Shown here one piece after another: positions 1-53,977 of a stretch of 53,977 nt of DNA (position 1 is the first letter of the stretch; every line of letters begins with the position of its first letter). This stretch comes from an uncultured Cytophagaceae bacterium (GTDB lineage Bacteria; Bacteroidota; Bacteroidia; Cytophagales; Spirosomataceae). The notes under the pieces were generated by a model. It did no database searches. It had not been told where the DNA came from and was given only the letters and a program-made list of their open reading frames with translations. The stretch spans positions 1-53,977 of the forward strand of contig CAIZMB010000084.1 in NCBI GenBank assembly GCA_903933935.1. Direction: 5' to 3'. A program made the position numbers and the translations under genes.

Positions 1-23
1 TGTTTTATTTAAAATGAATTAAC

Positions 24-69
24 CCTGGATGAAATTAGGCTGAGGAAAGCCTAATCAGCTTAAACCAGG
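24..69 (+). promoter_or_regulatory. Nested hairpin upstream of the sigma-factor gene
   Basis: A perfect 8-bp inverted repeat (ATTAGGCT at 34-41 with AGCCTAAT at 48-55) lies inside an outer CCTGG/CCAGG pair (24-28 with 65-69). No T-run follows, so it does not look like a plus-strand terminator. It could be the end of an upstream unit or a structured leader for the sigma factor. The rest of 1-164 shows no gene. Confidence 0.35.
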
Positions 70-164
70 CGTTTATATTACTATTTTTAAATAAAATATA
101 AAACATCTTAGGGATTATTGCAACTTGTGGGACCTTACGGAAATTGTACTAGCTAGCTTACCTA

Positions 165-722
165 ATGATTTTAAATGAATTATCTGATACTGAATTATTG
201 TTGCTTGTAAAAACGGGTAATAATAAAGCGTTTGAGGTAATATATAGAAGGTATTGGAAGTTTATTTATGGTTTTGTATACCAGAACCTAGGGTCAAAAG
301 AAGATTCAGAAGAAATACTTCATGATTTGATGCTTAGTTTATGGAATAATCGAGAAGATAGTAAAATCGAAAATCTGAAAGTATACTTATTTATAGCAAG
401 CCGAAATTTAATTAATAAATCGCTTCGAAATCAAATCAATATCAGGAAGTTTAAAGAGTTTCAATTATTGAATCAAATAAATGAAACTAGCTCTACAGAA
501 GAGCTCATATTTTCAAAAGAGTTTGAGCAAAGACTCAATGAACTAATGTTGTCAATGCCAGAAAAAACCGCCTTAATATTTAGGTTGAGTAAAATCGATG
601 AAATGCCAGTTAAAAAGATTGCTGCCCAACTAGAATTATCAGAAAAAGCCGTTGAATATCACGTAACTAAATCTTTGAAATTTCTAAGGGAGAATTTTAA
701 GGATTTTTATTCAGCTAATTAA
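165..722 (+). CDS. ECF-type RNA polymerase sigma factor (FecI-like, SusC/D-associated)
   Basis: A 185-residue sigma-70 family factor of the extracytoplasmic-function class. Region 2 lies at about residues 20-70 (AFEVIYRRYWKFIYGF, then acidic SKEDSEEILHDLMLSLW). Region 4, a helix-turn-helix, is at about 125-178 (LPEKT-like SMPEKTALIF, then KKIAAQLELSEKAVEYHV). It should direct RNA polymerase to the downstream susCD genes once its FecR partner releases it. The FecR gene begins 1 base after its stop, so the two are surely co-transcribed. This length and arrangement are typical of Bacteroidota glycan loci. The inducing ligand cannot be read from sequence. Confidence 0.93.
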   Translation: MILNELSDTELLLLVKTGNNKAFEVIYRRYWKFIYGFVYQNLGSKEDSEEILHDLMLSLWNNREDSKIENLKVYLFIASRNLINKSLRNQINIRKFKEFQLLNQINETSSTEELIFSKEFEQRLNELMLSMPEKTALIFRLSKIDEMPVKKIAAQLELSEKAVEYHVTKSLKFLRENFKDFYSAN

Positions 723-723
723 A

Positions 724-1746
724 ATGAATACAATGAAAAAGAAGGAATTCGACAATCTATTGCAAAAATTTCAAAATGGTGATTGTACTCCTGAAGAAAT
801 TATTTTTTTGGAAGGAATAGTTAATGAAACCATTGTCACTCATTCTGAACTATCTATTTTTAAAGATGAAAAAGAGATGCAATCAGAAGAAGGTAGAATG
901 TGGAATAAGATTAATGACGCACTCTTTAATAAGTCTAAAATAAGAAATTTTAATAAGCATAACCGATGGGTTCAAATAACCATAGCTGCATGTTTGTTGC
1001 TCGTAGTTAGTTTTTCCATTTATCTATATTTTCCTGAATTTTTCCGAAGAAATGTAATTTCTGATAGTAGGGGTATGGAAACCCAAAATAATGCAAATAC
1101 CAATCAGACATTGACGCTTCCGGATGGTAGCAAAGTTGTGTTAGAAAAAAATTCAAGTATTATCGTTTCGGAAGATTTCGGAAAAGTCAACCGGACTGTA
1201 TTATTAAAAGGTAAGGCATTTTTCAAAGTAGTTAGAAACGAGAAAAAACCCTTCTTAGTTCGAATGGGAAATTTAGTCACTGAAGTTTTGGGGACTAGTT
1301 TTAAAGTGGGGGCAGATAATCAAAATAAATCCATAGAAGTAGCTGTGATTAGCGGAAAAGTTTCTGTTTATGCTACTTCAAAAAATGGCATTTCGAAAAA
1401 ATTAAATGGTGTTGTATTGACACCGAATTTGAAGGCTATTTATAACACTGAAAACCAAACGATTCAAGAAAGTATTGTTGAAACACCCCAATTATTACTC
1501 CCTAATCTTCAGAAGTCAGATTTTATATTTGATGAAATTCAATTTGGTGATTTAAGAGATCGATTAAAATTATTTTATGGAGTTGATATCATATTTGTAA
1601 ATAAAGAAATTGAAAAATGTCTATTTACAGGTGATTTAGGAGGCTTAGATTTATACAAGCAGCTAGACGTTGCATGCACATCCATTAGTGCCAAATATGA
1701 GGTACGTGGTTCTACAATTTTTGTTAATGGAAAGTCTTGTAAATAA
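724..1746 (+). CDS. FecR-family anti-sigma factor
   Basis: A 340-residue single-pass inner-membrane regulator. A cytoplasmic sigma-binding segment (about 1-78) is followed by a transmembrane helix at about 82-104 (WVQITIAACLLLVVSFSIYL). A periplasmic FecR domain covers about 125-225 (TLPDGSKVVLEKNSSI, then EVLGTSFKV), and a C-terminal DUF4974/STN-like domain about 265-336. The periplasmic part should contact the STN domain of the SusC-like protein encoded next. It thereby couples ligand transport to release of the ECF sigma factor just upstream. An alternative ATG lies 9 bases inside. Family membership is clear; the signal is unknown. Confidence 0.93.
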   Translation: MNTMKKKEFDNLLQKFQNGDCTPEEIIFLEGIVNETIVTHSELSIFKDEKEMQSEEGRMWNKINDALFNKSKIRNFNKHNRWVQITIAACLLLVVSFSIYLYFPEFFRRNVISDSRGMETQNNANTNQTLTLPDGSKVVLEKNSSIIVSEDFGKVNRTVLLKGKAFFKVVRNEKKPFLVRMGNLVTEVLGTSFKVGADNQNKSIEVAVISGKVSVYATSKNGISKKLNGVVLTPNLKAIYNTENQTIQESIVETPQLLLPNLQKSDFIFDEIQFGDLRDRLKLFYGVDIIFVNKEIEKCLFTGDLGGLDLYKQLDVACTSISAKYEVRGSTIFVNGKSCK

Positions 1747-1793
1747 AATATATAAATAAAAAAATGAATAGATCTTAAATTAAATTGAAAAAA

Positions 1794-1880
1794 GCCGAAG
1801 ATGTTGTCGCATCTCCGGCCAGAAGTTTTGCCAATAGTTGGTAAAACTAAGTTAATGATCGTAAAACCTTAACTATGTAA
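1794..1880 (+). promoter_or_regulatory. Structured leader with successive hairpins before susC
   Basis: Hairpin 1 pairs GCCGAAGATG (1794-1803) with CATCTCCGGC (1810-1819), with one mismatch. Hairpin 2 pairs AGTTTTGCCAA with TTGGTAAAACT across a TAG loop, about 1823-1847, with one G-T pair. A third weaker pair, AGTTAA/TTAACT, reaches about 1874, close to the susC start. The first hairpin is preceded by an A-run, so read on the minus strand it resembles a terminator. On plus it has no T-run. It may be a 5' untranslated regulatory RNA of the transporter gene. Confidence 0.5.
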
Positions 1881-1884
1881 AAGT

Positions 1885-4800
1885 ATGAACAAATCACATC
1901 TGTTTCCAAAATTGTTTTTGACAATTATGAAAATCACATTACAACAATTAATCATCTGTTTAGTTTTTTGCACTTTTTCTTATGCACACTCTGCTTATAG
2001 TCAATTTGATTTAAGTAAGACTGTTTCCTTACAAATGGAAAAAGCAGACATAAAAAAAGTGCTATCAACTATTGAAAAACAAGTCAATGTTAGATTTGTA
2101 TACAGTTCAAGTAATATTAATACGTCACAAGTGGTCACTATTAATGTGACTAAAAAACGACTTGATCAAGTATTGAATGAATTACTATTACCACTTTCCG
2201 TGGAGTATTTAGTAAAAGAAAATCGAATTATTCTTCGAAGTAATCAGGAAGTGGGCTCAAGTATACCTACCTTAAATCAACTTCAGTTGGTGGATAAGCC
2301 TATCACAGGAAAAGTAAAGGATGAAACAGGTCAAGGATTGCCTGGAGTAAATGTAAGTATAAAAGGAACTGCAAAAGGTACACAGACAGATTCGAATGGT
2401 AATTTTAGCTTAACGGTTCCTGATAACAATGCTTCTCTTTTGATATCTTTTGTAGGCTATACAAGCCAAGAAGTTTCAGTTGGCGATAAAAGCCAATTAG
2501 ATATTTCGCTTAAACCTGATGTCACAGCTTTGGCTGAAGTGGTGGTTGTGGGCTATGGAAGTACACAAAAAGTAAATTTAACAGGGGCTATATCAACCAT
2601 CAAGTTTGATGAAAAATTAAATAATAGACCATTGACTAATTCATCACAAGCATTGGGAGGAACAGCTTCAGGAGTTTGGGTAAGTCAAAACTCTGGAAAG
2701 CCAGGGGGCGATGGATCGCAAATACGAGTTCGAGGATGGGGTACTTTAAATAATTCAAATCCTTTAATTATTGTGGATGGAGTTGAAGGAACATTTGACC
2801 AATTAAATCCTTCTGACATTGAATCAATTTCTGTGTTGAAAGACGCGGCTAGTGCAGCAATTTTCGGATCGAAAGCGGCGAATGGAGTTGTTTTAATCAC
2901 CACTAAAATGGGGAAAAACAATGAGAAAATGGAAGTAAATGTGAATTCGTATGTAGGAGTACAGACCCTTGGTATGAGGTATAAGACGATAAGCAATAGT
3001 GCCGATAACATGGAACTAAGTAATAGGGCACTGGTAAATGATGGAGCTAGTCCACTGTATTCACCTGATTTAATCAATGCATTTAGAACGAGTACTGATA
3101 ATTTTAAATACCCAAATACGAATTGGTTTTCAGAGCTTTTTAAGCCTGCGAGGATTCAAGAACACAATGTGTCTATCCGCGGGGGATCTGCTCAAACTAC
3201 CACATTTTTATCATTTAATTACTTGAATCAAGAAGGAATGGTGGTAAATACGAACTCGCAGCGTTTTAGTTTAAGGGCTAATTTAGATTCTAAAATCAAT
3301 AATTGGTTGAAAATTAGCGGTCGAGTTAGTTACATCAATCGTCTTTCCAAGGAACCTTATGCTGATGTAACTTATGGATCTTTAGGGCGTGTATTTGAAA
3401 TGTTGAGCGGAGCTTCACCATTTATTGCACCTTACGCCAGAGATGGGCGCTTCGGATCGGTTCAAGCGACTAATAGTAATGGAGCATTATTATATGACAA
3501 CAGAAACCCTTTAATTGACGCTGCAAATGGGCAAACATCATCACAAGAGAATTTGTTATCTATTAATGCAACGGCAGAAGTAAATTTTACAAAGCATTTA
3601 TCAGTAAAAACAACATTTGCAGCTAATGGTACATGGAATTTAGTGGATCGCTACAATTCGAGTGTTTTTGGATACACGGATTCTGGAATTGAAACGATTA
3701 CCAAAAATTTCAATAGGGAGGGTTTAGAAATAAATAGAGGAAATATTTCTGGTTTCAATACAAACCTCTTTAGCACATTAAATTACAGCAATACGTTCAA
3801 CAAGGTTCATGATGTTTCTGCCATTGCTGGTACTCAAATTGAATCCAATAAAATTCAAACTTTATATGCAAGAAGAAGCAGTCCACCAAAAGAAGGTTTA
3901 ACTCAGGTAGATGCTGGTACATCTGGTATTCAAGGTTCTGGTAATATGAATGCTTTGCGCATACTATCTTATTTCGGTCGGTTGAATTATGCATTTAATC
4001 AGAAATATTTGTTTGAAGCTAATTTTAGAGCAGATGCTTCTTCCAGATTTAAAGATGGGAATCGATGGGGTTATTTCCCAGGATTTTCAGCGGGATGGCG
4101 TGTTTCAGATGAAGAATTTTTGAAAAACTCTGAAGTAATATCAAATTTAAAATTAAGAGCTTCTTGGGGCAGATTGGGAAATCAAAATATATCAGATTAT
4201 TGGCCCTACCTAACTATTATTAACCAAAATAATGCCTTGAGTTATAATTATGGGGGTAAGTTAGCTCCAGGTGCAGCTATAACCAATTTAATTGATGAGA
4301 ACATTTCTTGGGAAAAGACTTCTACAACGGATATTGGAATTGAGATGTCTTTTTTAAAGAATAAAATTTCTATTGAAGCTGATTACTTTACAAAGAAGAC
4401 GGAAGATATCTTAGTCCAGCTCCCTATCCCCTTAGTTTTAGGTGGATTGAACTCTCCATTTGAAAATAAAGGAGAAATGACTAACAATGGTGTTGAATTG
4501 ATTTTGAATTACAACAATCAGGTATTAGATCGTAATAAACTAGGTTTTAATATGGGTTTAAACGTTACCTATATTGACAATATGGTTACTAAGTTTGGTA
4601 CATCTAGGTCGCCAGATCAACTTTATTTGATTCGAGAAGGGTATTCATATAGAGAATTGTATGGTTACAAAGTTGTAGGAATATACCAAACTGATCAAGA
4701 AGCATCTGAGCATATGTTTGCTAATGGATTCAAGCCGAAGGCTGGTAACCTTAAATTTGAAGATTTAAATAATGATGGGAAATTGGGATTTGAAGATAAA

Positions 4801-5301
4801 CAGTCCATAGGTAATACGATTCCTAAAGTTACGTTTGGTATATCTCCATCTTTTAAATTTAAAGGATTCGATTTGAATATTTTGATGCAGGGTATTTTAG
4901 GAGTAAACATGTTTAATCAAAACAATTTCACTAACCTGACCTATGAAAATAGGGTAGTTGGTGAGCGCTGGCTAAATTCATGGACACCTACCAATACAAA
5001 TACTAATATCCCAATGGCAAGATTTGATAATTCTTGGAATAATTCTCAATCTTCATTTTGGGTAAATAAAGTAGACTTTGTCAAGTTGAAAAATATTCAA
5101 TTAGGGTATAGCGTGCCTGAAAGAATTTCCAATAAATATGGATTGAAAAAGGCTTACATATATATAAATGCTCAAAATATGTATACGCTGGTTAGTAATG
5201 AATTTGATGGGTATGATCCTGAGAAGAATACGTTTGATTCCAGTGTAAATCAATACCCAGTTCCAAGGATCGTTACTTTAGGCGTTAATTTAAACTTTTA
5301 A
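1885..5301 (+). CDS. SusC/RagA-family TonB-linked outer-membrane transporter with STN domain
   Basis: An 1138-residue outer-membrane active transporter. A signal peptide ends near residue 40 (SAYSQ). An STN signalling domain covers about 47-118, and a carboxypeptidase-regulatory-like beta domain about 139-210 (ITGKVKDETGQGLPGVNVSIKG). Next come a TonB-box-like EVVVVGYG (218-225), a plug with IRVRGWGTLNNSNPLIIVDG, and a C-terminal barrel ending in aromatic GVNLNF. The STN domain marks it as a trans-envelope regulator partner for the FecR/FecI pair directly upstream. It should import oligosaccharide with the SusD protein encoded 4 bases downstream. A second in-frame ATG at 1927 gives a more ordinary signal-peptide length. 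Confidence 0.96.
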   Translation: MNKSHLFPKLFLTIMKITLQQLIICLVFCTFSYAHSAYSQFDLSKTVSLQMEKADIKKVLSTIEKQVNVRFVYSSSNINTSQVVTINVTKKRLDQVLNELLLPLSVEYLVKENRIILRSNQEVGSSIPTLNQLQLVDKPITGKVKDETGQGLPGVNVSIKGTAKGTQTDSNGNFSLTVPDNNASLLISFVGYTSQEVSVGDKSQLDISLKPDVTALAEVVVVGYGSTQKVNLTGAISTIKFDEKLNNRPLTNSSQALGGTASGVWVSQNSGKPGGDGSQIRVRGWGTLNNSNPLIIVDGVEGTFDQLNPSDIESISVLKDAASAAIFGSKAANGVVLITTKMGKNNEKMEVNVNSYVGVQTLGMRYKTISNSADNMELSNRALVNDGASPLYSPDLINAFRTSTDNFKYPNTNWFSELFKPARIQEHNVSIRGGSAQTTTFLSFNYLNQEGMVVNTNSQRFSLRANLDSKINNWLKISGRVSYINRLSKEPYADVTYGSLGRVFEMLSGASPFIAPYARDGRFGSVQATNSNGALLYDNRNPLIDAANGQTSSQENLLSINATAEVNFTKHLSVKTTFAANGTWNLVDRYNSSVFGYTDSGIETITKNFNREGLEINRGNISGFNTNLFSTLNYSNTFNKVHDVSAIAGTQIESNKIQTLYARRSSPPKEGLTQVDAGTSGIQGSGNMNALRILSYFGRLNYAFNQKYLFEANFRADASSRFKDGNRWGYFPGFSAGWRVSDEEFLKNSEVISNLKLRASWGRLGNQNISDYWPYLTIINQNNALSYNYGGKLAPGAAITNLIDENISWEKTSTTDIGIEMSFLKNKISIEADYFTKKTEDILVQLPIPLVLGGLNSPFENKGEMTNNGVELILNYNNQVLDRNKLGFNMGLNVTYIDNMVTKFGTSRSPDQLYLIREGYSYRELYGYKVVGIYQTDQEASEHMFANGFKPKAGNLKFEDLNNDGKLGFEDKQSIGNTIPKVTFGISPSFKFKGFDLNILMQGILGVNMFNQNNFTNLTYENRVVGERWLNSWTPTNTNTNIPMARFDNSWNNSQSSFWVNKVDFVKLKNIQLGYSVPERISNKYGLKKAYIYINAQNMYTLVSNEFDGYDPEKNTFDSSVNQYPVPRIVTLGVNLNF

Positions 5302-5305
5302 GATC

Positions 5306-6859
5306 ATGAAAAAAATATATATAAACTTATGTTTGTTTTTAGTAAGCTTGTGTTTTAGTTGTTCTGATCAATACTTGGAAATTTTTCCAGAAGACAAGAT
5401 TACAACAGCTAACTTTCCTCAAAATGAGGCGGATATTAAGCTTGCACTAAATGGCGCTTATGCCTTATTAAGAGAATCATCTATTTATAATGAGGGGTTA
5501 TTTGGCTTTGGTGTTTTGGATGGAGCCACTCCAAATGCCTTTAATTGGGGTAATTTAATAATTACTAAAATGGGAAATGGGCAGTTGGCATCAACTGATA
5601 CGGAAATTATTACTTTTCGTTGGACCAGATGTTACGCGATTATTTTTAGGGCTAATTATTTATTGAAAGCTCTAGATCAAGTTAAATTAACTGATGCGGC
5701 CAAGAATATTTATAAGGGGGAAGCTCATTTTTTAAGAGGTTTAGCTTATTCATTATTGGCTGATGCTTATGGTGGTGTACCACTTGCGAACAGTGCTTTA
5801 ACTACAGATGAAGCACGCGTGATTACAAGAGCATCTAAAGAAGCAACTTGGGATCAAGTGATTTCAGATTATGATGTTGCTATTCAAAACTTAGGTGTTA
5901 AGGCGCCAGAGATAGGAAGAGCTGATAAAGGTTCGGCAATGGGTTTAAAAATGAGAGCTTATTTGTTTCAAAATAAATATGACAAAGTGCTAGAGGTGTC
6001 CCAGCAAATTGAAGCATTGAATAAGTATTCATTGTATCCTAGTTATGAGGGTTTATTCAAACAAGAAAATGAGAATAATTCTGAAGTAATTTTTGATATT
6101 CAATATATTTCAGGCGAAAATTCACAAGGTTCCTTTATTGATCAATATTGCGGAACAGGAACGGGTAGCTTTACACGCGGGTCTAGGTATGTGCCTACAG
6201 ATAATCTAGTGGATGCGTATGAAACCATAGATGGTAGTCCAGTTAATGCAGCTGATAAGTTTAAAAATAGGGATCCTCGTTTAGAATTCACCATTGTTAT
6301 TCCAGGTTCATATATTTTGGGTTTCCGCTTTCCTAACTACATTTACGCTGGTGGAGCATTCAACCATCCTGGGAACAGATTAAAGCATCTAAGTACCCGT
6401 AAATATCGAGAAAACCAAATGGCGAACTTGCCTACTTCTGGTCAGTCATCTATCAATAACATTGTGTTACGTTATGCGGATGTATTATTGGCAAAAGCAG
6501 AGGCTATGATTGAATTGAATAAGAATATAGATGATGCAATCGATATAATTAATCGAATTAGAACTGAAAGAAAGGACGTAAAAATCACAAAGATTCCAAA
6601 GGGATTATCGCAGGTGGAAGCTCGGGATCGTCTTAGAAAAGAAAGGCGTATTGAATTTGCTTTAGAAGGTTTATATTGGTCTGATATAAGACGATGGAAT
6701 ATCGGGAAAGATATTTATCCGATAGTAATTAAGGATCATTTAGGGGGGGTCATTGAAACTAAATTTCCCACTGGTTATTTAGATTATTATAATTTATTAC
6801 CTATTCCGGTAAGTGAGTTATCTCTTAATCCCAAGTTAGTTCAAAATCCTAAATGGTAA
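5306..6859 (+). CDS. SusD/RagB-family glycan-binding outer-membrane lipoprotein
   Basis: A 517-residue SusD-like protein. The N-terminus has a signal peptide and lipobox-like Cys at residue 19 (CFSCSDQYLE). The body has the TPR-rich SusD fold, with NGAYALLRESS near the start and the typical RADVLLAKAEA-like stretch (RYADVLLAKAEAMIEL). RKERRIEFALEGLYWSDIRRW and the closing LPIPVSELSLNPKLVQNP motif are also typical. It caps the SusC barrel and binds substrate at the cell surface. It is only 4 bases from susC and clearly in the same transcript. Ligand specificity is not readable; the sulfatases downstream suggest a sulfated glycan. Confidence 0.95.
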   Translation: MKKIYINLCLFLVSLCFSCSDQYLEIFPEDKITTANFPQNEADIKLALNGAYALLRESSIYNEGLFGFGVLDGATPNAFNWGNLIITKMGNGQLASTDTEIITFRWTRCYAIIFRANYLLKALDQVKLTDAAKNIYKGEAHFLRGLAYSLLADAYGGVPLANSALTTDEARVITRASKEATWDQVISDYDVAIQNLGVKAPEIGRADKGSAMGLKMRAYLFQNKYDKVLEVSQQIEALNKYSLYPSYEGLFKQENENNSEVIFDIQYISGENSQGSFIDQYCGTGTGSFTRGSRYVPTDNLVDAYETIDGSPVNAADKFKNRDPRLEFTIVIPGSYILGFRFPNYIYAGGAFNHPGNRLKHLSTRKYRENQMANLPTSGQSSINNIVLRYADVLLAKAEAMIELNKNIDDAIDIINRIRTERKDVKITKIPKGLSQVEARDRLRKERRIEFALEGLYWSDIRRWNIGKDIYPIVIKDHLGGVIETKFPTGYLDYYNLLPIPVSELSLNPKLVQNPKW

Positions 6860-6904
6860 AGGATCTTTTAGGATTGATTTTAATTATTTATTTAAAGTGA
6901 AATA

Positions 6905-6936
6905 AATCGGGAAGTGTCCAAATGGCCTTCCCGATT
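6905..6936 (+). terminator. Hairpin after susD
   Basis: A perfect 10-bp stem, AATCGGGAAG (6905-6914) with CTTCCCGATT (6927-6936), in the 162-bp gap between susD and the first sulfatase. There is no immediate T-run (a short AATTTTT follows about 10 bases later). It may be a partial terminator or an mRNA-stabilising structure that sets susCD apart from the sulfatase genes, rather than a full stop. Confidence 0.5.
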
Positions 6937-7021
6937 CATATTCAAATTTTTAAAGTATATTTTAATTGCTTTTTGAGAATAATTTGATTCAATCTATTTT
7001 GTTAATTAAAATTTATAGCAA

Positions 7022-8368
7022 ATGAAAAAAGGCATTTTAGCTATTTTTATATGGTGTTTAAGTAGTTGTTTTTTATTGGCACAAAATAGGAAACCTAACG
7101 TACTCATTATCCTTACAGATGATTTAGGCTATCACGATGTTTCCTATTATGACAATAAAGATTTAAGTACACCTAATATTGATCATTTGAGAAGGGATGG
7201 AATGAGGTTCGATTATTTCTATTCGAATTCACCTGTATGTGCACCTACAAGAGCTTCATTAATGTCAGGTAGATACCCTGATTTTGTGGGTGTTCCTGGC
7301 TTAATTCGCTATAACAAAGAAAATAACTGGGGTTATCTTAATCCAAGTACTATTTTATTGCCTAAAGTCTTAAAAAAAGCTGGATATCACACTGCTCATA
7401 TAGGTAAATGGAATTTAGGCTTAGAATCGCCCAATCTCCCCAATGAAAAAGGGTTTGATTTTTTCCATGGTTGGCTTGAAGATATGATGGAAGATTATTT
7501 GACGCATCTTCGCCATGGCATTAATTTCATGCGATTAAATGATCAGAAAATTGAGCCAGTAGGACATGCTACCGATTTGTTTACACAATGGTCTGTGGAT
7601 TATATTCAAAAACAAGCTCAAAGTAATCAACCATTTTTTCTTTATTTAGCCTATAATGCGCCTCATTTTCCTGTTCAGCCTCCTAAGGAATGGTTGGATA
7701 AAGTATTAATGAAAAACCCAGGAATTAATGAAAAGAGGGCTAAGCTAGTGGCATTAATTGAGCACTTAGATGATGGGATAGGTAAGGTGGTTGATGCATT
7801 AAAGAAATCAGGTCAATATGAAAATACGATCATAGTTTTCACTTCAGATAATGGAGGCCACTTGCCAGATTTAGCAAATAATGGCCCAGTTAGAGATGGA
7901 AAACAAAGTATGTATGAAGGAGGATTGAGAGTTCCAACTGTAATTAGTTGGCCAAATAAGATTGCAAAAGGCTCAAATTCTTCTCTTGTTAATTTGTCTA
8001 TGGATATTTATCCAACCATTCTTGAATTAGTAGGTACAACTTTTTCTCACAAAATAGAAGGAAGAAGTTTTGCAAATACGCTTTTGAATAAGGGAAATGA
8101 ACAACAAGAACGTCCCATTTATTTTACAAGAAGAGAGGGTGGAATTCAATATGGAGGGAAAGCGTATCACGCTATTCGCTTGGGAGATTGGAAGTTATTA
8201 CAAAACTCTCCTTTCTTGCCTTATGAATTATATAACTTAAAAAATGATCCACTCGAGAAGAATAATTTGGTTGAATCAAACCCTGAAATGACAAAAAAAT
8301 TAAACAATTTATTAATGACATTCATCCAAGAAGGAGGAAGAGTTCCATGGCAAAAACCATTAAAATAA
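7022..8368 (+). CDS. Formylglycine-dependent sulfatase (arylsulfatase A-like)
   Basis: A 448-residue family S1-type sulfatase with a signal peptide (to about residue 21). It hydrolyses sulfate esters. The metal-binding start NVLIILTDDLGYHDVSYYD supplies the paired Asp residues (D33, D34). The sulfatase signature CAPTRASLMSGRYP puts the formylglycine-forming Cys at 73, Pro at 75 and Arg at 77. HIGKWNLG and FTSDNGGH supply further catalytic and calcium ligands. Being a Cys-type enzyme it needs a maturation enzyme (FGE or anSME), which is not in this window. It is followed after 6 bases by a second sulfatase. Substrate unknown; probably periplasmic. Confidence 0.95.
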   Translation: MKKGILAIFIWCLSSCFLLAQNRKPNVLIILTDDLGYHDVSYYDNKDLSTPNIDHLRRDGMRFDYFYSNSPVCAPTRASLMSGRYPDFVGVPGLIRYNKENNWGYLNPSTILLPKVLKKAGYHTAHIGKWNLGLESPNLPNEKGFDFFHGWLEDMMEDYLTHLRHGINFMRLNDQKIEPVGHATDLFTQWSVDYIQKQAQSNQPFFLYLAYNAPHFPVQPPKEWLDKVLMKNPGINEKRAKLVALIEHLDDGIGKVVDALKKSGQYENTIIVFTSDNGGHLPDLANNGPVRDGKQSMYEGGLRVPTVISWPNKIAKGSNSSLVNLSMDIYPTILELVGTTFSHKIEGRSFANTLLNKGNEQQERPIYFTRREGGIQYGGKAYHAIRLGDWKLLQNSPFLPYELYNLKNDPLEKNNLVESNPEMTKKLNNLLMTFIQEGGRVPWQKPLK

Positions 8369-8374
8369 TCTATT

Positions 8375-9760
8375 ATGAAACTTAAATTATTTATTGCCGC
8401 ATTATGCGTTTTGACTAGTTTTCGGTCAACAGCACAAACTTCAAAAAAACGGAAACCCAACTTTATCGTCATATATACAGATGATTTAGGCTATGGGGAT
8501 TTAGGAACGTTTGGTAATCCGGTCATAAAAACGCCTAATTTAGACCGAATGGCCTATGAAGGTCAAAAATGGACTAATTTCTATGTAGCTGCTAATGTTT
8601 GTACTCCTTCAAGAGCCGCTTTAATGACTGGGAAATTACCAGTAAGGATAGGAATGGAAAGTTATAAACGTAGGGTTTTATTCCCCGATTCAAAAGGTGG
8701 ATTACCTGAATCTGAATTAACCATTGCTGAAATATTAAAAGCAAATAACTATCAAACTGCATTAGTAGGTAAATGGCATTTGGGTCATTTAAAACAGTTT
8801 GCACCTAATAATAATGGATTTGATTATTATTTTGGAATACCTTATTCAAATGACATGGACCGAAAAGGGGGTATGACTCGTGAAGATATGTTTACGCCAA
8901 ATTTTCAGGATTTCAACGTTCCACTCATGAGAAATTCAGAAATAATAGAAAGACCAGCAAATCAAAATAAGATCACACAAAGGTATACGGAGGAATCTGT
9001 TGATTTTATCAAAAGAAATAAAGAGAAACCATTTTTTCTTTATTTGGCACATTCAATGCCACATGTACCACTATTTGCAGGCAAAGATTTCAAAGGGAAA
9101 AGTATTAGAGGTTTGTATGGGGATATAATTGAAGAGCTTGATTGGAGCGTTGGAAAAGTATTAGAAACATTAAGGGAGTTGCATTTGGATGAAAACACGT
9201 ATGTGATTTTTACTTCTGATAATGGTCCTTGGAAGTTATTTAATGAACAAGGAGGTTCTTCGGGATTATTGTTTGGTGCTAAGGGAACGAGCTATGAAGG
9301 TGGAATGCGCGTTCCATTTATCGTTTGGTCGCCTACTAATATTAAACCAAGGGTTGAGATGAAGATGGGTAGTACCTTAGATATATTGCCAACTCTTTGT
9401 AGTATAGCAAACATCGATATTCCTTCTCAAGTTAAAACAGATGGATATGATTTAAGTCCATTAATGGTACAAAATAAAGATGTAAATCCTAGAAATGAGA
9501 TGTTTTTTTACCACGCTACTGATTTATTTGCCGCTCGCTTAGGTGATTATAAATTATATTATTTGAAAAATAATCCCATTGGCTATCCAGAGAAAATTGA
9601 AAAATTAGAAAAACCTGTACTTTTCAATCTATCTGTAGACCCTTCAGAGCAATATGATATTTATGGTAAAAATGAAAAAATTGTCAATGAAATAAATGAA
9701 TTAGTTCGAAAGCATAAAGAAGGCGTGATTCCTGTGAAAAGTAATCTTGAAGATTTATGA
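8375..9760 (+). CDS. Second formylglycine-dependent sulfatase
   Basis: A 461-residue S1-type sulfatase, divergent from its upstream neighbour but with the same architecture. It has a signal peptide ending near STAQ (residue 21), Asp pair in VIYTDDLGYGDLG, and signature CTPSRAALMTGKLP with formylglycine Cys76, Pro78 and Arg80. GKWHLGH and FTSDNGPW follow. Two sulfatases in one locus usually act on different sulfate positions of one polymer, or on different residues. It lies 6 bases after the first sulfatase, and its stop overlaps the start of a small ORF (ATGA), so the three genes form one transcript. Exact substrate cannot be inferred. Confidence 0.95.
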   Translation: MKLKLFIAALCVLTSFRSTAQTSKKRKPNFIVIYTDDLGYGDLGTFGNPVIKTPNLDRMAYEGQKWTNFYVAANVCTPSRAALMTGKLPVRIGMESYKRRVLFPDSKGGLPESELTIAEILKANNYQTALVGKWHLGHLKQFAPNNNGFDYYFGIPYSNDMDRKGGMTREDMFTPNFQDFNVPLMRNSEIIERPANQNKITQRYTEESVDFIKRNKEKPFFLYLAHSMPHVPLFAGKDFKGKSIRGLYGDIIEELDWSVGKVLETLRELHLDENTYVIFTSDNGPWKLFNEQGGSSGLLFGAKGTSYEGGMRVPFIVWSPTNIKPRVEMKMGSTLDILPTLCSIANIDIPSQVKTDGYDLSPLMVQNKDVNPRNEMFFYHATDLFAARLGDYKLYYLKNNPIGYPEKIEKLEKPVLFNLSVDPSEQYDIYGKNEKIVNEINELVRKHKEGVIPVKSNLEDL

Positions 9761-9999
9761 AAAAAAAGCTCTTTAAAATTGTTTTCAATTTTTTGATCAT
9801 TGGAGCCTTTACATGCGATGGATATGGCCAACAAGTTTGCCCAGATACTTTCAAAATAACAAGCTGTAGAGTAGGAATATCGAATAGAAAAACCGCTATT
9901 TTTCAAAAAATACCGGTTTTGAATAAGTCAAAAGTTGAAAATGAAAAGCAGATTGTAATTGATTTGTCATCCAAAAAGAGAACAACTTTAAAATATTAG
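9757..9999 (+). CDS. Small putative secreted protein, unknown function
   Basis: An 80-residue ORF translationally coupled to the second sulfatase through an ATGA overlap. Residues 1-24 look like a signal peptide (basic MKKKLFK, hydrophobic IVFNFLIIGAF, then GYGQQ). The predicted mature part of about 55 residues is basic, with two cysteines (CPDTFKITSC) that could form a disulfide. I do not recognise the family. The coupling and signal peptide favour a real gene, but a decayed fragment of a larger gene is also possible. A terminator follows at once. Confidence 0.5.
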   Translation: MKKKLFKIVFNFLIIGAFTCDGYGQQVCPDTFKITSCRVGISNRKTAIFQKIPVLNKSKVENEKQIVIDLSSKKRTTLKY

Positions 10000-10012
10000 A
10001 GTTTTAAAGTGT

Positions 10013-10046
10013 TTAAAAGAGAGAGACTTATGTTTCTCTTTTTTTT
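10013..10046 (+). terminator. Rho-independent terminator of the sulfatase/PUL operon
   Basis: A short stem AAAAGAGA ... TCTCTTTT followed by a long T-run lies 14 bases after the stop of the last ORF of the locus. Confidence 0.7.
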
Positions 10047-10071
10047 GTCTAGACTTTATGTTTTGATTTTC

Positions 10072-10097
10072 AACTTCGTTTAAATTTAAACAAAGTT
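10072..10097. repeat. Near-perfect 26-bp palindrome
   Basis: AACTTCGTTTAAA (10072-10084) is followed directly by TTTAAACAAAGTT (10085-10097), giving perfect dyad symmetry except for one mismatched pair. It sits between the PUL terminator and the tRNA-Val gene. There is no T-run, so it is not a terminator. It has the look of a protein-binding site such as a recombinase or repressor site. Apart from this and the two terminators, 10047-10150 shows no gene. Confidence 0.55.
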
Positions 10098-10148
10098 AAA
10101 TTTCACCTGAAATACCCTCTCGTGCTACCTGTTTTGCTACCACTCCCG

Positions 10149-10184
10149 TAAAATAAAAGAATCCACCCTTTTGAGGTGGATTCT
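10149..10184 (-). terminator. Terminator of tRNA-Val
   Basis: A perfect 10-bp stem (AGAATCCACC at 10158-10167 with GGTGGATTCT at 10175-10184) and 7-base loop. On the minus strand it is followed by TTTTATTTT. It abuts the encoded CCA end of the tRNA. Confidence 0.85.
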
Positions 10185-10261
10185 GGTGGTCCCACAAGGA
10201 TTCGAACCTTGGACCCCCTGCTTGTAAGGCAGGTGCTCTGAACCAGCTGAGCTATAGGACC
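10184..10261 (-). tRNA. tRNA-Val (anticodon UAC)
   Basis: Read on minus: acceptor GGTCCTA pairs with TGGGACC. The D arm contains GCTCAGCTGGTTCAGAGC. The anticodon stem CCTGC/GCAGG encloses loop CTTACAA, giving anticodon TAC (Val). The T arm is CAAGG-TTCGAAT-CCTTG, followed by discriminator A and an encoded CCA (10186-10184). All four arms pair well and the body is 75 nt plus CCA. The T-loop orientation fixes the minus strand. Confidence 0.97.
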
Positions 10262-10280
10262 ATTCCGCTGAATGGGATTG

Positions 10281-10311
10281 CAAATATCCGAAATTATTTA
10301 TTTTTATCCAA
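10281..10311 (-). promoter_or_regulatory. Candidate promoter of tRNA-Val
   Basis: On minus, TTG (10311-10309) is separated by 20 bases from GATATTTG (10288-10281). This is one mismatch from the Bacteroidota -7 consensus TAnnTTTG, and it ends about 20 bases upstream of the mature tRNA 5' end. Confidence 0.45.
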
Positions 10312-10408
10312 GTAGGACACAGAAAAAAATGGATATTTTTGCGCCAACAACCTTTCTTTTGATTTTTTGAACGAAAGAACGCATCTTTGTATACACATAT
10401 AATATCCC

Positions 10409-11224
10409 ATGGATCAACTTCTTAGCCTCGATAACTTAATCAGTTTACTGACCCTTACTTTTTTAGAAATTGTCCTGGGAATTGATAATATAATCTTCAT
10501 TTCAATCACCGCAGCCCGTTTGCCTAAGCAAGATCAAGCCAAAGCCCGTAACATAGGTTTGATCCTCGCCATGATTTTTAGAATCATCTTGCTTTTTGGT
10601 ATTTCCATTCTTATATCACTCCAAAAACCCTTTGCCCACATTCATTATACCTACTTCAATGCCGCCCCCACCGGACAATCCATCATCCTGTTTATCGGCG
10701 GTCTCTTTCTACTCTACAAAGCCAGCAACGAAATATTCATGAAGCTAGAAGGGGAGGAGGAACACCTAAGTAGCAATACCCAAAAGAAAATCAACAGCAT
10801 CGGTACCATCGTGACGCAAATCGCCCTCATCAACCTAGTCTTTTCCATCGACTCGATTTTGACCGCGATAGGCCTTTCCGATAACATGTGGGTGATGATC
10901 ATCGCCGTTGTGGCTTCTGCCATTATCATGATGGCTTTCTCTGGGCCCGTTGGCCGTTTTGTGAATGATCACCCCTCACTCCAAGTACTTGGCCTATCTT
11001 TCCTCATTATGATCGGTTTTATGCTGATCGCCGAAGCCAGCCACGGCTCTGAACTCAGTATCCTAGGAAATACCATCGGACAAATTCCCAAAGGTTACCT
11101 TTACTTCTCCATCGCCTTCTCGCTGTTTGTTGAGTTTATCAACATCCAAATGAAAAAGAAATCAACCAAATCGATCGAAATTCATGACATCAAAAACCAA
11201 GCTGAAAAAGATGGGATTATTTAA
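10409..11224 (+). CDS. TerC-family integral membrane protein
   Basis: A 271-residue polytopic inner-membrane protein with about seven hydrophobic helices. It has the TerC hallmark near the N-terminus (FLEIVLGIDNIIFISI) and the repeated acidic motif in the second half (LVFSIDSILTAIGL); these Asp residues sit inside membrane helices. The family is linked to metal-ion handling, including manganese export, and tellurite resistance, but the role here is inferred only. It stands alone on plus after the divergent tRNA. Codon choice is richer in G/C-ending codons than in the PUL to its left. The likely promoter is TTTTG, 20 bases, CATCTTTG at about 10356-10387. Confidence 0.92.
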   Translation: MDQLLSLDNLISLLTLTFLEIVLGIDNIIFISITAARLPKQDQAKARNIGLILAMIFRIILLFGISILISLQKPFAHIHYTYFNAAPTGQSIILFIGGLFLLYKASNEIFMKLEGEEEHLSSNTQKKINSIGTIVTQIALINLVFSIDSILTAIGLSDNMWVMIIAVVASAIIMMAFSGPVGRFVNDHPSLQVLGLSFLIMIGFMLIAEASHGSELSILGNTIGQIPKGYLYFSIAFSLFVEFINIQMKKKSTKSIEIHDIKNQAEKDGII

Positions 11225-11229
11225 ATCTA

Positions 11230-11260
11230 CAAAAAAAGGCCTGAATGATATTCAGGCCTC
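11230..11260 (-). terminator. Terminator of the thioredoxin-like gene
   Basis: A perfect 10-bp stem AGGCCTGAAT/ATTCAGGCCT with 3-base loop (11237-11259). On minus it is followed by TTTTTTT. It serves the minus-strand gene ending at 11281; on plus no T-run follows, though it may also slow terC transcripts. Confidence 0.8.
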
Positions 11261-11280
11261 TAACTACAATAATATTTTTT

Positions 11281-11697
11281 TTAATTCTTTACCCCCTTCG
11301 CAATTCCCAGCAACTCCTTAGCGCCACCCTGCGGTAAACCTAAGACCTTTTTCTTAACACGACCACTTGCATCCATGAACATGATCGTCGGGTAGCCCTC
11401 TAATGGATACATATTAGCCAAAGCCGGACCCTCGCCCGCCTCCATGTCTACACCGATCGACACATAATGCGCATTGATATAATCCCCTAACTCTTTATTT
11501 GGGAATACCTTCGTCTTTAATACCTTGCAAGGTCCACACCATGAAGTGTATGCGTCAAACATAATTAATTTCTTCTCCTTCTTCGCCTTGGCCAAAGCCT
11601 GACGGAAGCTTCCTTCAAAAAACTGTACCCCATCACCCTCCGCCGCAAATGCAGACAGACTCAACATAACCAACAAAAATGATAATACCTTTTTCAT
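11281..11697 (-). CDS. Secreted thioredoxin-family protein
   Basis: A 138-residue thioredoxin-fold protein with a signal peptide (about 1-19, LLVMLSLSAFA). The active-site motif is TSWCGPCKVLK (Cys54, Cys57), followed by the cis-Pro region (LEGYPTIMFMD). The form resembles DUF255/thioredoxin_7-type proteins that reduce or isomerise disulfides in the periplasm. It is downstream of dnaN on the same strand, separated by a 54-bp gap with a repeat hairpin. Its own terminator follows. Exact partners are unknown. Confidence 0.9.
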   Translation of the reverse strand: MKKVLSFLLVMLSLSAFAAEGDGVQFFEGSFRQALAKAKKEKKLIMFDAYTSWCGPCKVLKTKVFPNKELGDYINAHYVSIGVDMEAGEGPALANMYPLEGYPTIMFMDASGRVKKKVLGLPQGGAKELLGIAKGVKN

Positions 11698-11748
11698 ATT
11701 TTTTTATTTAATACCTATTATTTTGGGACGAGGTAAACCCGTCCCCTA
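11698..11748. repeat. Single copy of a dispersed hairpin repeat
   Basis: The stretch TTTTGGGACG-AGGTAAACC-CGTCCCCTACAATC forms a 6-bp stem (11725-11730 with 11740-11745), preceded by TAATACCTATTA. The same layout (TTTTGGGA, hairpin, TCCCCTACRATYA, with TACCTATT nearby) occurs three times in tandem at 21097-21201. It fills the gap between dnaN and the thioredoxin-like gene. Confidence 0.55.
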
Positions 11749-11751
11749 CAA

Positions 11752-12876
11752 TCAATTATACGAATTCAACATCACCGGCATCACCAACAACAAGATATCT
11801 TCACTCTCATCTTGATCCGACGGGATAATTAAGCCAGCCTTATTAGGCTCACTCAATTTAATGTCCACAAATTTGGCCGATAAATTGCTCAACAACTCCG
11901 AAATCAATTTAGCATTAAATCCAATCTCCATATCCTTCCCCGAATATTCACAAGGCAAGGCCTCATTCGCCTCATTCGAGTAATCCAAATCCTCCGCCGA
12001 AAGTGTCAACAAATTAGCCGTTAACTTCAAACGAATTTGATGCGTCGTCTTATTCGAATAAATCGAAATACGCTTTACCGAGCTTAAAAACTCCAAGCGA
12101 TTGATCGTTAAAATTTCATTATTCTCCTTCGGGATCGCATTCTCATATTCTGGGAAACGCTCATCGATAATCCGACAAATTAATTGGAAACTCTGGAAAC
12201 TAAAGAAGGCATTCGAGGCCGAAAAGTCGACCGTCACCTGCGTATCATCCATCGGCAAAGTAGATTTCAAAAGAGCCAACGCTTTCTTCGGTAATATTAA
12301 GCTACTCTGCGTCTCTGGACGTATATCATTTCGTCTATAACGTACCAAACGATGACCGTCCGTAGCCACAAAATTTGTATGATCTCCCATCATTTGAATC
12401 AATACCCCCGTCATCGCCGGACGCATGTCATCATTGGAAACAGCTAACAACGTATTCGCTATCGCTTCGCCTAACACTAATCCCGATAAATTAATCGATT
12501 GTGTTTTAGCCACCTCCGGAATTCTTGGGAAGTCAATTGGGTTTTCACCACTTAACTTAAAACGACCATTTTGAGTCGAAATCTCCGCACCAAAAGTACC
12601 CGGATCCGCTCCTATAGTAACCGGTTGGTCCGGTAAACTACGCAAAGTCTCTAATAATAATCGGGCCGGCAACGCAATAGAGCCATTCTCAAATCCCTCC
12701 ACATCTAAAGTTGTCGTCATCACCGTCTGCAAATCAGACGCGGTTAAGGTGAGTTTATCACCGGTCAACTCGACTAATATGTTTTCCAAAATTGGAATGA
12801 TGGGATTACTAGCAACCACTCCGTTGATCGCGGAAATTTGCTTTAACAGAACATTCGATGCGACTAAGAATTTCAT
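11752..12876 (-). CDS. dnaN: DNA polymerase III beta subunit (sliding clamp)
   Basis: A 374-residue clamp subunit, normal length. Three tandem clamp domains can be followed: about 1-120 (MKFLVASNVLLKQISAINGV), 121-245 (starting SINLSGLVLGEAIANTLLAV) and 246-374. Family landmarks include VATDGHRLVRYR, and it ends in the LLLVMPVML-type C-terminus. It forms a ring around DNA that tethers the replicative polymerase. dnaA and recF are not adjacent, so this is not evidence for an origin here. Upstream, on minus, about 230 bp separate it from the rhodopsin terminator. Confidence 0.97.
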   Translation of the reverse strand: MKFLVASNVLLKQISAINGVVASNPIIPILENILVELTGDKLTLTASDLQTVMTTTLDVEGFENGSIALPARLLLETLRSLPDQPVTIGADPGTFGAEISTQNGRFKLSGENPIDFPRIPEVAKTQSINLSGLVLGEAIANTLLAVSNDDMRPAMTGVLIQMMGDHTNFVATDGHRLVRYRRNDIRPETQSSLILPKKALALLKSTLPMDDTQVTVDFSASNAFFSFQSFQLICRIIDERFPEYENAIPKENNEILTINRLEFLSSVKRISIYSNKTTHQIRLKLTANLLTLSAEDLDYSNEANEALPCEYSGKDMEIGFNAKLISELLSNLSAKFVDIKLSEPNKAGLIIPSDQDESEDILLLVMPVMLNSYN

Positions 12877-13043
12877 TATTTAATTCAGCTTTAAAATTTT
12901 ATTGACCCAAACGCAATCATTTTTGCGTTCAAACATTGAAGTTAAAATATTTTAAGAACTATACCAAAGGAATCATTTATTGTATTCGCTTGGAAAATCC
13001 ATTTGAAGAAAAAAATGGATACTTAAATTAATTTTTTGATGTA

Positions 13044-13083
13044 AAAAATAAAAGGGGTGAAGTCAAAGCTCCTTCCCCCTTTT
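13044..13083 (-). terminator. Terminator of the rhodopsin gene
   Basis: On minus, AAAAGGGG pairs with CCCCTTTT (13076-13083 with 13050-13057) around an inner GAAG/CTTC stem, and is followed by an AT tract (TTTTATTTTTTAC). It lies 23 bases after the rhodopsin stop. The rest of 12877-13105 shows no gene. Confidence 0.7.
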
Positions 13084-13105
13084 AAAAAACCAAACAACTT
13101 AAAAT

Positions 13106-13828
13106 CTATTTTTCTGCTGCTGTAGCTCCTTTGGCAATTGAATAAACAACTAAACCAAAACCGATTTTGTTCACCGCATCAGCAATGTTATAAGCTAAAT
13201 CGATGTTTCCAGCAAAACCACTTAATAAGTTACCTGGTAACATCATGTATCCGATTGGATAGATAGCCCAACCTACTAATGTAAACCAACGCATTACGTT
13301 ATATCCAGACTTCACAGCCTCACTAGTAGAAGCAGCGGCTAATTTAGACGCCTCACCTGCGTAGATTTCATAAATGATCACTGCCCATCCTAAAGTAGAG
13401 ATGATACCCCATAACACGTTTTGTTCTGGAACTACTGCCTCTCCAATGTAACCTGCAACTAACATCACCACAGATCCAAAGATTAAACGAGATAACATCC
13501 CGCCTTTAGCACCCGCTGGCTTTAAGATTAAATAATACTCAATACACATCAAAGGAACTGTTAAAGTCCAGTCAATGTAACGGAATTGAGTTGGTGACTC
13601 ATGTGTTTCTAACCACACACCACGCATGTAAAAATAATGTACTGCAGCGATAAAGGTAATCAATGCTGAAATCAACAAAGATGTTTTCCATTTATCATTT
13701 ACTGTTCCGCGCTCTACAATAAAGAAGATAGAGGCAGCCAACATCGACATGTAACCTGTAAAGAAGGTAAAGCCAATGTAATCACCGGCAGCTAAACTGC
13801 CGTCCAACAAAATGTTTACTAAATCCAT
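13106..13828 (-). CDS. Proteorhodopsin-type light-driven proton pump
   Basis: A seven-helix retinal protein of 240 residues from the chosen ATG at 13828; an upstream ATG at 13876 would add 16 residues but overlaps a promoter-like -7 box. Numbers here use the longer form. Helix C reads RYIDWTLTVPLMCIEYYLIL, giving proton acceptor D102, T106 and donor E113 (a DTE-type proton pump). M110 sits at the spectral-tuning position, which suggests green absorption. H80 (VHYFYMRGVW) matches the conserved proteorhodopsin histidine that pairs with the acceptor. K237 (ADAVNKIGFGL) binds retinal. G157 (VLWGIISTLGW) aligns with the position that is glycine in xanthorhodopsin and bulky in many proteorhodopsins. 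blh and crtY lie just upstream on the same strand. Confidence 0.97.
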   Translation of the reverse strand: MDLVNILLDGSLAAGDYIGFTFFTGYMSMLAASIFFIVERGTVNDKWKTSLLISALITFIAAVHYFYMRGVWLETHESPTQFRYIDWTLTVPLMCIEYYLILKPAGAKGGMLSRLIFGSVVMLVAGYIGEAVVPEQNVLWGIISTLGWAVIIYEIYAGEASKLAAASTSEAVKSGYNVMRWFTLVGWAIYPIGYMMLPGNLLSGFAGNIDLAYNIADAVNKIGFGLVVYSIAKGATAAEK

Positions 13829-13873
13829 AATTAAAAAGTTTAAAAAGGTTGAAAATGATTTTGTTAATAAACT

Positions 13874-13904
13874 CAAAGATTTAAAAATTGTTTTTTAAAT
13901 ACAA
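13874..13904 (-). promoter_or_regulatory. Candidate promoter of the rhodopsin gene
   Basis: On minus, TTG (13904-13902), 20 bases, then AATCTTTG (13881-13874), one mismatch from TAnnTTTG. Transcription would begin around 13867, downstream of the ATG at 13876, so the ATG at 13828 is the better start. This gives the rhodopsin its own transcript, separate from crtY-blh. Confidence 0.45.
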
Positions 13905-13954
13905 AAAAAATAAAAGAATATATTTAAAAAGTGCAAATTTGGAGTGTTTAGGCA

Positions 13955-14812
13955 TTATTTTTTTTTCACAAATTGATGCATCAACCAAAAATGTGGCATA
14001 GTTAACAGCGAAAGAAAAATAAATAAGTAATAAATAACACCCGTATTTGAGTTCATTTTAAGAAAGAAAAAACCCATGACGAAAGCTAAAAAGCTGAAGG
14101 GTAATAATTTAGCTAAAATAGTTTTCAAATTTAATTGTAAATGCTTTGACATATCACTCAAGCTGTATACCGCATGGCAACAAGCAAAATAACACACAAA
14201 GGCAGGAAGCAAGGGTAACCAGCAACCTAGTATAAGCGTAATAAGGGTGTTGATATAACGAAACATGCTTTGGCGTCTAAATCCTAGTAGGATACCCAAT
14301 AAACACAGATAGGGCCAGTAGGCAGGTAAAGCTACCGGTAATGCCCAAACCCAATCTCCCAAAACCACTTTTACCTCATCAAAATGGAAATAAATGATCC
14401 AACCTAATATCCCCAGCCCTAAAGACATTTTTTGACCAAACGCTAAAATAGAGCCCTTTTCTACTTCATCATTTTCAAAATCACCAAAATGAAAAATTGA
14501 GATTAATATAAAAATAACAAAGGAAATTTTGGGAAAATAATACCACATGAGCGCATAAAGTAGCATTACCCCCAAATAAGATCCCACGAACCTCAGTAGA
14601 GAAAAAGATAAACCTTGGTCTTTTTTCTGTTTTTGAATAAGTAAATGATCCCCTGCACCATGTGGAATACCCAATAAAAACATGAAAATAAAGGTAAATG
14701 CATAATCAAAATATGGATTGCTTGGTTCCACCAAAAAGCGAAAACCACCATATCCGATCGTGACGATAGATCCAAAAAATCTCTTTATCTGGATCTGGTA
14801 AAGCTTTTCCAT
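13955..14812 (-). CDS. blh: Beta-carotene 15,15'-dioxygenase, Brp/Blh family
   Basis: A 285-residue integral membrane oxygenase that cleaves beta-carotene into two retinal molecules. The family hallmark FLLGIPHGAGDHLL is at about 46-58 (His51, His56). Further conserved histidines are in SIFHFGDFEND, in CCHAVYSLSDM and in MPHFWLMHQF; these should ligate iron. About eight hydrophobic helices. Its start overlaps the end of crtY by 28 bp, so the pair is translationally coupled: CrtY makes the substrate and Blh the product. The rhodopsin that uses the retinal is encoded 126 bp downstream. Confidence 0.94.
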   Translation of the reverse strand: MEKLYQIQIKRFFGSIVTIGYGGFRFLVEPSNPYFDYAFTFIFMFLLGIPHGAGDHLLIQKQKKDQGLSFSLLRFVGSYLGVMLLYALMWYYFPKISFVIFILISIFHFGDFENDEVEKGSILAFGQKMSLGLGILGWIIYFHFDEVKVVLGDWVWALPVALPAYWPYLCLLGILLGFRRQSMFRYINTLITLILGCWLPLLPAFVCYFACCHAVYSLSDMSKHLQLNLKTILAKLLPFSFLAFVMGFFFLKMNSNTGVIYYLFIFLSLLTMPHFWLMHQFVKKK

Positions 14813-15963
14813 AAATGCGTTAAAAATAGGCGAATGGGGAGTCTGCAGAATATCTGAATCTCTTGGAACAGTGTGCTTTTTTCATCCAAAAACATTAATA
14901 TTTGAGGCATAGGCACTGAATGGAAGAGTCGTTTCATCACCTCTGGAACTTGTTTTGTATCTGTTTTGATGATGCTTAACAGTAAGCGATCATAAAACCG
15001 GAAGCGCCCTGGCTTTTTTCTATTGACCTGGCTAACTATATTTTTCGCGTCTTGATGCATTCGAGTGAACGCATATCCTGTGGATGCCTTTACCTGACCA
15101 GCCGCCGTGCCTATTTTAAGGATTCCATCAGATTCCAATGGAAACGCATAATCACTCATCGGGATACTTCCCATTTCTTCCTTTTCCAATGCATACGGAA
15201 TGGCCCCTAATTGAGTCTTCCAATATTCCTCCCAAAGTTCCTGATAATACACTTTCTCATACTGCTTCGTACTAAAGACGGTGGTCTCTACCAAAGCATG
15301 GGTTTTACTAAACGGTAATATATAATGAAAACAGGTGAAATGTTCATGCTTTTGGATTAAACTAAAATCCATTAATGTTGCCTTATTTTCGTCAAACGTA
15401 GGAGTATCTGTGCGAATAAACTTTCCATAAAAATGCTGATAAAGCCCGCCACTCTTTTGCCAATCTTCTTGATTAAACCGAGAGTCGGCAACTTTTTTGC
15501 TCCTATATGTTTCCCCTGATTCTAATGAAATCGTAAAATATTCATCTCCTTTAGCTACATTTTTGGCCATTCCTGCCACAACTTCAATGCCTGGATTCTT
15601 AGGGATATATTCAGAAAAGAAAAAAGAATAGAATTTCTCAGAGGAGATGTAATGGTAATGGATAGGCTCAACACAGGATTTAATTTCCATTCCATCAGCG
15701 CCGACAAACGCTAAATGATTCCATTTTTTTTCAATTAAATGGGAATAGATGGGAGGATTATTCTGCCAGAAGCACCAGGATTTCTCGGATCGGTCACCCG
15801 AATCGATCAAAAGAATTTTTAAGTGATGATCAGTAGGAGATTGGGTTAATTCATATAGTAATTGAAGTCCTGCCGCGCCAGCACCTATAATCGCGATATC
15901 AAAAACCTCTTTATCTTTCAATATGATTTTGTTGTTATTATTTGTTATTTTTCTAACAAGCAA
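14785..15963 (-). CDS. crtY: Lycopene beta-cyclase, CrtY type
   Basis: A 392-residue FAD-binding cyclase that converts lycopene to beta-carotene. An N-terminal Rossmann motif DIAIIGAGAAGLQ (glycines 27-32) is followed by DSGDRSEKSWCFW, the typical CrtY segment. A middle region carries PMSDYAFP and GTAAGQVKASTGYAF, the cyclase-family motif near the flavin. The start is 18 bases after the gldG stop and the end overlaps blh, suggesting one transcript gldG-crtY-blh. Other carotenoid genes (crtE, crtB, crtI) are not in the window and must lie elsewhere. Confidence 0.94.
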   Translation of the reverse strand: MLVRKITNNNNKIILKDKEVFDIAIIGAGAAGLQLLYELTQSPTDHHLKILLIDSGDRSEKSWCFWQNNPPIYSHLIEKKWNHLAFVGADGMEIKSCVEPIHYHYISSEKFYSFFFSEYIPKNPGIEVVAGMAKNVAKGDEYFTISLESGETYRSKKVADSRFNQEDWQKSGGLYQHFYGKFIRTDTPTFDENKATLMDFSLIQKHEHFTCFHYILPFSKTHALVETTVFSTKQYEKVYYQELWEEYWKTQLGAIPYALEKEEMGSIPMSDYAFPLESDGILKIGTAAGQVKASTGYAFTRMHQDAKNIVSQVNRKKPGRFRFYDRLLLSIIKTDTKQVPEVMKRLFHSVPMPQILMFLDEKSTLFQEIQIFCRLPIRLFLTHLWKSFTRSR

Positions 15964-15981
15964 ATATGCAAATTGTTTTGA

Positions 15982-17658
15982 TCAATGATTGTATTTTCTC
16001 TTTCGGTACCAAATCACCACCGCACTGACTAGGATTCCAAAGCCAAGGGGGATCAACAGATTTAACCACTGCCAATATGCCCTTTCCGATCTCACTTTCC
16101 CTTTATCCAAAGGCCTTAAGTTGACCGTTTTATTTCTTGACATCATCGCCTGCCCATCGTCCAATAAATAATGAAACGAATTTAGCAGGAAGTCTTTGTT
16201 GGCATACGTACGTTTCGAAAATGGATCAAATCCCAAACCCCAAGGACTCTTCGTTTCCAAATCTACCTCATTCAAGGCAACATCTCCATCTCCCACCACC
16301 ACGATACCTCCTGCTTTTCCACTAGCTGCCACAAAACTTTTTGACAAGCTGTCAAAAGGTAATATTCGATTTCTGAAGGCGGACACAAATTTACCTTCGA
16401 CTAAATACGCGATAACTCGAGATCCCGCCACATAATTCTTGGGGTCAAATTCTTTCCCTGATGCCGAAAAGGGGAGGGTCGCAGGGGCTTGTTGGACCTG
16501 TGTATATGGACTCGTTTTCAGTAAGGCTGTTTTCTGCAAATAGGATGCTCCCTTCACCGTATCTAAGCTGGACACAAAATGTCCGTACACCGCATCTAGA
16601 TTACGGGTAATCACAGAAATGGGGTTTCCTTGAAGCAGAGGAAAGGCTGGCCATGGCATCAATTCGATGGATGGCTTATTTCCAAAATTCCCCACCGCCA
16701 GCGGAATCGTGCCGCTCAATTGTGCATCTTTGACTAAATCGGAATTTAAACGTATGCCATAGCGGAAGAGTAAATTTTGCAAACCTAAATCGATGGGTGT
16801 CGCCACCAATCCTTGATTTGCCACCGTATCCACCCGTATTCCATCCAATAGAAAAACAGCTTTCCCCCCCTTAACTAAAAATTGGTCTATTTTATACTGA
16901 TCTGCCTCACTGAATTTTCGATCGGGTTGAATCACACAAATCGCATCTAAGCCATCCAGTGTGGGGGAAGCCGATAAGTCGACCGGATATAAATCATAGC
17001 GCTTTTTCAAGCTTGAAATTAAATCAATCTGCTTAATTGCCGGCACATGGCTGTAATCCAAAAAGAATCCAATCTTCTTTCGATCCTGTTGGGATATAGA
17101 CGCAATCCCCTGCATAATTTCATATTCCATTCCCTCCACGCTCTGATTTAACATCTCCTGTGGTGAGGATAATTTATTTCCTTTTAAAAGCAATACACCT
17201 ATTTGCGCATCTCCTTTTTCAATCAACACCCCAGGGAAGACCAATTGCTGCACCTGTTTTCCATCTTCATTATTGACAACATTCGTTGGCGGAATACCTA
17301 ACGAATCTAATTCGAAGATGATTTTTTGGCGCGCCGACTCATCCGGATATGCTTCATACACATCAATCTTCTCGATCTCAATGCCCTGGCTGCTATTCAT
17401 TTTAAGATCTAAGAGCAATTCATCCAAGGCCTTCTCCATCCGCTTAAATCCAGCAGGCAATTTATCACCCCCTAAAAATACTTTTATGCGAATGGGGGCA
17501 TTTTGTTGTCTGATTGATTCAATACTCGAAGCAGAAAGGGTGAATTTTTTCTCCTCACTCAGGTCAAAGCGCAATCGGATATAAGGGCTCAGCCCGATCA
17601 ACAATATGCCTATTGCGATCAATAAAAAGCCAATAAAAGGTTTAATCCGGTTTTTCAT
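15982..17658 (-). CDS. gldG: Gliding-motility ABC transporter auxiliary protein GldG
   Basis: A 558-residue GldG-type protein. An N-terminal membrane helix (about 8-28, PFIGFLLIAIGILLIGLSPY) and a C-terminal helix followed by WYRKRKYNH flank a large extracytoplasmic ABC_transp_aux domain. Typical motifs are IRIKVFLGGDKLPAGFKRME and VFLLDGIRVDT. With GldA and GldF it forms an ABC transporter needed for gliding in some Bacteroidota; no gldA or gldF is adjacent. An ATG at 17682 is in frame, but the bases it would translate are the stem and T-tract of the ppiD terminator. The ATG at 17658 (MKNRIKPF) is therefore preferred. Confidence 0.9.
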   Translation of the reverse strand: MKNRIKPFIGFLLIAIGILLIGLSPYIRLRFDLSEEKKFTLSASSIESIRQQNAPIRIKVFLGGDKLPAGFKRMEKALDELLLDLKMNSSQGIEIEKIDVYEAYPDESARQKIIFELDSLGIPPTNVVNNEDGKQVQQLVFPGVLIEKGDAQIGVLLLKGNKLSSPQEMLNQSVEGMEYEIMQGIASISQQDRKKIGFFLDYSHVPAIKQIDLISSLKKRYDLYPVDLSASPTLDGLDAICVIQPDRKFSEADQYKIDQFLVKGGKAVFLLDGIRVDTVANQGLVATPIDLGLQNLLFRYGIRLNSDLVKDAQLSGTIPLAVGNFGNKPSIELMPWPAFPLLQGNPISVITRNLDAVYGHFVSSLDTVKGASYLQKTALLKTSPYTQVQQAPATLPFSASGKEFDPKNYVAGSRVIAYLVEGKFVSAFRNRILPFDSLSKSFVAASGKAGGIVVVGDGDVALNEVDLETKSPWGLGFDPFSKRTYANKDFLLNSFHYLLDDGQAMMSRNKTVNLRPLDKGKVRSERAYWQWLNLLIPLGFGILVSAVVIWYRKRKYNH

Positions 17659-17667
17659 GCTTCTTCC

Positions 17668-17700
17668 AAACAAGAAAAGCATCCTTCACAGAATGCTTTT
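17668..17700 (-). terminator. Terminator of ppiD
   Basis: On minus, AAAAGCAT ... ATGCTTTT (17700-17693 with 17682-17675) followed by CTTGTTT, 22 bases after the ppiD stop. It overlaps the longest possible gldG start, arguing against that start. Confidence 0.65.
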
Positions 17701-17721
17701 TCTTTTGATAGGATTTAAATC

Positions 17722-19839
17722 TTAATAGAACTTATAGCGCTTATCTTCAATTTTAGCAGCTTCTTTGATGGCTTCATTAATGTAAAAAGAAGCTCTCTGA
17801 GTTCCCATAGATTGAATTTGATTCTTGTAGGTCGAGTAATCAGCTAAGGCCGGTGCAGGTGCACCTCCCGTTTTTTCAGCCACATACACTCCATTTTCTC
17901 CCACAAATACTGCCGAACGCTTTCCGTTTTTCAAACCTGCCATGCGACCTAATGCAATGGCATCTGGACCCGCTGTGTTTAACATACCATTTGATAATGA
18001 AACTGCTGAAACAGTTTCAACCAATGCACCCGCTCCATATTTCTGAGCGATTTGCTCTAAAGGACCTTTGATGCCCGCTAATTTTGCTGAAATTTTCTCA
18101 CCTTTCAATTGGTTAAGTACCATGTTCGAAAGTTCTGATTTGAAATCAGCTACTTTCACATTGTCCTTTTCCGTCTTGCCAGTCACATAAGCCACGATGT
18201 ATTGATTTTCTTGCTCAAAAACTTTTTTAGATCCATCACCTACAGCGGTTTTATCATCAAAAGCCCAACGAACGATTTCGCGCGCATTGGCCAAATTATT
18301 GATCGCCGAGGCATTTTCAGTCAAACGTTCTGCACGCATCATGATCAAACTTCTGTCATTTTTAAGCGCTACCTCAAAAGCCGCCAAGTTACCATTTGCA
18401 TTGGCAAACGCATCTGCTTTCGTGTAAACCTTATCCATTGTTGCCTGTGAAGAAGAAATAGTTTTGTTGATCGCCGCTAAACGGTAAGATGTATTTGTTT
18501 TACCATCTGTTACTTTAACGATATGAAAACCAAATTCTGTTTCCACCAATCCTGGCATCAAACCTGTTCCTGAAAATCCGAAAACGGCTTTTTCAAATCC
18601 TTTAGCCATTGAACCATTGTTCTTAAAATATCCTAGATCTCCACCACTTTGAGCAGTGCCATCCATTCCATTCATTTGAGCCAATGTTTCGAAGCTTGCG
18701 CCCCCTTTGATTTGCGCTAAAACTGCTTCAGCACGTGTCTTAGCTTGTGCTTTTGCCGAATCAGATTTGTTGGCCGGAGCAATTAAAATATGACTCGCAC
18801 GAAGCGTGAACAAAGTATCTTTTTTAACTCCGCCATATTTGTAGATTGAATACGTTAATCCATTTTTGAATGGGCCATAAATTCCACCGACTTGGAAAGT
18901 GGCCAATTGGCTCTTAACCACTTCAGGGATTTCTGCATAAGAAACTAAATAAGGAGTTCTTACATCTGAATTAAGCATCGCAAACGCAGAGTCATTCGGA
19001 GCAACCGCTAAGTCTTTCGCTAACTTCTTAATTTGAGTATAAAAATCGGCTGTATCTTGTTTCGTAGGAACCACTGGGAACGTTACGTATTGAATCGCAC
19101 GTGTGTTAGTTCCCTTGTATTGATCTTTATGTTTCGCCAAATATTCTTCCAATTGAGCATCCGTTACCTTGATCGTAGAGTCTGGAATGGAGAAGAAAGG
19201 AACATACACAAAACGAGCATCAAATTTCGCGTTTTGTGTTTGATATTCTTTTTGTGCCTCATTTTGAGTTACATAATTGGACATACGCATTAAGTTTTCG
19301 TATTTATTACGAATACGATCTTGTGCTAATGATAACTCAAACTTAGCCCAACCTTGTTGCTGCTCCACAGGCATCGTCTTCAAGTTTTTCAAAAACTGAA
19401 TCACAAAAGTCTTGTCGAATAGCCCTGTTTGAGGATTTGTAAATTGCTGACGAACAGATGGATGGATGTTGTTTCCTTGTACCATGTCAATTAATTCTTC
19501 CTCTGAAACTTTAATTCCTAAGGCGTCAAATTCTTTTTTGTAAGCAATGTCTAAGATGAATTGATTCCAAACTTGGTCTCTAATCATCGTTGCTTCTTGC
19601 TCGCTTGGGCCCTTGCCTGTTTGCGCGGTGTAATTAGCAGTTGCCTCTTCCACTTTTTTCTGAAAGTCTTGAACTTTAATGTCTTCGCCAGCGATTACGC
19701 CAACTACTTGATTGCTTGACCCAAAAAGGGATGAATTACCTTGAAAAATATCACTTCCTACTAGAAATAACACTAAACTGATCGCGATAGCCGCTGCCGC
19801 AATTCCCGATTTCTCTCTAATTTTTGTAATTAATGCCAT
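17722..19839 (-). CDS. ppiD: PpiD/SurA-like periplasmic peptidyl-prolyl isomerase
   Basis: A 705-residue membrane-anchored foldase. One N-terminal helix (about 12-32, GIAAAAIAISLVLFLVGSDIF) is followed by a SurA_N-type chaperone domain (about 40-240). A parvulin rotamase domain lies at about 340-440 (LRASHILIAPANKSD, then GGDLGYFKNNGSM and EFGFHIVKV), and a long C-terminal chaperone region ends in KRYKFY. It helps fold proteins emerging from the Sec translocon on their way to the outer membrane. Length and architecture are typical for Bacteroidota. It has its own terminator. Confidence 0.93.
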   Translation of the reverse strand: MALITKIREKSGIAAAAIAISLVLFLVGSDIFQGNSSLFGSSNQVVGVIAGEDIKVQDFQKKVEEATANYTAQTGKGPSEQEATMIRDQVWNQFILDIAYKKEFDALGIKVSEEELIDMVQGNNIHPSVRQQFTNPQTGLFDKTFVIQFLKNLKTMPVEQQQGWAKFELSLAQDRIRNKYENLMRMSNYVTQNEAQKEYQTQNAKFDARFVYVPFFSIPDSTIKVTDAQLEEYLAKHKDQYKGTNTRAIQYVTFPVVPTKQDTADFYTQIKKLAKDLAVAPNDSAFAMLNSDVRTPYLVSYAEIPEVVKSQLATFQVGGIYGPFKNGLTYSIYKYGGVKKDTLFTLRASHILIAPANKSDSAKAQAKTRAEAVLAQIKGGASFETLAQMNGMDGTAQSGGDLGYFKNNGSMAKGFEKAVFGFSGTGLMPGLVETEFGFHIVKVTDGKTNTSYRLAAINKTISSSQATMDKVYTKADAFANANGNLAAFEVALKNDRSLIMMRAERLTENASAINNLANAREIVRWAFDDKTAVGDGSKKVFEQENQYIVAYVTGKTEKDNVKVADFKSELSNMVLNQLKGEKISAKLAGIKGPLEQIAQKYGAGALVETVSAVSLSNGMLNTAGPDAIALGRMAGLKNGKRSAVFVGENGVYVAEKTGGAPAPALADYSTYKNQIQSMGTQRASFYINEAIKEAAKIEDKRYKFY

Positions 19840-19954
19840 TGATAATAATTATAGTTTTTAATTCTTTTTTTGTTGCATGATGGTGAACAAAAGAAACGCA
19901 AAATAATCACATTTTTAGTGAAAAAGCAAGCCCTTTTTTATTCATCTAAATCAA

Positions 19955-21076
19955 TTAGGCTTTTAAAACAGTTGCTAAACTTTCTAAAAACCGGTCGGCG
20001 ATTTTTTGATCAATCCCCAAACTAGGTAATAAACGAAGTGTATTTTTACCAGCATAGCCACAGAAAATGTGTTCCTTGAATAAAAGGGCGTCTCTTACAG
20101 GGCCGACAGGCTGATCTAATTCGATCCCTATCATCAAGCCACGGCCTCTAACTTCCGTAACACTTTGAAATCCTTCTAAGGATTTAGTGATATAATTCCC
20201 TATTTTTTCTGCGTTTTGAATCAAATTTTCTTCTTCAATCACGTCTAAAACTACATTTCCTGCCACACAGGCTAAGTGATTTCCACCAAAAGTAGTTCCT
20301 AATAATCCATAACTGGCTTGAATATGAGGGGCTATCAGAACGCCACCCATCGGAAATCCATTGCCCATGCCTTTGGCGGTTGTCATCATATCGGGATGGA
20401 TACCCGCAAATTGATGTGAAAAGAATTTTCCTGAACGGCCATAACCGCATTGAACGGAATCCAAAATTAATTGGGTCCCAGTCTCATCACATCTTTTTCT
20501 CAGTGCTTGCAAAAACGCATCAGATGCAACTTGGATTCCACCTACACCTTGAATTCCTTCCACAATTACGGCAGCATGTTCTTCCGTAATTTTTTCCAAA
20601 CCATCGATTTGGTTGAATGGCAAAAAGGTAACATGCTCGGTGCTATTGATCGGCGCAACAATGCTTGGGTTGTCTGTCACGGCGACCGCTCCAGCCGTTC
20701 TTCCATGAAATGCTTTGGTGAAAGAAATAACTTTTTTTCTGCCCGTGTAGAAAGAGGCAAGCTTTAATGCGTTCTCGTTTGATTCAGCTCCGGAATTGGT
20801 CAAAAATAAGGTATAGTCTGAGTATCCGGATAGTCGGCCTAATTTTTCTGCTAATGCTTCTTGGCCCGAAATGATGATTGAATTGGAATAAAAGCCAATG
20901 TTGTTTAATTGCTCTGACATCCTCGCTACGTAGGTAGGGTGCGAATGCCCGATGGAAATCACCGCGTGGCCTCCATAAAGATCTATATACTCCTGTCCAT
21001 TTTTATCCCAAACCGCACTTCCTTTGGCTTTCACCAACTCAATCGGATACAACGGATATACGTCAAATAATTTCAT
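19955..21076 (-). CDS. argD: Acetylornithine (or succinylornithine) aminotransferase
   Basis: A 373-residue class III PLP enzyme acting at the fourth step of the acylated ornithine route. The PLP phosphate region is TNSGAESNENALKLA (about 93-107). KAFHGRT follows, and the Schiff-base lysine is K235 in TTAKGMGNGFPMGG. The usual Asp-Glu-x-Gln motif reads DSVQCGYGRSG here (D206 kept, Glu replaced by Ser207). It is the last gene of the minus-strand group GNAT-argG-argC-argD, but separated from argC by 181 bp of tandem repeats. Bacteroidota often use succinylated intermediates, so the acyl group is uncertain. Confidence 0.92.
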   Translation of the reverse strand: MKLFDVYPLYPIELVKAKGSAVWDKNGQEYIDLYGGHAVISIGHSHPTYVARMSEQLNNIGFYSNSIIISGQEALAEKLGRLSGYSDYTLFLTNSGAESNENALKLASFYTGRKKVISFTKAFHGRTAGAVAVTDNPSIVAPINSTEHVTFLPFNQIDGLEKITEEHAAVIVEGIQGVGGIQVASDAFLQALRKRCDETGTQLILDSVQCGYGRSGKFFSHQFAGIHPDMMTTAKGMGNGFPMGGVLIAPHIQASYGLLGTTFGGNHLACVAGNVVLDVIEEENLIQNAEKIGNYITKSLEGFQSVTEVRGRGLMIGIELDQPVGPVRDALLFKEHIFCGYAGKNTLRLLPSLGIDQKIADRFLESLATVLKA

Positions 21077-21096
21077 TTTTATTACCTATTTATTCT

Positions 21097-21201
21097 TTTT
21101 GGGAAGCTGCAAGCACTTCCCCTACGATTACTTTTGGGAAGCGGCAAGCACTTCCCCTACGATTACTTTTGGGAAGCGGCAAGCACTTCCCCTACGATTA
21201 C
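21097..21201. repeat. Three tandem copies of a 35-bp hairpin repeat
   Basis: Unit TTTTGGGAAGCNGCAAGCACTTCCCCTACGATTAC occurs at 21097-21131, 21132-21166 and 21167-21201, described here as GGGAAG, 9 bases, CTTCCC, then CTACGATTAC. Copies 2 and 3 are identical and copy 1 differs by one base. Each can form a 6-bp stem. The unit is related to the single copy at 11698-11748. Confidence 0.9.
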
Positions 21202-21257
21202 CTCTTACCTATTACCTCTTACCTATTACCTCTTACCTATTACCTAATACCTCTTAC
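21202..21257. repeat. 14-bp tandem repeat array
   Basis: CTCTTACCTATTAC is repeated three times exactly (21202-21243) and then decays (CTAATAC, CTCTTACCTAC). It runs into the stop codon of argC at 21258 and directly continues the 35-bp array. Together they fill the whole argC-argD gap. Confidence 0.9.
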
Positions 21258-22208
21258 CTACCACCTACCACTCTTCAACCTCAACCCTGCGTCCTCATCC
21301 CAGCCCAGCATTAAATTCATATTTTGAACGGCTTGGCCCGACGCACCTTTTAATAAATTGTCTATCACCGACGTGATTAATAATTGGCCCTCGTGAACCT
21401 CTAGATGTAAAAAACATTTATTGGTATTTACCACTTGTTTCACATCCACCGGTTGTGCGCTCCTAAAAACGAAGGGCGAATGTTGATAAAATGCATCAAA
21501 CATTTTCTCTGCCTCTTCCTGGCTTCCGGCAAAATTTGTATATACGTTGGCCATTATCCCCCTAGAAAAATTACCTCTATACGGAATGAAATGGATTTTT
21601 GGAGCGGGATGTGTCGCTGAAATCGTTTGGCGTATCTCGGATAGATGCTGGTGCGTAAAGGTTTTATACACACTCACATTATTATTTCTCCAAGAAAAAT
21701 GACTCGTTTCCGACAAGGACTGACCGGCACCCGTAGAGCCCGTGATGGCAGAAACATGGATGTCTTGATTCAATAAGCCTTTAGCTGCAAGGGGCAATAA
21801 TGCCAGCTCAATGCTCGTCGCAAAACAACCTGGATTGGCGATCTTAGTTGCCTCTTTGATTTTTTCTTTTTGGAATTCAGGCAAACCATATACAAAGCCT
21901 TCCGACTCATCTCTGAAATCAGTACTTAAATCGATGATTTTGGTATGCCAAGGAATGCTATGGCTAGCTAAGAATTTCTTAGATTCTCCATGACCCGAAC
22001 AAATGAAGAGCACATCTACAGGCGTCAGATCTTTCGTAAAAACCAAAGAACAGGATCCCAAAAGATCTGTGTGGACATCTGAAACTAATTTGCCAGCTTG
22101 AGAATTGGACATCGCGCAAGTGATAATTACATCAGGATGATGGATCAAAATCCGCAATAGTTCTCCACCCGTATATCCCGCCGCTCCTACAATTCCTATT
22201 TTAGCCAT
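21258..22208 (-). CDS. argC: N-acetyl-gamma-glutamyl-phosphate reductase
   Basis: A 316-residue NADPH-dependent reductase, third step of arginine synthesis. The Rossmann start IGIVGAAGYTGGELLRIL (4-21) is followed by the catalytic Cys128 in ANPGCFATSIELALLPL. A His-containing substrate site follows (IHFIPYRGNFSRGIMANVY). The protein ends LRLKSGRW, with the stop codon at the edge of the repeat array, so the last few residues may have been reshaped by repeat growth. It is 1 base from argG upstream, hence the same operon. The acyl group could be acetyl or succinyl. Confidence 0.95.
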   Translation of the reverse strand: MAKIGIVGAAGYTGGELLRILIHHPDVIITCAMSNSQAGKLVSDVHTDLLGSCSLVFTKDLTPVDVLFICSGHGESKKFLASHSIPWHTKIIDLSTDFRDESEGFVYGLPEFQKEKIKEATKIANPGCFATSIELALLPLAAKGLLNQDIHVSAITGSTGAGQSLSETSHFSWRNNNVSVYKTFTHQHLSEIRQTISATHPAPKIHFIPYRGNFSRGIMANVYTNFAGSQEEAEKMFDAFYQHSPFVFRSAQPVDVKQVVNTNKCFLHLEVHEGQLLITSVIDNLLKGASGQAVQNMNLMLGWDEDAGLRLKSGRW

Positions 22209-22209
22209 T

Positions 22210-23403
22210 TTATTGGGGATTCACTTTCCGGTGAATCATGGTTTGATTTGAAACTATTTTTGAAAATCCTCTAACGTCTTCACCCGTCCACGCTTTATTC
22301 ATTTCTCCATATGACCCAAAGGCCGAGGACATCAAATCATTTTCTGATTTTATTCCAGTTACTTGGAATTGGTATGGACTTAACTGTACATAAACCGTTC
22401 CAGTAACCCTATTTTGAGTGTCCGATAAGAAGGTCTCAAAGTTGCGCATGACAGGATCTAAAAATTGGCCTTCGTGCAATAAATTGCCATAGGTGTCGCC
22501 CAAGCTTTGTTTCCAATATAACTGGTGTTTGGTCAACACATGTTTTTCTAAGGTATGATGTGCCTTAATGATGATCAATGGGGCAGGGGCCTCAAAACCA
22601 ACGCGTCCTTTAATCCCAATAATGGTGTCTCCCACATGTATGTCACGGCCGATTGCAAAAGCGCCAGCACGTGCGGTAAGTTCTCTAATCGCATCCACTG
22701 AACTTTCATACGTTTCATCATTTAGACCTACGAGCTCCCCATGTTTGAACTGGAGTGAAATCTTTTCTGGAGTCGTTTTGGTCAATTGGGTCGGCCACGC
22801 TTCTTCCGGTAAATAGCCATCAGAAGTCAAAGTTTCTTTTCCTCCCACTGAAGTTCCCCACAAACCTTTATTAATCGAATAGGCCGCTTTATGCCATTCT
22901 TGGACCACACCCTTTGATTTCAAATATTCGATTTCATCTTCTCTCGACAATTGCAAATCACGTATGGGCGTAATTACTTCACATTCAGGAACTAAAATCC
23001 TGAAGACCACATCAAACCTAACTTGGTCATTGCCTGCCCCCGTACTGCCATGAGCGATGGCTTTGGCACCTAATTTATCTGCATATTTCGCCACAGCAGT
23101 CGCCTGAAAAACACGCTCAGCACTAACTGAAAGGGGGTAAGTGTTATTTTTTAACACATTCCCAAATACCAAATACTTGATGCAATCTTGGTAATATTCT
23201 TCCACCACATCCAACGTAACATGTGAAGTAACGCCTAATGAATACGCTTTTTCTTCAATGGCCTTGAGCTCTTCTTTTGAAAATCCTCCTGTGTCCACTA
23301 AGGCCGAATGAACTTCCATTCCACGATCTTCTTTTAAGTATTTGACACAAAAAGAGGTATCTAATCCCCCACTAAACGCTAAAATTACTTTCGGCTTGCT
23401 CAT
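22210..23403 (-). CDS. argG: Argininosuccinate synthase
   Basis: A 397-residue ATP-dependent ligase joining citrulline and aspartate. The N-terminal P-loop of the PP-loop superfamily is VILAFSGGLDTSFCVKYL. HGSTGAGNDQVRFD, the aspartate/citrulline site, follows, then WGTSVGGKETLTSDGYLPEE. Length matches the family. It sits 1 base from both neighbours, between the GNAT acyltransferase and argC, in a four-gene minus-strand operon. argF, argB, argE and argH are not in the window. Confidence 0.96.
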   Translation of the reverse strand: MSKPKVILAFSGGLDTSFCVKYLKEDRGMEVHSALVDTGGFSKEELKAIEEKAYSLGVTSHVTLDVVEEYYQDCIKYLVFGNVLKNNTYPLSVSAERVFQATAVAKYADKLGAKAIAHGSTGAGNDQVRFDVVFRILVPECEVITPIRDLQLSREDEIEYLKSKGVVQEWHKAAYSINKGLWGTSVGGKETLTSDGYLPEEAWPTQLTKTTPEKISLQFKHGELVGLNDETYESSVDAIRELTARAGAFAIGRDIHVGDTIIGIKGRVGFEAPAPLIIIKAHHTLEKHVLTKHQLYWKQSLGDTYGNLLHEGQFLDPVMRNFETFLSDTQNRVTGTVYVQLSPYQFQVTGIKSENDLMSSAFGSYGEMNKAWTGEDVRGFSKIVSNQTMIHRKVNPQ

Positions 23404-23404
23404 A

Positions 23405-24070
23405 TTATTTTGATTTTCCCTTCGGTTTGAAAGGCATTAATAATTTCTCTTTAAACTTTTTCAATTGGCTAAAGTCGGCCATGTTTTTCAAAAATATCCA
23501 CTTCTCATCTTTCTCCTCATCCGTTTTCTTGACTTCATTGGGATCAAAAATCATCCCAGTACATAAACAAATTTTACGTTCAGTACGGGTCAAAATATCG
23601 TAATTAACGCAGGATTGACATCCTTTCCAGAAATTATCATCCACAGGAAGCTCTGAAAAAGTGGTAGGTTCATAACCCAAATCAGAGTTGATTTTCATCA
23701 CGGCTAATGAGGTCGTAATCCCAATAATTTTAGCTTCCGGATAACGCTCTCTAGACAATTCAAAAGCTTTAGCCTTCACCGCTTTGGCTACTCCATATTG
23801 TCGGTAAGATGGGTTTACAATCAAACCTGAGTTGGCCACAAAATTACCATGCTGCCAAGTTTCAATGTAACAAAAGCCCACAAAACTACCGTCCACATCA
23901 TCTGTGGCAATAATGGCTTTGCCTTCGGACATTTTTTCGCGCAAATATTCAGGGGTACGCTTAGCTATGCCGGTACCTCTGGCTTTAGCGGACTCAGCCA
24001 TTTCGTGGCAGATGGACTCTGCCAATACAAAGTGTTCTTGACTGGCAACTTGAACGGTATAAGAATTCAT
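23405..24070 (-). CDS. GNAT acyltransferase, probable N-acylglutamate synthase of the arginine operon
   Basis: A 221-residue GNAT-fold protein leading the arginine operon. The acyl-CoA loop is NPSYRQYGVAKAVKAKAF (R90, G93, A95), with beta-strand SGLIVNPS before it. Beyond the GNAT core there is a cysteine cluster, CQSC (151-154) and CLC (168-170), which could bind zinc. It is followed by a highly charged tail (TDEEKDEKW). The first step of the pathway, acylation of glutamate, has no classical argA or argJ in view. Position 1 base ahead of argG suggests this enzyme does it. Function is by context, not demonstrated. Confidence 0.75.
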   Translation of the reverse strand: MNSYTVQVASQEHFVLAESICHEMAESAKARGTGIAKRTPEYLREKMSEGKAIIATDDVDGSFVGFCYIETWQHGNFVANSGLIVNPSYRQYGVAKAVKAKAFELSRERYPEAKIIGITTSLAVMKINSDLGYEPTTFSELPVDDNFWKGCQSCVNYDILTRTERKICLCTGMIFDPNEVKKTDEEKDEKWIFLKNMADFSQLKKFKEKLLMPFKPKGKSK

Positions 24071-24298
24071 GTAAAGACGAAGAAAAAATAAAACAATGAT
24101 TAACGTATTTTAAGGTCAAATCAGACCCTAAAAATAAATCGTCGCCTTCGTCGGAGGGGAGATATTAAAAAAGATTTTACGTATTTTATTTTCATTCTCT
24201 TTTGTAAACTTTGGTGTTTAACCATTAAGTTTGTCTCAATTTAGAGGCCAAATTTCGACAAATCCTACCTTAATTCCCAATATTCCTACAATTATTTA

Positions 24299-24910
24299 AT
24301 GGAAAATGACAATCCCCTTCATGCAGAGACTTTGATTTATGCCTATGCACAGGGGTATTTTCCGATGGCCGATGAGCAAAATGGGCTCCAATGGTTTAAC
24401 CCAGACCCTCGGGCCATCATTCCTTTAAATACCTATAAACCCGCAAAATCACTGCGCCCCATTCTTAACAAGGGTCTTTTTGAGATCCGTGTGGATACTC
24501 AGTTTGAGTCTGTGATTCGAGCTTGTTCGATGCCTAGGTCTGAGGAAGATGGGGTTTGGATTTCGGAGGAAATGGTTTTGGCGTATACGGAACTACACAG
24601 ATTGGGTTTTGCGCATTCCGTGGAGGCATATTTAGATGATCAGCTCGTCGGCGGTCTTTATGGCGTCAGCATAGGGGCGGTTTTTTGTGGAGAGTCCATG
24701 TTTTCAAAAGTTCCCAATTCCTCCAAAGTAGCTTTTCATTATTTAATTCAAATATTGAATGCGAACCAATTTGAATTATTGGACACCCAATTTATCAACG
24801 ATAATGTATTGAGGTATGGGGCGATCGAAATTTCTCGTGATACTTACCTGCGCCGTTTGGCAAAAGCTTTGAAAAAAAAATGTAAATTCGAATTGATTCA
24901 TACCCTATGA
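24299..24910 (+). CDS. aat: Leucyl/phenylalanyl-tRNA--protein transferase
   Basis: A 203-residue enzyme that adds Leu or Phe from tRNA to N-terminal Arg/Lys of proteins, marking them for ClpS/ClpAP decay. The motif YAYAQGYFPMADEQNGLQWFNPDPRAIIPL-like start is seen in pieces: AQGYFPMA, then WFNPDPRAIIPL. GGLYGVSIGAVFCGESMFS and LLDTQFIND follow. Length fits the short bacterial form. It is divergent from the arginine operon across 228 bp and overlaps the next gene by ATGA. Confidence 0.95.
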   Translation: MENDNPLHAETLIYAYAQGYFPMADEQNGLQWFNPDPRAIIPLNTYKPAKSLRPILNKGLFEIRVDTQFESVIRACSMPRSEEDGVWISEEMVLAYTELHRLGFAHSVEAYLDDQLVGGLYGVSIGAVFCGESMFSKVPNSSKVAFHYLIQILNANQFELLDTQFINDNVLRYGAIEISRDTYLRRLAKALKKKCKFELIHTL

Positions 24911-25797
24911 TTTTATCACCTATTACACATTCGGAAGAAGTCGTTCATATTAAGGACTTGGATACCAACAAGATCATCGATTTATATCGACGTGATTTTG
25001 GCATCGATGTGATCCCCGAAATAGGAAATTTCCCGCAGATCGGAATTTATCAATGTAAGTCTAGTCTTCTTCGCTTTTATGCTCACTACGAAGAAATTGC
25101 GGGCAAGGATGCTTTCTACTGCCAGTTGGCCCAAAAATATTCCTCCTATTATTCTGAAGATAAATGGGAGTTTAACGCCGTGCTTCCTTATTTTAAGAAG
25201 AAATCCAAGGTATTGGAAATCGGTTCGGGCAACGGATATTTTTTAGATAAATTAAAAAAGCTTCAAATAAAGGATATCACGGGATTGGAGATATCTAGTG
25301 ATGCCGCAAAGACATGCCAACAAAAAGGCCATCAGGTGATTAATTCGCCGATTGAAGCCTTGGATGAAGCGAAAACCTATGACGTCATTTGTTCCTTTCA
25401 GATATTTGAACATTTACCAAATGTGGATGCGACGCTATTGAAATCCATCAAATTACTCGAAAAAGATGGGCTTTTAATGATTTCGGTGCCCAACAACCTT
25501 TCCTTGTTATTTTCGTTAGATCCTTACCATACCTTAAATTTGCCACCACATCATGTGATGCTTTGGGATGAGATTTCATTGAGAAAAATAGCCAAGCTTT
25601 ATGATTTAGAAGTGGTTGATATTTTAAAGTCAGAGGCTACTGTCTCGGAGAAAAGCCGTATTTATAAATGGCAACTAGTCGGAATCTTTGGATCATTTTT
25701 TGGTTCTATCTTTCACACATTAACTCGTTTTTGGGCTAAAAACCTGATGGGTCAGCGCTATGGAGCGGCCATCATTGCGATATATCGGAAGAAATAA
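24907..25797 (+). CDS. Class I SAM-dependent methyltransferase, substrate unknown
   Basis: A 296-residue protein with a Rossmann methyltransferase core. Motif I is KVLEIGSGNGYFLDKL (101-116), the acidic motif II region is ITGLEISSDAAKTC, and YDVICSFQIFEHLPN is the Methyltransf_11/23-type post-I segment. ISVPNNLSLLFSLDPYHTLNLPPHH follows in two pieces and resembles small-molecule or lipid-linked methyltransferases. The start overlaps the aat stop (ATGA), so it is co-translated with aat. The substrate cannot be inferred. A weakly hydrophobic patch near 255-272 is not a clear membrane helix. Confidence 0.85.
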   Translation: MILSPITHSEEVVHIKDLDTNKIIDLYRRDFGIDVIPEIGNFPQIGIYQCKSSLLRFYAHYEEIAGKDAFYCQLAQKYSSYYSEDKWEFNAVLPYFKKKSKVLEIGSGNGYFLDKLKKLQIKDITGLEISSDAAKTCQQKGHQVINSPIEALDEAKTYDVICSFQIFEHLPNVDATLLKSIKLLEKDGLLMISVPNNLSLLFSLDPYHTLNLPPHHVMLWDEISLRKIAKLYDLEVVDILKSEATVSEKSRIYKWQLVGIFGSFFGSIFHTLTRFWAKNLMGQRYGAAIIAIYRKK

Positions 25798-25822
25798 AAT
25801 TCAATTTTTCGTGCTTTTGAGC

Positions 25823-25830
25823 TACCTTTG
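25823..25830 (+). promoter_or_regulatory. Promoter -7 element of proB
   Basis: TACCTTTG matches the Bacteroidota -7 consensus TAnnTTTG exactly, 20 bases before the proB ATG. No convincing TTG -33 element is seen at the right distance. Confidence 0.45.
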
Positions 25831-25849
25831 AACTTTTTACGATCATTGT

Positions 25850-26878
25850 ATGTCCAAGTCGATTTTAGTTATCAAGTTTGGTTCCTCTTCCATCACCCAT
25901 GCAAATGGAGAAGTGAATGAGCAGACTTTGGAGAAAATCGCGGCCCAAGTAGCCATCTTGCAACCTAATTATCACATCGTTTTAGTCTCTTCTGGAGCGG
26001 TGGCAGCAGGTAAATCCAACATCAAAAATTACAAGGGTACTTTGTCAGAACGTAAAGCAGCGGCGGCGATCGGCAATCCACTTTTGATTGCTAAATACAA
26101 CCATTATTTTCAAAAATACGGAATAGCCATCGCCCAGTCACTCTGTGAAAGACATCATTTTTCGCAAAGAGAGCAGTTTTTACAGTTGAAAGAAACATAT
26201 CAGGAACTTTGGAAAAATGGGGTGATCCCGATTGCCAATGAAAATGATGTCGTGAGTAATGTGGAGTTGAAATTCTCCGACAATGATGAGTTGGCGACCT
26301 TAATTGCCACCGGATTTGGCGCCGAAAAATTATTAATCAGTACATCCGTTGGCGGTCTACTGGACGCAAATGGGGAAATCATTCGCCATGTCAAAAAAAT
26401 CGATACCGAAATTTTATCCGTAGTGAGCAGCGATACTTCCAGTACGGGCTTAGGCGGAATGATTTCTAAATTAACCTTTACGCGACTCGCTTCTAGGTTA
26501 GGGATCAAGGTGGTGATATTTGGATTGGAACAAGGCCGCGGCATTATAGATGCTTTGGAAGAAAAGATCGGAACGGTTTTTGAGGCTCAGGAAGCGAGTT
26601 TGACCGCGCGCCAAAAATGGTTGGCCACCGGAAGTTTAATCGCCGGAAAAGCTGTTTTGGATAAAGGGGCTGTGAAGGCGATAGGCCAACGAAAAAGTTT
26701 ACTTTCCGTCGGGGTAATCGAATACCTAGGGGATTTCGACAAAGGAGAAGTAATTGAGTTATTGGATATTTCTCGCAACCCGGTGGCTATTGCCCGTGCA
26801 AGGTGCTCAAAATCCGAACTTCAACAAGCTGTATCAAGCATTGAAGTGGCCCATGCAGATGACATCGTTATCTGGTAA
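25850..26878 (+). CDS. proB: Glutamate 5-kinase
   Basis: A 342-residue amino-acid kinase starting proline synthesis. The kinase core covers about 1-245: the ATP-binding start VIKFGSSSITH, VLVSSGAVAAGKSN, IPIANENDVVSN and GTGGMISK-like GLGGMISKLTF. A C-terminal PUA-like domain lies at about 260-340 (GSLIAGKAVLDKGAVKAI). It makes gamma-glutamyl phosphate for ProA, which is not in the window. Its stop converges on secA with only 5 bases between them. A small hairpin, ATTGC-TTAC-GCAAT, spans the junction. Confidence 0.94.
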   Translation: MSKSILVIKFGSSSITHANGEVNEQTLEKIAAQVAILQPNYHIVLVSSGAVAAGKSNIKNYKGTLSERKAAAAIGNPLLIAKYNHYFQKYGIAIAQSLCERHHFSQREQFLQLKETYQELWKNGVIPIANENDVVSNVELKFSDNDELATLIATGFGAEKLLISTSVGGLLDANGEIIRHVKKIDTEILSVVSSDTSSTGLGGMISKLTFTRLASRLGIKVVIFGLEQGRGIIDALEEKIGTVFEAQEASLTARQKWLATGSLIAGKAVLDKGAVKAIGQRKSLLSVGVIEYLGDFDKGEVIELLDISRNPVAIARARCSKSELQQAVSSIEVAHADDIVIW

Positions 26879-26883
26879 ATTGC

Positions 26884-29800
26884 TTACGCAATCACCACCG
26901 CTTTACCACTCTCCACATCCTGTTCCACCACTTTGTACTTCACATTTTCTTTGGTGCTACCATCCATGTATTGTACAGTTACGCGTTGATTGCGATCCGC
27001 AATCTTAATCGCTTGACGCGGTGCTACTCGCTCCACCGAACGTTGGGATGGATCGTGGTAATCCATGTCCGAGCCACCATCAGAGCCAGAAGCTAAACCA
27101 CCCACTAAAGAGGAAATAGCTTCATCTTTGCTTAATTGTAGTTTTGGCGCCTTTTCTTTACTCGGTTTTTGAGATTGATTCGTCGATTGTACCTCCGGGA
27201 TTTCCGCTTTGATCACAAAACTAATCGTGTCCATATTCACCCTCGCCACAAATCGCTGAAATAAATTCACCGCCTCAAACTTGTAAATCAACAAAGGATC
27301 TTTTTGCTCAAATACCGCATTTTGCACCGACTGCTTTAAGTCGTCCATCTCACGTAAATGTTCTTTCCACTCCTGATCAATCAAAGACAAGGTGATGAAT
27401 TTCTCCATCTCCGTTAGTACTTCTTTGCCGTTTGAATCAATCGTTTTTTGCGCATCCACCACCACGCCAGTCACCATCGCACCGTTGGATATAGGTACTT
27501 GGATTCCCGAATAACCTTGGCGCTGTGCCTCGCGCGCGACCTCAATCACCTGCTTGCCTATGGCTTCGTTTTTCGACTTATAATGCTGCTCAGCCGCTAA
27601 AAATAATTTCTCTGTCTTCGCATCCGGCGACATTTTATTGAACTCATCCTCGCCAAACGGCGGCTCCATGCCCAGTAATTCAATCACCTTTAACTCTAAT
27701 TCAGTATAATTGGTGTAGGTAGTTGAGATGTCTTGACACACATCAAATAAAATATTGATGATGTCCAACGATAATCGCTCGCCCAAAAGTGCATTTTGGC
27801 GACGCTTATAAATCGCATTTCTTTGGTAATTCATCACGTCATCGTATTCCAATAAACGCTTTCTAATCCCAAAGTTGTTTTCTTCCACTTTCTTTTGCGC
27901 CCGCTCAATCGACGAAGTAATCATCGAATGCTGAATCACTTCTCCCTCATCCATTCCGAGACGATCCATTACTTTCGCAATACGATCCGAACCAAATAAA
28001 CGCATTAAATTATCTTCCAAGGAAACAAAAAACTGAGAAGACCCCACGTCACCTTGTCGGCCAGCGCGACCTCTCAACTGCCTATCCACACGCCTAGATT
28101 CATGGCGTTCTGTACCAATAATGGCCAAACCTCCCGCTTCTTTAGATGCCGGACTTAATTTTATATCGGTTCCACGACCTGCCATGTTGGTGGCAATCGT
28201 CACCTTCCCTGATTGTCCTGCCTCAGCCACAATCTCAGCTTCCCGAGCATGTTGTTTGGCATTCAATACATTATGCTGAATCTTACGAATATTCAACAAT
28301 CGACTTAATAATTCCGAATTTTCCACCGAGGTGGTACCCACTAAAACAGGTCTTCCTTGATTGACTAACTCCTGAATTTCTTCCGCCACGGCATTGTATT
28401 TCTCACGAACCGTGCGATACACTTTATCTTCATGGTCATCCCGCTGGATGGGTTTGTTGGTCGGAATCGAAACCACGTCCAACTTATAAATCGTCCAAAA
28501 TTCCCCAGCTTCCGTTTCTGCCGTACCCGTCATACCTCCTAATTTGTGGTACATGCGGAAATAATTTTGAAGCGTAATCGTCGCATAGGTTTGCGATGCA
28601 TCCTCCACATTTACACCTTCTTTGGCCTCAATCGCCTGATGTAAACCATCCGAATATCGTCGGCCTTCCATGACACGACCCGTTTGCTCATCGACAATCT
28701 TCACTTTCCCTTCCACCAAAATATATTCGGTATCTTTTTCAAACAAAGTGTAAGCCTTAAGCAATTGGTTCACCGTATGAATCCGGGACGCCTTTTCATT
28801 GTAATCACGAATCAATTGTTCTTTCTGAACCAAACGCTCAGCGTCACTCAATGAAGTATTTTTTTCGATTTTATTTAAATCAATCGATAAGTCAGGAAGC
28901 ACAAAAAAGCTAGGATCTTCGGTGTTGCCACTCATAAACTCTAGACCCTTTTCGGTCAATTCCACCTGATTGTTTTTTTCCTCAATCGTAAACAACAAAG
29001 GCTCATCTGCCTGAGGCATTAGTTTTTGATTTTCGGCCAAATATATCCCTTCCGTGTCATTCAGCAATTGTTTGTTGCCACTCTCGGATAGGAACTTGAT
29101 CAAAGGTTTTGACTTAGGTAATCCTCTGTAGGCTCTAAATAAAGAAAGTCCACCTTCTTTTTTATCTCCTGCGGCGACTAATTTTTTCGCTTCAACTAAA
29201 AAGTTTTGAACAATTTGTTTTTGGGCTTCTACCAATTTGTGAATACGTGGTTGGAATGCCTCGAATTCCTGCTCATCCCCTCTAGGAATAGGTCCAGAAA
29301 TAATTAAAGGCGTTCTTGCATCATCGATCAACACGGAATCCACCTCATCCACCATCGCAAAATGATGCGGTCTTTGGACTTGATCCTCAAGGCTACGCGC
29401 CATATTATCCCTCAAATAGTCAAAGCCAAATTCATTGTTGGTACCATAGGTAATATCAGCCATATAAGCCGCGCGACGCGCTTCGGTATTAGGCTCATGC
29501 TTGTCGATGCAATCCACTTTTAAGCCATGAAACTCGAACAAAGGGGCATTCCACTCGGAGTCACGTTTCGCCAAATAATCATTTACCGTCACAATATGTA
29601 CTCCGCGACCTGCTAACGCATTTAAATAAGTAGGAAGCGTAGATACCAAAGTCTTTCCTTCTCCCGTGCCCATTTCGGAAATTTTTCCTTGATGCAAGAC
29701 AATTCCACCGATCAACTGCACATCATAATGCACCATATCCCAGGTGATTTCATTGCCAGCCGCATTCCATTGGTTTAACCAAATCGCTTTGTCGCCTTCA

Positions 29801-30249
29801 ATTTTAACATTGGATTTTTTAGCTGCAATGACCTTGTCGTCCATGGTCGCTTTTACGACCAATTGCTTGTTTTCGGTAAATCGCCTAGCTGTTTCTTTAA
29901 CTACCGCAAAGGCCTCAGGGAGTATTTCAAGTAGGATAATTTCTAATTGCTGATTGCGGTCCTCAGTTAATTTATCAATGGAAACAAAGAATTTTTCTTT
30001 TTCGTCAATATCCTCAGTAGCTTGACCCTTCTCGTGTAACGTTTTTATTTCGGAATCGATGTCCGCTAAAAATAGTTGAATTCGCTCCTTGAATTCAGCC
30101 GACTTAGCCCGCAAAGCATCATCAGAAATGGAGGCTAATTGGGCAAATGCACTTTTAATTTGATCAACAAGCGGTAAGATAAGCTTGATGTCACGATCCG
30201 ATTTAGTGCCAAATATTTTGTAAACGGTTTTGCTTAGTATGGAAAACAT
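26884..30249 (-). CDS. secA: Preprotein translocase ATPase SecA
   Basis: The 1121-residue motor of Sec export, longer than the roughly 900 residues of enterobacterial SecA but usual for Bacteroidota. Walker A is MGTGEGKTL (GEGKT at 196-200), Walker [15 protein letters not shown] (DEVD 301-304). Then come the preprotein cross-linking domain, helicase motifs [27 protein letters not shown] and [11 protein letters not shown], and the helical scaffold. The C-terminus lacks the Cys-rich zinc motif that many SecA proteins carry and ends [16 protein letters not shown]. The ATG at 30249 (MFSILSK) fits the family better than one 48 bases upstream. Confidence 0.96.
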
Positions 30250-30403
30250 TGTATTTATTCTGCCCTTTTCATCGGGTGGTGAAAAATTAAAACGCAATTT
30301 ACCAATTTGAATTTTTATCCTTGCTATGTTGCACGAATTAATCCAAAAAAAATGCCGTAATCTTTTTTAAATTGTTTTGTTTTGTAGTGAAATATTAAAA
30401 TTT

Positions 30404-30883
30404 ATGTCTGAATATCCCGTTCCACCTCGTCGACCCCCACGTAAAAAACTAAAAATGCCTTTGTTTGGAGGGATGGGAGGCAGTAGCAATCAAGGCCCAA
30501 GCACCGACTGGGGAGTTAAAAATTTCACTACGATTATTTTTGTGGTAGGCTGCTTGGGTTTATTGGCTCAGATTTTTTTACCCAACCTTTGGGCCGAAAA
30601 AATGTATGATTCGGAAAATGAAATTTCGGATATTTCCATCGACGGAGCATTAAGGAAAAAATATACGGATGCGTCTGACCCCAATGAAATTCACTACATA
30701 TTAATTGTCCGGGAGAAGAATGGGGCTAGAAAGAAGTTTGATTTCTACCGAGTGAAACCTAATTTTTTTGATCAAGTCGCGGTACCCCAACGATTATTTA
30801 AAACTTCAGGAAGTTTAGATGTGCGGGTGACTCGATTTACCAAGCCAGATACCACGCTTAAAATCGAATTTTTAAAGGATTAA
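30404..30883 (+). CDS. Single-pass membrane protein, unknown function
   Basis: A 159-residue protein from the chosen ATG at 30404; an ATG at 30377 would add 9 residues. The N-terminus is proline- and arginine-rich (PVPPRRPPRKKLK), then glycine-rich. A membrane helix at about residues 42-62 (TTIIFVVGCLGLLAQIF) leads to an extracytoplasmic domain of about 95 residues with mixed charged strands. I do not recognise a family. It is divergent from secA and lies 182 bp before the DUF1800 gene, so it is probably a single gene. Confidence 0.7.
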   Translation: MSEYPVPPRRPPRKKLKMPLFGGMGGSSNQGPSTDWGVKNFTTIIFVVGCLGLLAQIFLPNLWAEKMYDSENEISDISIDGALRKKYTDASDPNEIHYILIVREKNGARKKFDFYRVKPNFFDQVAVPQRLFKTSGSLDVRVTRFTKPDTTLKIEFLKD

Positions 30884-30985
30884 TTTCAAGATTTTTAGTA
30901 TTAATTCAATATTAAATTTTTTAATTTTTATATTTTTTTTTGATCAGTTTGTTGATTATTCGGTAATATTTATTTAAAATTGTTT

Positions 30986-31044
30986 CGTTATAACATATTT
31001 TATAACGCATCAAAAAAAAAGGTTTTAAGCATTTCACATGCTTA
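30986..31044. promoter_or_regulatory. Two perfect inverted repeats upstream of the DUF1800 gene
   Basis: CGTTATAA (30986-30993) with TTATAACG (31000-31007), and TAAGCAT (31026-31032) with ATGCTTA (31038-31044). Both lie in the very AT-rich 182-bp gap before the gene at 31066 and are not followed by T-runs. They could be operator sites or 5' leader hairpins. Confidence 0.4.
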
Positions 31045-31065
31045 TGCCACTCTAAAACTTGATAT

Positions 31066-32436
31066 ATGCCTGTTTGGAATTCATCCAACTTGAGTCATTT
31101 GTTATCTAGGTCATTGTTTGGTTTTTCCAAAAATGATTTAATGATGGCTTCAGGATTTGGCACTTTTGCAGATTTTATTGATAAGGCCTTATTGAAAGAC
31201 GCTAATTTGCCAGCGCCTCCTAATGCTTGGGTAAATACGGTGCCCGCCCAGGTCCAGCAAACCGATGGAAGTTCAGGGCGATGGTACAATGAAATGACTG
31301 CTTGGTGGTATTCTCGCATGGTGAATGAGGGGTTAAGTATGCGTGAAAAAATGGTTTTATTTTTTCACAATCATTTTGCCAATGAGCGCGACAAGGTGAG
31401 TTATCCTCAAAACATGTACGTTCAAAATCAATTGTTTCGTAAATATGCCTTTGGGAATTTCAAACAATTAGTGAAGGACGTTAGCAAGGATCCTGCGATG
31501 TTGATTTACCTAGATGGAAATAACAGTCGGGGAGCGAATCCCAACGAAAATTATGCCCGCGAACTCATGGAATTATTTACCATGGGCATTGGAAATTACA
31601 CGGAGACTGATGTTAAACAAGCAGCTAAAGTGCTTTCGGGTTATCAAGTTTCAGGTTTAAACGCAAATTTTGTAGCATCTCGCTGGTATACAGAGGCTAA
31701 TGTTACCGTATTAGGTAAAACAGCGAAATTCAATATTAATACTTTAGTAGATCATATTTTCGAGCAAAAAGCTACCGCTCAATTCATTTGTCGGAAGTTG
31801 TACCAAGAATTTGTCTACTACAAATCTGATGAAGTATTCGTGACTAAGATGGCCACCGTTTTCAAGGCGAATAACTTTGAGATGAAACCCTTGTTGAAAT
31901 TTTTATTTACATCGGATGAATTTTATAAAACTGAAATCATTGGAAGTAAAATTAAAAGTCCAACGGAATTATTAGTCGGAAGTGCTAAATTATTGCAAAT
32001 TAAAACTCCCGATTTGAATAATTTTTATGAGTTGGCAAGGACTTTGCAAATGCAATTGTTCCAACCTCCCAATGTGGCAGGTTGGCCCGGTCAGCGGGAG
32101 TGGATTAGCTCGACAACTTATTCATATCGTGGTGGATTCACGGATTCTTTATTGACAGGAAAACGATACAATGGGGCAACAGTAACTTCTAAACTGGAGC
32201 CAATTCCCTTTGCGAGAACATTTTCAACTGCGGAAAAAGCGAATGAATTTGTGGATGAGATTGTTCGATTAGCCTTAAGATTTCCATTATCCGATACAAG
32301 ACGGAAGTTTTTGTTGGATACATTATTGGACGGTACGATTTTGGCTAACTGGACTACTTATACACCTAATTCAGATGCGCGTGTAAATAAATTTTTAAAA
32401 GCGCTGATGCGATTACCTGAATACCAGCTCTGCTAA
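31066..32436 (+). CDS. DUF1800 family protein
   Basis: A 456-residue DUF1800 protein. The hallmarks are HLLSRSLFGFSKNDL near the start, MVLFFHNHFANERDK, and LIYLDGNNSRGANPNENYARE (split here at LDGNNSRG and NPNENYARELMELFTMG). ANVAGWPG-like PPNVAGWPGQREW follows. No clear signal peptide is visible. The biochemical role of the family is not established. It almost always travels with a DUF1501 gene, as here (1 base downstream), so the two products probably work together at or outside the envelope. Confidence 0.9.
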   Translation: MPVWNSSNLSHLLSRSLFGFSKNDLMMASGFGTFADFIDKALLKDANLPAPPNAWVNTVPAQVQQTDGSSGRWYNEMTAWWYSRMVNEGLSMREKMVLFFHNHFANERDKVSYPQNMYVQNQLFRKYAFGNFKQLVKDVSKDPAMLIYLDGNNSRGANPNENYARELMELFTMGIGNYTETDVKQAAKVLSGYQVSGLNANFVASRWYTEANVTVLGKTAKFNINTLVDHIFEQKATAQFICRKLYQEFVYYKSDEVFVTKMATVFKANNFEMKPLLKFLFTSDEFYKTEIIGSKIKSPTELLVGSAKLLQIKTPDLNNFYELARTLQMQLFQPPNVAGWPGQREWISSTTYSYRGGFTDSLLTGKRYNGATVTSKLEPIPFARTFSTAEKANEFVDEIVRLALRFPLSDTRRKFLLDTLLDGTILANWTTYTPNSDARVNKFLKALMRLPEYQLC

Positions 32437-32437
32437 T

Positions 32438-33982
32438 ATGAAAAAGAACGTATCTAGAAAGCAATTTTTACAACAAATGGCCTTGCTTAGCGGTGGGGCT
32501 GCTTGGGGTATGGGTTCAATTTCAGGAAAGGCCTATGCGCAGGTACCCGCTTCTATCGCATCGATGGTGGCTGGAGCTGAACGAGGGAAAGCCTTAGTCA
32601 TTATCCAATTGAGTGGGGGAAATGACGGATTGAATACAGTCATTCCTGCTGAGGATGATCAGTATTTTGTGAAAAGACCCGACATCGGAATTAAAAAAGA
32701 CGTTGCACTTCCTATCAAAAATGGCATGTATTTTAATCCTGCCATGCTTGGGATAAAAAAAATGTATGATCAGGGGAAAGTAAGTGTGCTTCAAAGCATT
32801 GGATATGCCAATCCCAATCGTTCACATTTTAGGGCTACGGATATATGGAATACTGGATCAGATGCCAAAACGGAATGGGATGAGGGCTGGGCAGGTCGGT
32901 ATTTGAGTTTAAAATATCCGCAATACCCAATGAATTTGCCTAAACATCCAATGGCCATTCAGTTGGGCTCCGTCGAATCTCTTTTATTCCAATCTGATTT
33001 AGGTCGGTTTGGAACTGTTTTTGAGGATCCTAATTTATTTTACCAATTGGTCAACGGAAGTAGCGCAGATTCCGATATTCCTCCTGCAACTTTGGCTGGT
33101 GAAGAATTGGGCTTTTTAAAGCAAATAGCTATCTCTTCTATTCAGTACTCGAAAGTCATTCAAGAATGTGCTGCGAAGGGAAAGATTAACATTACTTACC
33201 CTTCTAGCAATTTAGCGCGTCAGTTACAAATTGTTTCTAAACTGATTTCGGGTGGAATAGAAACACCGATTTTTTTAACCACAATTGGCGGATTTGATAC
33301 CCACGCTAACCAGTTGACGCAACATGCCAACCTATGGAAAACCATTTCAGAGGCCGTCACAGCTTTTCAAACTGATTTGGAAAACATGAATTTAGCTGAT
33401 GCTGTTTCAGTGGTTACTTTTTCTGAATTTGGCCGAACTGTGAAACAGAATGGGACCTTAGGGACTGACCATGGAGCAGCTGCTCCAATGTTTGTCATAG
33501 GAAAAACCGTGCGAGGTGGATTAATAGGGGAAAATCCTAATTTAAAAATATTGGATGCGAGTGGGGACTTAAAGTTTAATTACGATTATCGCCAAGTTTA
33601 TTCGACCATTATGAGAGATCACTTGGGCGTAGGTGCGGTGAATACGCAGCAAATTTTTAATCAAGCATTTGAGCGTTTGCCTATTTATAAAAATTCGCCA
33701 GACCAATTGCCAGAATTTACTTCGTTGGAACTTGTTACCTCAGTACCTAATCCAGTGATTGATTTTGCGTTAATTCAATATTCCGTTTTTGAAAAGATGC
33801 AAATTAAATTAGCGGTGTATGATCTTCAGGGTCAGGAGATTCAGCAGATTTTTCAAGGGAATCGTGATCCGGGATCCTATCAAATTACGGCGGATCTCGC
33901 TCGAATTAGTTCGGGTTTTTACATCATTAGTTTGTCTGGACCTAATGGACAGCGCCAAAGTAGGCGAATGATCAAACAATAA
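32438..33982 (+). CDS. DUF1501 protein with C-terminal T9SS sorting domain
   Basis: A 514-residue secreted protein. The N-terminus is a Tat-like leader (SRKQFLQQMALLSGGAAWGMG, split at SRKQFLQQ, only one Arg before Lys). The DUF1501 body contains ALVIIQLSGGNDGLNTVIP, NRSHFRATDIW, and EFGRTVKQNGTLGTDHG, which resembles alkaline-phosphatase-superfamily metal sites. Residues about 430-514 form a type A Por secretion tail (SVPNPVIDFALIQYSV, LAVYDLQGQEI, ISSGFYIISL), predicting export through the type IX system. It pairs with the DUF1800 gene. Its substrate is unknown. Confidence 0.9.
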   Translation: MKKNVSRKQFLQQMALLSGGAAWGMGSISGKAYAQVPASIASMVAGAERGKALVIIQLSGGNDGLNTVIPAEDDQYFVKRPDIGIKKDVALPIKNGMYFNPAMLGIKKMYDQGKVSVLQSIGYANPNRSHFRATDIWNTGSDAKTEWDEGWAGRYLSLKYPQYPMNLPKHPMAIQLGSVESLLFQSDLGRFGTVFEDPNLFYQLVNGSSADSDIPPATLAGEELGFLKQIAISSIQYSKVIQECAAKGKINITYPSSNLARQLQIVSKLISGGIETPIFLTTIGGFDTHANQLTQHANLWKTISEAVTAFQTDLENMNLADAVSVVTFSEFGRTVKQNGTLGTDHGAAAPMFVIGKTVRGGLIGENPNLKILDASGDLKFNYDYRQVYSTIMRDHLGVGAVNTQQIFNQAFERLPIYKNSPDQLPEFTSLELVTSVPNPVIDFALIQYSVFEKMQIKLAVYDLQGQEIQQIFQGNRDPGSYQITADLARISSGFYIISLSGPNGQRQSRRMIKQ

Positions 33983-34062
33983 TTTGTATCTTCGTGGTTG
34001 AACGTGTACAACAATTTTAGATTGTTGGCGTTTAATGGTATAATATTAAATGTAGAAAATAC

Positions 34063-34986
34063 ATGATTCGATCTGTCTACTTATTTATTGTTTTTATCTT
34101 TTTTGCTGCTTATTCTGCGGAGGCACAGTTTTGGTTTTTAGGCCAAAAAGCAAAAGAACGTTATGCCGGAATGCCCTTCAAGCCTCATTCTTCTGTTAGT
34201 TTTGGAGCTGGATCATCTAATTATATTGGTGATTTAGTGCCTGCCCCTGGCCTTTTTTCGGTCGCTTCGCAGACGATGCGATGGAATGTAGGACTTCAAT
34301 ATACCCGCCATTTAAGTAGACATTTGAGTGGAAATATTCAAGTGAGTTATATTCGAATCGCTGGAGATGATAATTATTTTTCCTCAACCGGTGTTTTTGA
34401 AGGGAATTATTTAAGAAATCTTCATTTTAGAAATGATTTAAAGGAGCTTTCCGTGAGTGCCGTCTATGAGCCGATGGGCAATGCAGAGAATTTGTCCAAA
34501 CGCCCTTTATTATCGCCCTATTTATATTTGGGTGTAGCTGGATTTACGCACAATCCTGTGGCAAGAAAGGATCCAAGTTTAGTTCCTGGGACTCCAAGTT
34601 TACAAGCTTGGCAAGACTTACAGCCGGAAGATATTGAAGGGGCTATGTATTCGTTGGTTAATATTTCCATTCCCTTTGGGTTTGGTTTTCGCTATAAAAT
34701 AGGGGCGCAAATGGATTTGGGCTTTGATTTTGGATACCGAGTTTCTTTAACGGATTATTTAGATGATGTGTCGGATGACCGACCGAATGTGTTGACCTCA
34801 CCGAGTATTTATTTTAATCGATCGGGAGAACCTTTTGCGGCGAATACTTTAGTTAATCGGATTCCTCCTATGGCCACTTTTACAGCGCCTATTTATTCTA
34901 CGGGACCGGATCAGTATTTTACTACTCAGATTCGATTGATTTACCACATTAAGAATAAGATTGACTGTCCGCCATTGCCGAATTAA
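34063..34986 (+). CDS. Putative outer-membrane beta-barrel protein (DUF6089-like)
   Basis: A 307-residue protein with a signal peptide ending at SAEAQ (about residue 22), then SSVSFGAGSSNYIGDLVPAP and a succession of alternating aromatic strands. It includes YLYLGVAGF, GFGFRYKIG and a final TQIRLIYHIKNK. This is typical of small Bacteroidota outer-membrane barrels of the DUF6089 group. The next gene encodes a shorter relative. Both precede uppS-bamA-ompH, a setting that suggests a role in envelope assembly or integrity. The function is not established. Confidence 0.8.
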   Translation: MIRSVYLFIVFIFFAAYSAEAQFWFLGQKAKERYAGMPFKPHSSVSFGAGSSNYIGDLVPAPGLFSVASQTMRWNVGLQYTRHLSRHLSGNIQVSYIRIAGDDNYFSSTGVFEGNYLRNLHFRNDLKELSVSAVYEPMGNAENLSKRPLLSPYLYLGVAGFTHNPVARKDPSLVPGTPSLQAWQDLQPEDIEGAMYSLVNISIPFGFGFRYKIGAQMDLGFDFGYRVSLTDYLDDVSDDRPNVLTSPSIYFNRSGEPFAANTLVNRIPPMATFTAPIYSTGPDQYFTTQIRLIYHIKNKIDCPPLPN

Positions 34987-34998
34987 AGAACGATTCCT

Positions 34999-35676
34999 GT
35001 GCCTAAAATACTGCTCACAAGTTTATTGGTTTTCATTTCTGTCCTTTCTTTTGGACAGGGTTGGCAATTTGCTGCGGGTCCCGGGGCTGTATTGTATAAA
35101 GGTGATTTGTTGGATTGGCACTTGGCTCCCAACACAGCCCAATTGGATAAAATGTCCGCTTCGGTTAATTTCCAAGTCCGTTATCAACAAAAAAATGCAT
35201 TTGCCTATCGGGCTAAATTTAATTTTTCATCCTTGCAAGGAGATGGAAGCCTAAATTCATTGCCCGTGATTGGTTTTTCGGCTAAGACTTTTTCGAGTCC
35301 TTTGATTGATCTATCGTTAATAACGGAATATAATTTTTTGGATTATCAAAGCAATCGAAAGATTAAAAACTGGACCCCTTATTTATATGGAGGTTTTTCT
35401 GGGATGTTTGTAAGCCCATCGGGTTCGATTCCTAATCCCATGACTTTTTTCTCTTTTTCTATACCGTATGGACTGGGTGTGAAGTATCAAATTAATCCAG
35501 CGTGGGGGGTTCAACTTGAGTTTGGAACGAGTAAGTTTTTGACAGATGTCATAGATGGGATGCCCTCATATGGCGGGTCAACAGATAAAATTTCTATTTC
35601 TCAGGGCGATCAGTTTTTAAATACTTCGTTAATGTTTACCTATTCGATTATTTCTATCTTTTGCCCTCAGGAATAA
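34999..35676 (+). CDS. Putative outer-membrane beta-barrel protein, relative of its upstream neighbour
   Basis: A 225-residue protein beginning with GTG, 12 bases after the previous stop. A signal peptide (LLTSLLVFISVLSFGQG) is followed by GPGAVLYKGDLLDWHLAP, FNFSSLQGDGSL, TPYLYGGFSGMF, and IPYGLGVKYQINPAWGVQLEFG. These match the strand pattern of the preceding protein, so the pair looks like an old tandem duplication. It is shorter and lacks the long middle loop. Function unknown; outer-membrane location inferred from barrel-like strands. Confidence 0.78.
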   Translation: MPKILLTSLLVFISVLSFGQGWQFAAGPGAVLYKGDLLDWHLAPNTAQLDKMSASVNFQVRYQQKNAFAYRAKFNFSSLQGDGSLNSLPVIGFSAKTFSSPLIDLSLITEYNFLDYQSNRKIKNWTPYLYGGFSGMFVSPSGSIPNPMTFFSFSIPYGLGVKYQINPAWGVQLEFGTSKFLTDVIDGMPSYGGSTDKISISQGDQFLNTSLMFTYSIISIFCPQE

Positions 35677-35688
35677 CCGAATAATTAC

Positions 35689-35719
35689 TTTGAATAAGGT
35701 TGTGAATTTGCTACCTTTG
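35689..35719 (+). promoter_or_regulatory. Promoter of the uppS-bamA-ompH operon
   Basis: TTTG (35689-35692), 19 bases, TACCTTTG (35712-35719). This is an exact fit to the Bacteroidota housekeeping promoter (TTTG/TTG with TAnnTTTG at 19 bp). It lies 33 bases upstream of the uppS GTG. Confidence 0.75.
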
Positions 35720-35752
35720 CCTCTTATTTGATAGCTTGAATTACCATTTACT

Positions 35753-36514
35753 GTGGACCAAAATATAAAAGATGCCATTGACCCGAACAATTTGCCAGCA
35801 CATATTGCTGTCATTATGGACGGGAATGGTCGTTGGGCCAAACAGCAAGGATTTAAAGATCGGATTTTTGGACATCGCAATGCGATTTCTGCGGTTCGGG
35901 AAACGATTGAGGGTTGTGGAGAATTGGGCGTTGATTATTTGACATTGTATGCATTCTCAACGGAGAATTGGAATCGTCCGCAATCGGAAGTGAAGGCGTT
36001 GATGAGTTTATTGATAGGCACCATTCATGATGAATTGCCTACGATGATGAAGAATAAAGTACGTTTAAAAGCGATAGGTGATATTGCCTCAATGCCGGCT
36101 AATTCCCAAAAGGAGTTAAAGTCGGCGATTGATCAGACCTCTGGAAATACGGGATTGACCTTAGTTTTGGCACTTTCGTATTCAGGGAAATGGGATTTGG
36201 TTCAAGCAACTCAGTCTTTAGCCAAAAAGGTGGCTGCTGGTGAGTTAAATAGTTCGGACATTGATGCTGATTTATTGGCCTCTCATTTGTCGACAGCGGG
36301 AATGCCTGATCCTGATTTAATGATTCGCACGGGTGGCGATCATCGAATAAGTAATTTTATGCTGTGGCAATTGGCCTACGCGGAGTTGTATATTTTTGAA
36401 GATTTATATTGGCCAGATTTCAGAAAACTGCATTTGCATCAAGCGATTGTTGATTTTCAAATGCGTGAGCGGAGATTTGGTAAGACAAGTGAACAAGTTA
36501 AAAGCGAGGGCTAA
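35753..36514 (+). CDS. uppS: Isoprenyl transferase (undecaprenyl diphosphate synthase)
   Basis: A 253-residue cis-prenyltransferase making the C55 lipid carrier for peptidoglycan and O-antigen. Motifs: HIAVIMDGNGRWAKQQG (catalytic Asp and P-loop), GVDYLTLYAFSTENWNRP, LALSYSGKWDLV, and PDPDLMIRTGGDHRISNF with LYWPDFRK near the end. The start is GTG, forced by an in-frame TAG just upstream and the absence of an earlier ATG. It is the first gene of a run with bamA (9 bases on) and two ompH genes, behind a strong promoter. Confidence 0.96.
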   Translation: MDQNIKDAIDPNNLPAHIAVIMDGNGRWAKQQGFKDRIFGHRNAISAVRETIEGCGELGVDYLTLYAFSTENWNRPQSEVKALMSLLIGTIHDELPTMMKNKVRLKAIGDIASMPANSQKELKSAIDQTSGNTGLTLVLALSYSGKWDLVQATQSLAKKVAAGELNSSDIDADLLASHLSTAGMPDPDLMIRTGGDHRISNFMLWQLAYAELYIFEDLYWPDFRKLHLHQAIVDFQMRERRFGKTSEQVKSEG

Positions 36515-36523
36515 GGCTCATTT

Positions 36524-39226
36524 ATGAAAAATATAGTTTATTTACAAGCAATCAATCAGGTGAAGAAATATCGTTTATTTCTGTTTTTCTTCTTAGTGAG
36601 CATATTTTCTATCCCTAGAATATCGGAAGCTCAAGTGTTAGGAGGAAGGCTTTTTTCGACAAGTCCCACGACAACGACGCCTACATTCTCATATGCCACG
36701 CCTACTGAATATGAGATTGCTGAGATATCGGTTTCGGGTTCTCAATTTTATGATGGAAATTCGATGATTAACATCTCGGGTTTGCAGGTAGGAGATAAAA
36801 TTAAGGTACCAGGGGACATGATTGCCTCGGCGATTCGCAAGATTATGGATCAGGGAATTTTGGAGGAAGTGGAGATTTATGCAACTAAAACAGAGGGTAC
36901 AAAAATCTGGTTAAGTATTATATTAAAAGAGCGTCCTAGGTTATATGCGATCCAATACACAGGTGTGAGAAAAGGGGAGCAGGAGAGTTTAAATGAAAAG
37001 GTAAAAACGTATAAAGGAAAGATAATTACGGAAACACTTCGTAAGAACTTGGAGTTGGCGATTCGTAAATTTTACCAAGAGAAGGGCCGTTTAAATATTA
37101 AGACCAAATCAGTAATTAAGACGGATACATTACGTGGAAATAATGCTACGTTGATGGTGAATGTCGTGAAGGGGGAAAAGGTTAAAGTAAATAAAATATT
37201 TCTGACTGGAATTGAGCCAGATGCCCGAAATTTGATTTTGCGAAAAATTAAAAATACCAAGCAAAGGAGATTTGGTCGGATCTTTAAACCTTCCAAATTT
37301 GTACCTAAAAAGTGGGATGAGGACAAGGAAAAATTGTTAGCCGCCATGAATAAATTGGGTTATCGAGATTTTCAAATTAAATCGGATTCCATTGCAAAGT
37401 TTGATGAGGAGTCGATAAACTTAACGATCAATTTGACCCAAGGAAAAAAATATTATTACCGGAGTGTTTCCTTTGAGGGAAATTATATTTACCCAGATTC
37501 TGTGTTAAGAGATGTAATCGGCATCAAGAAGGGTGACGTTTATAATACGGAAGAATTAGATAAGAAAATGAACCAAAATCCGGGGGAGGATTTAAGTTCT
37601 GTGTACATGGACAATGGGTATTTGTATTACAATGCAGAGCCTATCGAAACGGCCATTGAGGGAGATTCGATCGATTTAACGATCCGTATTTCTGAAGGAA
37701 AGCAAGCAACGATCAATAAGGTAGTTTTGAATGGAAATACTAAAACTTCCGATCATGTGGTGATGCGAGAGATTCGAACCTTACCGGGTCAGAAGTTTAA
37801 TAAATCAGCGATTATTCGTACGGTGCGTGAGCTTTCGACGATTGGTTATTTTAATCCTGAGAAAATATCACCTAATCCAATGCCACGTCCAGATGGAACA
37901 GTGGATATTGAATACAATGTGGAGGAGAAGCCGTCTGACCAAATAGAATTGTCTGGAGGTTGGGGTGGATACATCGGTTTTGTAGGGACTTTAGGGGTTG
38001 TTTTTAACAACTTTTCCGCTAAGAATTTAACCAATTTATCGGCTTGGAGACCTTTACCAGCCGGTGATGGACAAAAACTTTCAGTGCGTTTCCAAGCGAA
38101 CGGCGCGGCTTTCCAAAATTATTCATTGACTTTTACTGAACCATGGTTAGGTGGTAAAAAACCTAATTCATTTTCGATTGCTCTGAATAGAAGTGTTTCA
38201 TATCCTTATCAGTTTAGAGCAACCGGTGGAGGTATGGGTGGATATGGCAACGGTTACGGGGGAGGTTATGGCGGTGGATATGGAGGAGGTTATGGCGGTG
38301 GCTATGGCGGCTATGGTGGTGGTTATGGCGGCTATGGTGGCTATGGTGGATATGGTGGAGTGGGAATGAGTAATTATTCAGTGCCAGATTCCTTATTAGA
38401 TGCACACTTTAATGTGAACAGTGTTACGTTCAGTTTGGGTAAGCGGTTGAAATGGCCAGATGATTATTTTTCATTAAGTCATTCTTTGGCTTTTTCTCAA
38501 TTTGATGTGGATCGTTATTATACTTGGGCGTATCCGCAAGGTATTTCGACATCGATTACGTTCATGACTAATTTCTCTCGAAATAGTATTGATAACCCTA
38601 CTTTTGCTCGAATGGGCTCAAGCTTTTCATTAACAGGCTCCCTTACACCTCCTTTTTCTTTGTTGGGCGCCAATGAATCAGGCTCGTTAATTGAATACCA
38701 TAAGTGGATGTTGGATGCGAGTTGGTTTAGTCCGCTCGTCGGCAAATTTGTGCTCCATACACGTGCGCACTTAGGATTTTTGGGTTCTTACGGGGGAAAA
38801 GAAACGACTCGATTTGAACGGTTTGATTTAGGAGGTTCTGGAATGGTTCAAGGTTTCTCATTTAACCGTGATATTGTCGGTTTAAGGGGATATAAAGACC
38901 GAGTAATTGGGCCTTCAGGATCTTATGGTAATGGGGGAGTTGCATACAATAAGTTTGTGATGGAGGTGCGTTATCCAGTTTCTTTGAATCCTTCAGCCAC
39001 GATATTTGTGCTAGGTTTTGCTGAAGGAGGAAATAACTTTTCAAGTCTTAGGGAGTACAATCCTTTTAATTTGTATAAATCGGCAGGATTTGGCGCACGT
39101 ATTTTTATGCCTGCCTTTGGTATGATTGGAATAGATTATGGATTTGGATTTGATAAACCAAGACCAGGGGATTCGGATTTTGGTCGCCAAGCGTTTACAT
39201 TCTCCATAGGCCAACAAATCAGATAG
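36524..39226 (+). CDS. bamA: Outer-membrane assembly factor BamA (Omp85)
   Basis: A 900-residue Omp85 protein inserting beta-barrels into the outer membrane. A signal peptide ends near EAQ (residue 37). Several POTRA domains follow at about 65-480 (YEIAEISVSGSQFYDGNSM, YYYRSVSFEGNYIYPDS, ATINKVVLNGNTKTSDHVV), then a barrel with the closing VRGF/Y-like GLRGYKDR and final FTFSIGQQIR. Within the barrel (about residues 567-615) is a tract made almost only of Gly and Tyr in GGGYGGGY units, probably a surface loop. It is placed between uppS and two ompH genes, as expected for an envelope-biogenesis operon. Confidence 0.95.
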   Translation: MKNIVYLQAINQVKKYRLFLFFFLVSIFSIPRISEAQVLGGRLFSTSPTTTTPTFSYATPTEYEIAEISVSGSQFYDGNSMINISGLQVGDKIKVPGDMIASAIRKIMDQGILEEVEIYATKTEGTKIWLSIILKERPRLYAIQYTGVRKGEQESLNEKVKTYKGKIITETLRKNLELAIRKFYQEKGRLNIKTKSVIKTDTLRGNNATLMVNVVKGEKVKVNKIFLTGIEPDARNLILRKIKNTKQRRFGRIFKPSKFVPKKWDEDKEKLLAAMNKLGYRDFQIKSDSIAKFDEESINLTINLTQGKKYYYRSVSFEGNYIYPDSVLRDVIGIKKGDVYNTEELDKKMNQNPGEDLSSVYMDNGYLYYNAEPIETAIEGDSIDLTIRISEGKQATINKVVLNGNTKTSDHVVMREIRTLPGQKFNKSAIIRTVRELSTIGYFNPEKISPNPMPRPDGTVDIEYNVEEKPSDQIELSGGWGGYIGFVGTLGVVFNNFSAKNLTNLSAWRPLPAGDGQKLSVRFQANGAAFQNYSLTFTEPWLGGKKPNSFSIALNRSVSYPYQFRATGGGMGGYGNGYGGGYGGGYGGGYGGGYGGYGGGYGGYGGYGGYGGVGMSNYSVPDSLLDAHFNVNSVTFSLGKRLKWPDDYFSLSHSLAFSQFDVDRYYTWAYPQGISTSITFMTNFSRNSIDNPTFARMGSSFSLTGSLTPPFSLLGANESGSLIEYHKWMLDASWFSPLVGKFVLHTRAHLGFLGSYGGKETTRFERFDLGGSGMVQGFSFNRDIVGLRGYKDRVIGPSGSYGNGGVAYNKFVMEVRYPVSLNPSATIFVLGFAEGGNNFSSLREYNPFNLYKSAGFGARIFMPAFGMIGIDYGFGFDKPRPGDSDFGRQAFTFSIGQQIR

Positions 39227-39242
39227 GCGAAACAATCGGCAA

Positions 39243-39782
39243 ATGAAAAAAATATTTTTTTTCTTGTTGGGTTTTAGCATGTTGGTCGGACCTACCTGCA
39301 GTGCTCAGAAATTTGGATATATTGATACTGAATTCATTACATCTAAAATGCCTGAATACCAGAAAGTGCAGGCCAAAATGGATGAGATGACCAAACAATG
39401 GATCAAAGAAATTGAGGCAAAAAAAGATGAAGTAACCGTTCTTGAACGCGCATTTAAATTAGAAGAGTTGTTGCTAACGGAAGATTTGCGTCAGCAACGT
39501 CTTCAACAAATTAAACAGAAGGATCAGGAGGCTAAATTGTTTCAAAACTCTGTTTTTGGTGCAGAGGGTGAATTGTTTAAAGCAAAGAAAAATGCATTAA
39601 AGCCGATCTTGGATGAAGTTTCTAAAGCAGTAGAAAAAGTCGTCAGACAAAAAAGATTAGATTTCTTGTTTGACAAGGCAAATGATGGTTTAGCTTTAAT
39701 TTATACGAATCCTGTACATGATTATTCAGATTATGTATTGGAGGAATTGGGGTTAGAAGTGGATCCTAATTTGAAAAAATAA
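39243..39782 (+). CDS. OmpH/Skp-family periplasmic chaperone 1
   Basis: A 179-residue Skp-like protein. A signal peptide ends at TCSAQ (about residue 20), then KFGYIDTEFITSKMPEYQKVQ, the usual OmpH opening (split as KFGYIDTEFI and SKMPEYQKV). A long charged coiled-coil follows at about 45-125. The C-terminal part ends YVLEELGLEVDPNLKK. It should hold unfolded outer-membrane proteins for BamA, encoded 16 bases upstream. A second copy follows 64 bases on. Confidence 0.92.
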   Translation: MKKIFFFLLGFSMLVGPTCSAQKFGYIDTEFITSKMPEYQKVQAKMDEMTKQWIKEIEAKKDEVTVLERAFKLEELLLTEDLRQQRLQQIKQKDQEAKLFQNSVFGAEGELFKAKKNALKPILDEVSKAVEKVVRQKRLDFLFDKANDGLALIYTNPVHDYSDYVLEELGLEVDPNLKK

Positions 39783-39846
39783 ACATTAACCCATTATTTT
39801 AACATAAACATTCCTAATTTTACAATTAACAAATAGAAAACAACGT

Positions 39847-40470
39847 ATGAAAAACAAATTTTTATTGGCCGTAGGCCTAATGTTCGGTATGGCAACATTA
39901 CCATTAAAGGCCCAAGTTAAAATCGGATTTATCAATGCTGATTATATATTAAGCCAAATGCCTGAGGCCAAACAAGTGGAAGAAGATTTAAAAAATACTC
40001 AAAAGCAGTATGAAACTCTTTACCAAGGAAAAGTGAAGGAATTTCAAGACAAGTTAGCCGCTTTTGAAAAGTTGAATGCGGATACAAAAACTCCAGATAT
40101 TATCAAGCAAGATAAAGAGAAGGAATTACAAAACTTACAGACTTCTATTCAAGAATTCCAACAAAATTCTCAGTCTTCTTTACAGAAAAAGCAAGCTCAA
40201 TTATTGCAACCCTTGTTGAAAAAAATTGAGGAAAACATGCATGCAGTAGCCAATGAAAATGCGTATACACACGTATTTAATTATGATGCAGGTATGGGAA
40301 CAGCTCCAATTTTATTGCATTACCCAACGGAAGCTGCTATTTCTGATCTAGTTTTAAAGAAAATGGGCATTACGCCTAAGCCAGTAACAGCTGCTCCAAC
40401 GGCTGCTCCTGCGGCGGCTAAGCCTGCTGCTGCTCCTGCTGCTGCAAAACCAGCGGCTCCAAAGAAGTAA
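39847..40470 (+). CDS. OmpH/Skp-family periplasmic chaperone 2
   Basis: A 207-residue Skp-like protein, paralogue of its neighbour. The signal peptide ends at LKAQ (residue 23), then VKIGFINADYILSQMPEAK, and a Gln-rich coiled coil at about 45-120. It differs by a low-complexity Ala/Pro/Lys tail (about 180-207, TAAPAAAKPAAAPAAAK), probably disordered and possibly wall-contacting. It is the last gene of the uppS-bamA group, closed by a strong terminator. Confidence 0.92.
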   Translation: MKNKFLLAVGLMFGMATLPLKAQVKIGFINADYILSQMPEAKQVEEDLKNTQKQYETLYQGKVKEFQDKLAAFEKLNADTKTPDIIKQDKEKELQNLQTSIQEFQQNSQSSLQKKQAQLLQPLLKKIEENMHAVANENAYTHVFNYDAGMGTAPILLHYPTEAAISDLVLKKMGITPKPVTAAPTAAPAAAKPAAAPAAAKPAAPKK

Positions 40471-40488
40471 GGAAGAATTAATCCTATT

Positions 40489-40523
40489 AAAAATAGACGC
40501 AAGGAATTGCGTCTATTTTTTTT
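40489..40523. terminator. Bidirectional terminator between ompH and the TauE-type gene
   Basis: An 11-bp stem AATAGACGCAA/TTGCGTCTATT (40492-40502 with 40507-40517), GGAA loop, T-run on plus and also an A-run before it. It can end both the plus-strand ompH operon and the minus-strand gene stopping at 40555. Confidence 0.88.
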
Positions 40524-40554
40524 GCCTCCAATTTGTAATGAAACTGCCTTCAGA

Positions 40555-41298
40555 TTAATGGTTAAAATATTTAAAGAGATAGTTCCCTATTTGGAATAAA
40601 GACACCATGAGTATAATACCAAGAACAAGATAATGAAACATTTTTTCCGGTATTTTTTTTAAAATAATTTTGCCTATATAGGTTCCAATGAAACTGATGG
40701 CAATTAAAAATGGAATTAAAATAATGTGATCCTTGGTAAAATATCCATTTAAAATATAGACTATAGCTCTGGTAGAATCTACACCCATGTCGATCATCGC
40801 CGATGTGGCAATAAAGACTTCTTTTTCTAAATTAAATGCGGACAATACGAGTCCTCGGATCGCTCCACCGGTTCCGATGAGTCCGGCTAAAAATCCGGAA
40901 ACTCCACCGCCGATATATAAATTAGTGTTTGTTTGTTGGATCGATTTTGCTTTTCGAGAGATCGAATATAGCGCTATAATTAAGATAGTTGCATTGATTA
41001 AAACTTCACTTTCAGTGACCGGAATATATTCAATCAGCAAGGCGCCCAAAAAGACCGAAATGACTGCTGGGATCCCTAGTTTAAAGGCAATGTTCTTCTC
41101 AATACTTTTTTGGAACAATACGAGTTTGGATAAATTACTGAATACGTGAAAAACAGCAGTAATACCTAAAACAATTTTAAAATCTAAAAATATAGAGGCT
41201 AGAGGTACAAATAAGATGGAAGATCCAAACCCTGATAAGGTTCCTAGGATTTCTGCAAGGAGAGCTAATATGAAAAATAACGCATATTTCTCCTGCAT
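40555..41298 (-). CDS. TauE/SafE-family membrane transporter
   Basis: A 247-residue polytopic protein with about eight membrane helices. The first half opens LAEILGTLSGFGSSILFVPLASI, the TauE repeat motif (split at LGTLSGFGSS). The second half repeats it as GGVSGFLAGLIGTGGAIRGLVL. The family is linked to export of sulfite or sulfonate-derived anions, but substrates are mostly untested. It lies 5 bases after lspA on minus. The presence of sulfatases in the same window does not by itself connect it to sulfate handling. Confidence 0.88.
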   Translation of the reverse strand: MQEKYALFFILALLAEILGTLSGFGSSILFVPLASIFLDFKIVLGITAVFHVFSNLSKLVLFQKSIEKNIAFKLGIPAVISVFLGALLIEYIPVTESEVLINATILIIALYSISRKAKSIQQTNTNLYIGGGVSGFLAGLIGTGGAIRGLVLSAFNLEKEVFIATSAMIDMGVDSTRAIVYILNGYFTKDHIILIPFLIAISFIGTYIGKIILKKIPEKMFHYLVLGIILMVSLFQIGNYLFKYFNH

Positions 41299-41303
41299 GT
41301 TTT

Positions 41304-41891
41304 TTATTCTAAAGGTTTGTTGGCTTCAAAAAATTTGTTTTGAAAAATGATGATGGCTAAAACTCCGCAGAATATGGCCGCATCAGCAAAATTAAAAATA
41401 GGCGTTGAGTAATAAGATCCGCCCCATAGAGGAACCCAAGTAGGCAATATTCCCTCCCAAATGTCAAAAAAGAACATATCAATCACCTGGCCATGAAACC
41501 AATTCATCGGTGCTCCATAAGGAGCATTTCCTAAAAACACGCCATAAAAAACAGAGTCAATTAAGTTGCCAATGGCCCCACCTAAAATGAGTGATACACA
41601 AATCAAAAGACCCTTTGGGCTGCTTTTTTTGGTCAAAGTATATAAATAATAGCCAATGCCAAACATAGCTACAATTCTAAAACTGGTCAATAACAACTTG
41701 CCATAAATGGAACCTAATTGGATTCCAAAGGCCATTCCCGGATTCAAGGTATAATGTAATTTAAATATAGATCCAATAAGTTCGATTTGCCCAAAATAAC
41801 CTGGCTCCATGTAAAAATGTACGCCCATCTTAATTCCTTGATCCACCAAAATCACAGATAAACTCAATAAAAAAAAACGAAAATGCTTCAT
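41304..41891 (-). CDS. lspA: Lipoprotein signal peptidase (signal peptidase II)
   Basis: A 195-residue four-helix aspartyl protease that removes lipoprotein signal peptides. Conserved parts are VILVDQGIKMGVHF, YTLNPGMAFGI, LILGGAIGNLIDS, then QVIDMFFFD (catalytic Asp138) and FNFADAAIF (catalytic Asp170). The 32-residue spacing between the two Asp residues is longer than in the enterobacterial enzyme, because of an inserted loop (WEGILPTWVPLWGGSYYS). It overlaps putA by ATGA, and the TauE-type gene follows after 5 bases. It would process lipoproteins such as the SusD protein here. Confidence 0.93.
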   Translation of the reverse strand: MKHFRFFLLSLSVILVDQGIKMGVHFYMEPGYFGQIELIGSIFKLHYTLNPGMAFGIQLGSIYGKLLLTSFRIVAMFGIGYYLYTLTKKSSPKGLLICVSLILGGAIGNLIDSVFYGVFLGNAPYGAPMNWFHGQVIDMFFFDIWEGILPTWVPLWGGSYYSTPIFNFADAAIFCGVLAIIIFQNKFFEANKPLE

Positions 41892-43084
41892 AATAACTTT
41901 CTTCTGTTCACTTCTTTTTTAATTAGGGCAAATTCCCTTGATGTTTGCCCCGCAATAGAGCTATTCTCTTCGGCGCGTCTAAACAAATAAGGCATAACAG
42001 ATTCAATAGGGCCGTAAGGAACATATTTAGCCACGTTATATCCAAAATGCGCGAGATTGTAACTGATATTGTCTGACATGCCTAATAACTGTGCAAAGTG
42101 AATTTGTTTATGATTGTTCGGTATGCCTTTTGAATTCATTTTATCACATAATTGAATACAACTTTCTTCATTATGTGTTCCGACACAAAAATATACAGTT
42201 TCTAAATGATTCAAACACAAATCTACCCCTGCATTGAAATCTCGGTCTGTATCTTGTTTGTTTTTGTGTAGAGGTTCAGAATAGTTCTCCTCATGTGAGC
42301 GTTGGCGTTCTTTTTCTAAATAGGCCCCACGGACTAATTTTACTCCTAGGAAATATTGCTGATCTTTGGCCAATTTAATGGCATTTGTTAAATTTCCGAG
42401 CATATCCACACGATACATTTGAAATGTGTTGTATATGATAACCTCATTTTTATTGAATTTTTCCATCATCTCATACGAAAGAAGATCGATGGAGTTTTGA
42501 ATCCAACTTTCTTCCGCATCGATGAAAAGTTTCACCTGTAGGTCAAACGCTTTTTGGCAAATTTCGTGTAAGTATTCCTTGCTTAATTGAAATGAATGTT
42601 CATCTTCTTCGTCTAAAGGACCTAATTGAAATTGTTCGAGAAGTTCTGAGCTAAAAATCCCTGTGACTTTAAAAACGGCAAAAGGTATTGAAAGTTCTTG
42701 ATGCGCTTTCTCAATTGTTTTTAGGATTTCATTTTTTGTTTTTTGAAATGATTTTTCATTTTCTTCACCTTCCACTGAATAATCGAGAATGGTTCCAATC
42801 AAAACTTTATTAAGTCCTTGAATTGTTTTTTCACAATCTTCAATGGATTCTCCCCCACAGAATTGTTGGAATATTGTGGATTTTATCAGTTTTTTGATCG
42901 GAAAATGAAGAAAAAGGAACAATTTGATGAAAAAAGTGCCTAACTTTACAATCCAATTTTGATTCATTATGGCAAAAATCCAATAGGCTTTTTGTAGTTC
43001 GAAATTATTTTTGGAGGCAAAGGCAATGTGGGTGTCCTCAAAGGAAAGCTTTTTCAATTCGTTTGATGAAGTATTTAGGGTCAT
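41888..43084 (-). CDS. putA: Proline dehydrogenase
   Basis: A single-domain proline dehydrogenase of 398 residues (FAD TIM barrel) oxidising proline to pyrroline-5-carboxylate. Motifs: LFIDAEESWIQNSID, NTFQMYR, LGVKLVRGAYLEKER, FCVGTHNEES and VPYGPIESVMPYLFRRAEENSS (split at PYGPIESVMPYLFRR), the flavin and substrate sites. No P5C dehydrogenase domain is fused. The start at 43084 (MTLNTSS) is favoured because a -7 promoter box overlaps the longer start at 43105. The gene heads a putA-lspA-TauE minus-strand unit. Confidence 0.92.
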   Translation of the reverse strand: MTLNTSSNELKKLSFEDTHIAFASKNNFELQKAYWIFAIMNQNWIVKLGTFFIKLFLFLHFPIKKLIKSTIFQQFCGGESIEDCEKTIQGLNKVLIGTILDYSVEGEENEKSFQKTKNEILKTIEKAHQELSIPFAVFKVTGIFSSELLEQFQLGPLDEEDEHSFQLSKEYLHEICQKAFDLQVKLFIDAEESWIQNSIDLLSYEMMEKFNKNEVIIYNTFQMYRVDMLGNLTNAIKLAKDQQYFLGVKLVRGAYLEKERQRSHEENYSEPLHKNKQDTDRDFNAGVDLCLNHLETVYFCVGTHNEESCIQLCDKMNSKGIPNNHKQIHFAQLLGMSDNISYNLAHFGYNVAKYVPYGPIESVMPYLFRRAEENSSIAGQTSREFALIKKEVNRRKLL

Positions 43085-43102
43085 TTGGTACAAAATTGCT
43101 TG

Positions 43103-43110
43103 CAAATATA
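43103..43110 (-). promoter_or_regulatory. Promoter -7 element of putA
   Basis: On minus, TATATTTG matches TAnnTTTG exactly. Transcription would begin near 43096, downstream of the ATG at 43105, which supports the start at 43084. No clear -33 TTG is seen. Confidence 0.45.
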
Positions 43111-43197
43111 AGAGTTTATATTGACCGATATTCGTATCATATTAAATAAATAATCATAAATCACAGGCGAAAGCTGCCTGAAAACGTAAGAAGTATT

Positions 43198-44292
43198 ATG
43201 AATGCCAATTTAGACATTATTCCTATGCAGGAATGGATTCAGACGGAAGGTAAACCCCTAATTATTGCGGGTCCATGTTCAGCTGAAACGGAAGAGCAAG
43301 TATTAGAAACAGCTCGACGCATTAAAGCGGAGGGTTATGCACATATTATGCGTGCTGGAGTTTGGAAACCTCGTACGCGTCCAGGTAGTTTTGAAGGAAT
43401 GGGAGAGCCCGCTTTAAAGTGGTTAGTAGAGGCGAAAAAAGAAACGGGATTGCCATTAGCGATTGAAGTTGCTACTCCTGAGCATGTTGAGTTGGCTTTA
43501 AAATACGGCGTTGATGTATTGTGGATTGGTGCACGTACTACTGTGAATCCATTTAATGTTCAAGATTTAGCAGATGCACTTAAGGGTGTTGATGTTCCAG
43601 TATTAGTTAAAAACCCAGTTAATCCAGATTTAGCTCTTTGGGTAGGTGCATTTGAGCGTCTTCAAGGTTCTGGCATTAAGAAATTAGGTGCGATTCACCG
43701 TGGTTTCTCAAATGCGCAAGAAACGAAATACCGCAATTCACCTATGTGGGCTATGGCTGTGGAGTTAAAACGTCTATTCCCTCAAATGCCATTGATCGGT
43801 GATCCATCTCACATGGCTGGAAAGCGTGCTTTATTGATGGAATTGTCTCAAAGAATACTTGATTTAAATTATGATGGTATGATTATCGAGACGCACAGAG
43901 ATCCAGATGCGGCTTGGTCTGATGCATCCCAACAAGTTACCCCGGAGAAATTAGGTGAGATGTTACGTGAATTAGATGTACGTAATGCAAATTACGGCGC
44001 TGATTTTTCAGATGAATTAGCTAGCCTTCGTGAGAAAATTGATAACATTGACCGTGAAGTATTAGAAGTTTTAGCTGCTCGCATGGCCGTAGTAGAAAAA
44101 TTAGGTGAGTACAAGCGCGATAATAATGTAGCTGTTTTGCAATTAGATCGTTGGAAGCAACTTCATAGTGATCGTGCAAACCAAGCCAAAGGTTTAGCTT
44201 TATATCCTGAATTTGTTGAAGAGTTGTTTAAATTGATTCATTCTGAATCAATTCGTAAGCAAACTGAAGTAATGAACTCGGCAACTGCATAA
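43198..44292 (+). CDS. Bifunctional DAHP synthase / chorismate mutase
   Basis: A 364-residue fusion. Residues about 15-262 form a KDOPS-like DAHP synthase: PLIIAGPCSAETEEQVLETA, MRAGVWKPRTRPGSFEGMG (split at MRAGVWKPRTRPG), VLWIGARTTVNPF, VLVKNPVNPD, LIGDPSHMAGKR, and IETHRDPDAAWSDASQQ. Residues about 268-355 form an all-helical type II chorismate mutase (LASLREKIDNIDREVLEVLA, RMAVVEKLGEYK). It joins the entry of the shikimate pathway to the Phe/Tyr branch, so the mutase part may confer feedback control. aroB lies 3.4 kb downstream on the other strand. Confidence 0.95.
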   Translation: MNANLDIIPMQEWIQTEGKPLIIAGPCSAETEEQVLETARRIKAEGYAHIMRAGVWKPRTRPGSFEGMGEPALKWLVEAKKETGLPLAIEVATPEHVELALKYGVDVLWIGARTTVNPFNVQDLADALKGVDVPVLVKNPVNPDLALWVGAFERLQGSGIKKLGAIHRGFSNAQETKYRNSPMWAMAVELKRLFPQMPLIGDPSHMAGKRALLMELSQRILDLNYDGMIIETHRDPDAAWSDASQQVTPEKLGEMLRELDVRNANYGADFSDELASLREKIDNIDREVLEVLAARMAVVEKLGEYKRDNNVAVLQLDRWKQLHSDRANQAKGLALYPEFVEELFKLIHSESIRKQTEVMNSATA

Positions 44293-44333
44293 ATAATTCA
44301 TAGGAAATTAAAATCCTTGTGAGTGAAAATTTT

Positions 44334-44363
44334 AAATCCTCCTGTATTCCAGGGGGATTTTTT
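44334..44363 (+). terminator. Terminator of the DAHP synthase gene
   Basis: AAATCCTCCTG (44334-44344) pairs with CAGGGGGATTT (44350-44360), including one T-G pair, followed by TTT. It is 41 bases after the stop. Confidence 0.75.
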
Positions 44364-44431
44364 ATGTGTCTATTGCTAAAGAAATTGCTTAATGCCATTT
44401 AATCGATGGACGCTGATATTAAAGCTGAAAA

Positions 44432-45367
44432 CTAATTGCTTTTTGAGACTTCGGAATCTTGATTTTTATCTCCTTTGCTTACCTGATAACTGCCGTATAC
44501 GACTAAGCTAATTCCGAGGCACACGATAGGACTTGGAAAGCCATGGCCCAAAATTATTTCGATCAAGATGGAAAATAAGACACTGCTATTTCCAATGGCC
44601 CCCACGATACTTGTTTTTTCATTTAACAAAGCTTGAGTAGTAAAATATTGTACGCCTAGTGCTAAAAGGCCCATAATTAAAGCGAGCAGCCATTCGTTGG
44701 CACTCGGCTCGATCCACTTTCCTGTCAGAAAACTATTGGGAAGATCCGTAAATGTCCCAAAGGATAACGAAAGAATGGAGGCGATGAGCCCTGCACCCAT
44801 GAATGAAATAACCACCCACCTAGAATCGTAGTATTTTTGCGCCTCTTTGATCGCAATGTATCCCAATGCCGTTCCAATGGCATAAATAATACCCGTACTA
44901 TGATGGAGCAATGTGCCGTTGGTCTCCGGCCTAAAAATCAGAATTATTCCACAAAAGCCGATAAGCAAATACATGATTTGTTGGCGAGATAATTTTTCAG
45001 TGGGAAATATGAAAAAACTAAAAATGGCGATGAACAATGGAAATGCTTGGCCATAGGTATTTGTCAATGATAAACTCAGGTGTTCCAGTGTATAAAATAA
45101 ACAGTACAAAGTAAAGGCTCCCAGAATGCCGCGTAGAATTATGAAATACAATTTACCCCCTTTTTGGACGGCAGGTTTAAGCCATAAACTCGTAAATAAA
45201 AAGGGGAGACCTACAGCACTTCTGAAAAATACTAATTGCACCGAGGAAAACTTTTCACTTAAATCCTTGGCCATGGCCGACATAGATGCAAAGCAAAGAG
45301 AGGAAATCAACATAAAGAAGATTCCTTTTTTGTTTATTATAAATGAGGTGATTTTGGTAACTTGCAT
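44432..45367 (-). CDS. DMT-superfamily (EamA) membrane transporter
   Basis: A 311-residue protein with ten predicted membrane helices in two EamA repeats: first half MLISSLCFASMSAMAKDLSE, second half ALGYIAIKEAQKYYDSRWVV. FFRSAVGLPFLF in helix 2 and the LGHGFPSPIVCLGISLVV ending are typical of drug/metabolite exporters of the RhaT/EamA type. The substrate is unknown. The C-terminal tail is polar. An internal ATG at 45313 (MLISSL) is possible, because a -7-like box lies only 8 bases before the longer start. Divergent from ridA with 14 bases between starts. Confidence 0.88.
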   Translation of the reverse strand: MQVTKITSFIINKKGIFFMLISSLCFASMSAMAKDLSEKFSSVQLVFFRSAVGLPFLFTSLWLKPAVQKGGKLYFIILRGILGAFTLYCLFYTLEHLSLSLTNTYGQAFPLFIAIFSFFIFPTEKLSRQQIMYLLIGFCGIILIFRPETNGTLLHHSTGIIYAIGTALGYIAIKEAQKYYDSRWVVISFMGAGLIASILSLSFGTFTDLPNSFLTGKWIEPSANEWLLALIMGLLALGVQYFTTQALLNEKTSIVGAIGNSSVLFSILIEIILGHGFPSPIVCLGISLVVYGSYQVSKGDKNQDSEVSKSN

Positions 45368-45374
45368 TTCATTT

Positions 45375-45382
45375 CAAAGATA
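45375..45382 (-). promoter_or_regulatory. Promoter -7 element of the DMT transporter gene
   Basis: On minus, TATCTTTG fits TAnnTTTG exactly. It overlaps the first base of the divergent ridA gene, so either the transporter mRNA is nearly leaderless or its start is the internal ATG at 45313. Confidence 0.35.
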
Positions 45383-45753
45383 TGACAAAAAAAATAATTT
45401 TATCATCAGACGCTCCTGCTCCCATCGGTCCATATTCACAGGCTGTTGAGGTGAATGGTACTTTATATGTGTCTGGTCAAATTGCCCTTTCGGCCTTTGA
45501 ATCTGGCGCAAGCATTGAAGAAGAAACGGATCAAGTCATGAAAAACTTGGGTTATATTTTAAAAGAGGCGGGTTATTCATTTGAACAAGTGGTGAAATGT
45601 TCGATTTTTATCCAGGATATGAATCATTTTGGTCAAATCAATGGAGTATATGGCCAGTATTTTACGGCAAATCCACCGGCTCGTGAGACCGTTGAAGTGG
45701 CTCGTTTGCCCAAAAATGTTCGTGTTGAGATTTCTTGCATTGCCTATAAATAA
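45382..45753 (+). CDS. ridA: RidA-family enamine/imine deaminase
   Basis: A 123-residue RidA protein of normal length. It hydrolyses reactive enamines such as 2-aminoacrylate made by PLP enzymes. Motifs: APAPIGPYSQAVEVNGTLYVSGQIAL (split as APIGPYSQAV and LYVSGQIAL), VVKCSIFIQDMNHF, and PPARETVEVARLPKNVRVEISC with the catalytic Arg. It is 6 bases ahead of gltX and likely co-transcribed. The short divergent gap to the transporter gene leaves its promoter inside that gene. Confidence 0.93.
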   Translation: MTKKIILSSDAPAPIGPYSQAVEVNGTLYVSGQIALSAFESGASIEEETDQVMKNLGYILKEAGYSFEQVVKCSIFIQDMNHFGQINGVYGQYFTANPPARETVEVARLPKNVRVEISCIAYK

Positions 45754-45759
45754 AAATAT

Positions 45760-47262
45760 ATGTCTAAAAAATTAAGAGTTCGATTTGCCCCAAGTCCCAC
45801 AGGTGCTTTACATATTGGAGGGGTTCGAACCGCTTTATATAATTACTTATTAGCCCATAAATTAGGGGGTACTTTTATATTACGCATTGAAGATACGGAT
45901 CAAACCCGCTTTGTTGAAGGTGCAGAAAACTATATTTTAGATTCGTTAAAGTGGTTGGGAATTATGCCCGATGAGGGAATAGGGGTAGGCGGTCCGCATG
46001 AACCTTATCGACAAAGCGAGCGTAAGGCAATATATAAAGTGTATGCAGACGAATTAATCAATTCCGGAAAAGCATATTATGCATTTGACACCTCTGAGGA
46101 GTTGGATGCGATGCGCGCAATCTACGAAAGCAAAGGAAGTGCGTTTCAATATAATGCTTTGACAAGAGTGAAATTAAAGAATTCTTTGTCTATGTCTGAG
46201 CAGGAAATAAGCGAGATGATTGCTTCTGGGACTCCATATGTAATTCGATTAAAAGTTCCAGCAAAGGCAGAAATACGATTCCAAGATAGTATTCGCGATT
46301 GGGTTCATGTTCATACGTCCAGCATCGATGACAAAGTTTTAATGAAGTCGGATGGCATGCCAACCTACCATTTAGCCAATGTCGTAGATGACCATATTAT
46401 GGAAATCACACATGTGATTCGTGGAGAGGAATGGCTTCCATCAGCCCCATTGCATATATTATTGTACCAGGCTTTTGGCTGGCAGCTACCGCAATTCGCC
46501 CATTTACCCCTATTACTAAAGCCGGAAGGGAATGGAAAGCTTTCTAAACGAGATGCGGATTTAGGTGGATTTCCTGTCTTTCCTTTAGAATGGAAGGATC
46601 CACAAACAGGAACTATTTCAAAGGGCTTTAAGCAAGAGGGATACCTTCCAGCGGCGATGATTAATTTCTTGGCCTTTTTAGGTTGGAACCCAGGAACAGA
46701 ACAGGAATTATTTTCATTAGATGATTTGATTTCTGCTTTTTCTTTAGAAAGAATCAACAAGGCAGGGGCTAAATTTGATGTAAATAAAGCCAAATGGTTT
46801 AATGAGCAATACCTTAAATTACAGGATGTTAGTACTCTAGCTGTTCAATATTTACCCGATTTGCCTAAAAAAGAAGCAGAATCATTTGTGCATTTATTTT
46901 TAGATCGGATTACTTTTCCTCAGGAATTGGGTGAAAAAGTGAAGGAGTTTACGGAATTACCTACCAACTACGAGGAGGGGGTCGTGCAAAATAAATGGAA
47001 TGAGGAGTCTCAGAAGGGCTTACAAGTTTTACAGGAAAGTTTGCCAGGTTTGGAGCTTTGGGAAGCTGAATCCATCAAGTCGTTCATTCATGTGAAATTA
47101 GAAGAGGCCGGTATCAAAATGGGAAAAGTGATGCAAATGTTACGTGTAGCTTTAAGTGGAAATGGGGCAGGACCTGATTTGATGATCTCAATGGAATTGT
47201 GGGGTAAACAGCAAGTTTTGCTTCGGCTTAATCACGCAATAGATGCCTTCAATAAAAGATAA
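45760..47262 (+). CDS. gltX: Glutamate--tRNA ligase
   Basis: A 500-residue class I synthetase. The HIGH signature appears as APSPTGALHIGGVRTALYN (HIGG at 18-21) and the KMSKS signature as GKLSKRDADLGG. EDTDQTRFVEGAE is the typical GlxRS zone, and the C-terminal anticodon-binding helical domain starts near 345. With gatC nearby it is likely non-discriminating, charging tRNA-Gln with Glu for later amidation, although that cannot be read from the sequence alone. It runs 1 base into the small ORF that follows. Confidence 0.96.
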   Translation: MSKKLRVRFAPSPTGALHIGGVRTALYNYLLAHKLGGTFILRIEDTDQTRFVEGAENYILDSLKWLGIMPDEGIGVGGPHEPYRQSERKAIYKVYADELINSGKAYYAFDTSEELDAMRAIYESKGSAFQYNALTRVKLKNSLSMSEQEISEMIASGTPYVIRLKVPAKAEIRFQDSIRDWVHVHTSSIDDKVLMKSDGMPTYHLANVVDDHIMEITHVIRGEEWLPSAPLHILLYQAFGWQLPQFAHLPLLLKPEGNGKLSKRDADLGGFPVFPLEWKDPQTGTISKGFKQEGYLPAAMINFLAFLGWNPGTEQELFSLDDLISAFSLERINKAGAKFDVNKAKWFNEQYLKLQDVSTLAVQYLPDLPKKEAESFVHLFLDRITFPQELGEKVKEFTELPTNYEEGVVQNKWNEESQKGLQVLQESLPGLELWEAESIKSFIHVKLEEAGIKMGKVMQMLRVALSGNGAGPDLMISMELWGKQQVLLRLNHAIDAFNKR

Positions 47263-47263
47263 A

Positions 47264-47455
47264 ATGGCAAAAAAAATAATCAAGCCGATCGAAAAAAAAC
47301 CTAAAGTACATCCTAATTTGGAAGGTTTTGAAATGAAAATTGATTCATTTGGTCAAATTATTTCTTCGATGGATCGCGACCAATTAAATTCCTTTTTGGA
47401 CAAGGAAATGCCAGATGATAAAAAGTTAACTCAGAAAGACAATGAAAGTAAATAA
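47264..47455 (+). CDS. Small protein between gltX and gatC, unknown function
   Basis: A 63-residue ORF starting ATG 1 base after the gltX stop; a 7-residue longer form would overlap gltX. The N-terminus is strongly basic (KKIIKPIEKKPKVHP), and the remainder is amphipathic and acidic (FGQIISSMDRDQLNSFLDKE). No signal peptide or membrane helix. It overlaps gatC by 14 bases, so it is translated within the same transcript. I do not recognise the family. Its fixed place between two tRNA-charging genes suggests a real gene, possibly accessory to them. Confidence 0.65.
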   Translation: MAKKIIKPIEKKPKVHPNLEGFEMKIDSFGQIISSMDRDQLNSFLDKEMPDDKKLTQKDNESK

Positions 47456-47729
47456 GGAAGATGTTTTAAAGATTGCCCATTTAGCTCGGTTGGAGTTAAA
47501 CCCCAATGAAATCGAACCGATGCAAGAATCTATCAACAAGGTACTGGATTGGATGGAAGCACTTAATGCGGTGAATACAGATTATGTAGAACCTTTAGTT
47601 CATATGACTCCGGCCATGAATCAATTTCGAGAAGATGTGGCTAAGCAAGATTTGCCTAAGGAAAAAGCGTTGGCTTTGGGGCCGGATACGAACGAGCAAT
47701 ATTTTAAAGTACCTCAGGTAATCGAATAA
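47442..47729 (+). CDS. gatC: Asp/Glu-tRNA amidotransferase subunit C
   Basis: A 95-residue GatC. It stabilises the GatAB amidotransferase that converts Glu-tRNA-Gln (and Asp-tRNA-Asn) to the amide form. Motifs: VLKIAHLARLELNPNEIEPM, ESINKVLDWMEALN, and VHMTPAMNQFREDVAK. Length is normal. It overlaps the preceding small ORF and abuts the stop of convergent aroB with no gap. gatA and gatB are elsewhere. Its position after gltX agrees with indirect Gln-tRNA formation. Confidence 0.94.
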   Translation: MKVNKEDVLKIAHLARLELNPNEIEPMQESINKVLDWMEALNAVNTDYVEPLVHMTPAMNQFREDVAKQDLPKEKALALGPDTNEQYFKVPQVIE

Positions 47730-48758
47730 TTAATTCAAGTAATATTGAATGGCCTTCTTCATTTCCGAAGTACTAACTGGGATATCATATCCACAATCGC
47801 CTATTCCGGTCAACAACGAAAAGCGAATTTCTTTGCCTTTATTCTTTTTATCTTGAGCAGTTAATGCGATAATTTTTGAAATTTCTTCTGGGTGTAATTT
47901 GACTCGACCATAATTTTCAAACAAATAAGATTCTATTTCTTCTAGTTCTTTTAGGCTAATTAATTCGCGTTGATGGGAAATAAATGCTTCTACAATCATG
48001 CCGATCGCAATCGCCTCTCCATGTAAAATTTTCCTTTTTCCTTTATCTAATAAATAGGTCTCAATGGCATGTCCTAAGGTATGTCCAAAATTTAAGATTT
48101 TACGTAAGCCCGCTTCCTTTGGATCTTCTAAAACAACCGCTTCTTTGATCGCAACTGAATGAGCAATTAATTTTGATAAATCCAATTCCTCGAAACTTTG
48201 TTGGCGTATCGAACTCCATTCCTTTTCATCGCGAATTAAACAATGTTTGATAATTTCAGCAAAGCCAGATTTTTTTTGTTGGATCGATAAGGTATCAATG
48301 AATTTTGGGTCATTTAAAACCGTTTTTGGTAATTGAAAAACACCAATATGATTTTTAAGTCCGTGAAAGTCGATGCCCAATTTGCCCCCCACACTCGCAT
48401 CTACCTGCGCTAATAATGTGGTCGGAATTTGTATGAAATCGATTCCTCTTTTGTAAGTGGAGGCACAAAAACCTCCCAAATCACCAATGACTCCGCCGCC
48501 TAAATTGACCAACAGACTATGTCGATCCATATTTGTCTTGGTCATTCGGTCCCAAACTTGCTCACAGGTAGTTAAATTTTTATGGTGCTCACCAGATTTA
48601 ATCAGAATTTTGGTAAAATTTAAAGGCAACAAATCTTGAATGATAGGCAAACAATATTTGTTTGTAAACTCATCGACCAAAATAGCGATATGCGAATATT
48701 CGTTTTGGGCCAAAAAAGTGGCCAATGATTCAGAAATGGGAGCTATTTTAACAGTCAT
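47730..48758 (-). CDS. aroB: 3-dehydroquinate synthase
   Basis: A 342-residue NAD- and metal-dependent cyclase, second step of the shikimate pathway. Motifs: IKSGEHHKNLTTCEQVWD, NLGGGVIGDLGGFCASTYKRG (split as LGGGVIGDLGGFCAST), PTTLLAQVDASVGGKLGID, and metal-binding NFGHTLGHAIET with HGEAIAIGM. The ATG at 48758 (MTVKIAPIS) fits family alignments better than one 27 bases upstream. Its stop directly abuts that of gatC. It uses DAHP made by the synthase encoded at 43198. Confidence 0.95.
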   Translation of the reverse strand: MTVKIAPISESLATFLAQNEYSHIAILVDEFTNKYCLPIIQDLLPLNFTKILIKSGEHHKNLTTCEQVWDRMTKTNMDRHSLLVNLGGGVIGDLGGFCASTYKRGIDFIQIPTTLLAQVDASVGGKLGIDFHGLKNHIGVFQLPKTVLNDPKFIDTLSIQQKKSGFAEIIKHCLIRDEKEWSSIRQQSFEELDLSKLIAHSVAIKEAVVLEDPKEAGLRKILNFGHTLGHAIETYLLDKGKRKILHGEAIAIGMIVEAFISHQRELISLKELEEIESYLFENYGRVKLHPEEISKIIALTAQDKKNKGKEIRFSLLTGIGDCGYDIPVSTSEMKKAIQYYLN

Positions 48759-48834
48759 TTGGGTGAAAATTCTAAATATTATCAAAAATACCTAGAATTT
48801 ATCAAATTGGGAGCATGAGAAACCTAATTTTGGT

Positions 48835-48885
48835 TTTGTTGTATGCATTTTCTTGCCTAATTTTGCTGCCGATTAGGTTGCATAC
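48835..48885 (+). promoter_or_regulatory. Promoter of the E1 beta gene with overlapping nested dyad
   Basis: TTTG (48835-48838), 19 bases, TAATTTTG (48858-48865) is an exact Bacteroidota promoter. It is overlaid by two nested inverted repeats: GTATGCA (48841-48847) with TGCATAC (48879-48885), and CCTAAT (48856-48861) with ATTAGG (48872-48877). A second TAATTTTG is at 48825-48832. The dyad could be an operator or a 5' hairpin. Confidence 0.6.
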
Positions 48886-48898
48886 TTAATTTATCATT

Positions 48899-49882
48899 AT
48901 GAGAGAAATTCAATTTAGAGAAGCCTTGCGTGAAGCCATGCAAGAAGAAATGCGAACCGATTCAAATGTTTTCCTTTTAGGAGAAGAGGTGGCTGAATAT
49001 AATGGGGCCTATAAAGTTTCCCAAGGGATGTTGGATGAGTTTGGTCCGGAACGTGTGATTGACACACCGATAGCTGAATTGGGATTTGGAGGGATTGCAG
49101 TAGGTGCTGCTGCGAATGGGTTAAGACCTATTGTAGAATTTATGACGTTCAATTTTTCATTGGTAGCCATTGATCAAGTTATCAATTCGGCATCAAAAAT
49201 AATGTCCATGTCCGGTGGGCAATATTCTTGCCCGATTGTTTTTCGAGGACCGACTGGAAATGCGGGTCAGTTATCATCCCAGCATTCATCTAATTTTGAA
49301 AATTGGTTTGCTAATACGCCTGGTTTAAAGGTGGTTGTGCCCTCCAATCCAGCAGATGCAAAAGGTTTATTAAAAGCTTCCATTCGTGATAATGACCCGG
49401 TCATTTTTATGGAATCTGAAGTGATGTATGGAGATAAAGGCTTAGTGCCTGACGGAGAATATTTAATTCCGATTGGGAAGGCTAATATAGTTAAAGCGGG
49501 TAAAGACGTCACTCTAGTGACTTTCGGTAAAATGTTATCTCGTGTGGTGATGCCTGCGGTAGAAGAGTTGGAGAAACAAGGAATTTCGGTCGAGGTGATT
49601 GATCTACGCAGTGTTCGCCCTATTGACTATTTAACCGTAGTAGAGTCAGTTAAAAAAACCAATCGTTGTGTAGTTGTGGAGGAAGCAAATCCATTAGCGG
49701 CTATTTCCTCTGAAATTGCGTATCATTTACAACGTTGGGCCTTTGATTTCTTAGATGCTCCAGTGATTCGCGTGAATTCACGTGACTTACCTTTGCCTTA
49801 CGCGCCTACGTTAATCGAAGAGATTTTACCAAGTGTAGAAAGAACGATTAAAGCAGTAAAACAAGTTTTATATAAATCTTAA
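48899..49882 (+). CDS. pdhB: Pyruvate dehydrogenase E1 component, beta subunit
   Basis: A 327-residue transketolase-like beta subunit. Motifs: VFLLGEEVAEYNGAYKVSQG, PIAELGFGGIAVGAAANGLRP (split at AELGFGGIAVGAA), PIVFRGPTGNAGQLSSQHS, and VIDLRSVRPID in the C-terminal transketolase domain, with VVVEEANP. It needs an alpha subunit and E2/E3, none of which are here; separate alpha and beta genes are common in this phylum. A branched-chain oxoacid dehydrogenase role is possible but less likely. A strong promoter and a terminator bracket it as a single-gene unit. Confidence 0.93.
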   Translation: MREIQFREALREAMQEEMRTDSNVFLLGEEVAEYNGAYKVSQGMLDEFGPERVIDTPIAELGFGGIAVGAAANGLRPIVEFMTFNFSLVAIDQVINSASKIMSMSGGQYSCPIVFRGPTGNAGQLSSQHSSNFENWFANTPGLKVVVPSNPADAKGLLKASIRDNDPVIFMESEVMYGDKGLVPDGEYLIPIGKANIVKAGKDVTLVTFGKMLSRVVMPAVEELEKQGISVEVIDLRSVRPIDYLTVVESVKKTNRCVVVEEANPLAAISSEIAYHLQRWAFDFLDAPVIRVNSRDLPLPYAPTLIEEILPSVERTIKAVKQVLYKS

Positions 49883-49901
49883 GGATCGCATTTAATGCAT
49901 T

Positions 49902-49933
49902 AAAAAACCCGAAGCATTTGCTTCGGGTTTTTT
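49902..49933. terminator. Bidirectional terminator between pdhB and the HtrA gene
   Basis: A perfect 14-bp stem AAAAAACCCGAAGC/GCTTCGGGTTTTTT with loop ATTT. T-rich on both strands, so it can serve pdhB on plus and the protease gene on minus. Confidence 0.92.
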
Positions 49934-49964
49934 GTTTAAGAGAAGATATTTTGGAAATCTCTGT

Positions 49965-51443
49965 TTAAAGCACGTAGATAAATCTAGATCCATCAACGTC
50001 AATTCCTTCTAATTTAATTCGACCTCTTCTGGCTTCTAATAATTCCGTAGCTTCTTTAGGGCTATTTACGGCCTTATCATTTATTTTGGTAATGATGGAT
50101 CCTTTGGATAAACCATACATTTCTAATCTACCGTCAGCGGTAACTTCAACCACCTTAACCCCCGAACTCAGCTTAAACTTTTCTTTATCCGCGCTGCTTA
50201 AAGAACCAAATTTGGCGCCTAAGAACTCTGATTTATACGTTTCGCCGATGTCTCCTTTAAGTATGGAAGTATTTCCATCTTTATTCTTTAGGGTTACATT
50301 GAACTCTTTAATCTGACCGTCGCGATTTACAGAAACATTTAATGATTCACCGGGTCTTTTTCTGCCAACAATCTCCATAAGTTTGGCAGTTGATTTTGTA
50401 TCCACACCGTCAATTTTCATGATCACATCATTGATTTTAATTCCGGCATCTTTCGCTGCAGAGTTTTCAGCAAATCCACCTACATAGACTCCGTCTTTTA
50501 CTTTAAGATCTTTTTCATCCACTAATTTCGAGTTTACTTCTAGGATATTAACCCCAAGGAAACCTCTCTGAACATTGCCATATTTGATTAAATCCCCTGA
50601 AACTTTTTTGACAATACTCACGGGTACCGCAAATGAATATCCCGCAAATTGGCCAGTACGTGAATAAATGGCAGTATTAATACCGATCAACTCGCCTTTT
50701 AAGTTGACAAGTGCACCTCCAGAATTTCCAGGATTAACTGCGGCATCTGTTTGGATAAATGATTCTAATGGGTTAATGTCCCCATCGCGATCGATGATAT
50801 TCTGGCGACCTTTGGCAGATACAATCCCCGCTGTGACGGTTGATTCTAAATTAAATGGATTCCCAACGGCTAATACCCACTCTCCAACTCTCAATGCATC
50901 TGAATCTCCAAAAGTGAGGAAAGGAAGGCCACTCGCCTTAATTTGAATGACAGCTAAGTCAGAAGAAGGATCCGTTGAAATAACCTTTCCTTTAAATTCT
51001 CTTTTATCATTCAAGATCACTGAAATCTCACTGGCTTCAGCTACTACGTGATTATTGGTAACAATATATCCGTCAGCGCTAATGATTACGCCAGATCCTG
51101 AAGCCTCTTGTTGTTGGGGTGATTGCCTACGACCTCCGCCACCACCGCCAAATGGATCGCCAAATCCACCAAATAAATCATCAAAGGGACTTGAAAATTG
51201 TTGGCGTGATTTCTGTTCCATTTTAGTTTTAATATGAACCACGGCAGGGGTTGATTTTTCGGCAGCATATGTAAATTCTCCTGGATTACCGGGGACATTG
51301 ATGCTCGAGACTGTGTTTGTAAATGCAGAAGGAACTTCGCCTAATGTATTTTTTGAACCCAAATTAAATAATTGAAATGCGCCTAAAGAAATTCCACTGG
51401 ATAAAAGCGCAATGACTACATAGGATTTTAATTGATTTTTCAT
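49965..51443 (-). CDS. degP: Periplasmic serine protease of the DegP/HtrA family
   Basis: A 492-residue Do-type protease/chaperone for damaged envelope proteins. A signal or anchor segment covers about 8-24. The trypsin-like domain has His132 (VTNNHVVAEA), Asp162 (SSDLAVIQI) and Ser241 (NPGNSGGALVNL). Two PDZ domains follow, at about 290-375 (GFLGVNILEV) and about 405-490. The LA-loop region before the active His is rich in Gly (FGDPFGGGGGGRRQ). It would act downstream of the Bam pathway genes in this window. Divergent from lysS across 184 bp. Confidence 0.94.
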   Translation of the reverse strand: MKNQLKSYVVIALLSSGISLGAFQLFNLGSKNTLGEVPSAFTNTVSSINVPGNPGEFTYAAEKSTPAVVHIKTKMEQKSRQQFSSPFDDLFGGFGDPFGGGGGGRRQSPQQQEASGSGVIISADGYIVTNNHVVAEASEISVILNDKREFKGKVISTDPSSDLAVIQIKASGLPFLTFGDSDALRVGEWVLAVGNPFNLESTVTAGIVSAKGRQNIIDRDGDINPLESFIQTDAAVNPGNSGGALVNLKGELIGINTAIYSRTGQFAGYSFAVPVSIVKKVSGDLIKYGNVQRGFLGVNILEVNSKLVDEKDLKVKDGVYVGGFAENSAAKDAGIKINDVIMKIDGVDTKSTAKLMEIVGRKRPGESLNVSVNRDGQIKEFNVTLKNKDGNTSILKGDIGETYKSEFLGAKFGSLSSADKEKFKLSSGVKVVEVTADGRLEMYGLSKGSIITKINDKAVNSPKEATELLEARRGRIKLEGIDVDGSRFIYVL

Positions 51444-51578
51444 TTATAAGGATCTTTTATTTATTGTGAGTATGGTTTTTGAATGTGCGAATTTAACGTA
51501 AAAATGTACTCAATTGTTTAAGGTCTCTAATTTTATTAACAAGTTTTAAGTTTTTAGCTAACTCGTCTAGCAGTTTTA

Positions 51579-51604
51579 TTTGCCAAATGATTTGGCTATT
51601 TTTG
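51579..51604 (+). promoter_or_regulatory. Promoter of lysS with 15-bp palindrome
   Basis: TATTTTTG (51597-51604) fits TAnnTTTG exactly, 23 bases before the lysS ATG. Just upstream GCCAAAT-G-ATTTGGC (51582-51596) is a perfect palindrome lying between the -7 box and TTTG at 51579-51582. The 14-base spacing from that TTTG is short, so the real -33 element may differ. The palindrome could be an operator. Confidence 0.5.
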
Positions 51605-51627
51605 CCCTTTGAAAATATAAATGTAGC

Positions 51628-53340
51628 ATGATATTAAGTGAGCAAGAATTATTGAGACGTCAAAAAAGACAGGAACTTATTGGCATGGGAATCGATCCCT
51701 ATCCTGCAGCCGAATTTTTGGTTAGCCATTATTCTTCTCAGATTTTGGCCGAGTATAAACCTGAATTAAATAATTTCCAAGAAGTTAGTTTAGCTGGTAG
51801 GTTAATGGGATTTCGCATCATGGGAAATGCTTCATTTGCTGAATTACAAGATGCGAATGGGCGAATTCAATTGTATTTTAGAAGAGATGATTTATGTCCA
51901 GGAGAGGATAAAACATTATACAATACTGTTTTTAAACGCCTTCTAGATATTGGCGATATTATAGGTATAAAGGGGTATGCATTTACGACCCAAGTAGGGG
52001 AGATATCGGTACATGTGCGTGAATTTACTTTACTATCCAAAGCTTTAAAGCCACTTCCTGTGGTGAAAGAAGCAGATGGTCAAACGTATGATGCCTTTTC
52101 TGATCCTGAAATGAGGTATCGTCAGCGATATGTTGATTTAATTGTTAATCCTTCCATTAAAGATATTTTTGTCAAACGCGCCAAGATCATTTCGACGATG
52201 CGGTCGATGTTTGATCAAAGGGGTTGGTTAGAAGTGGAAACACCTGTTTTACAATCTGTTCATGGGGGAGCCTCTGCGAGACCCTTTAAAACGCATCATA
52301 ATACATTGGATATGCCATTGTTTTTGCGCATTGCCAATGAACTTTATTTGAAGCGTTTGATTGTAGGTGGATTTGATGGCGTATATGAGTTTGGTAAGAT
52401 GTTTAGAAATGAAGGGATGGACAGAACTCATAACCCTGAATTTACTTCATTAGAATTCTATGTGGCCTACAAAGATTACCATTGGATGATGAATTTGACC
52501 GAGGAAATTTTTGAAAAGGTCACGTTGACCTTACATGGCCAAACAAAAATTTCAGTGGGAGAAAATCTTATTGAATTTGCTGGGCCTTATCCTCGTTTAA
52601 GTATTTCAGAAGCTATTTTGAAATACTCTGGAGTGAATGTAGATGCGCTTTCTGAAGATGAATTAAGGGCAAAATGTATGTCTTTTGGGATGGAAGTGGA
52701 TGCTCAGATGGGCAAAGGCAAATTGATCGATGAACTTTTTGGTGAGAAAGTAGAGGCTAATTTAATTCAGCCTACTTTCATCATTGATTACCCTGTTGAG
52801 ATGTCGCCGTTGACGAAAAAACATAGATCAAAGGAGGGTTTGGTAGAACGCTTTGAACTATTTGTGAATGGCAAAGAAATTGCAAATGCTTATTCCGAAT
52901 TAAATGATCCGATTGATCAAAAAGAGCGGTTTGAGGACCAACTTAAATTAGCGGAAAAAGGCGATGATGAGGCAATGGCGATGGATTATGATTTTATCCG
53001 ATCATTGGAGTATGCCATGCCGCCCACTTCGGGTATTGGGATCGGAATAGACCGATTGACCATGTTGATGACGAATCAATCCTCGATTCAAGAGGTTTTG
53101 TTTTTCCCTCAAATGCGTCCTGAAATCATGAAAGAAGTATCTTCTGATCAAGATTTTATCAACGCAGGAGTCCCTGAAATTTGGATTCCAGCATTACAGA
53201 AAATGGGAATTTTGACTTTGGACGCTTTGAAAGAAGCCAATCCAAATAAAGTTTTTAATGATCTAGGTGGAATGAGAAAGAAATTGAAGATTGATTCTTC
53301 GATGCCGACAAAAGAGGAAGTTGCCGCTTGGATTTCCTAA
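51628..53340 (+). CDS. lysS: Lysine--tRNA ligase (class II) with C-terminal extension
   Basis: A 570-residue class II synthetase. An N-terminal OB-fold (about 55-150, VSLAGRLMGFRIMGNASFAEL) binds the anticodon. Motif 2 is FRNEGMDRTHNPEFTSLEFY and motif 3 is GIGIGIDRLTMLMTN. The normal enzyme ends near LFFPQMRPE at about 498. Here about 70 further residues follow (IPALQKMGILTLDALKEANP, then FNDLGGMRKKL), with a pattern like a helix-hairpin-helix domain. It stands alone between its promoter and a strong terminator. Confidence 0.96.
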   Translation: MILSEQELLRRQKRQELIGMGIDPYPAAEFLVSHYSSQILAEYKPELNNFQEVSLAGRLMGFRIMGNASFAELQDANGRIQLYFRRDDLCPGEDKTLYNTVFKRLLDIGDIIGIKGYAFTTQVGEISVHVREFTLLSKALKPLPVVKEADGQTYDAFSDPEMRYRQRYVDLIVNPSIKDIFVKRAKIISTMRSMFDQRGWLEVETPVLQSVHGGASARPFKTHHNTLDMPLFLRIANELYLKRLIVGGFDGVYEFGKMFRNEGMDRTHNPEFTSLEFYVAYKDYHWMMNLTEEIFEKVTLTLHGQTKISVGENLIEFAGPYPRLSISEAILKYSGVNVDALSEDELRAKCMSFGMEVDAQMGKGKLIDELFGEKVEANLIQPTFIIDYPVEMSPLTKKHRSKEGLVERFELFVNGKEIANAYSELNDPIDQKERFEDQLKLAEKGDDEAMAMDYDFIRSLEYAMPPTSGIGIGIDRLTMLMTNQSSIQEVLFFPQMRPEIMKEVSSDQDFINAGVPEIWIPALQKMGILTLDALKEANPNKVFNDLGGMRKKLKIDSSMPTKEEVAAWIS

Positions 53341-53433
53341 TTTGTTTTTGGCCTAAGTTTGACTCGATTAAATTAAAGCCATTTAACTTTAGAAATAGTA
53401 TTCGATTCGTTTAGTAACGCGAACCACGTAAAA

Positions 53434-53469
53434 TAAAAAAAGCCTTCATTTCTGAGGGCTTTTTTTTTC
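53434..53469 (+). terminator. Terminator of lysS
   Basis: AAAAAGCCTTCA pairs with TGAGGGCTTTTT (one T-G pair), TTTC loop, followed by a long T-run, 95 bases after the stop. Confidence 0.85.
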
Positions 53470-53563
53470 TCTTCAACTAGAGATCAATTTTGCAATCTTC
53501 AATAGGTAATCCTACATATATTGTTTAATCCTGATTTGCTCTAATCAAAAAAACGCAAGAAAA

Positions 53564-53758
53564 TTAGATTTTCTTTACGTTGATAGCGTTTGCTCCACGC
53601 TTTCCATCAGTAACTTCATAAGATACTGAATCATTTTCGCGGATTGTAACACCTGTAAGGCCAGTTACGTGTACGAAAATGTCTTCACCTGTTTGATCAT
53701 CAACGATGAATCCGAAACCTTTCGTCTCGTTGAAAAATTTTACTTTACCAGTTTGCAT
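53564..53758 (-). CDS. Cold-shock domain protein
   Basis: A 64-residue CspA-type RNA chaperone from the ATG at 53758 (MQTGKVKFFNE); a longer frame starting 57 bases upstream has no family match. RNP1 is KGFGFIVDD and RNP2 is DIFVHVTGL, both with the aromatic residues that stack on single-stranded RNA. It ends GKRGANAINVKKI. The following upstream (minus-strand leader) region, 53759 to 53977, is AT-rich. It could hold a long 5' leader as in other csp genes, but I see no convincing structure in it. Confidence 0.95.
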   Translation of the reverse strand: MQTGKVKFFNETKGFGFIVDDQTGEDIFVHVTGLTGVTIRENDSVSYEVTDGKRGANAINVKKI

Positions 53759-53977
53759 AAAAAAAATGTTAAAAATATTAATACCCTCGAGAGATAAAAT
53801 CATGTAAGCCGACAAACTTTAAATAGAATCAATAACCTGGAAAATCAGAGGAGAAACTAGAGGAGAATGTCGAAATTAATGATATGTTAAATCTTTTAAG
53901 TGGTCAAATGTATAAATAATTATATTGTATGCAAGAGAAATGAAAATATTTTTACTTTTTTTTTAAATTAAATATAA

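Follow-up and report, generated by a model that had tools for sequence, protein, structure and literature searches.

We identified a proteorhodopsin gene in a 53,977-nucleotide stretch of DNA from an uncultured Cytophagaceae bacterium (referred to as the window), and its product is, judging from its residues, almost certainly a proton pump of the DTE type. We slightly favour the account in which this protein is a green proton pump bearing a carotenoid antenna; for the use of such an antenna in the cell, the sequence data leave the chances evenly balanced. The glycine at the carotenoid window, Gly141, permits an antenna and does not diagnose one. A glycine at this site is already known in related pumps and is the usual state among the relatives of this protein. 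The preliminary description had proposed an antenna-binding green pump. Its green-type DTE motif, its glycine and the carotenoid genes were borne out, whereas the glycine proved not to be distinguishing and a proline, Pro198, occupies the site of Ser208 in the carotenoid-binding rhodopsin Kin4B8.

According to the favoured account, the protein binds retinal and is a light-driven pump of the green type that would move protons outwards. Retinal is probably supplied by a lycopene cyclase and Blh, whose genes lie directly upstream in the same orientation. With a glycine as residue 141, the β-ionone ring of retinal is probably exposed to the membrane on its side. A carotenoid ring could then approach the retinal and pass on its excitation energy. 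The likeliest partner would be one of the cell's own xanthophylls whose β-ring bears a 3-hydroxy group, and probably a 4-keto group as well, formed with the help of CrtZ and a CrtW-like ketolase. Proteorhodopsins with an antenna would broaden the range of light available to common lake bacteria. A literature search for binding or spectral data on this protein found none.

The rhodopsin gene and its pump residues

The gene (P0001) lies on the minus strand at 13106-13828, stop included; its frame opens with an ATG at 13828, closes with a stop codon ending at 13106 and encodes 240 residues. The protein matched Pfam family PF01036 with 140 bits and was the single match to this family in the genome (2.9 Mb, 98.9% complete). 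In the preliminary description, the residues were numbered "from the upstream ATG" as Gly157, H80 and Met110. The actual start of that count is a TTG at 13876, 16 codons upstream, and its numbers are therefore 16 too high. We prefer the ATG at 13828 as the start codon, because the corresponding frame of a close relative (L043) closes just upstream of it.

Residues were compared in a MAFFT alignment with bacteriorhodopsin (BR), xanthorhodopsin (XR), Kin4B8, and Gloeobacter rhodopsin (GR). The DTE motif, the histidine and the methionine at the colour site that had been described earlier were all recovered, as D86/T90/E97, H64 and M94. The segment from D86 to E97 (13538-13573, minus strand) contains the pump motif, which aligned with D85, T89, and D96 of BR, and the colour-tuning site Met94, which aligned with L93 of BR and corresponds by motif offset to L105 of green proteorhodopsin (GPR). 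His64 (codon 13637-13639, minus strand), which we take to be the counterion histidine of proteorhodopsins, aligned with H62 of XR. The retinal Schiff-base lysine, Lys221 (codon 13166-13168, minus strand), aligned with that of GPR and was invariant in our alignment A1. The residue set of a proteorhodopsin (K221, D86, T90, E97, and H64) is thus complete. An AlphaFold2 model with a mean pLDDT of 89.7 and a pTM of 0.86 showed the seven-helix rhodopsin fold. In a FastTree phylogeny of 65 representatives (support values not printed), the protein shared a branch with GPR and 9JOV, separate from the xanthorhodopsins; with 30-33% identity to the clade of XR, GR, and Kin4B8, it falls outside the xanthorhodopsin family.

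The best protein relatives, at 98% identity, came from metagenome-assembled genomes labelled Cytophagaceae or Spirosoma. From the named protein relatives, the host would be placed in or near the genus Aquirufa. According to three genus papers, Aquirufa are freshwater bacteria with red pigmentation, and the branch of A. antheringensis has a rhodopsin-retinal system (PMC10821818, PMC11861422, PMC9163014). The protein is testable at once, because cultured red-pigmented Aquirufa exist and one of them, A. antheringensis, carries a rhodopsin relative with 90% identity.

The fenestration glycine and the helix F pocket

Gly141 (codon 13406-13408, minus strand) aligned with Trp138 of BR, Gly156 of XR, and Gly153 of Kin4B8, which agrees with the earlier placement of a glycine at the BR Trp138 site. 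The flanking residues matched as well (LWGIIST in the query, LWGFLST in XR). The protein therefore has the small residue at the fenestration that is expected of carotenoid-antenna rhodopsins. Published data illustrate the role of this site: according to PMC9151804, the G178W exchange in GR abolishes carotenoid binding, and blue proteorhodopsin and GPR carry Trp and Phe, respectively, at the fenestration. In our alignments, the GPR residue appeared as Pro or Phe depending on a gap shift, and the published Phe was adopted (PMC9151804).

Glycine occupied the site in all 110 aligned loci, a count that takes in the window's own copy as well as duplicates, and in 50/50 DTE/Met representatives (90% clustering, query included). 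Being invariant in the loci of the clade, it is the clade's ordinary state. Rhodopsin-family matches were found in 61 of 395 genomes of the phylum (Bacteroidota), at 70 listed places. With a profile we read 68 of these, all but the place in the window itself and a fragment that scored under the cut-off, and obtained 61 Gly, 5 Phe, 1 Tyr, and 1 Trp. By motif, glycine was present in 42/42 DTE and 17/17 NDQ types, plus a single DTK and a single DTQ type. The seven bulky-site exceptions (L128 with Phe, L131 with Tyr, and L157, L183, L187, L188, and L191) have DTY, DTA, or TSA motifs. For several of them, the same genome (G203, G251, G255) encodes a DTE rhodopsin with glycine as well. A general statement that every rhodopsin of the phylum has glycine is false (7/68 bulky) and holds only for all sampled DTE and NDQ types. 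Glycine as an antenna signature was likewise rejected, as this residue is standard both in the clade and in the DTE and NDQ rhodopsins of the phylum. Together with the literature, the site statistics indicate that an antenna requires a small residue, yet glycine is the default of these types. They caution against inferring an antenna from the glycine alone.

The protein may instead be a plain proteorhodopsin that has no antenna, a reading to which we give a probability a little short of even. Gly141 would then pack against retinal or lipid, lipid would fill the fenestration, and the carotenoids would serve in photoprotection and as retinal precursors. The glycine in all 17 NDQ types fits this reading. 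The NDQ types are, however, no clean control, because salinixanthin is reported to bind to a natural sodium pump (PMC10026069). Nor is the glycine simply a requirement of the fold, since the seven DTY, DTA, and TSA rhodopsins carry Phe, Tyr, or Trp, which counts against the absence of an antenna. The same holds for the deposition of the nearest solved relative, NM-R1, as a zeaxanthin-bound protein and for the binding of xanthophylls by the proteorhodopsin KR1 (PMC12308411).

The remainder of the presumed antenna pocket, at the end of helix F, extends from Y194 to G199 (13232-13249, minus strand). Table 2 of PMC12308411 lists Y204, A205, S208, and Y209 as the Kin4B8 residues near the carotenoid ring, with the equivalents Y, M, T, D in KR1, Y, M, M, A in XR, and Y, L, M, L in GR. 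The present protein has Y194, M195, P198, and G199 at these positions, which lie in an ungapped stretch of the MAFFT alignment. The helix-F tyrosine (Kin4B8 position 204) is described as common to all known carotenoid binders (PMC12308411); Tyr194 was kept in 110/110 loci. The polar Ser or Thr at Kin4B8 position 208, typical of the binders of hydroxylated carotenoids, is replaced by Pro198, and the pair Pro198-Gly199 stands in place of Ser208-Tyr209. In Kin4B8, the S208A exchange leaves 2% binding (PMC12308411). Pro198-Gly199 thus offers no side chain for the hydrogen bond on which Kin4B8 depends, which favours a proteorhodopsin without an antenna. In the AlphaFold2 model, helix F extends only as far as residue 195 (pLDDT 79 for residues 191-200), so the local geometry around Pro198 is uncertain.

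Mutation of T182, P226, I227, F185, or Thr179 lowers carotenoid binding in GR (PMC9151804). Three of these residues, T182, P226, and I227, are kept as T145, P191, and I192 (with a hand-counted numbering offset); F185 corresponds to another aromatic residue, W148, and Thr179 to Ile142.

Among the 50 representatives, which are relatives chosen for their likeness to this protein, residues 198-199 were PG in 37, EG in 3, TG in 3, ET in 2, TP in 2, and SG, TE, and TS in 1 each. In the 23 DTE/Met rhodopsins of the phylum sample, the pair was PG in 7, began with Thr in 13, and was EG in 2 and SG in 1. As Pro-Gly accounts for only 7/23 in the phylum sample, the 37/50 reflects sampling near the query. 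In the tree (support values not printed), the Thr types and NM-R1 formed one branch, and the Pro-Gly types were found in its sister branch along with the Glu and Ser types. Four loci (L025, L089, L090, and L093, three of them titled Saprospiraceae) have Glu-Thr in place of Pro198-Gly199, another pocket type.

We searched the literature for an antenna-binding test of the Pro-Gly pocket type and found none. It is conceivable, although we consider it improbable, that this pocket constitutes a third kind of antenna site, one that holds the 3-hydroxy-4-keto ring of a one-ended, flexixanthin-like carotenoid. Equally speculative is its possible mode of action, in which hydrophobic contacts and the shortness of helix F would hold the ring, unlike in the Ser/Thr sites for hydroxylated and the Met sites for keto-carotenoids.

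Retinal supply and carotenoid genes

The upstream neighbour of the rhodopsin gene is blh (13955-14812, minus strand), encoding a β-carotene 15,15'-dioxygenase that makes retinal (TIGR03753, 121 bits at a cut-off of 95; PF15461). It is overlapped by a gene for a CrtY-type lycopene cyclase (14785-15963, minus strand; PF05834, 164 bits), so that cyclase, blh, and rhodopsin genes stand in series on one strand. This order on one strand was observed in 20 of 80 related loci; 31 had other arrangements, and in 29 the fetched flank, short in some cases, contained neither a cyclase gene nor blh. The genome encodes two full-length lycopene cyclases, which scored 180.7 bits (contig C92) and 159.1 bits (beside blh and rhodopsin) in the same search. 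We tallied cyclases (PF05834, at least 110 bits) in genus relatives that were at least 90% complete. All nine relatives with rhodopsin had two, the second no more than about 2.2 kb away from the rhodopsin gene, and five of the six without rhodopsin had one full-length cyclase; the sixth, G004, is an assembly of 400 contigs. Thus, the second cyclase travels with rhodopsin. Presumably, the β-carotene that it makes is destined for retinal, separately from the general pigment pathway.

Across the loci L039-L058, the rhodopsin was about 85-98% identical throughout, and in L046, L047, and L049-L058 the identity of blh and of the neighbouring cyclase, if encoded there, was down to about 40-48%. A dnaN-like gene (11752-12876) follows the rhodopsin gene in 7/80 loci. 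The module of cyclase, blh, and rhodopsin may have changed place, or parts of it may have been exchanged. Elsewhere in the window, the plus strand at 1885-9760 carries a SusC/SusD-like pair and, after it, two arylsulfatase-like genes; these may form a locus for the uptake of sulfated glycans.

The preliminary description had suggested a search of the genome for crtZ or ketolase genes, and both are present. CrtZ is encoded on contig C178 (L126, 1489-1929, minus strand); it has 146 residues with the expected histidine clusters and matched PF04116 with 36.3 bits. A CrtW-like ketolase on C109 scored 241.5 bits, under the NCBIfam equivalog cut-off of 350. CrtB is encoded on C64 and adjoined by the bifunctional desaturase CrtID (735 bits, cut-off 640), and a PF04240 (CruF-type) protein is encoded on C179. 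At the gene level, the xanthophyll set therefore comprises CrtZ, the CrtW-like ketolase, two CrtY, CrtID, and CrtB. A search for the heterodimeric lycopene cyclase PF18916 found none. The notion that the genome has no CrtZ arose from a PF04116 search that returned three long hydroxylase-like proteins, and was discarded when a CrtZ protein query found the gene. Family searches can miss short members, as the genome search with PF04116 missed a CrtZ that passes its cut-off. In a scan of part of the fetched loci for the CrtZ motif, none was found.

Ketolase and CrtZ together suggest a 3-hydroxy-4-keto β-ring of the flexixanthin or astaxanthin kind. Predicted astaxanthin genes are mentioned in the papers on the genus Aquirufa. 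In Kin4B8, energy transfer amounts to about 20% from astaxanthin and about 50% from zeaxanthin (PMC12308411). A literature search for flexixanthin together with rhodopsin matched only a taxonomy paper.

The pigment genes do not track rhodopsin in the genus. We compared 36 genus relatives, several of them incomplete assemblies, of which 23 had a rhodopsin match (only a fragment in G002) and 13 had none. CrtZ was found in 22/23 relatives with and 10/13 without rhodopsin, and CrtW in 22/23 and 13/13, respectively; the CrtW gene of G032 has an in-frame stop. Since members that lack a rhodopsin match have CrtZ and CrtW too, the presence of these two says little for an antenna, and this independence from rhodopsin favours a pump without one.

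If an antenna is bound, it might also be a keto-carotenoid held hydrophobically, as in XR and GR, and not a hydrogen-bonded hydroxylated carotenoid, which we regard as a rather unlikely variant. The non-polar helix-F pair (Pro, Gly) resembles that of XR (Met, Ala) and GR (Met, Leu), and Met195 and Thr145 correspond to XR Met208 and Thr160 (offset hand-counted). A ketolase is encoded, and CrtID and the CruF-type protein point to a carotenoid that is open at one end, as salinixanthin is. The ring is, however, probably 3-hydroxylated too, because the genome encodes CrtZ, and Pro198 takes the place of XR Met211. Furthermore, the flavobacterial proteorhodopsin KR1 binds astaxanthin with energy transfer and did not bind canthaxanthin (PMC12308411).

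Comparison with known rhodopsins

A sodium pump, a sensor, or an enzyme would be a most improbable identity, given the DTE motif with His64, the grouping with proteorhodopsins and the retinal-synthesis genes upstream, and we found no point in its support. The antenna-bearing proton pump, by comparison, appears plausible from the residue alignment, the zeaxanthin-bound deposition of NM-R1, the xanthophylls of KR1 and EINA29G6, Tyr194, the kept GR positions, the CrtZ and CrtW genes, and the gene order. The points against it are Pro198-Gly199, Ile142, the generality of the glycine, the pigment genes in relatives without rhodopsin, the weaker transfer from a keto-carotenoid, and the 29/80 loci with neither retinal-supply gene.

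The nearest solved sequences were 9jov and 9jou, with E values of about 1e-72. In a fold search, 9jou ranked first (Z 31.5, rmsd 1.4 over 228 residues, 54% identity), tied within one Z unit with PsFAR (31.2), GPR (31.0), and PsPR (30.5); Kin4B8 and XR scored 26.4 and 26.2. The match of the modelled fold supports membership in the rhodopsin family, not an open fenestration. The 9jou entry is titled 'zeaxanthin-bound light-driven proton pumping rhodopsin, NM-R1', and 9JOV is a near-identical chain. A literature search for a paper on NM-R1 with zeaxanthin found none, so the antenna claim comes from the title of the entry. NM-R1 shares with the query the fenestration glycine, the equivalents of Tyr194 and Met195, the DTE motif, and Met at the colour site. 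It differs in having Thr-Pro instead of Pro198-Gly199, Gly instead of Thr145, and Tyr instead of Trp148.

Green proteorhodopsin (7B03), about 52% identical, has the histidine and the DTE motif in common with the query but carries Leu at position 105 and the bulky Phe at the fenestration (PMC9151804). XR from Salinibacter ruber (3DDL) shares DTE and the equivalents Gly156, Tyr207, Met208, and Thr160, whereas it belongs to another clade, is only about 31% identical and has Met211-Ala212 in place of Pro-Gly. Kin4B8 (8I2Z), a xanthorhodopsin that binds zeaxanthin and lutein, likewise shares DTE and the equivalents Gly153, Thr157, and Tyr204, but is about 30% identical and has Ser208-Tyr209 at the Pro-Gly site. 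Xanthophyll-binding proteorhodopsins were reportedly described in a Nature paper of 2023. Two such proteins, KR1 from Dokdonia eikasta and EINA29G6, bind lutein and zeaxanthin according to PMC12308411. Both resemble the query as proteorhodopsins with Tyr at the 204-equivalent, and KR1 also has Met at 205; in the pocket, Table 2 of the same paper gives Thr-Asp for KR1 and Thr-Glu for EINA29G6, where the query has Pro-Gly (PMC12308411).
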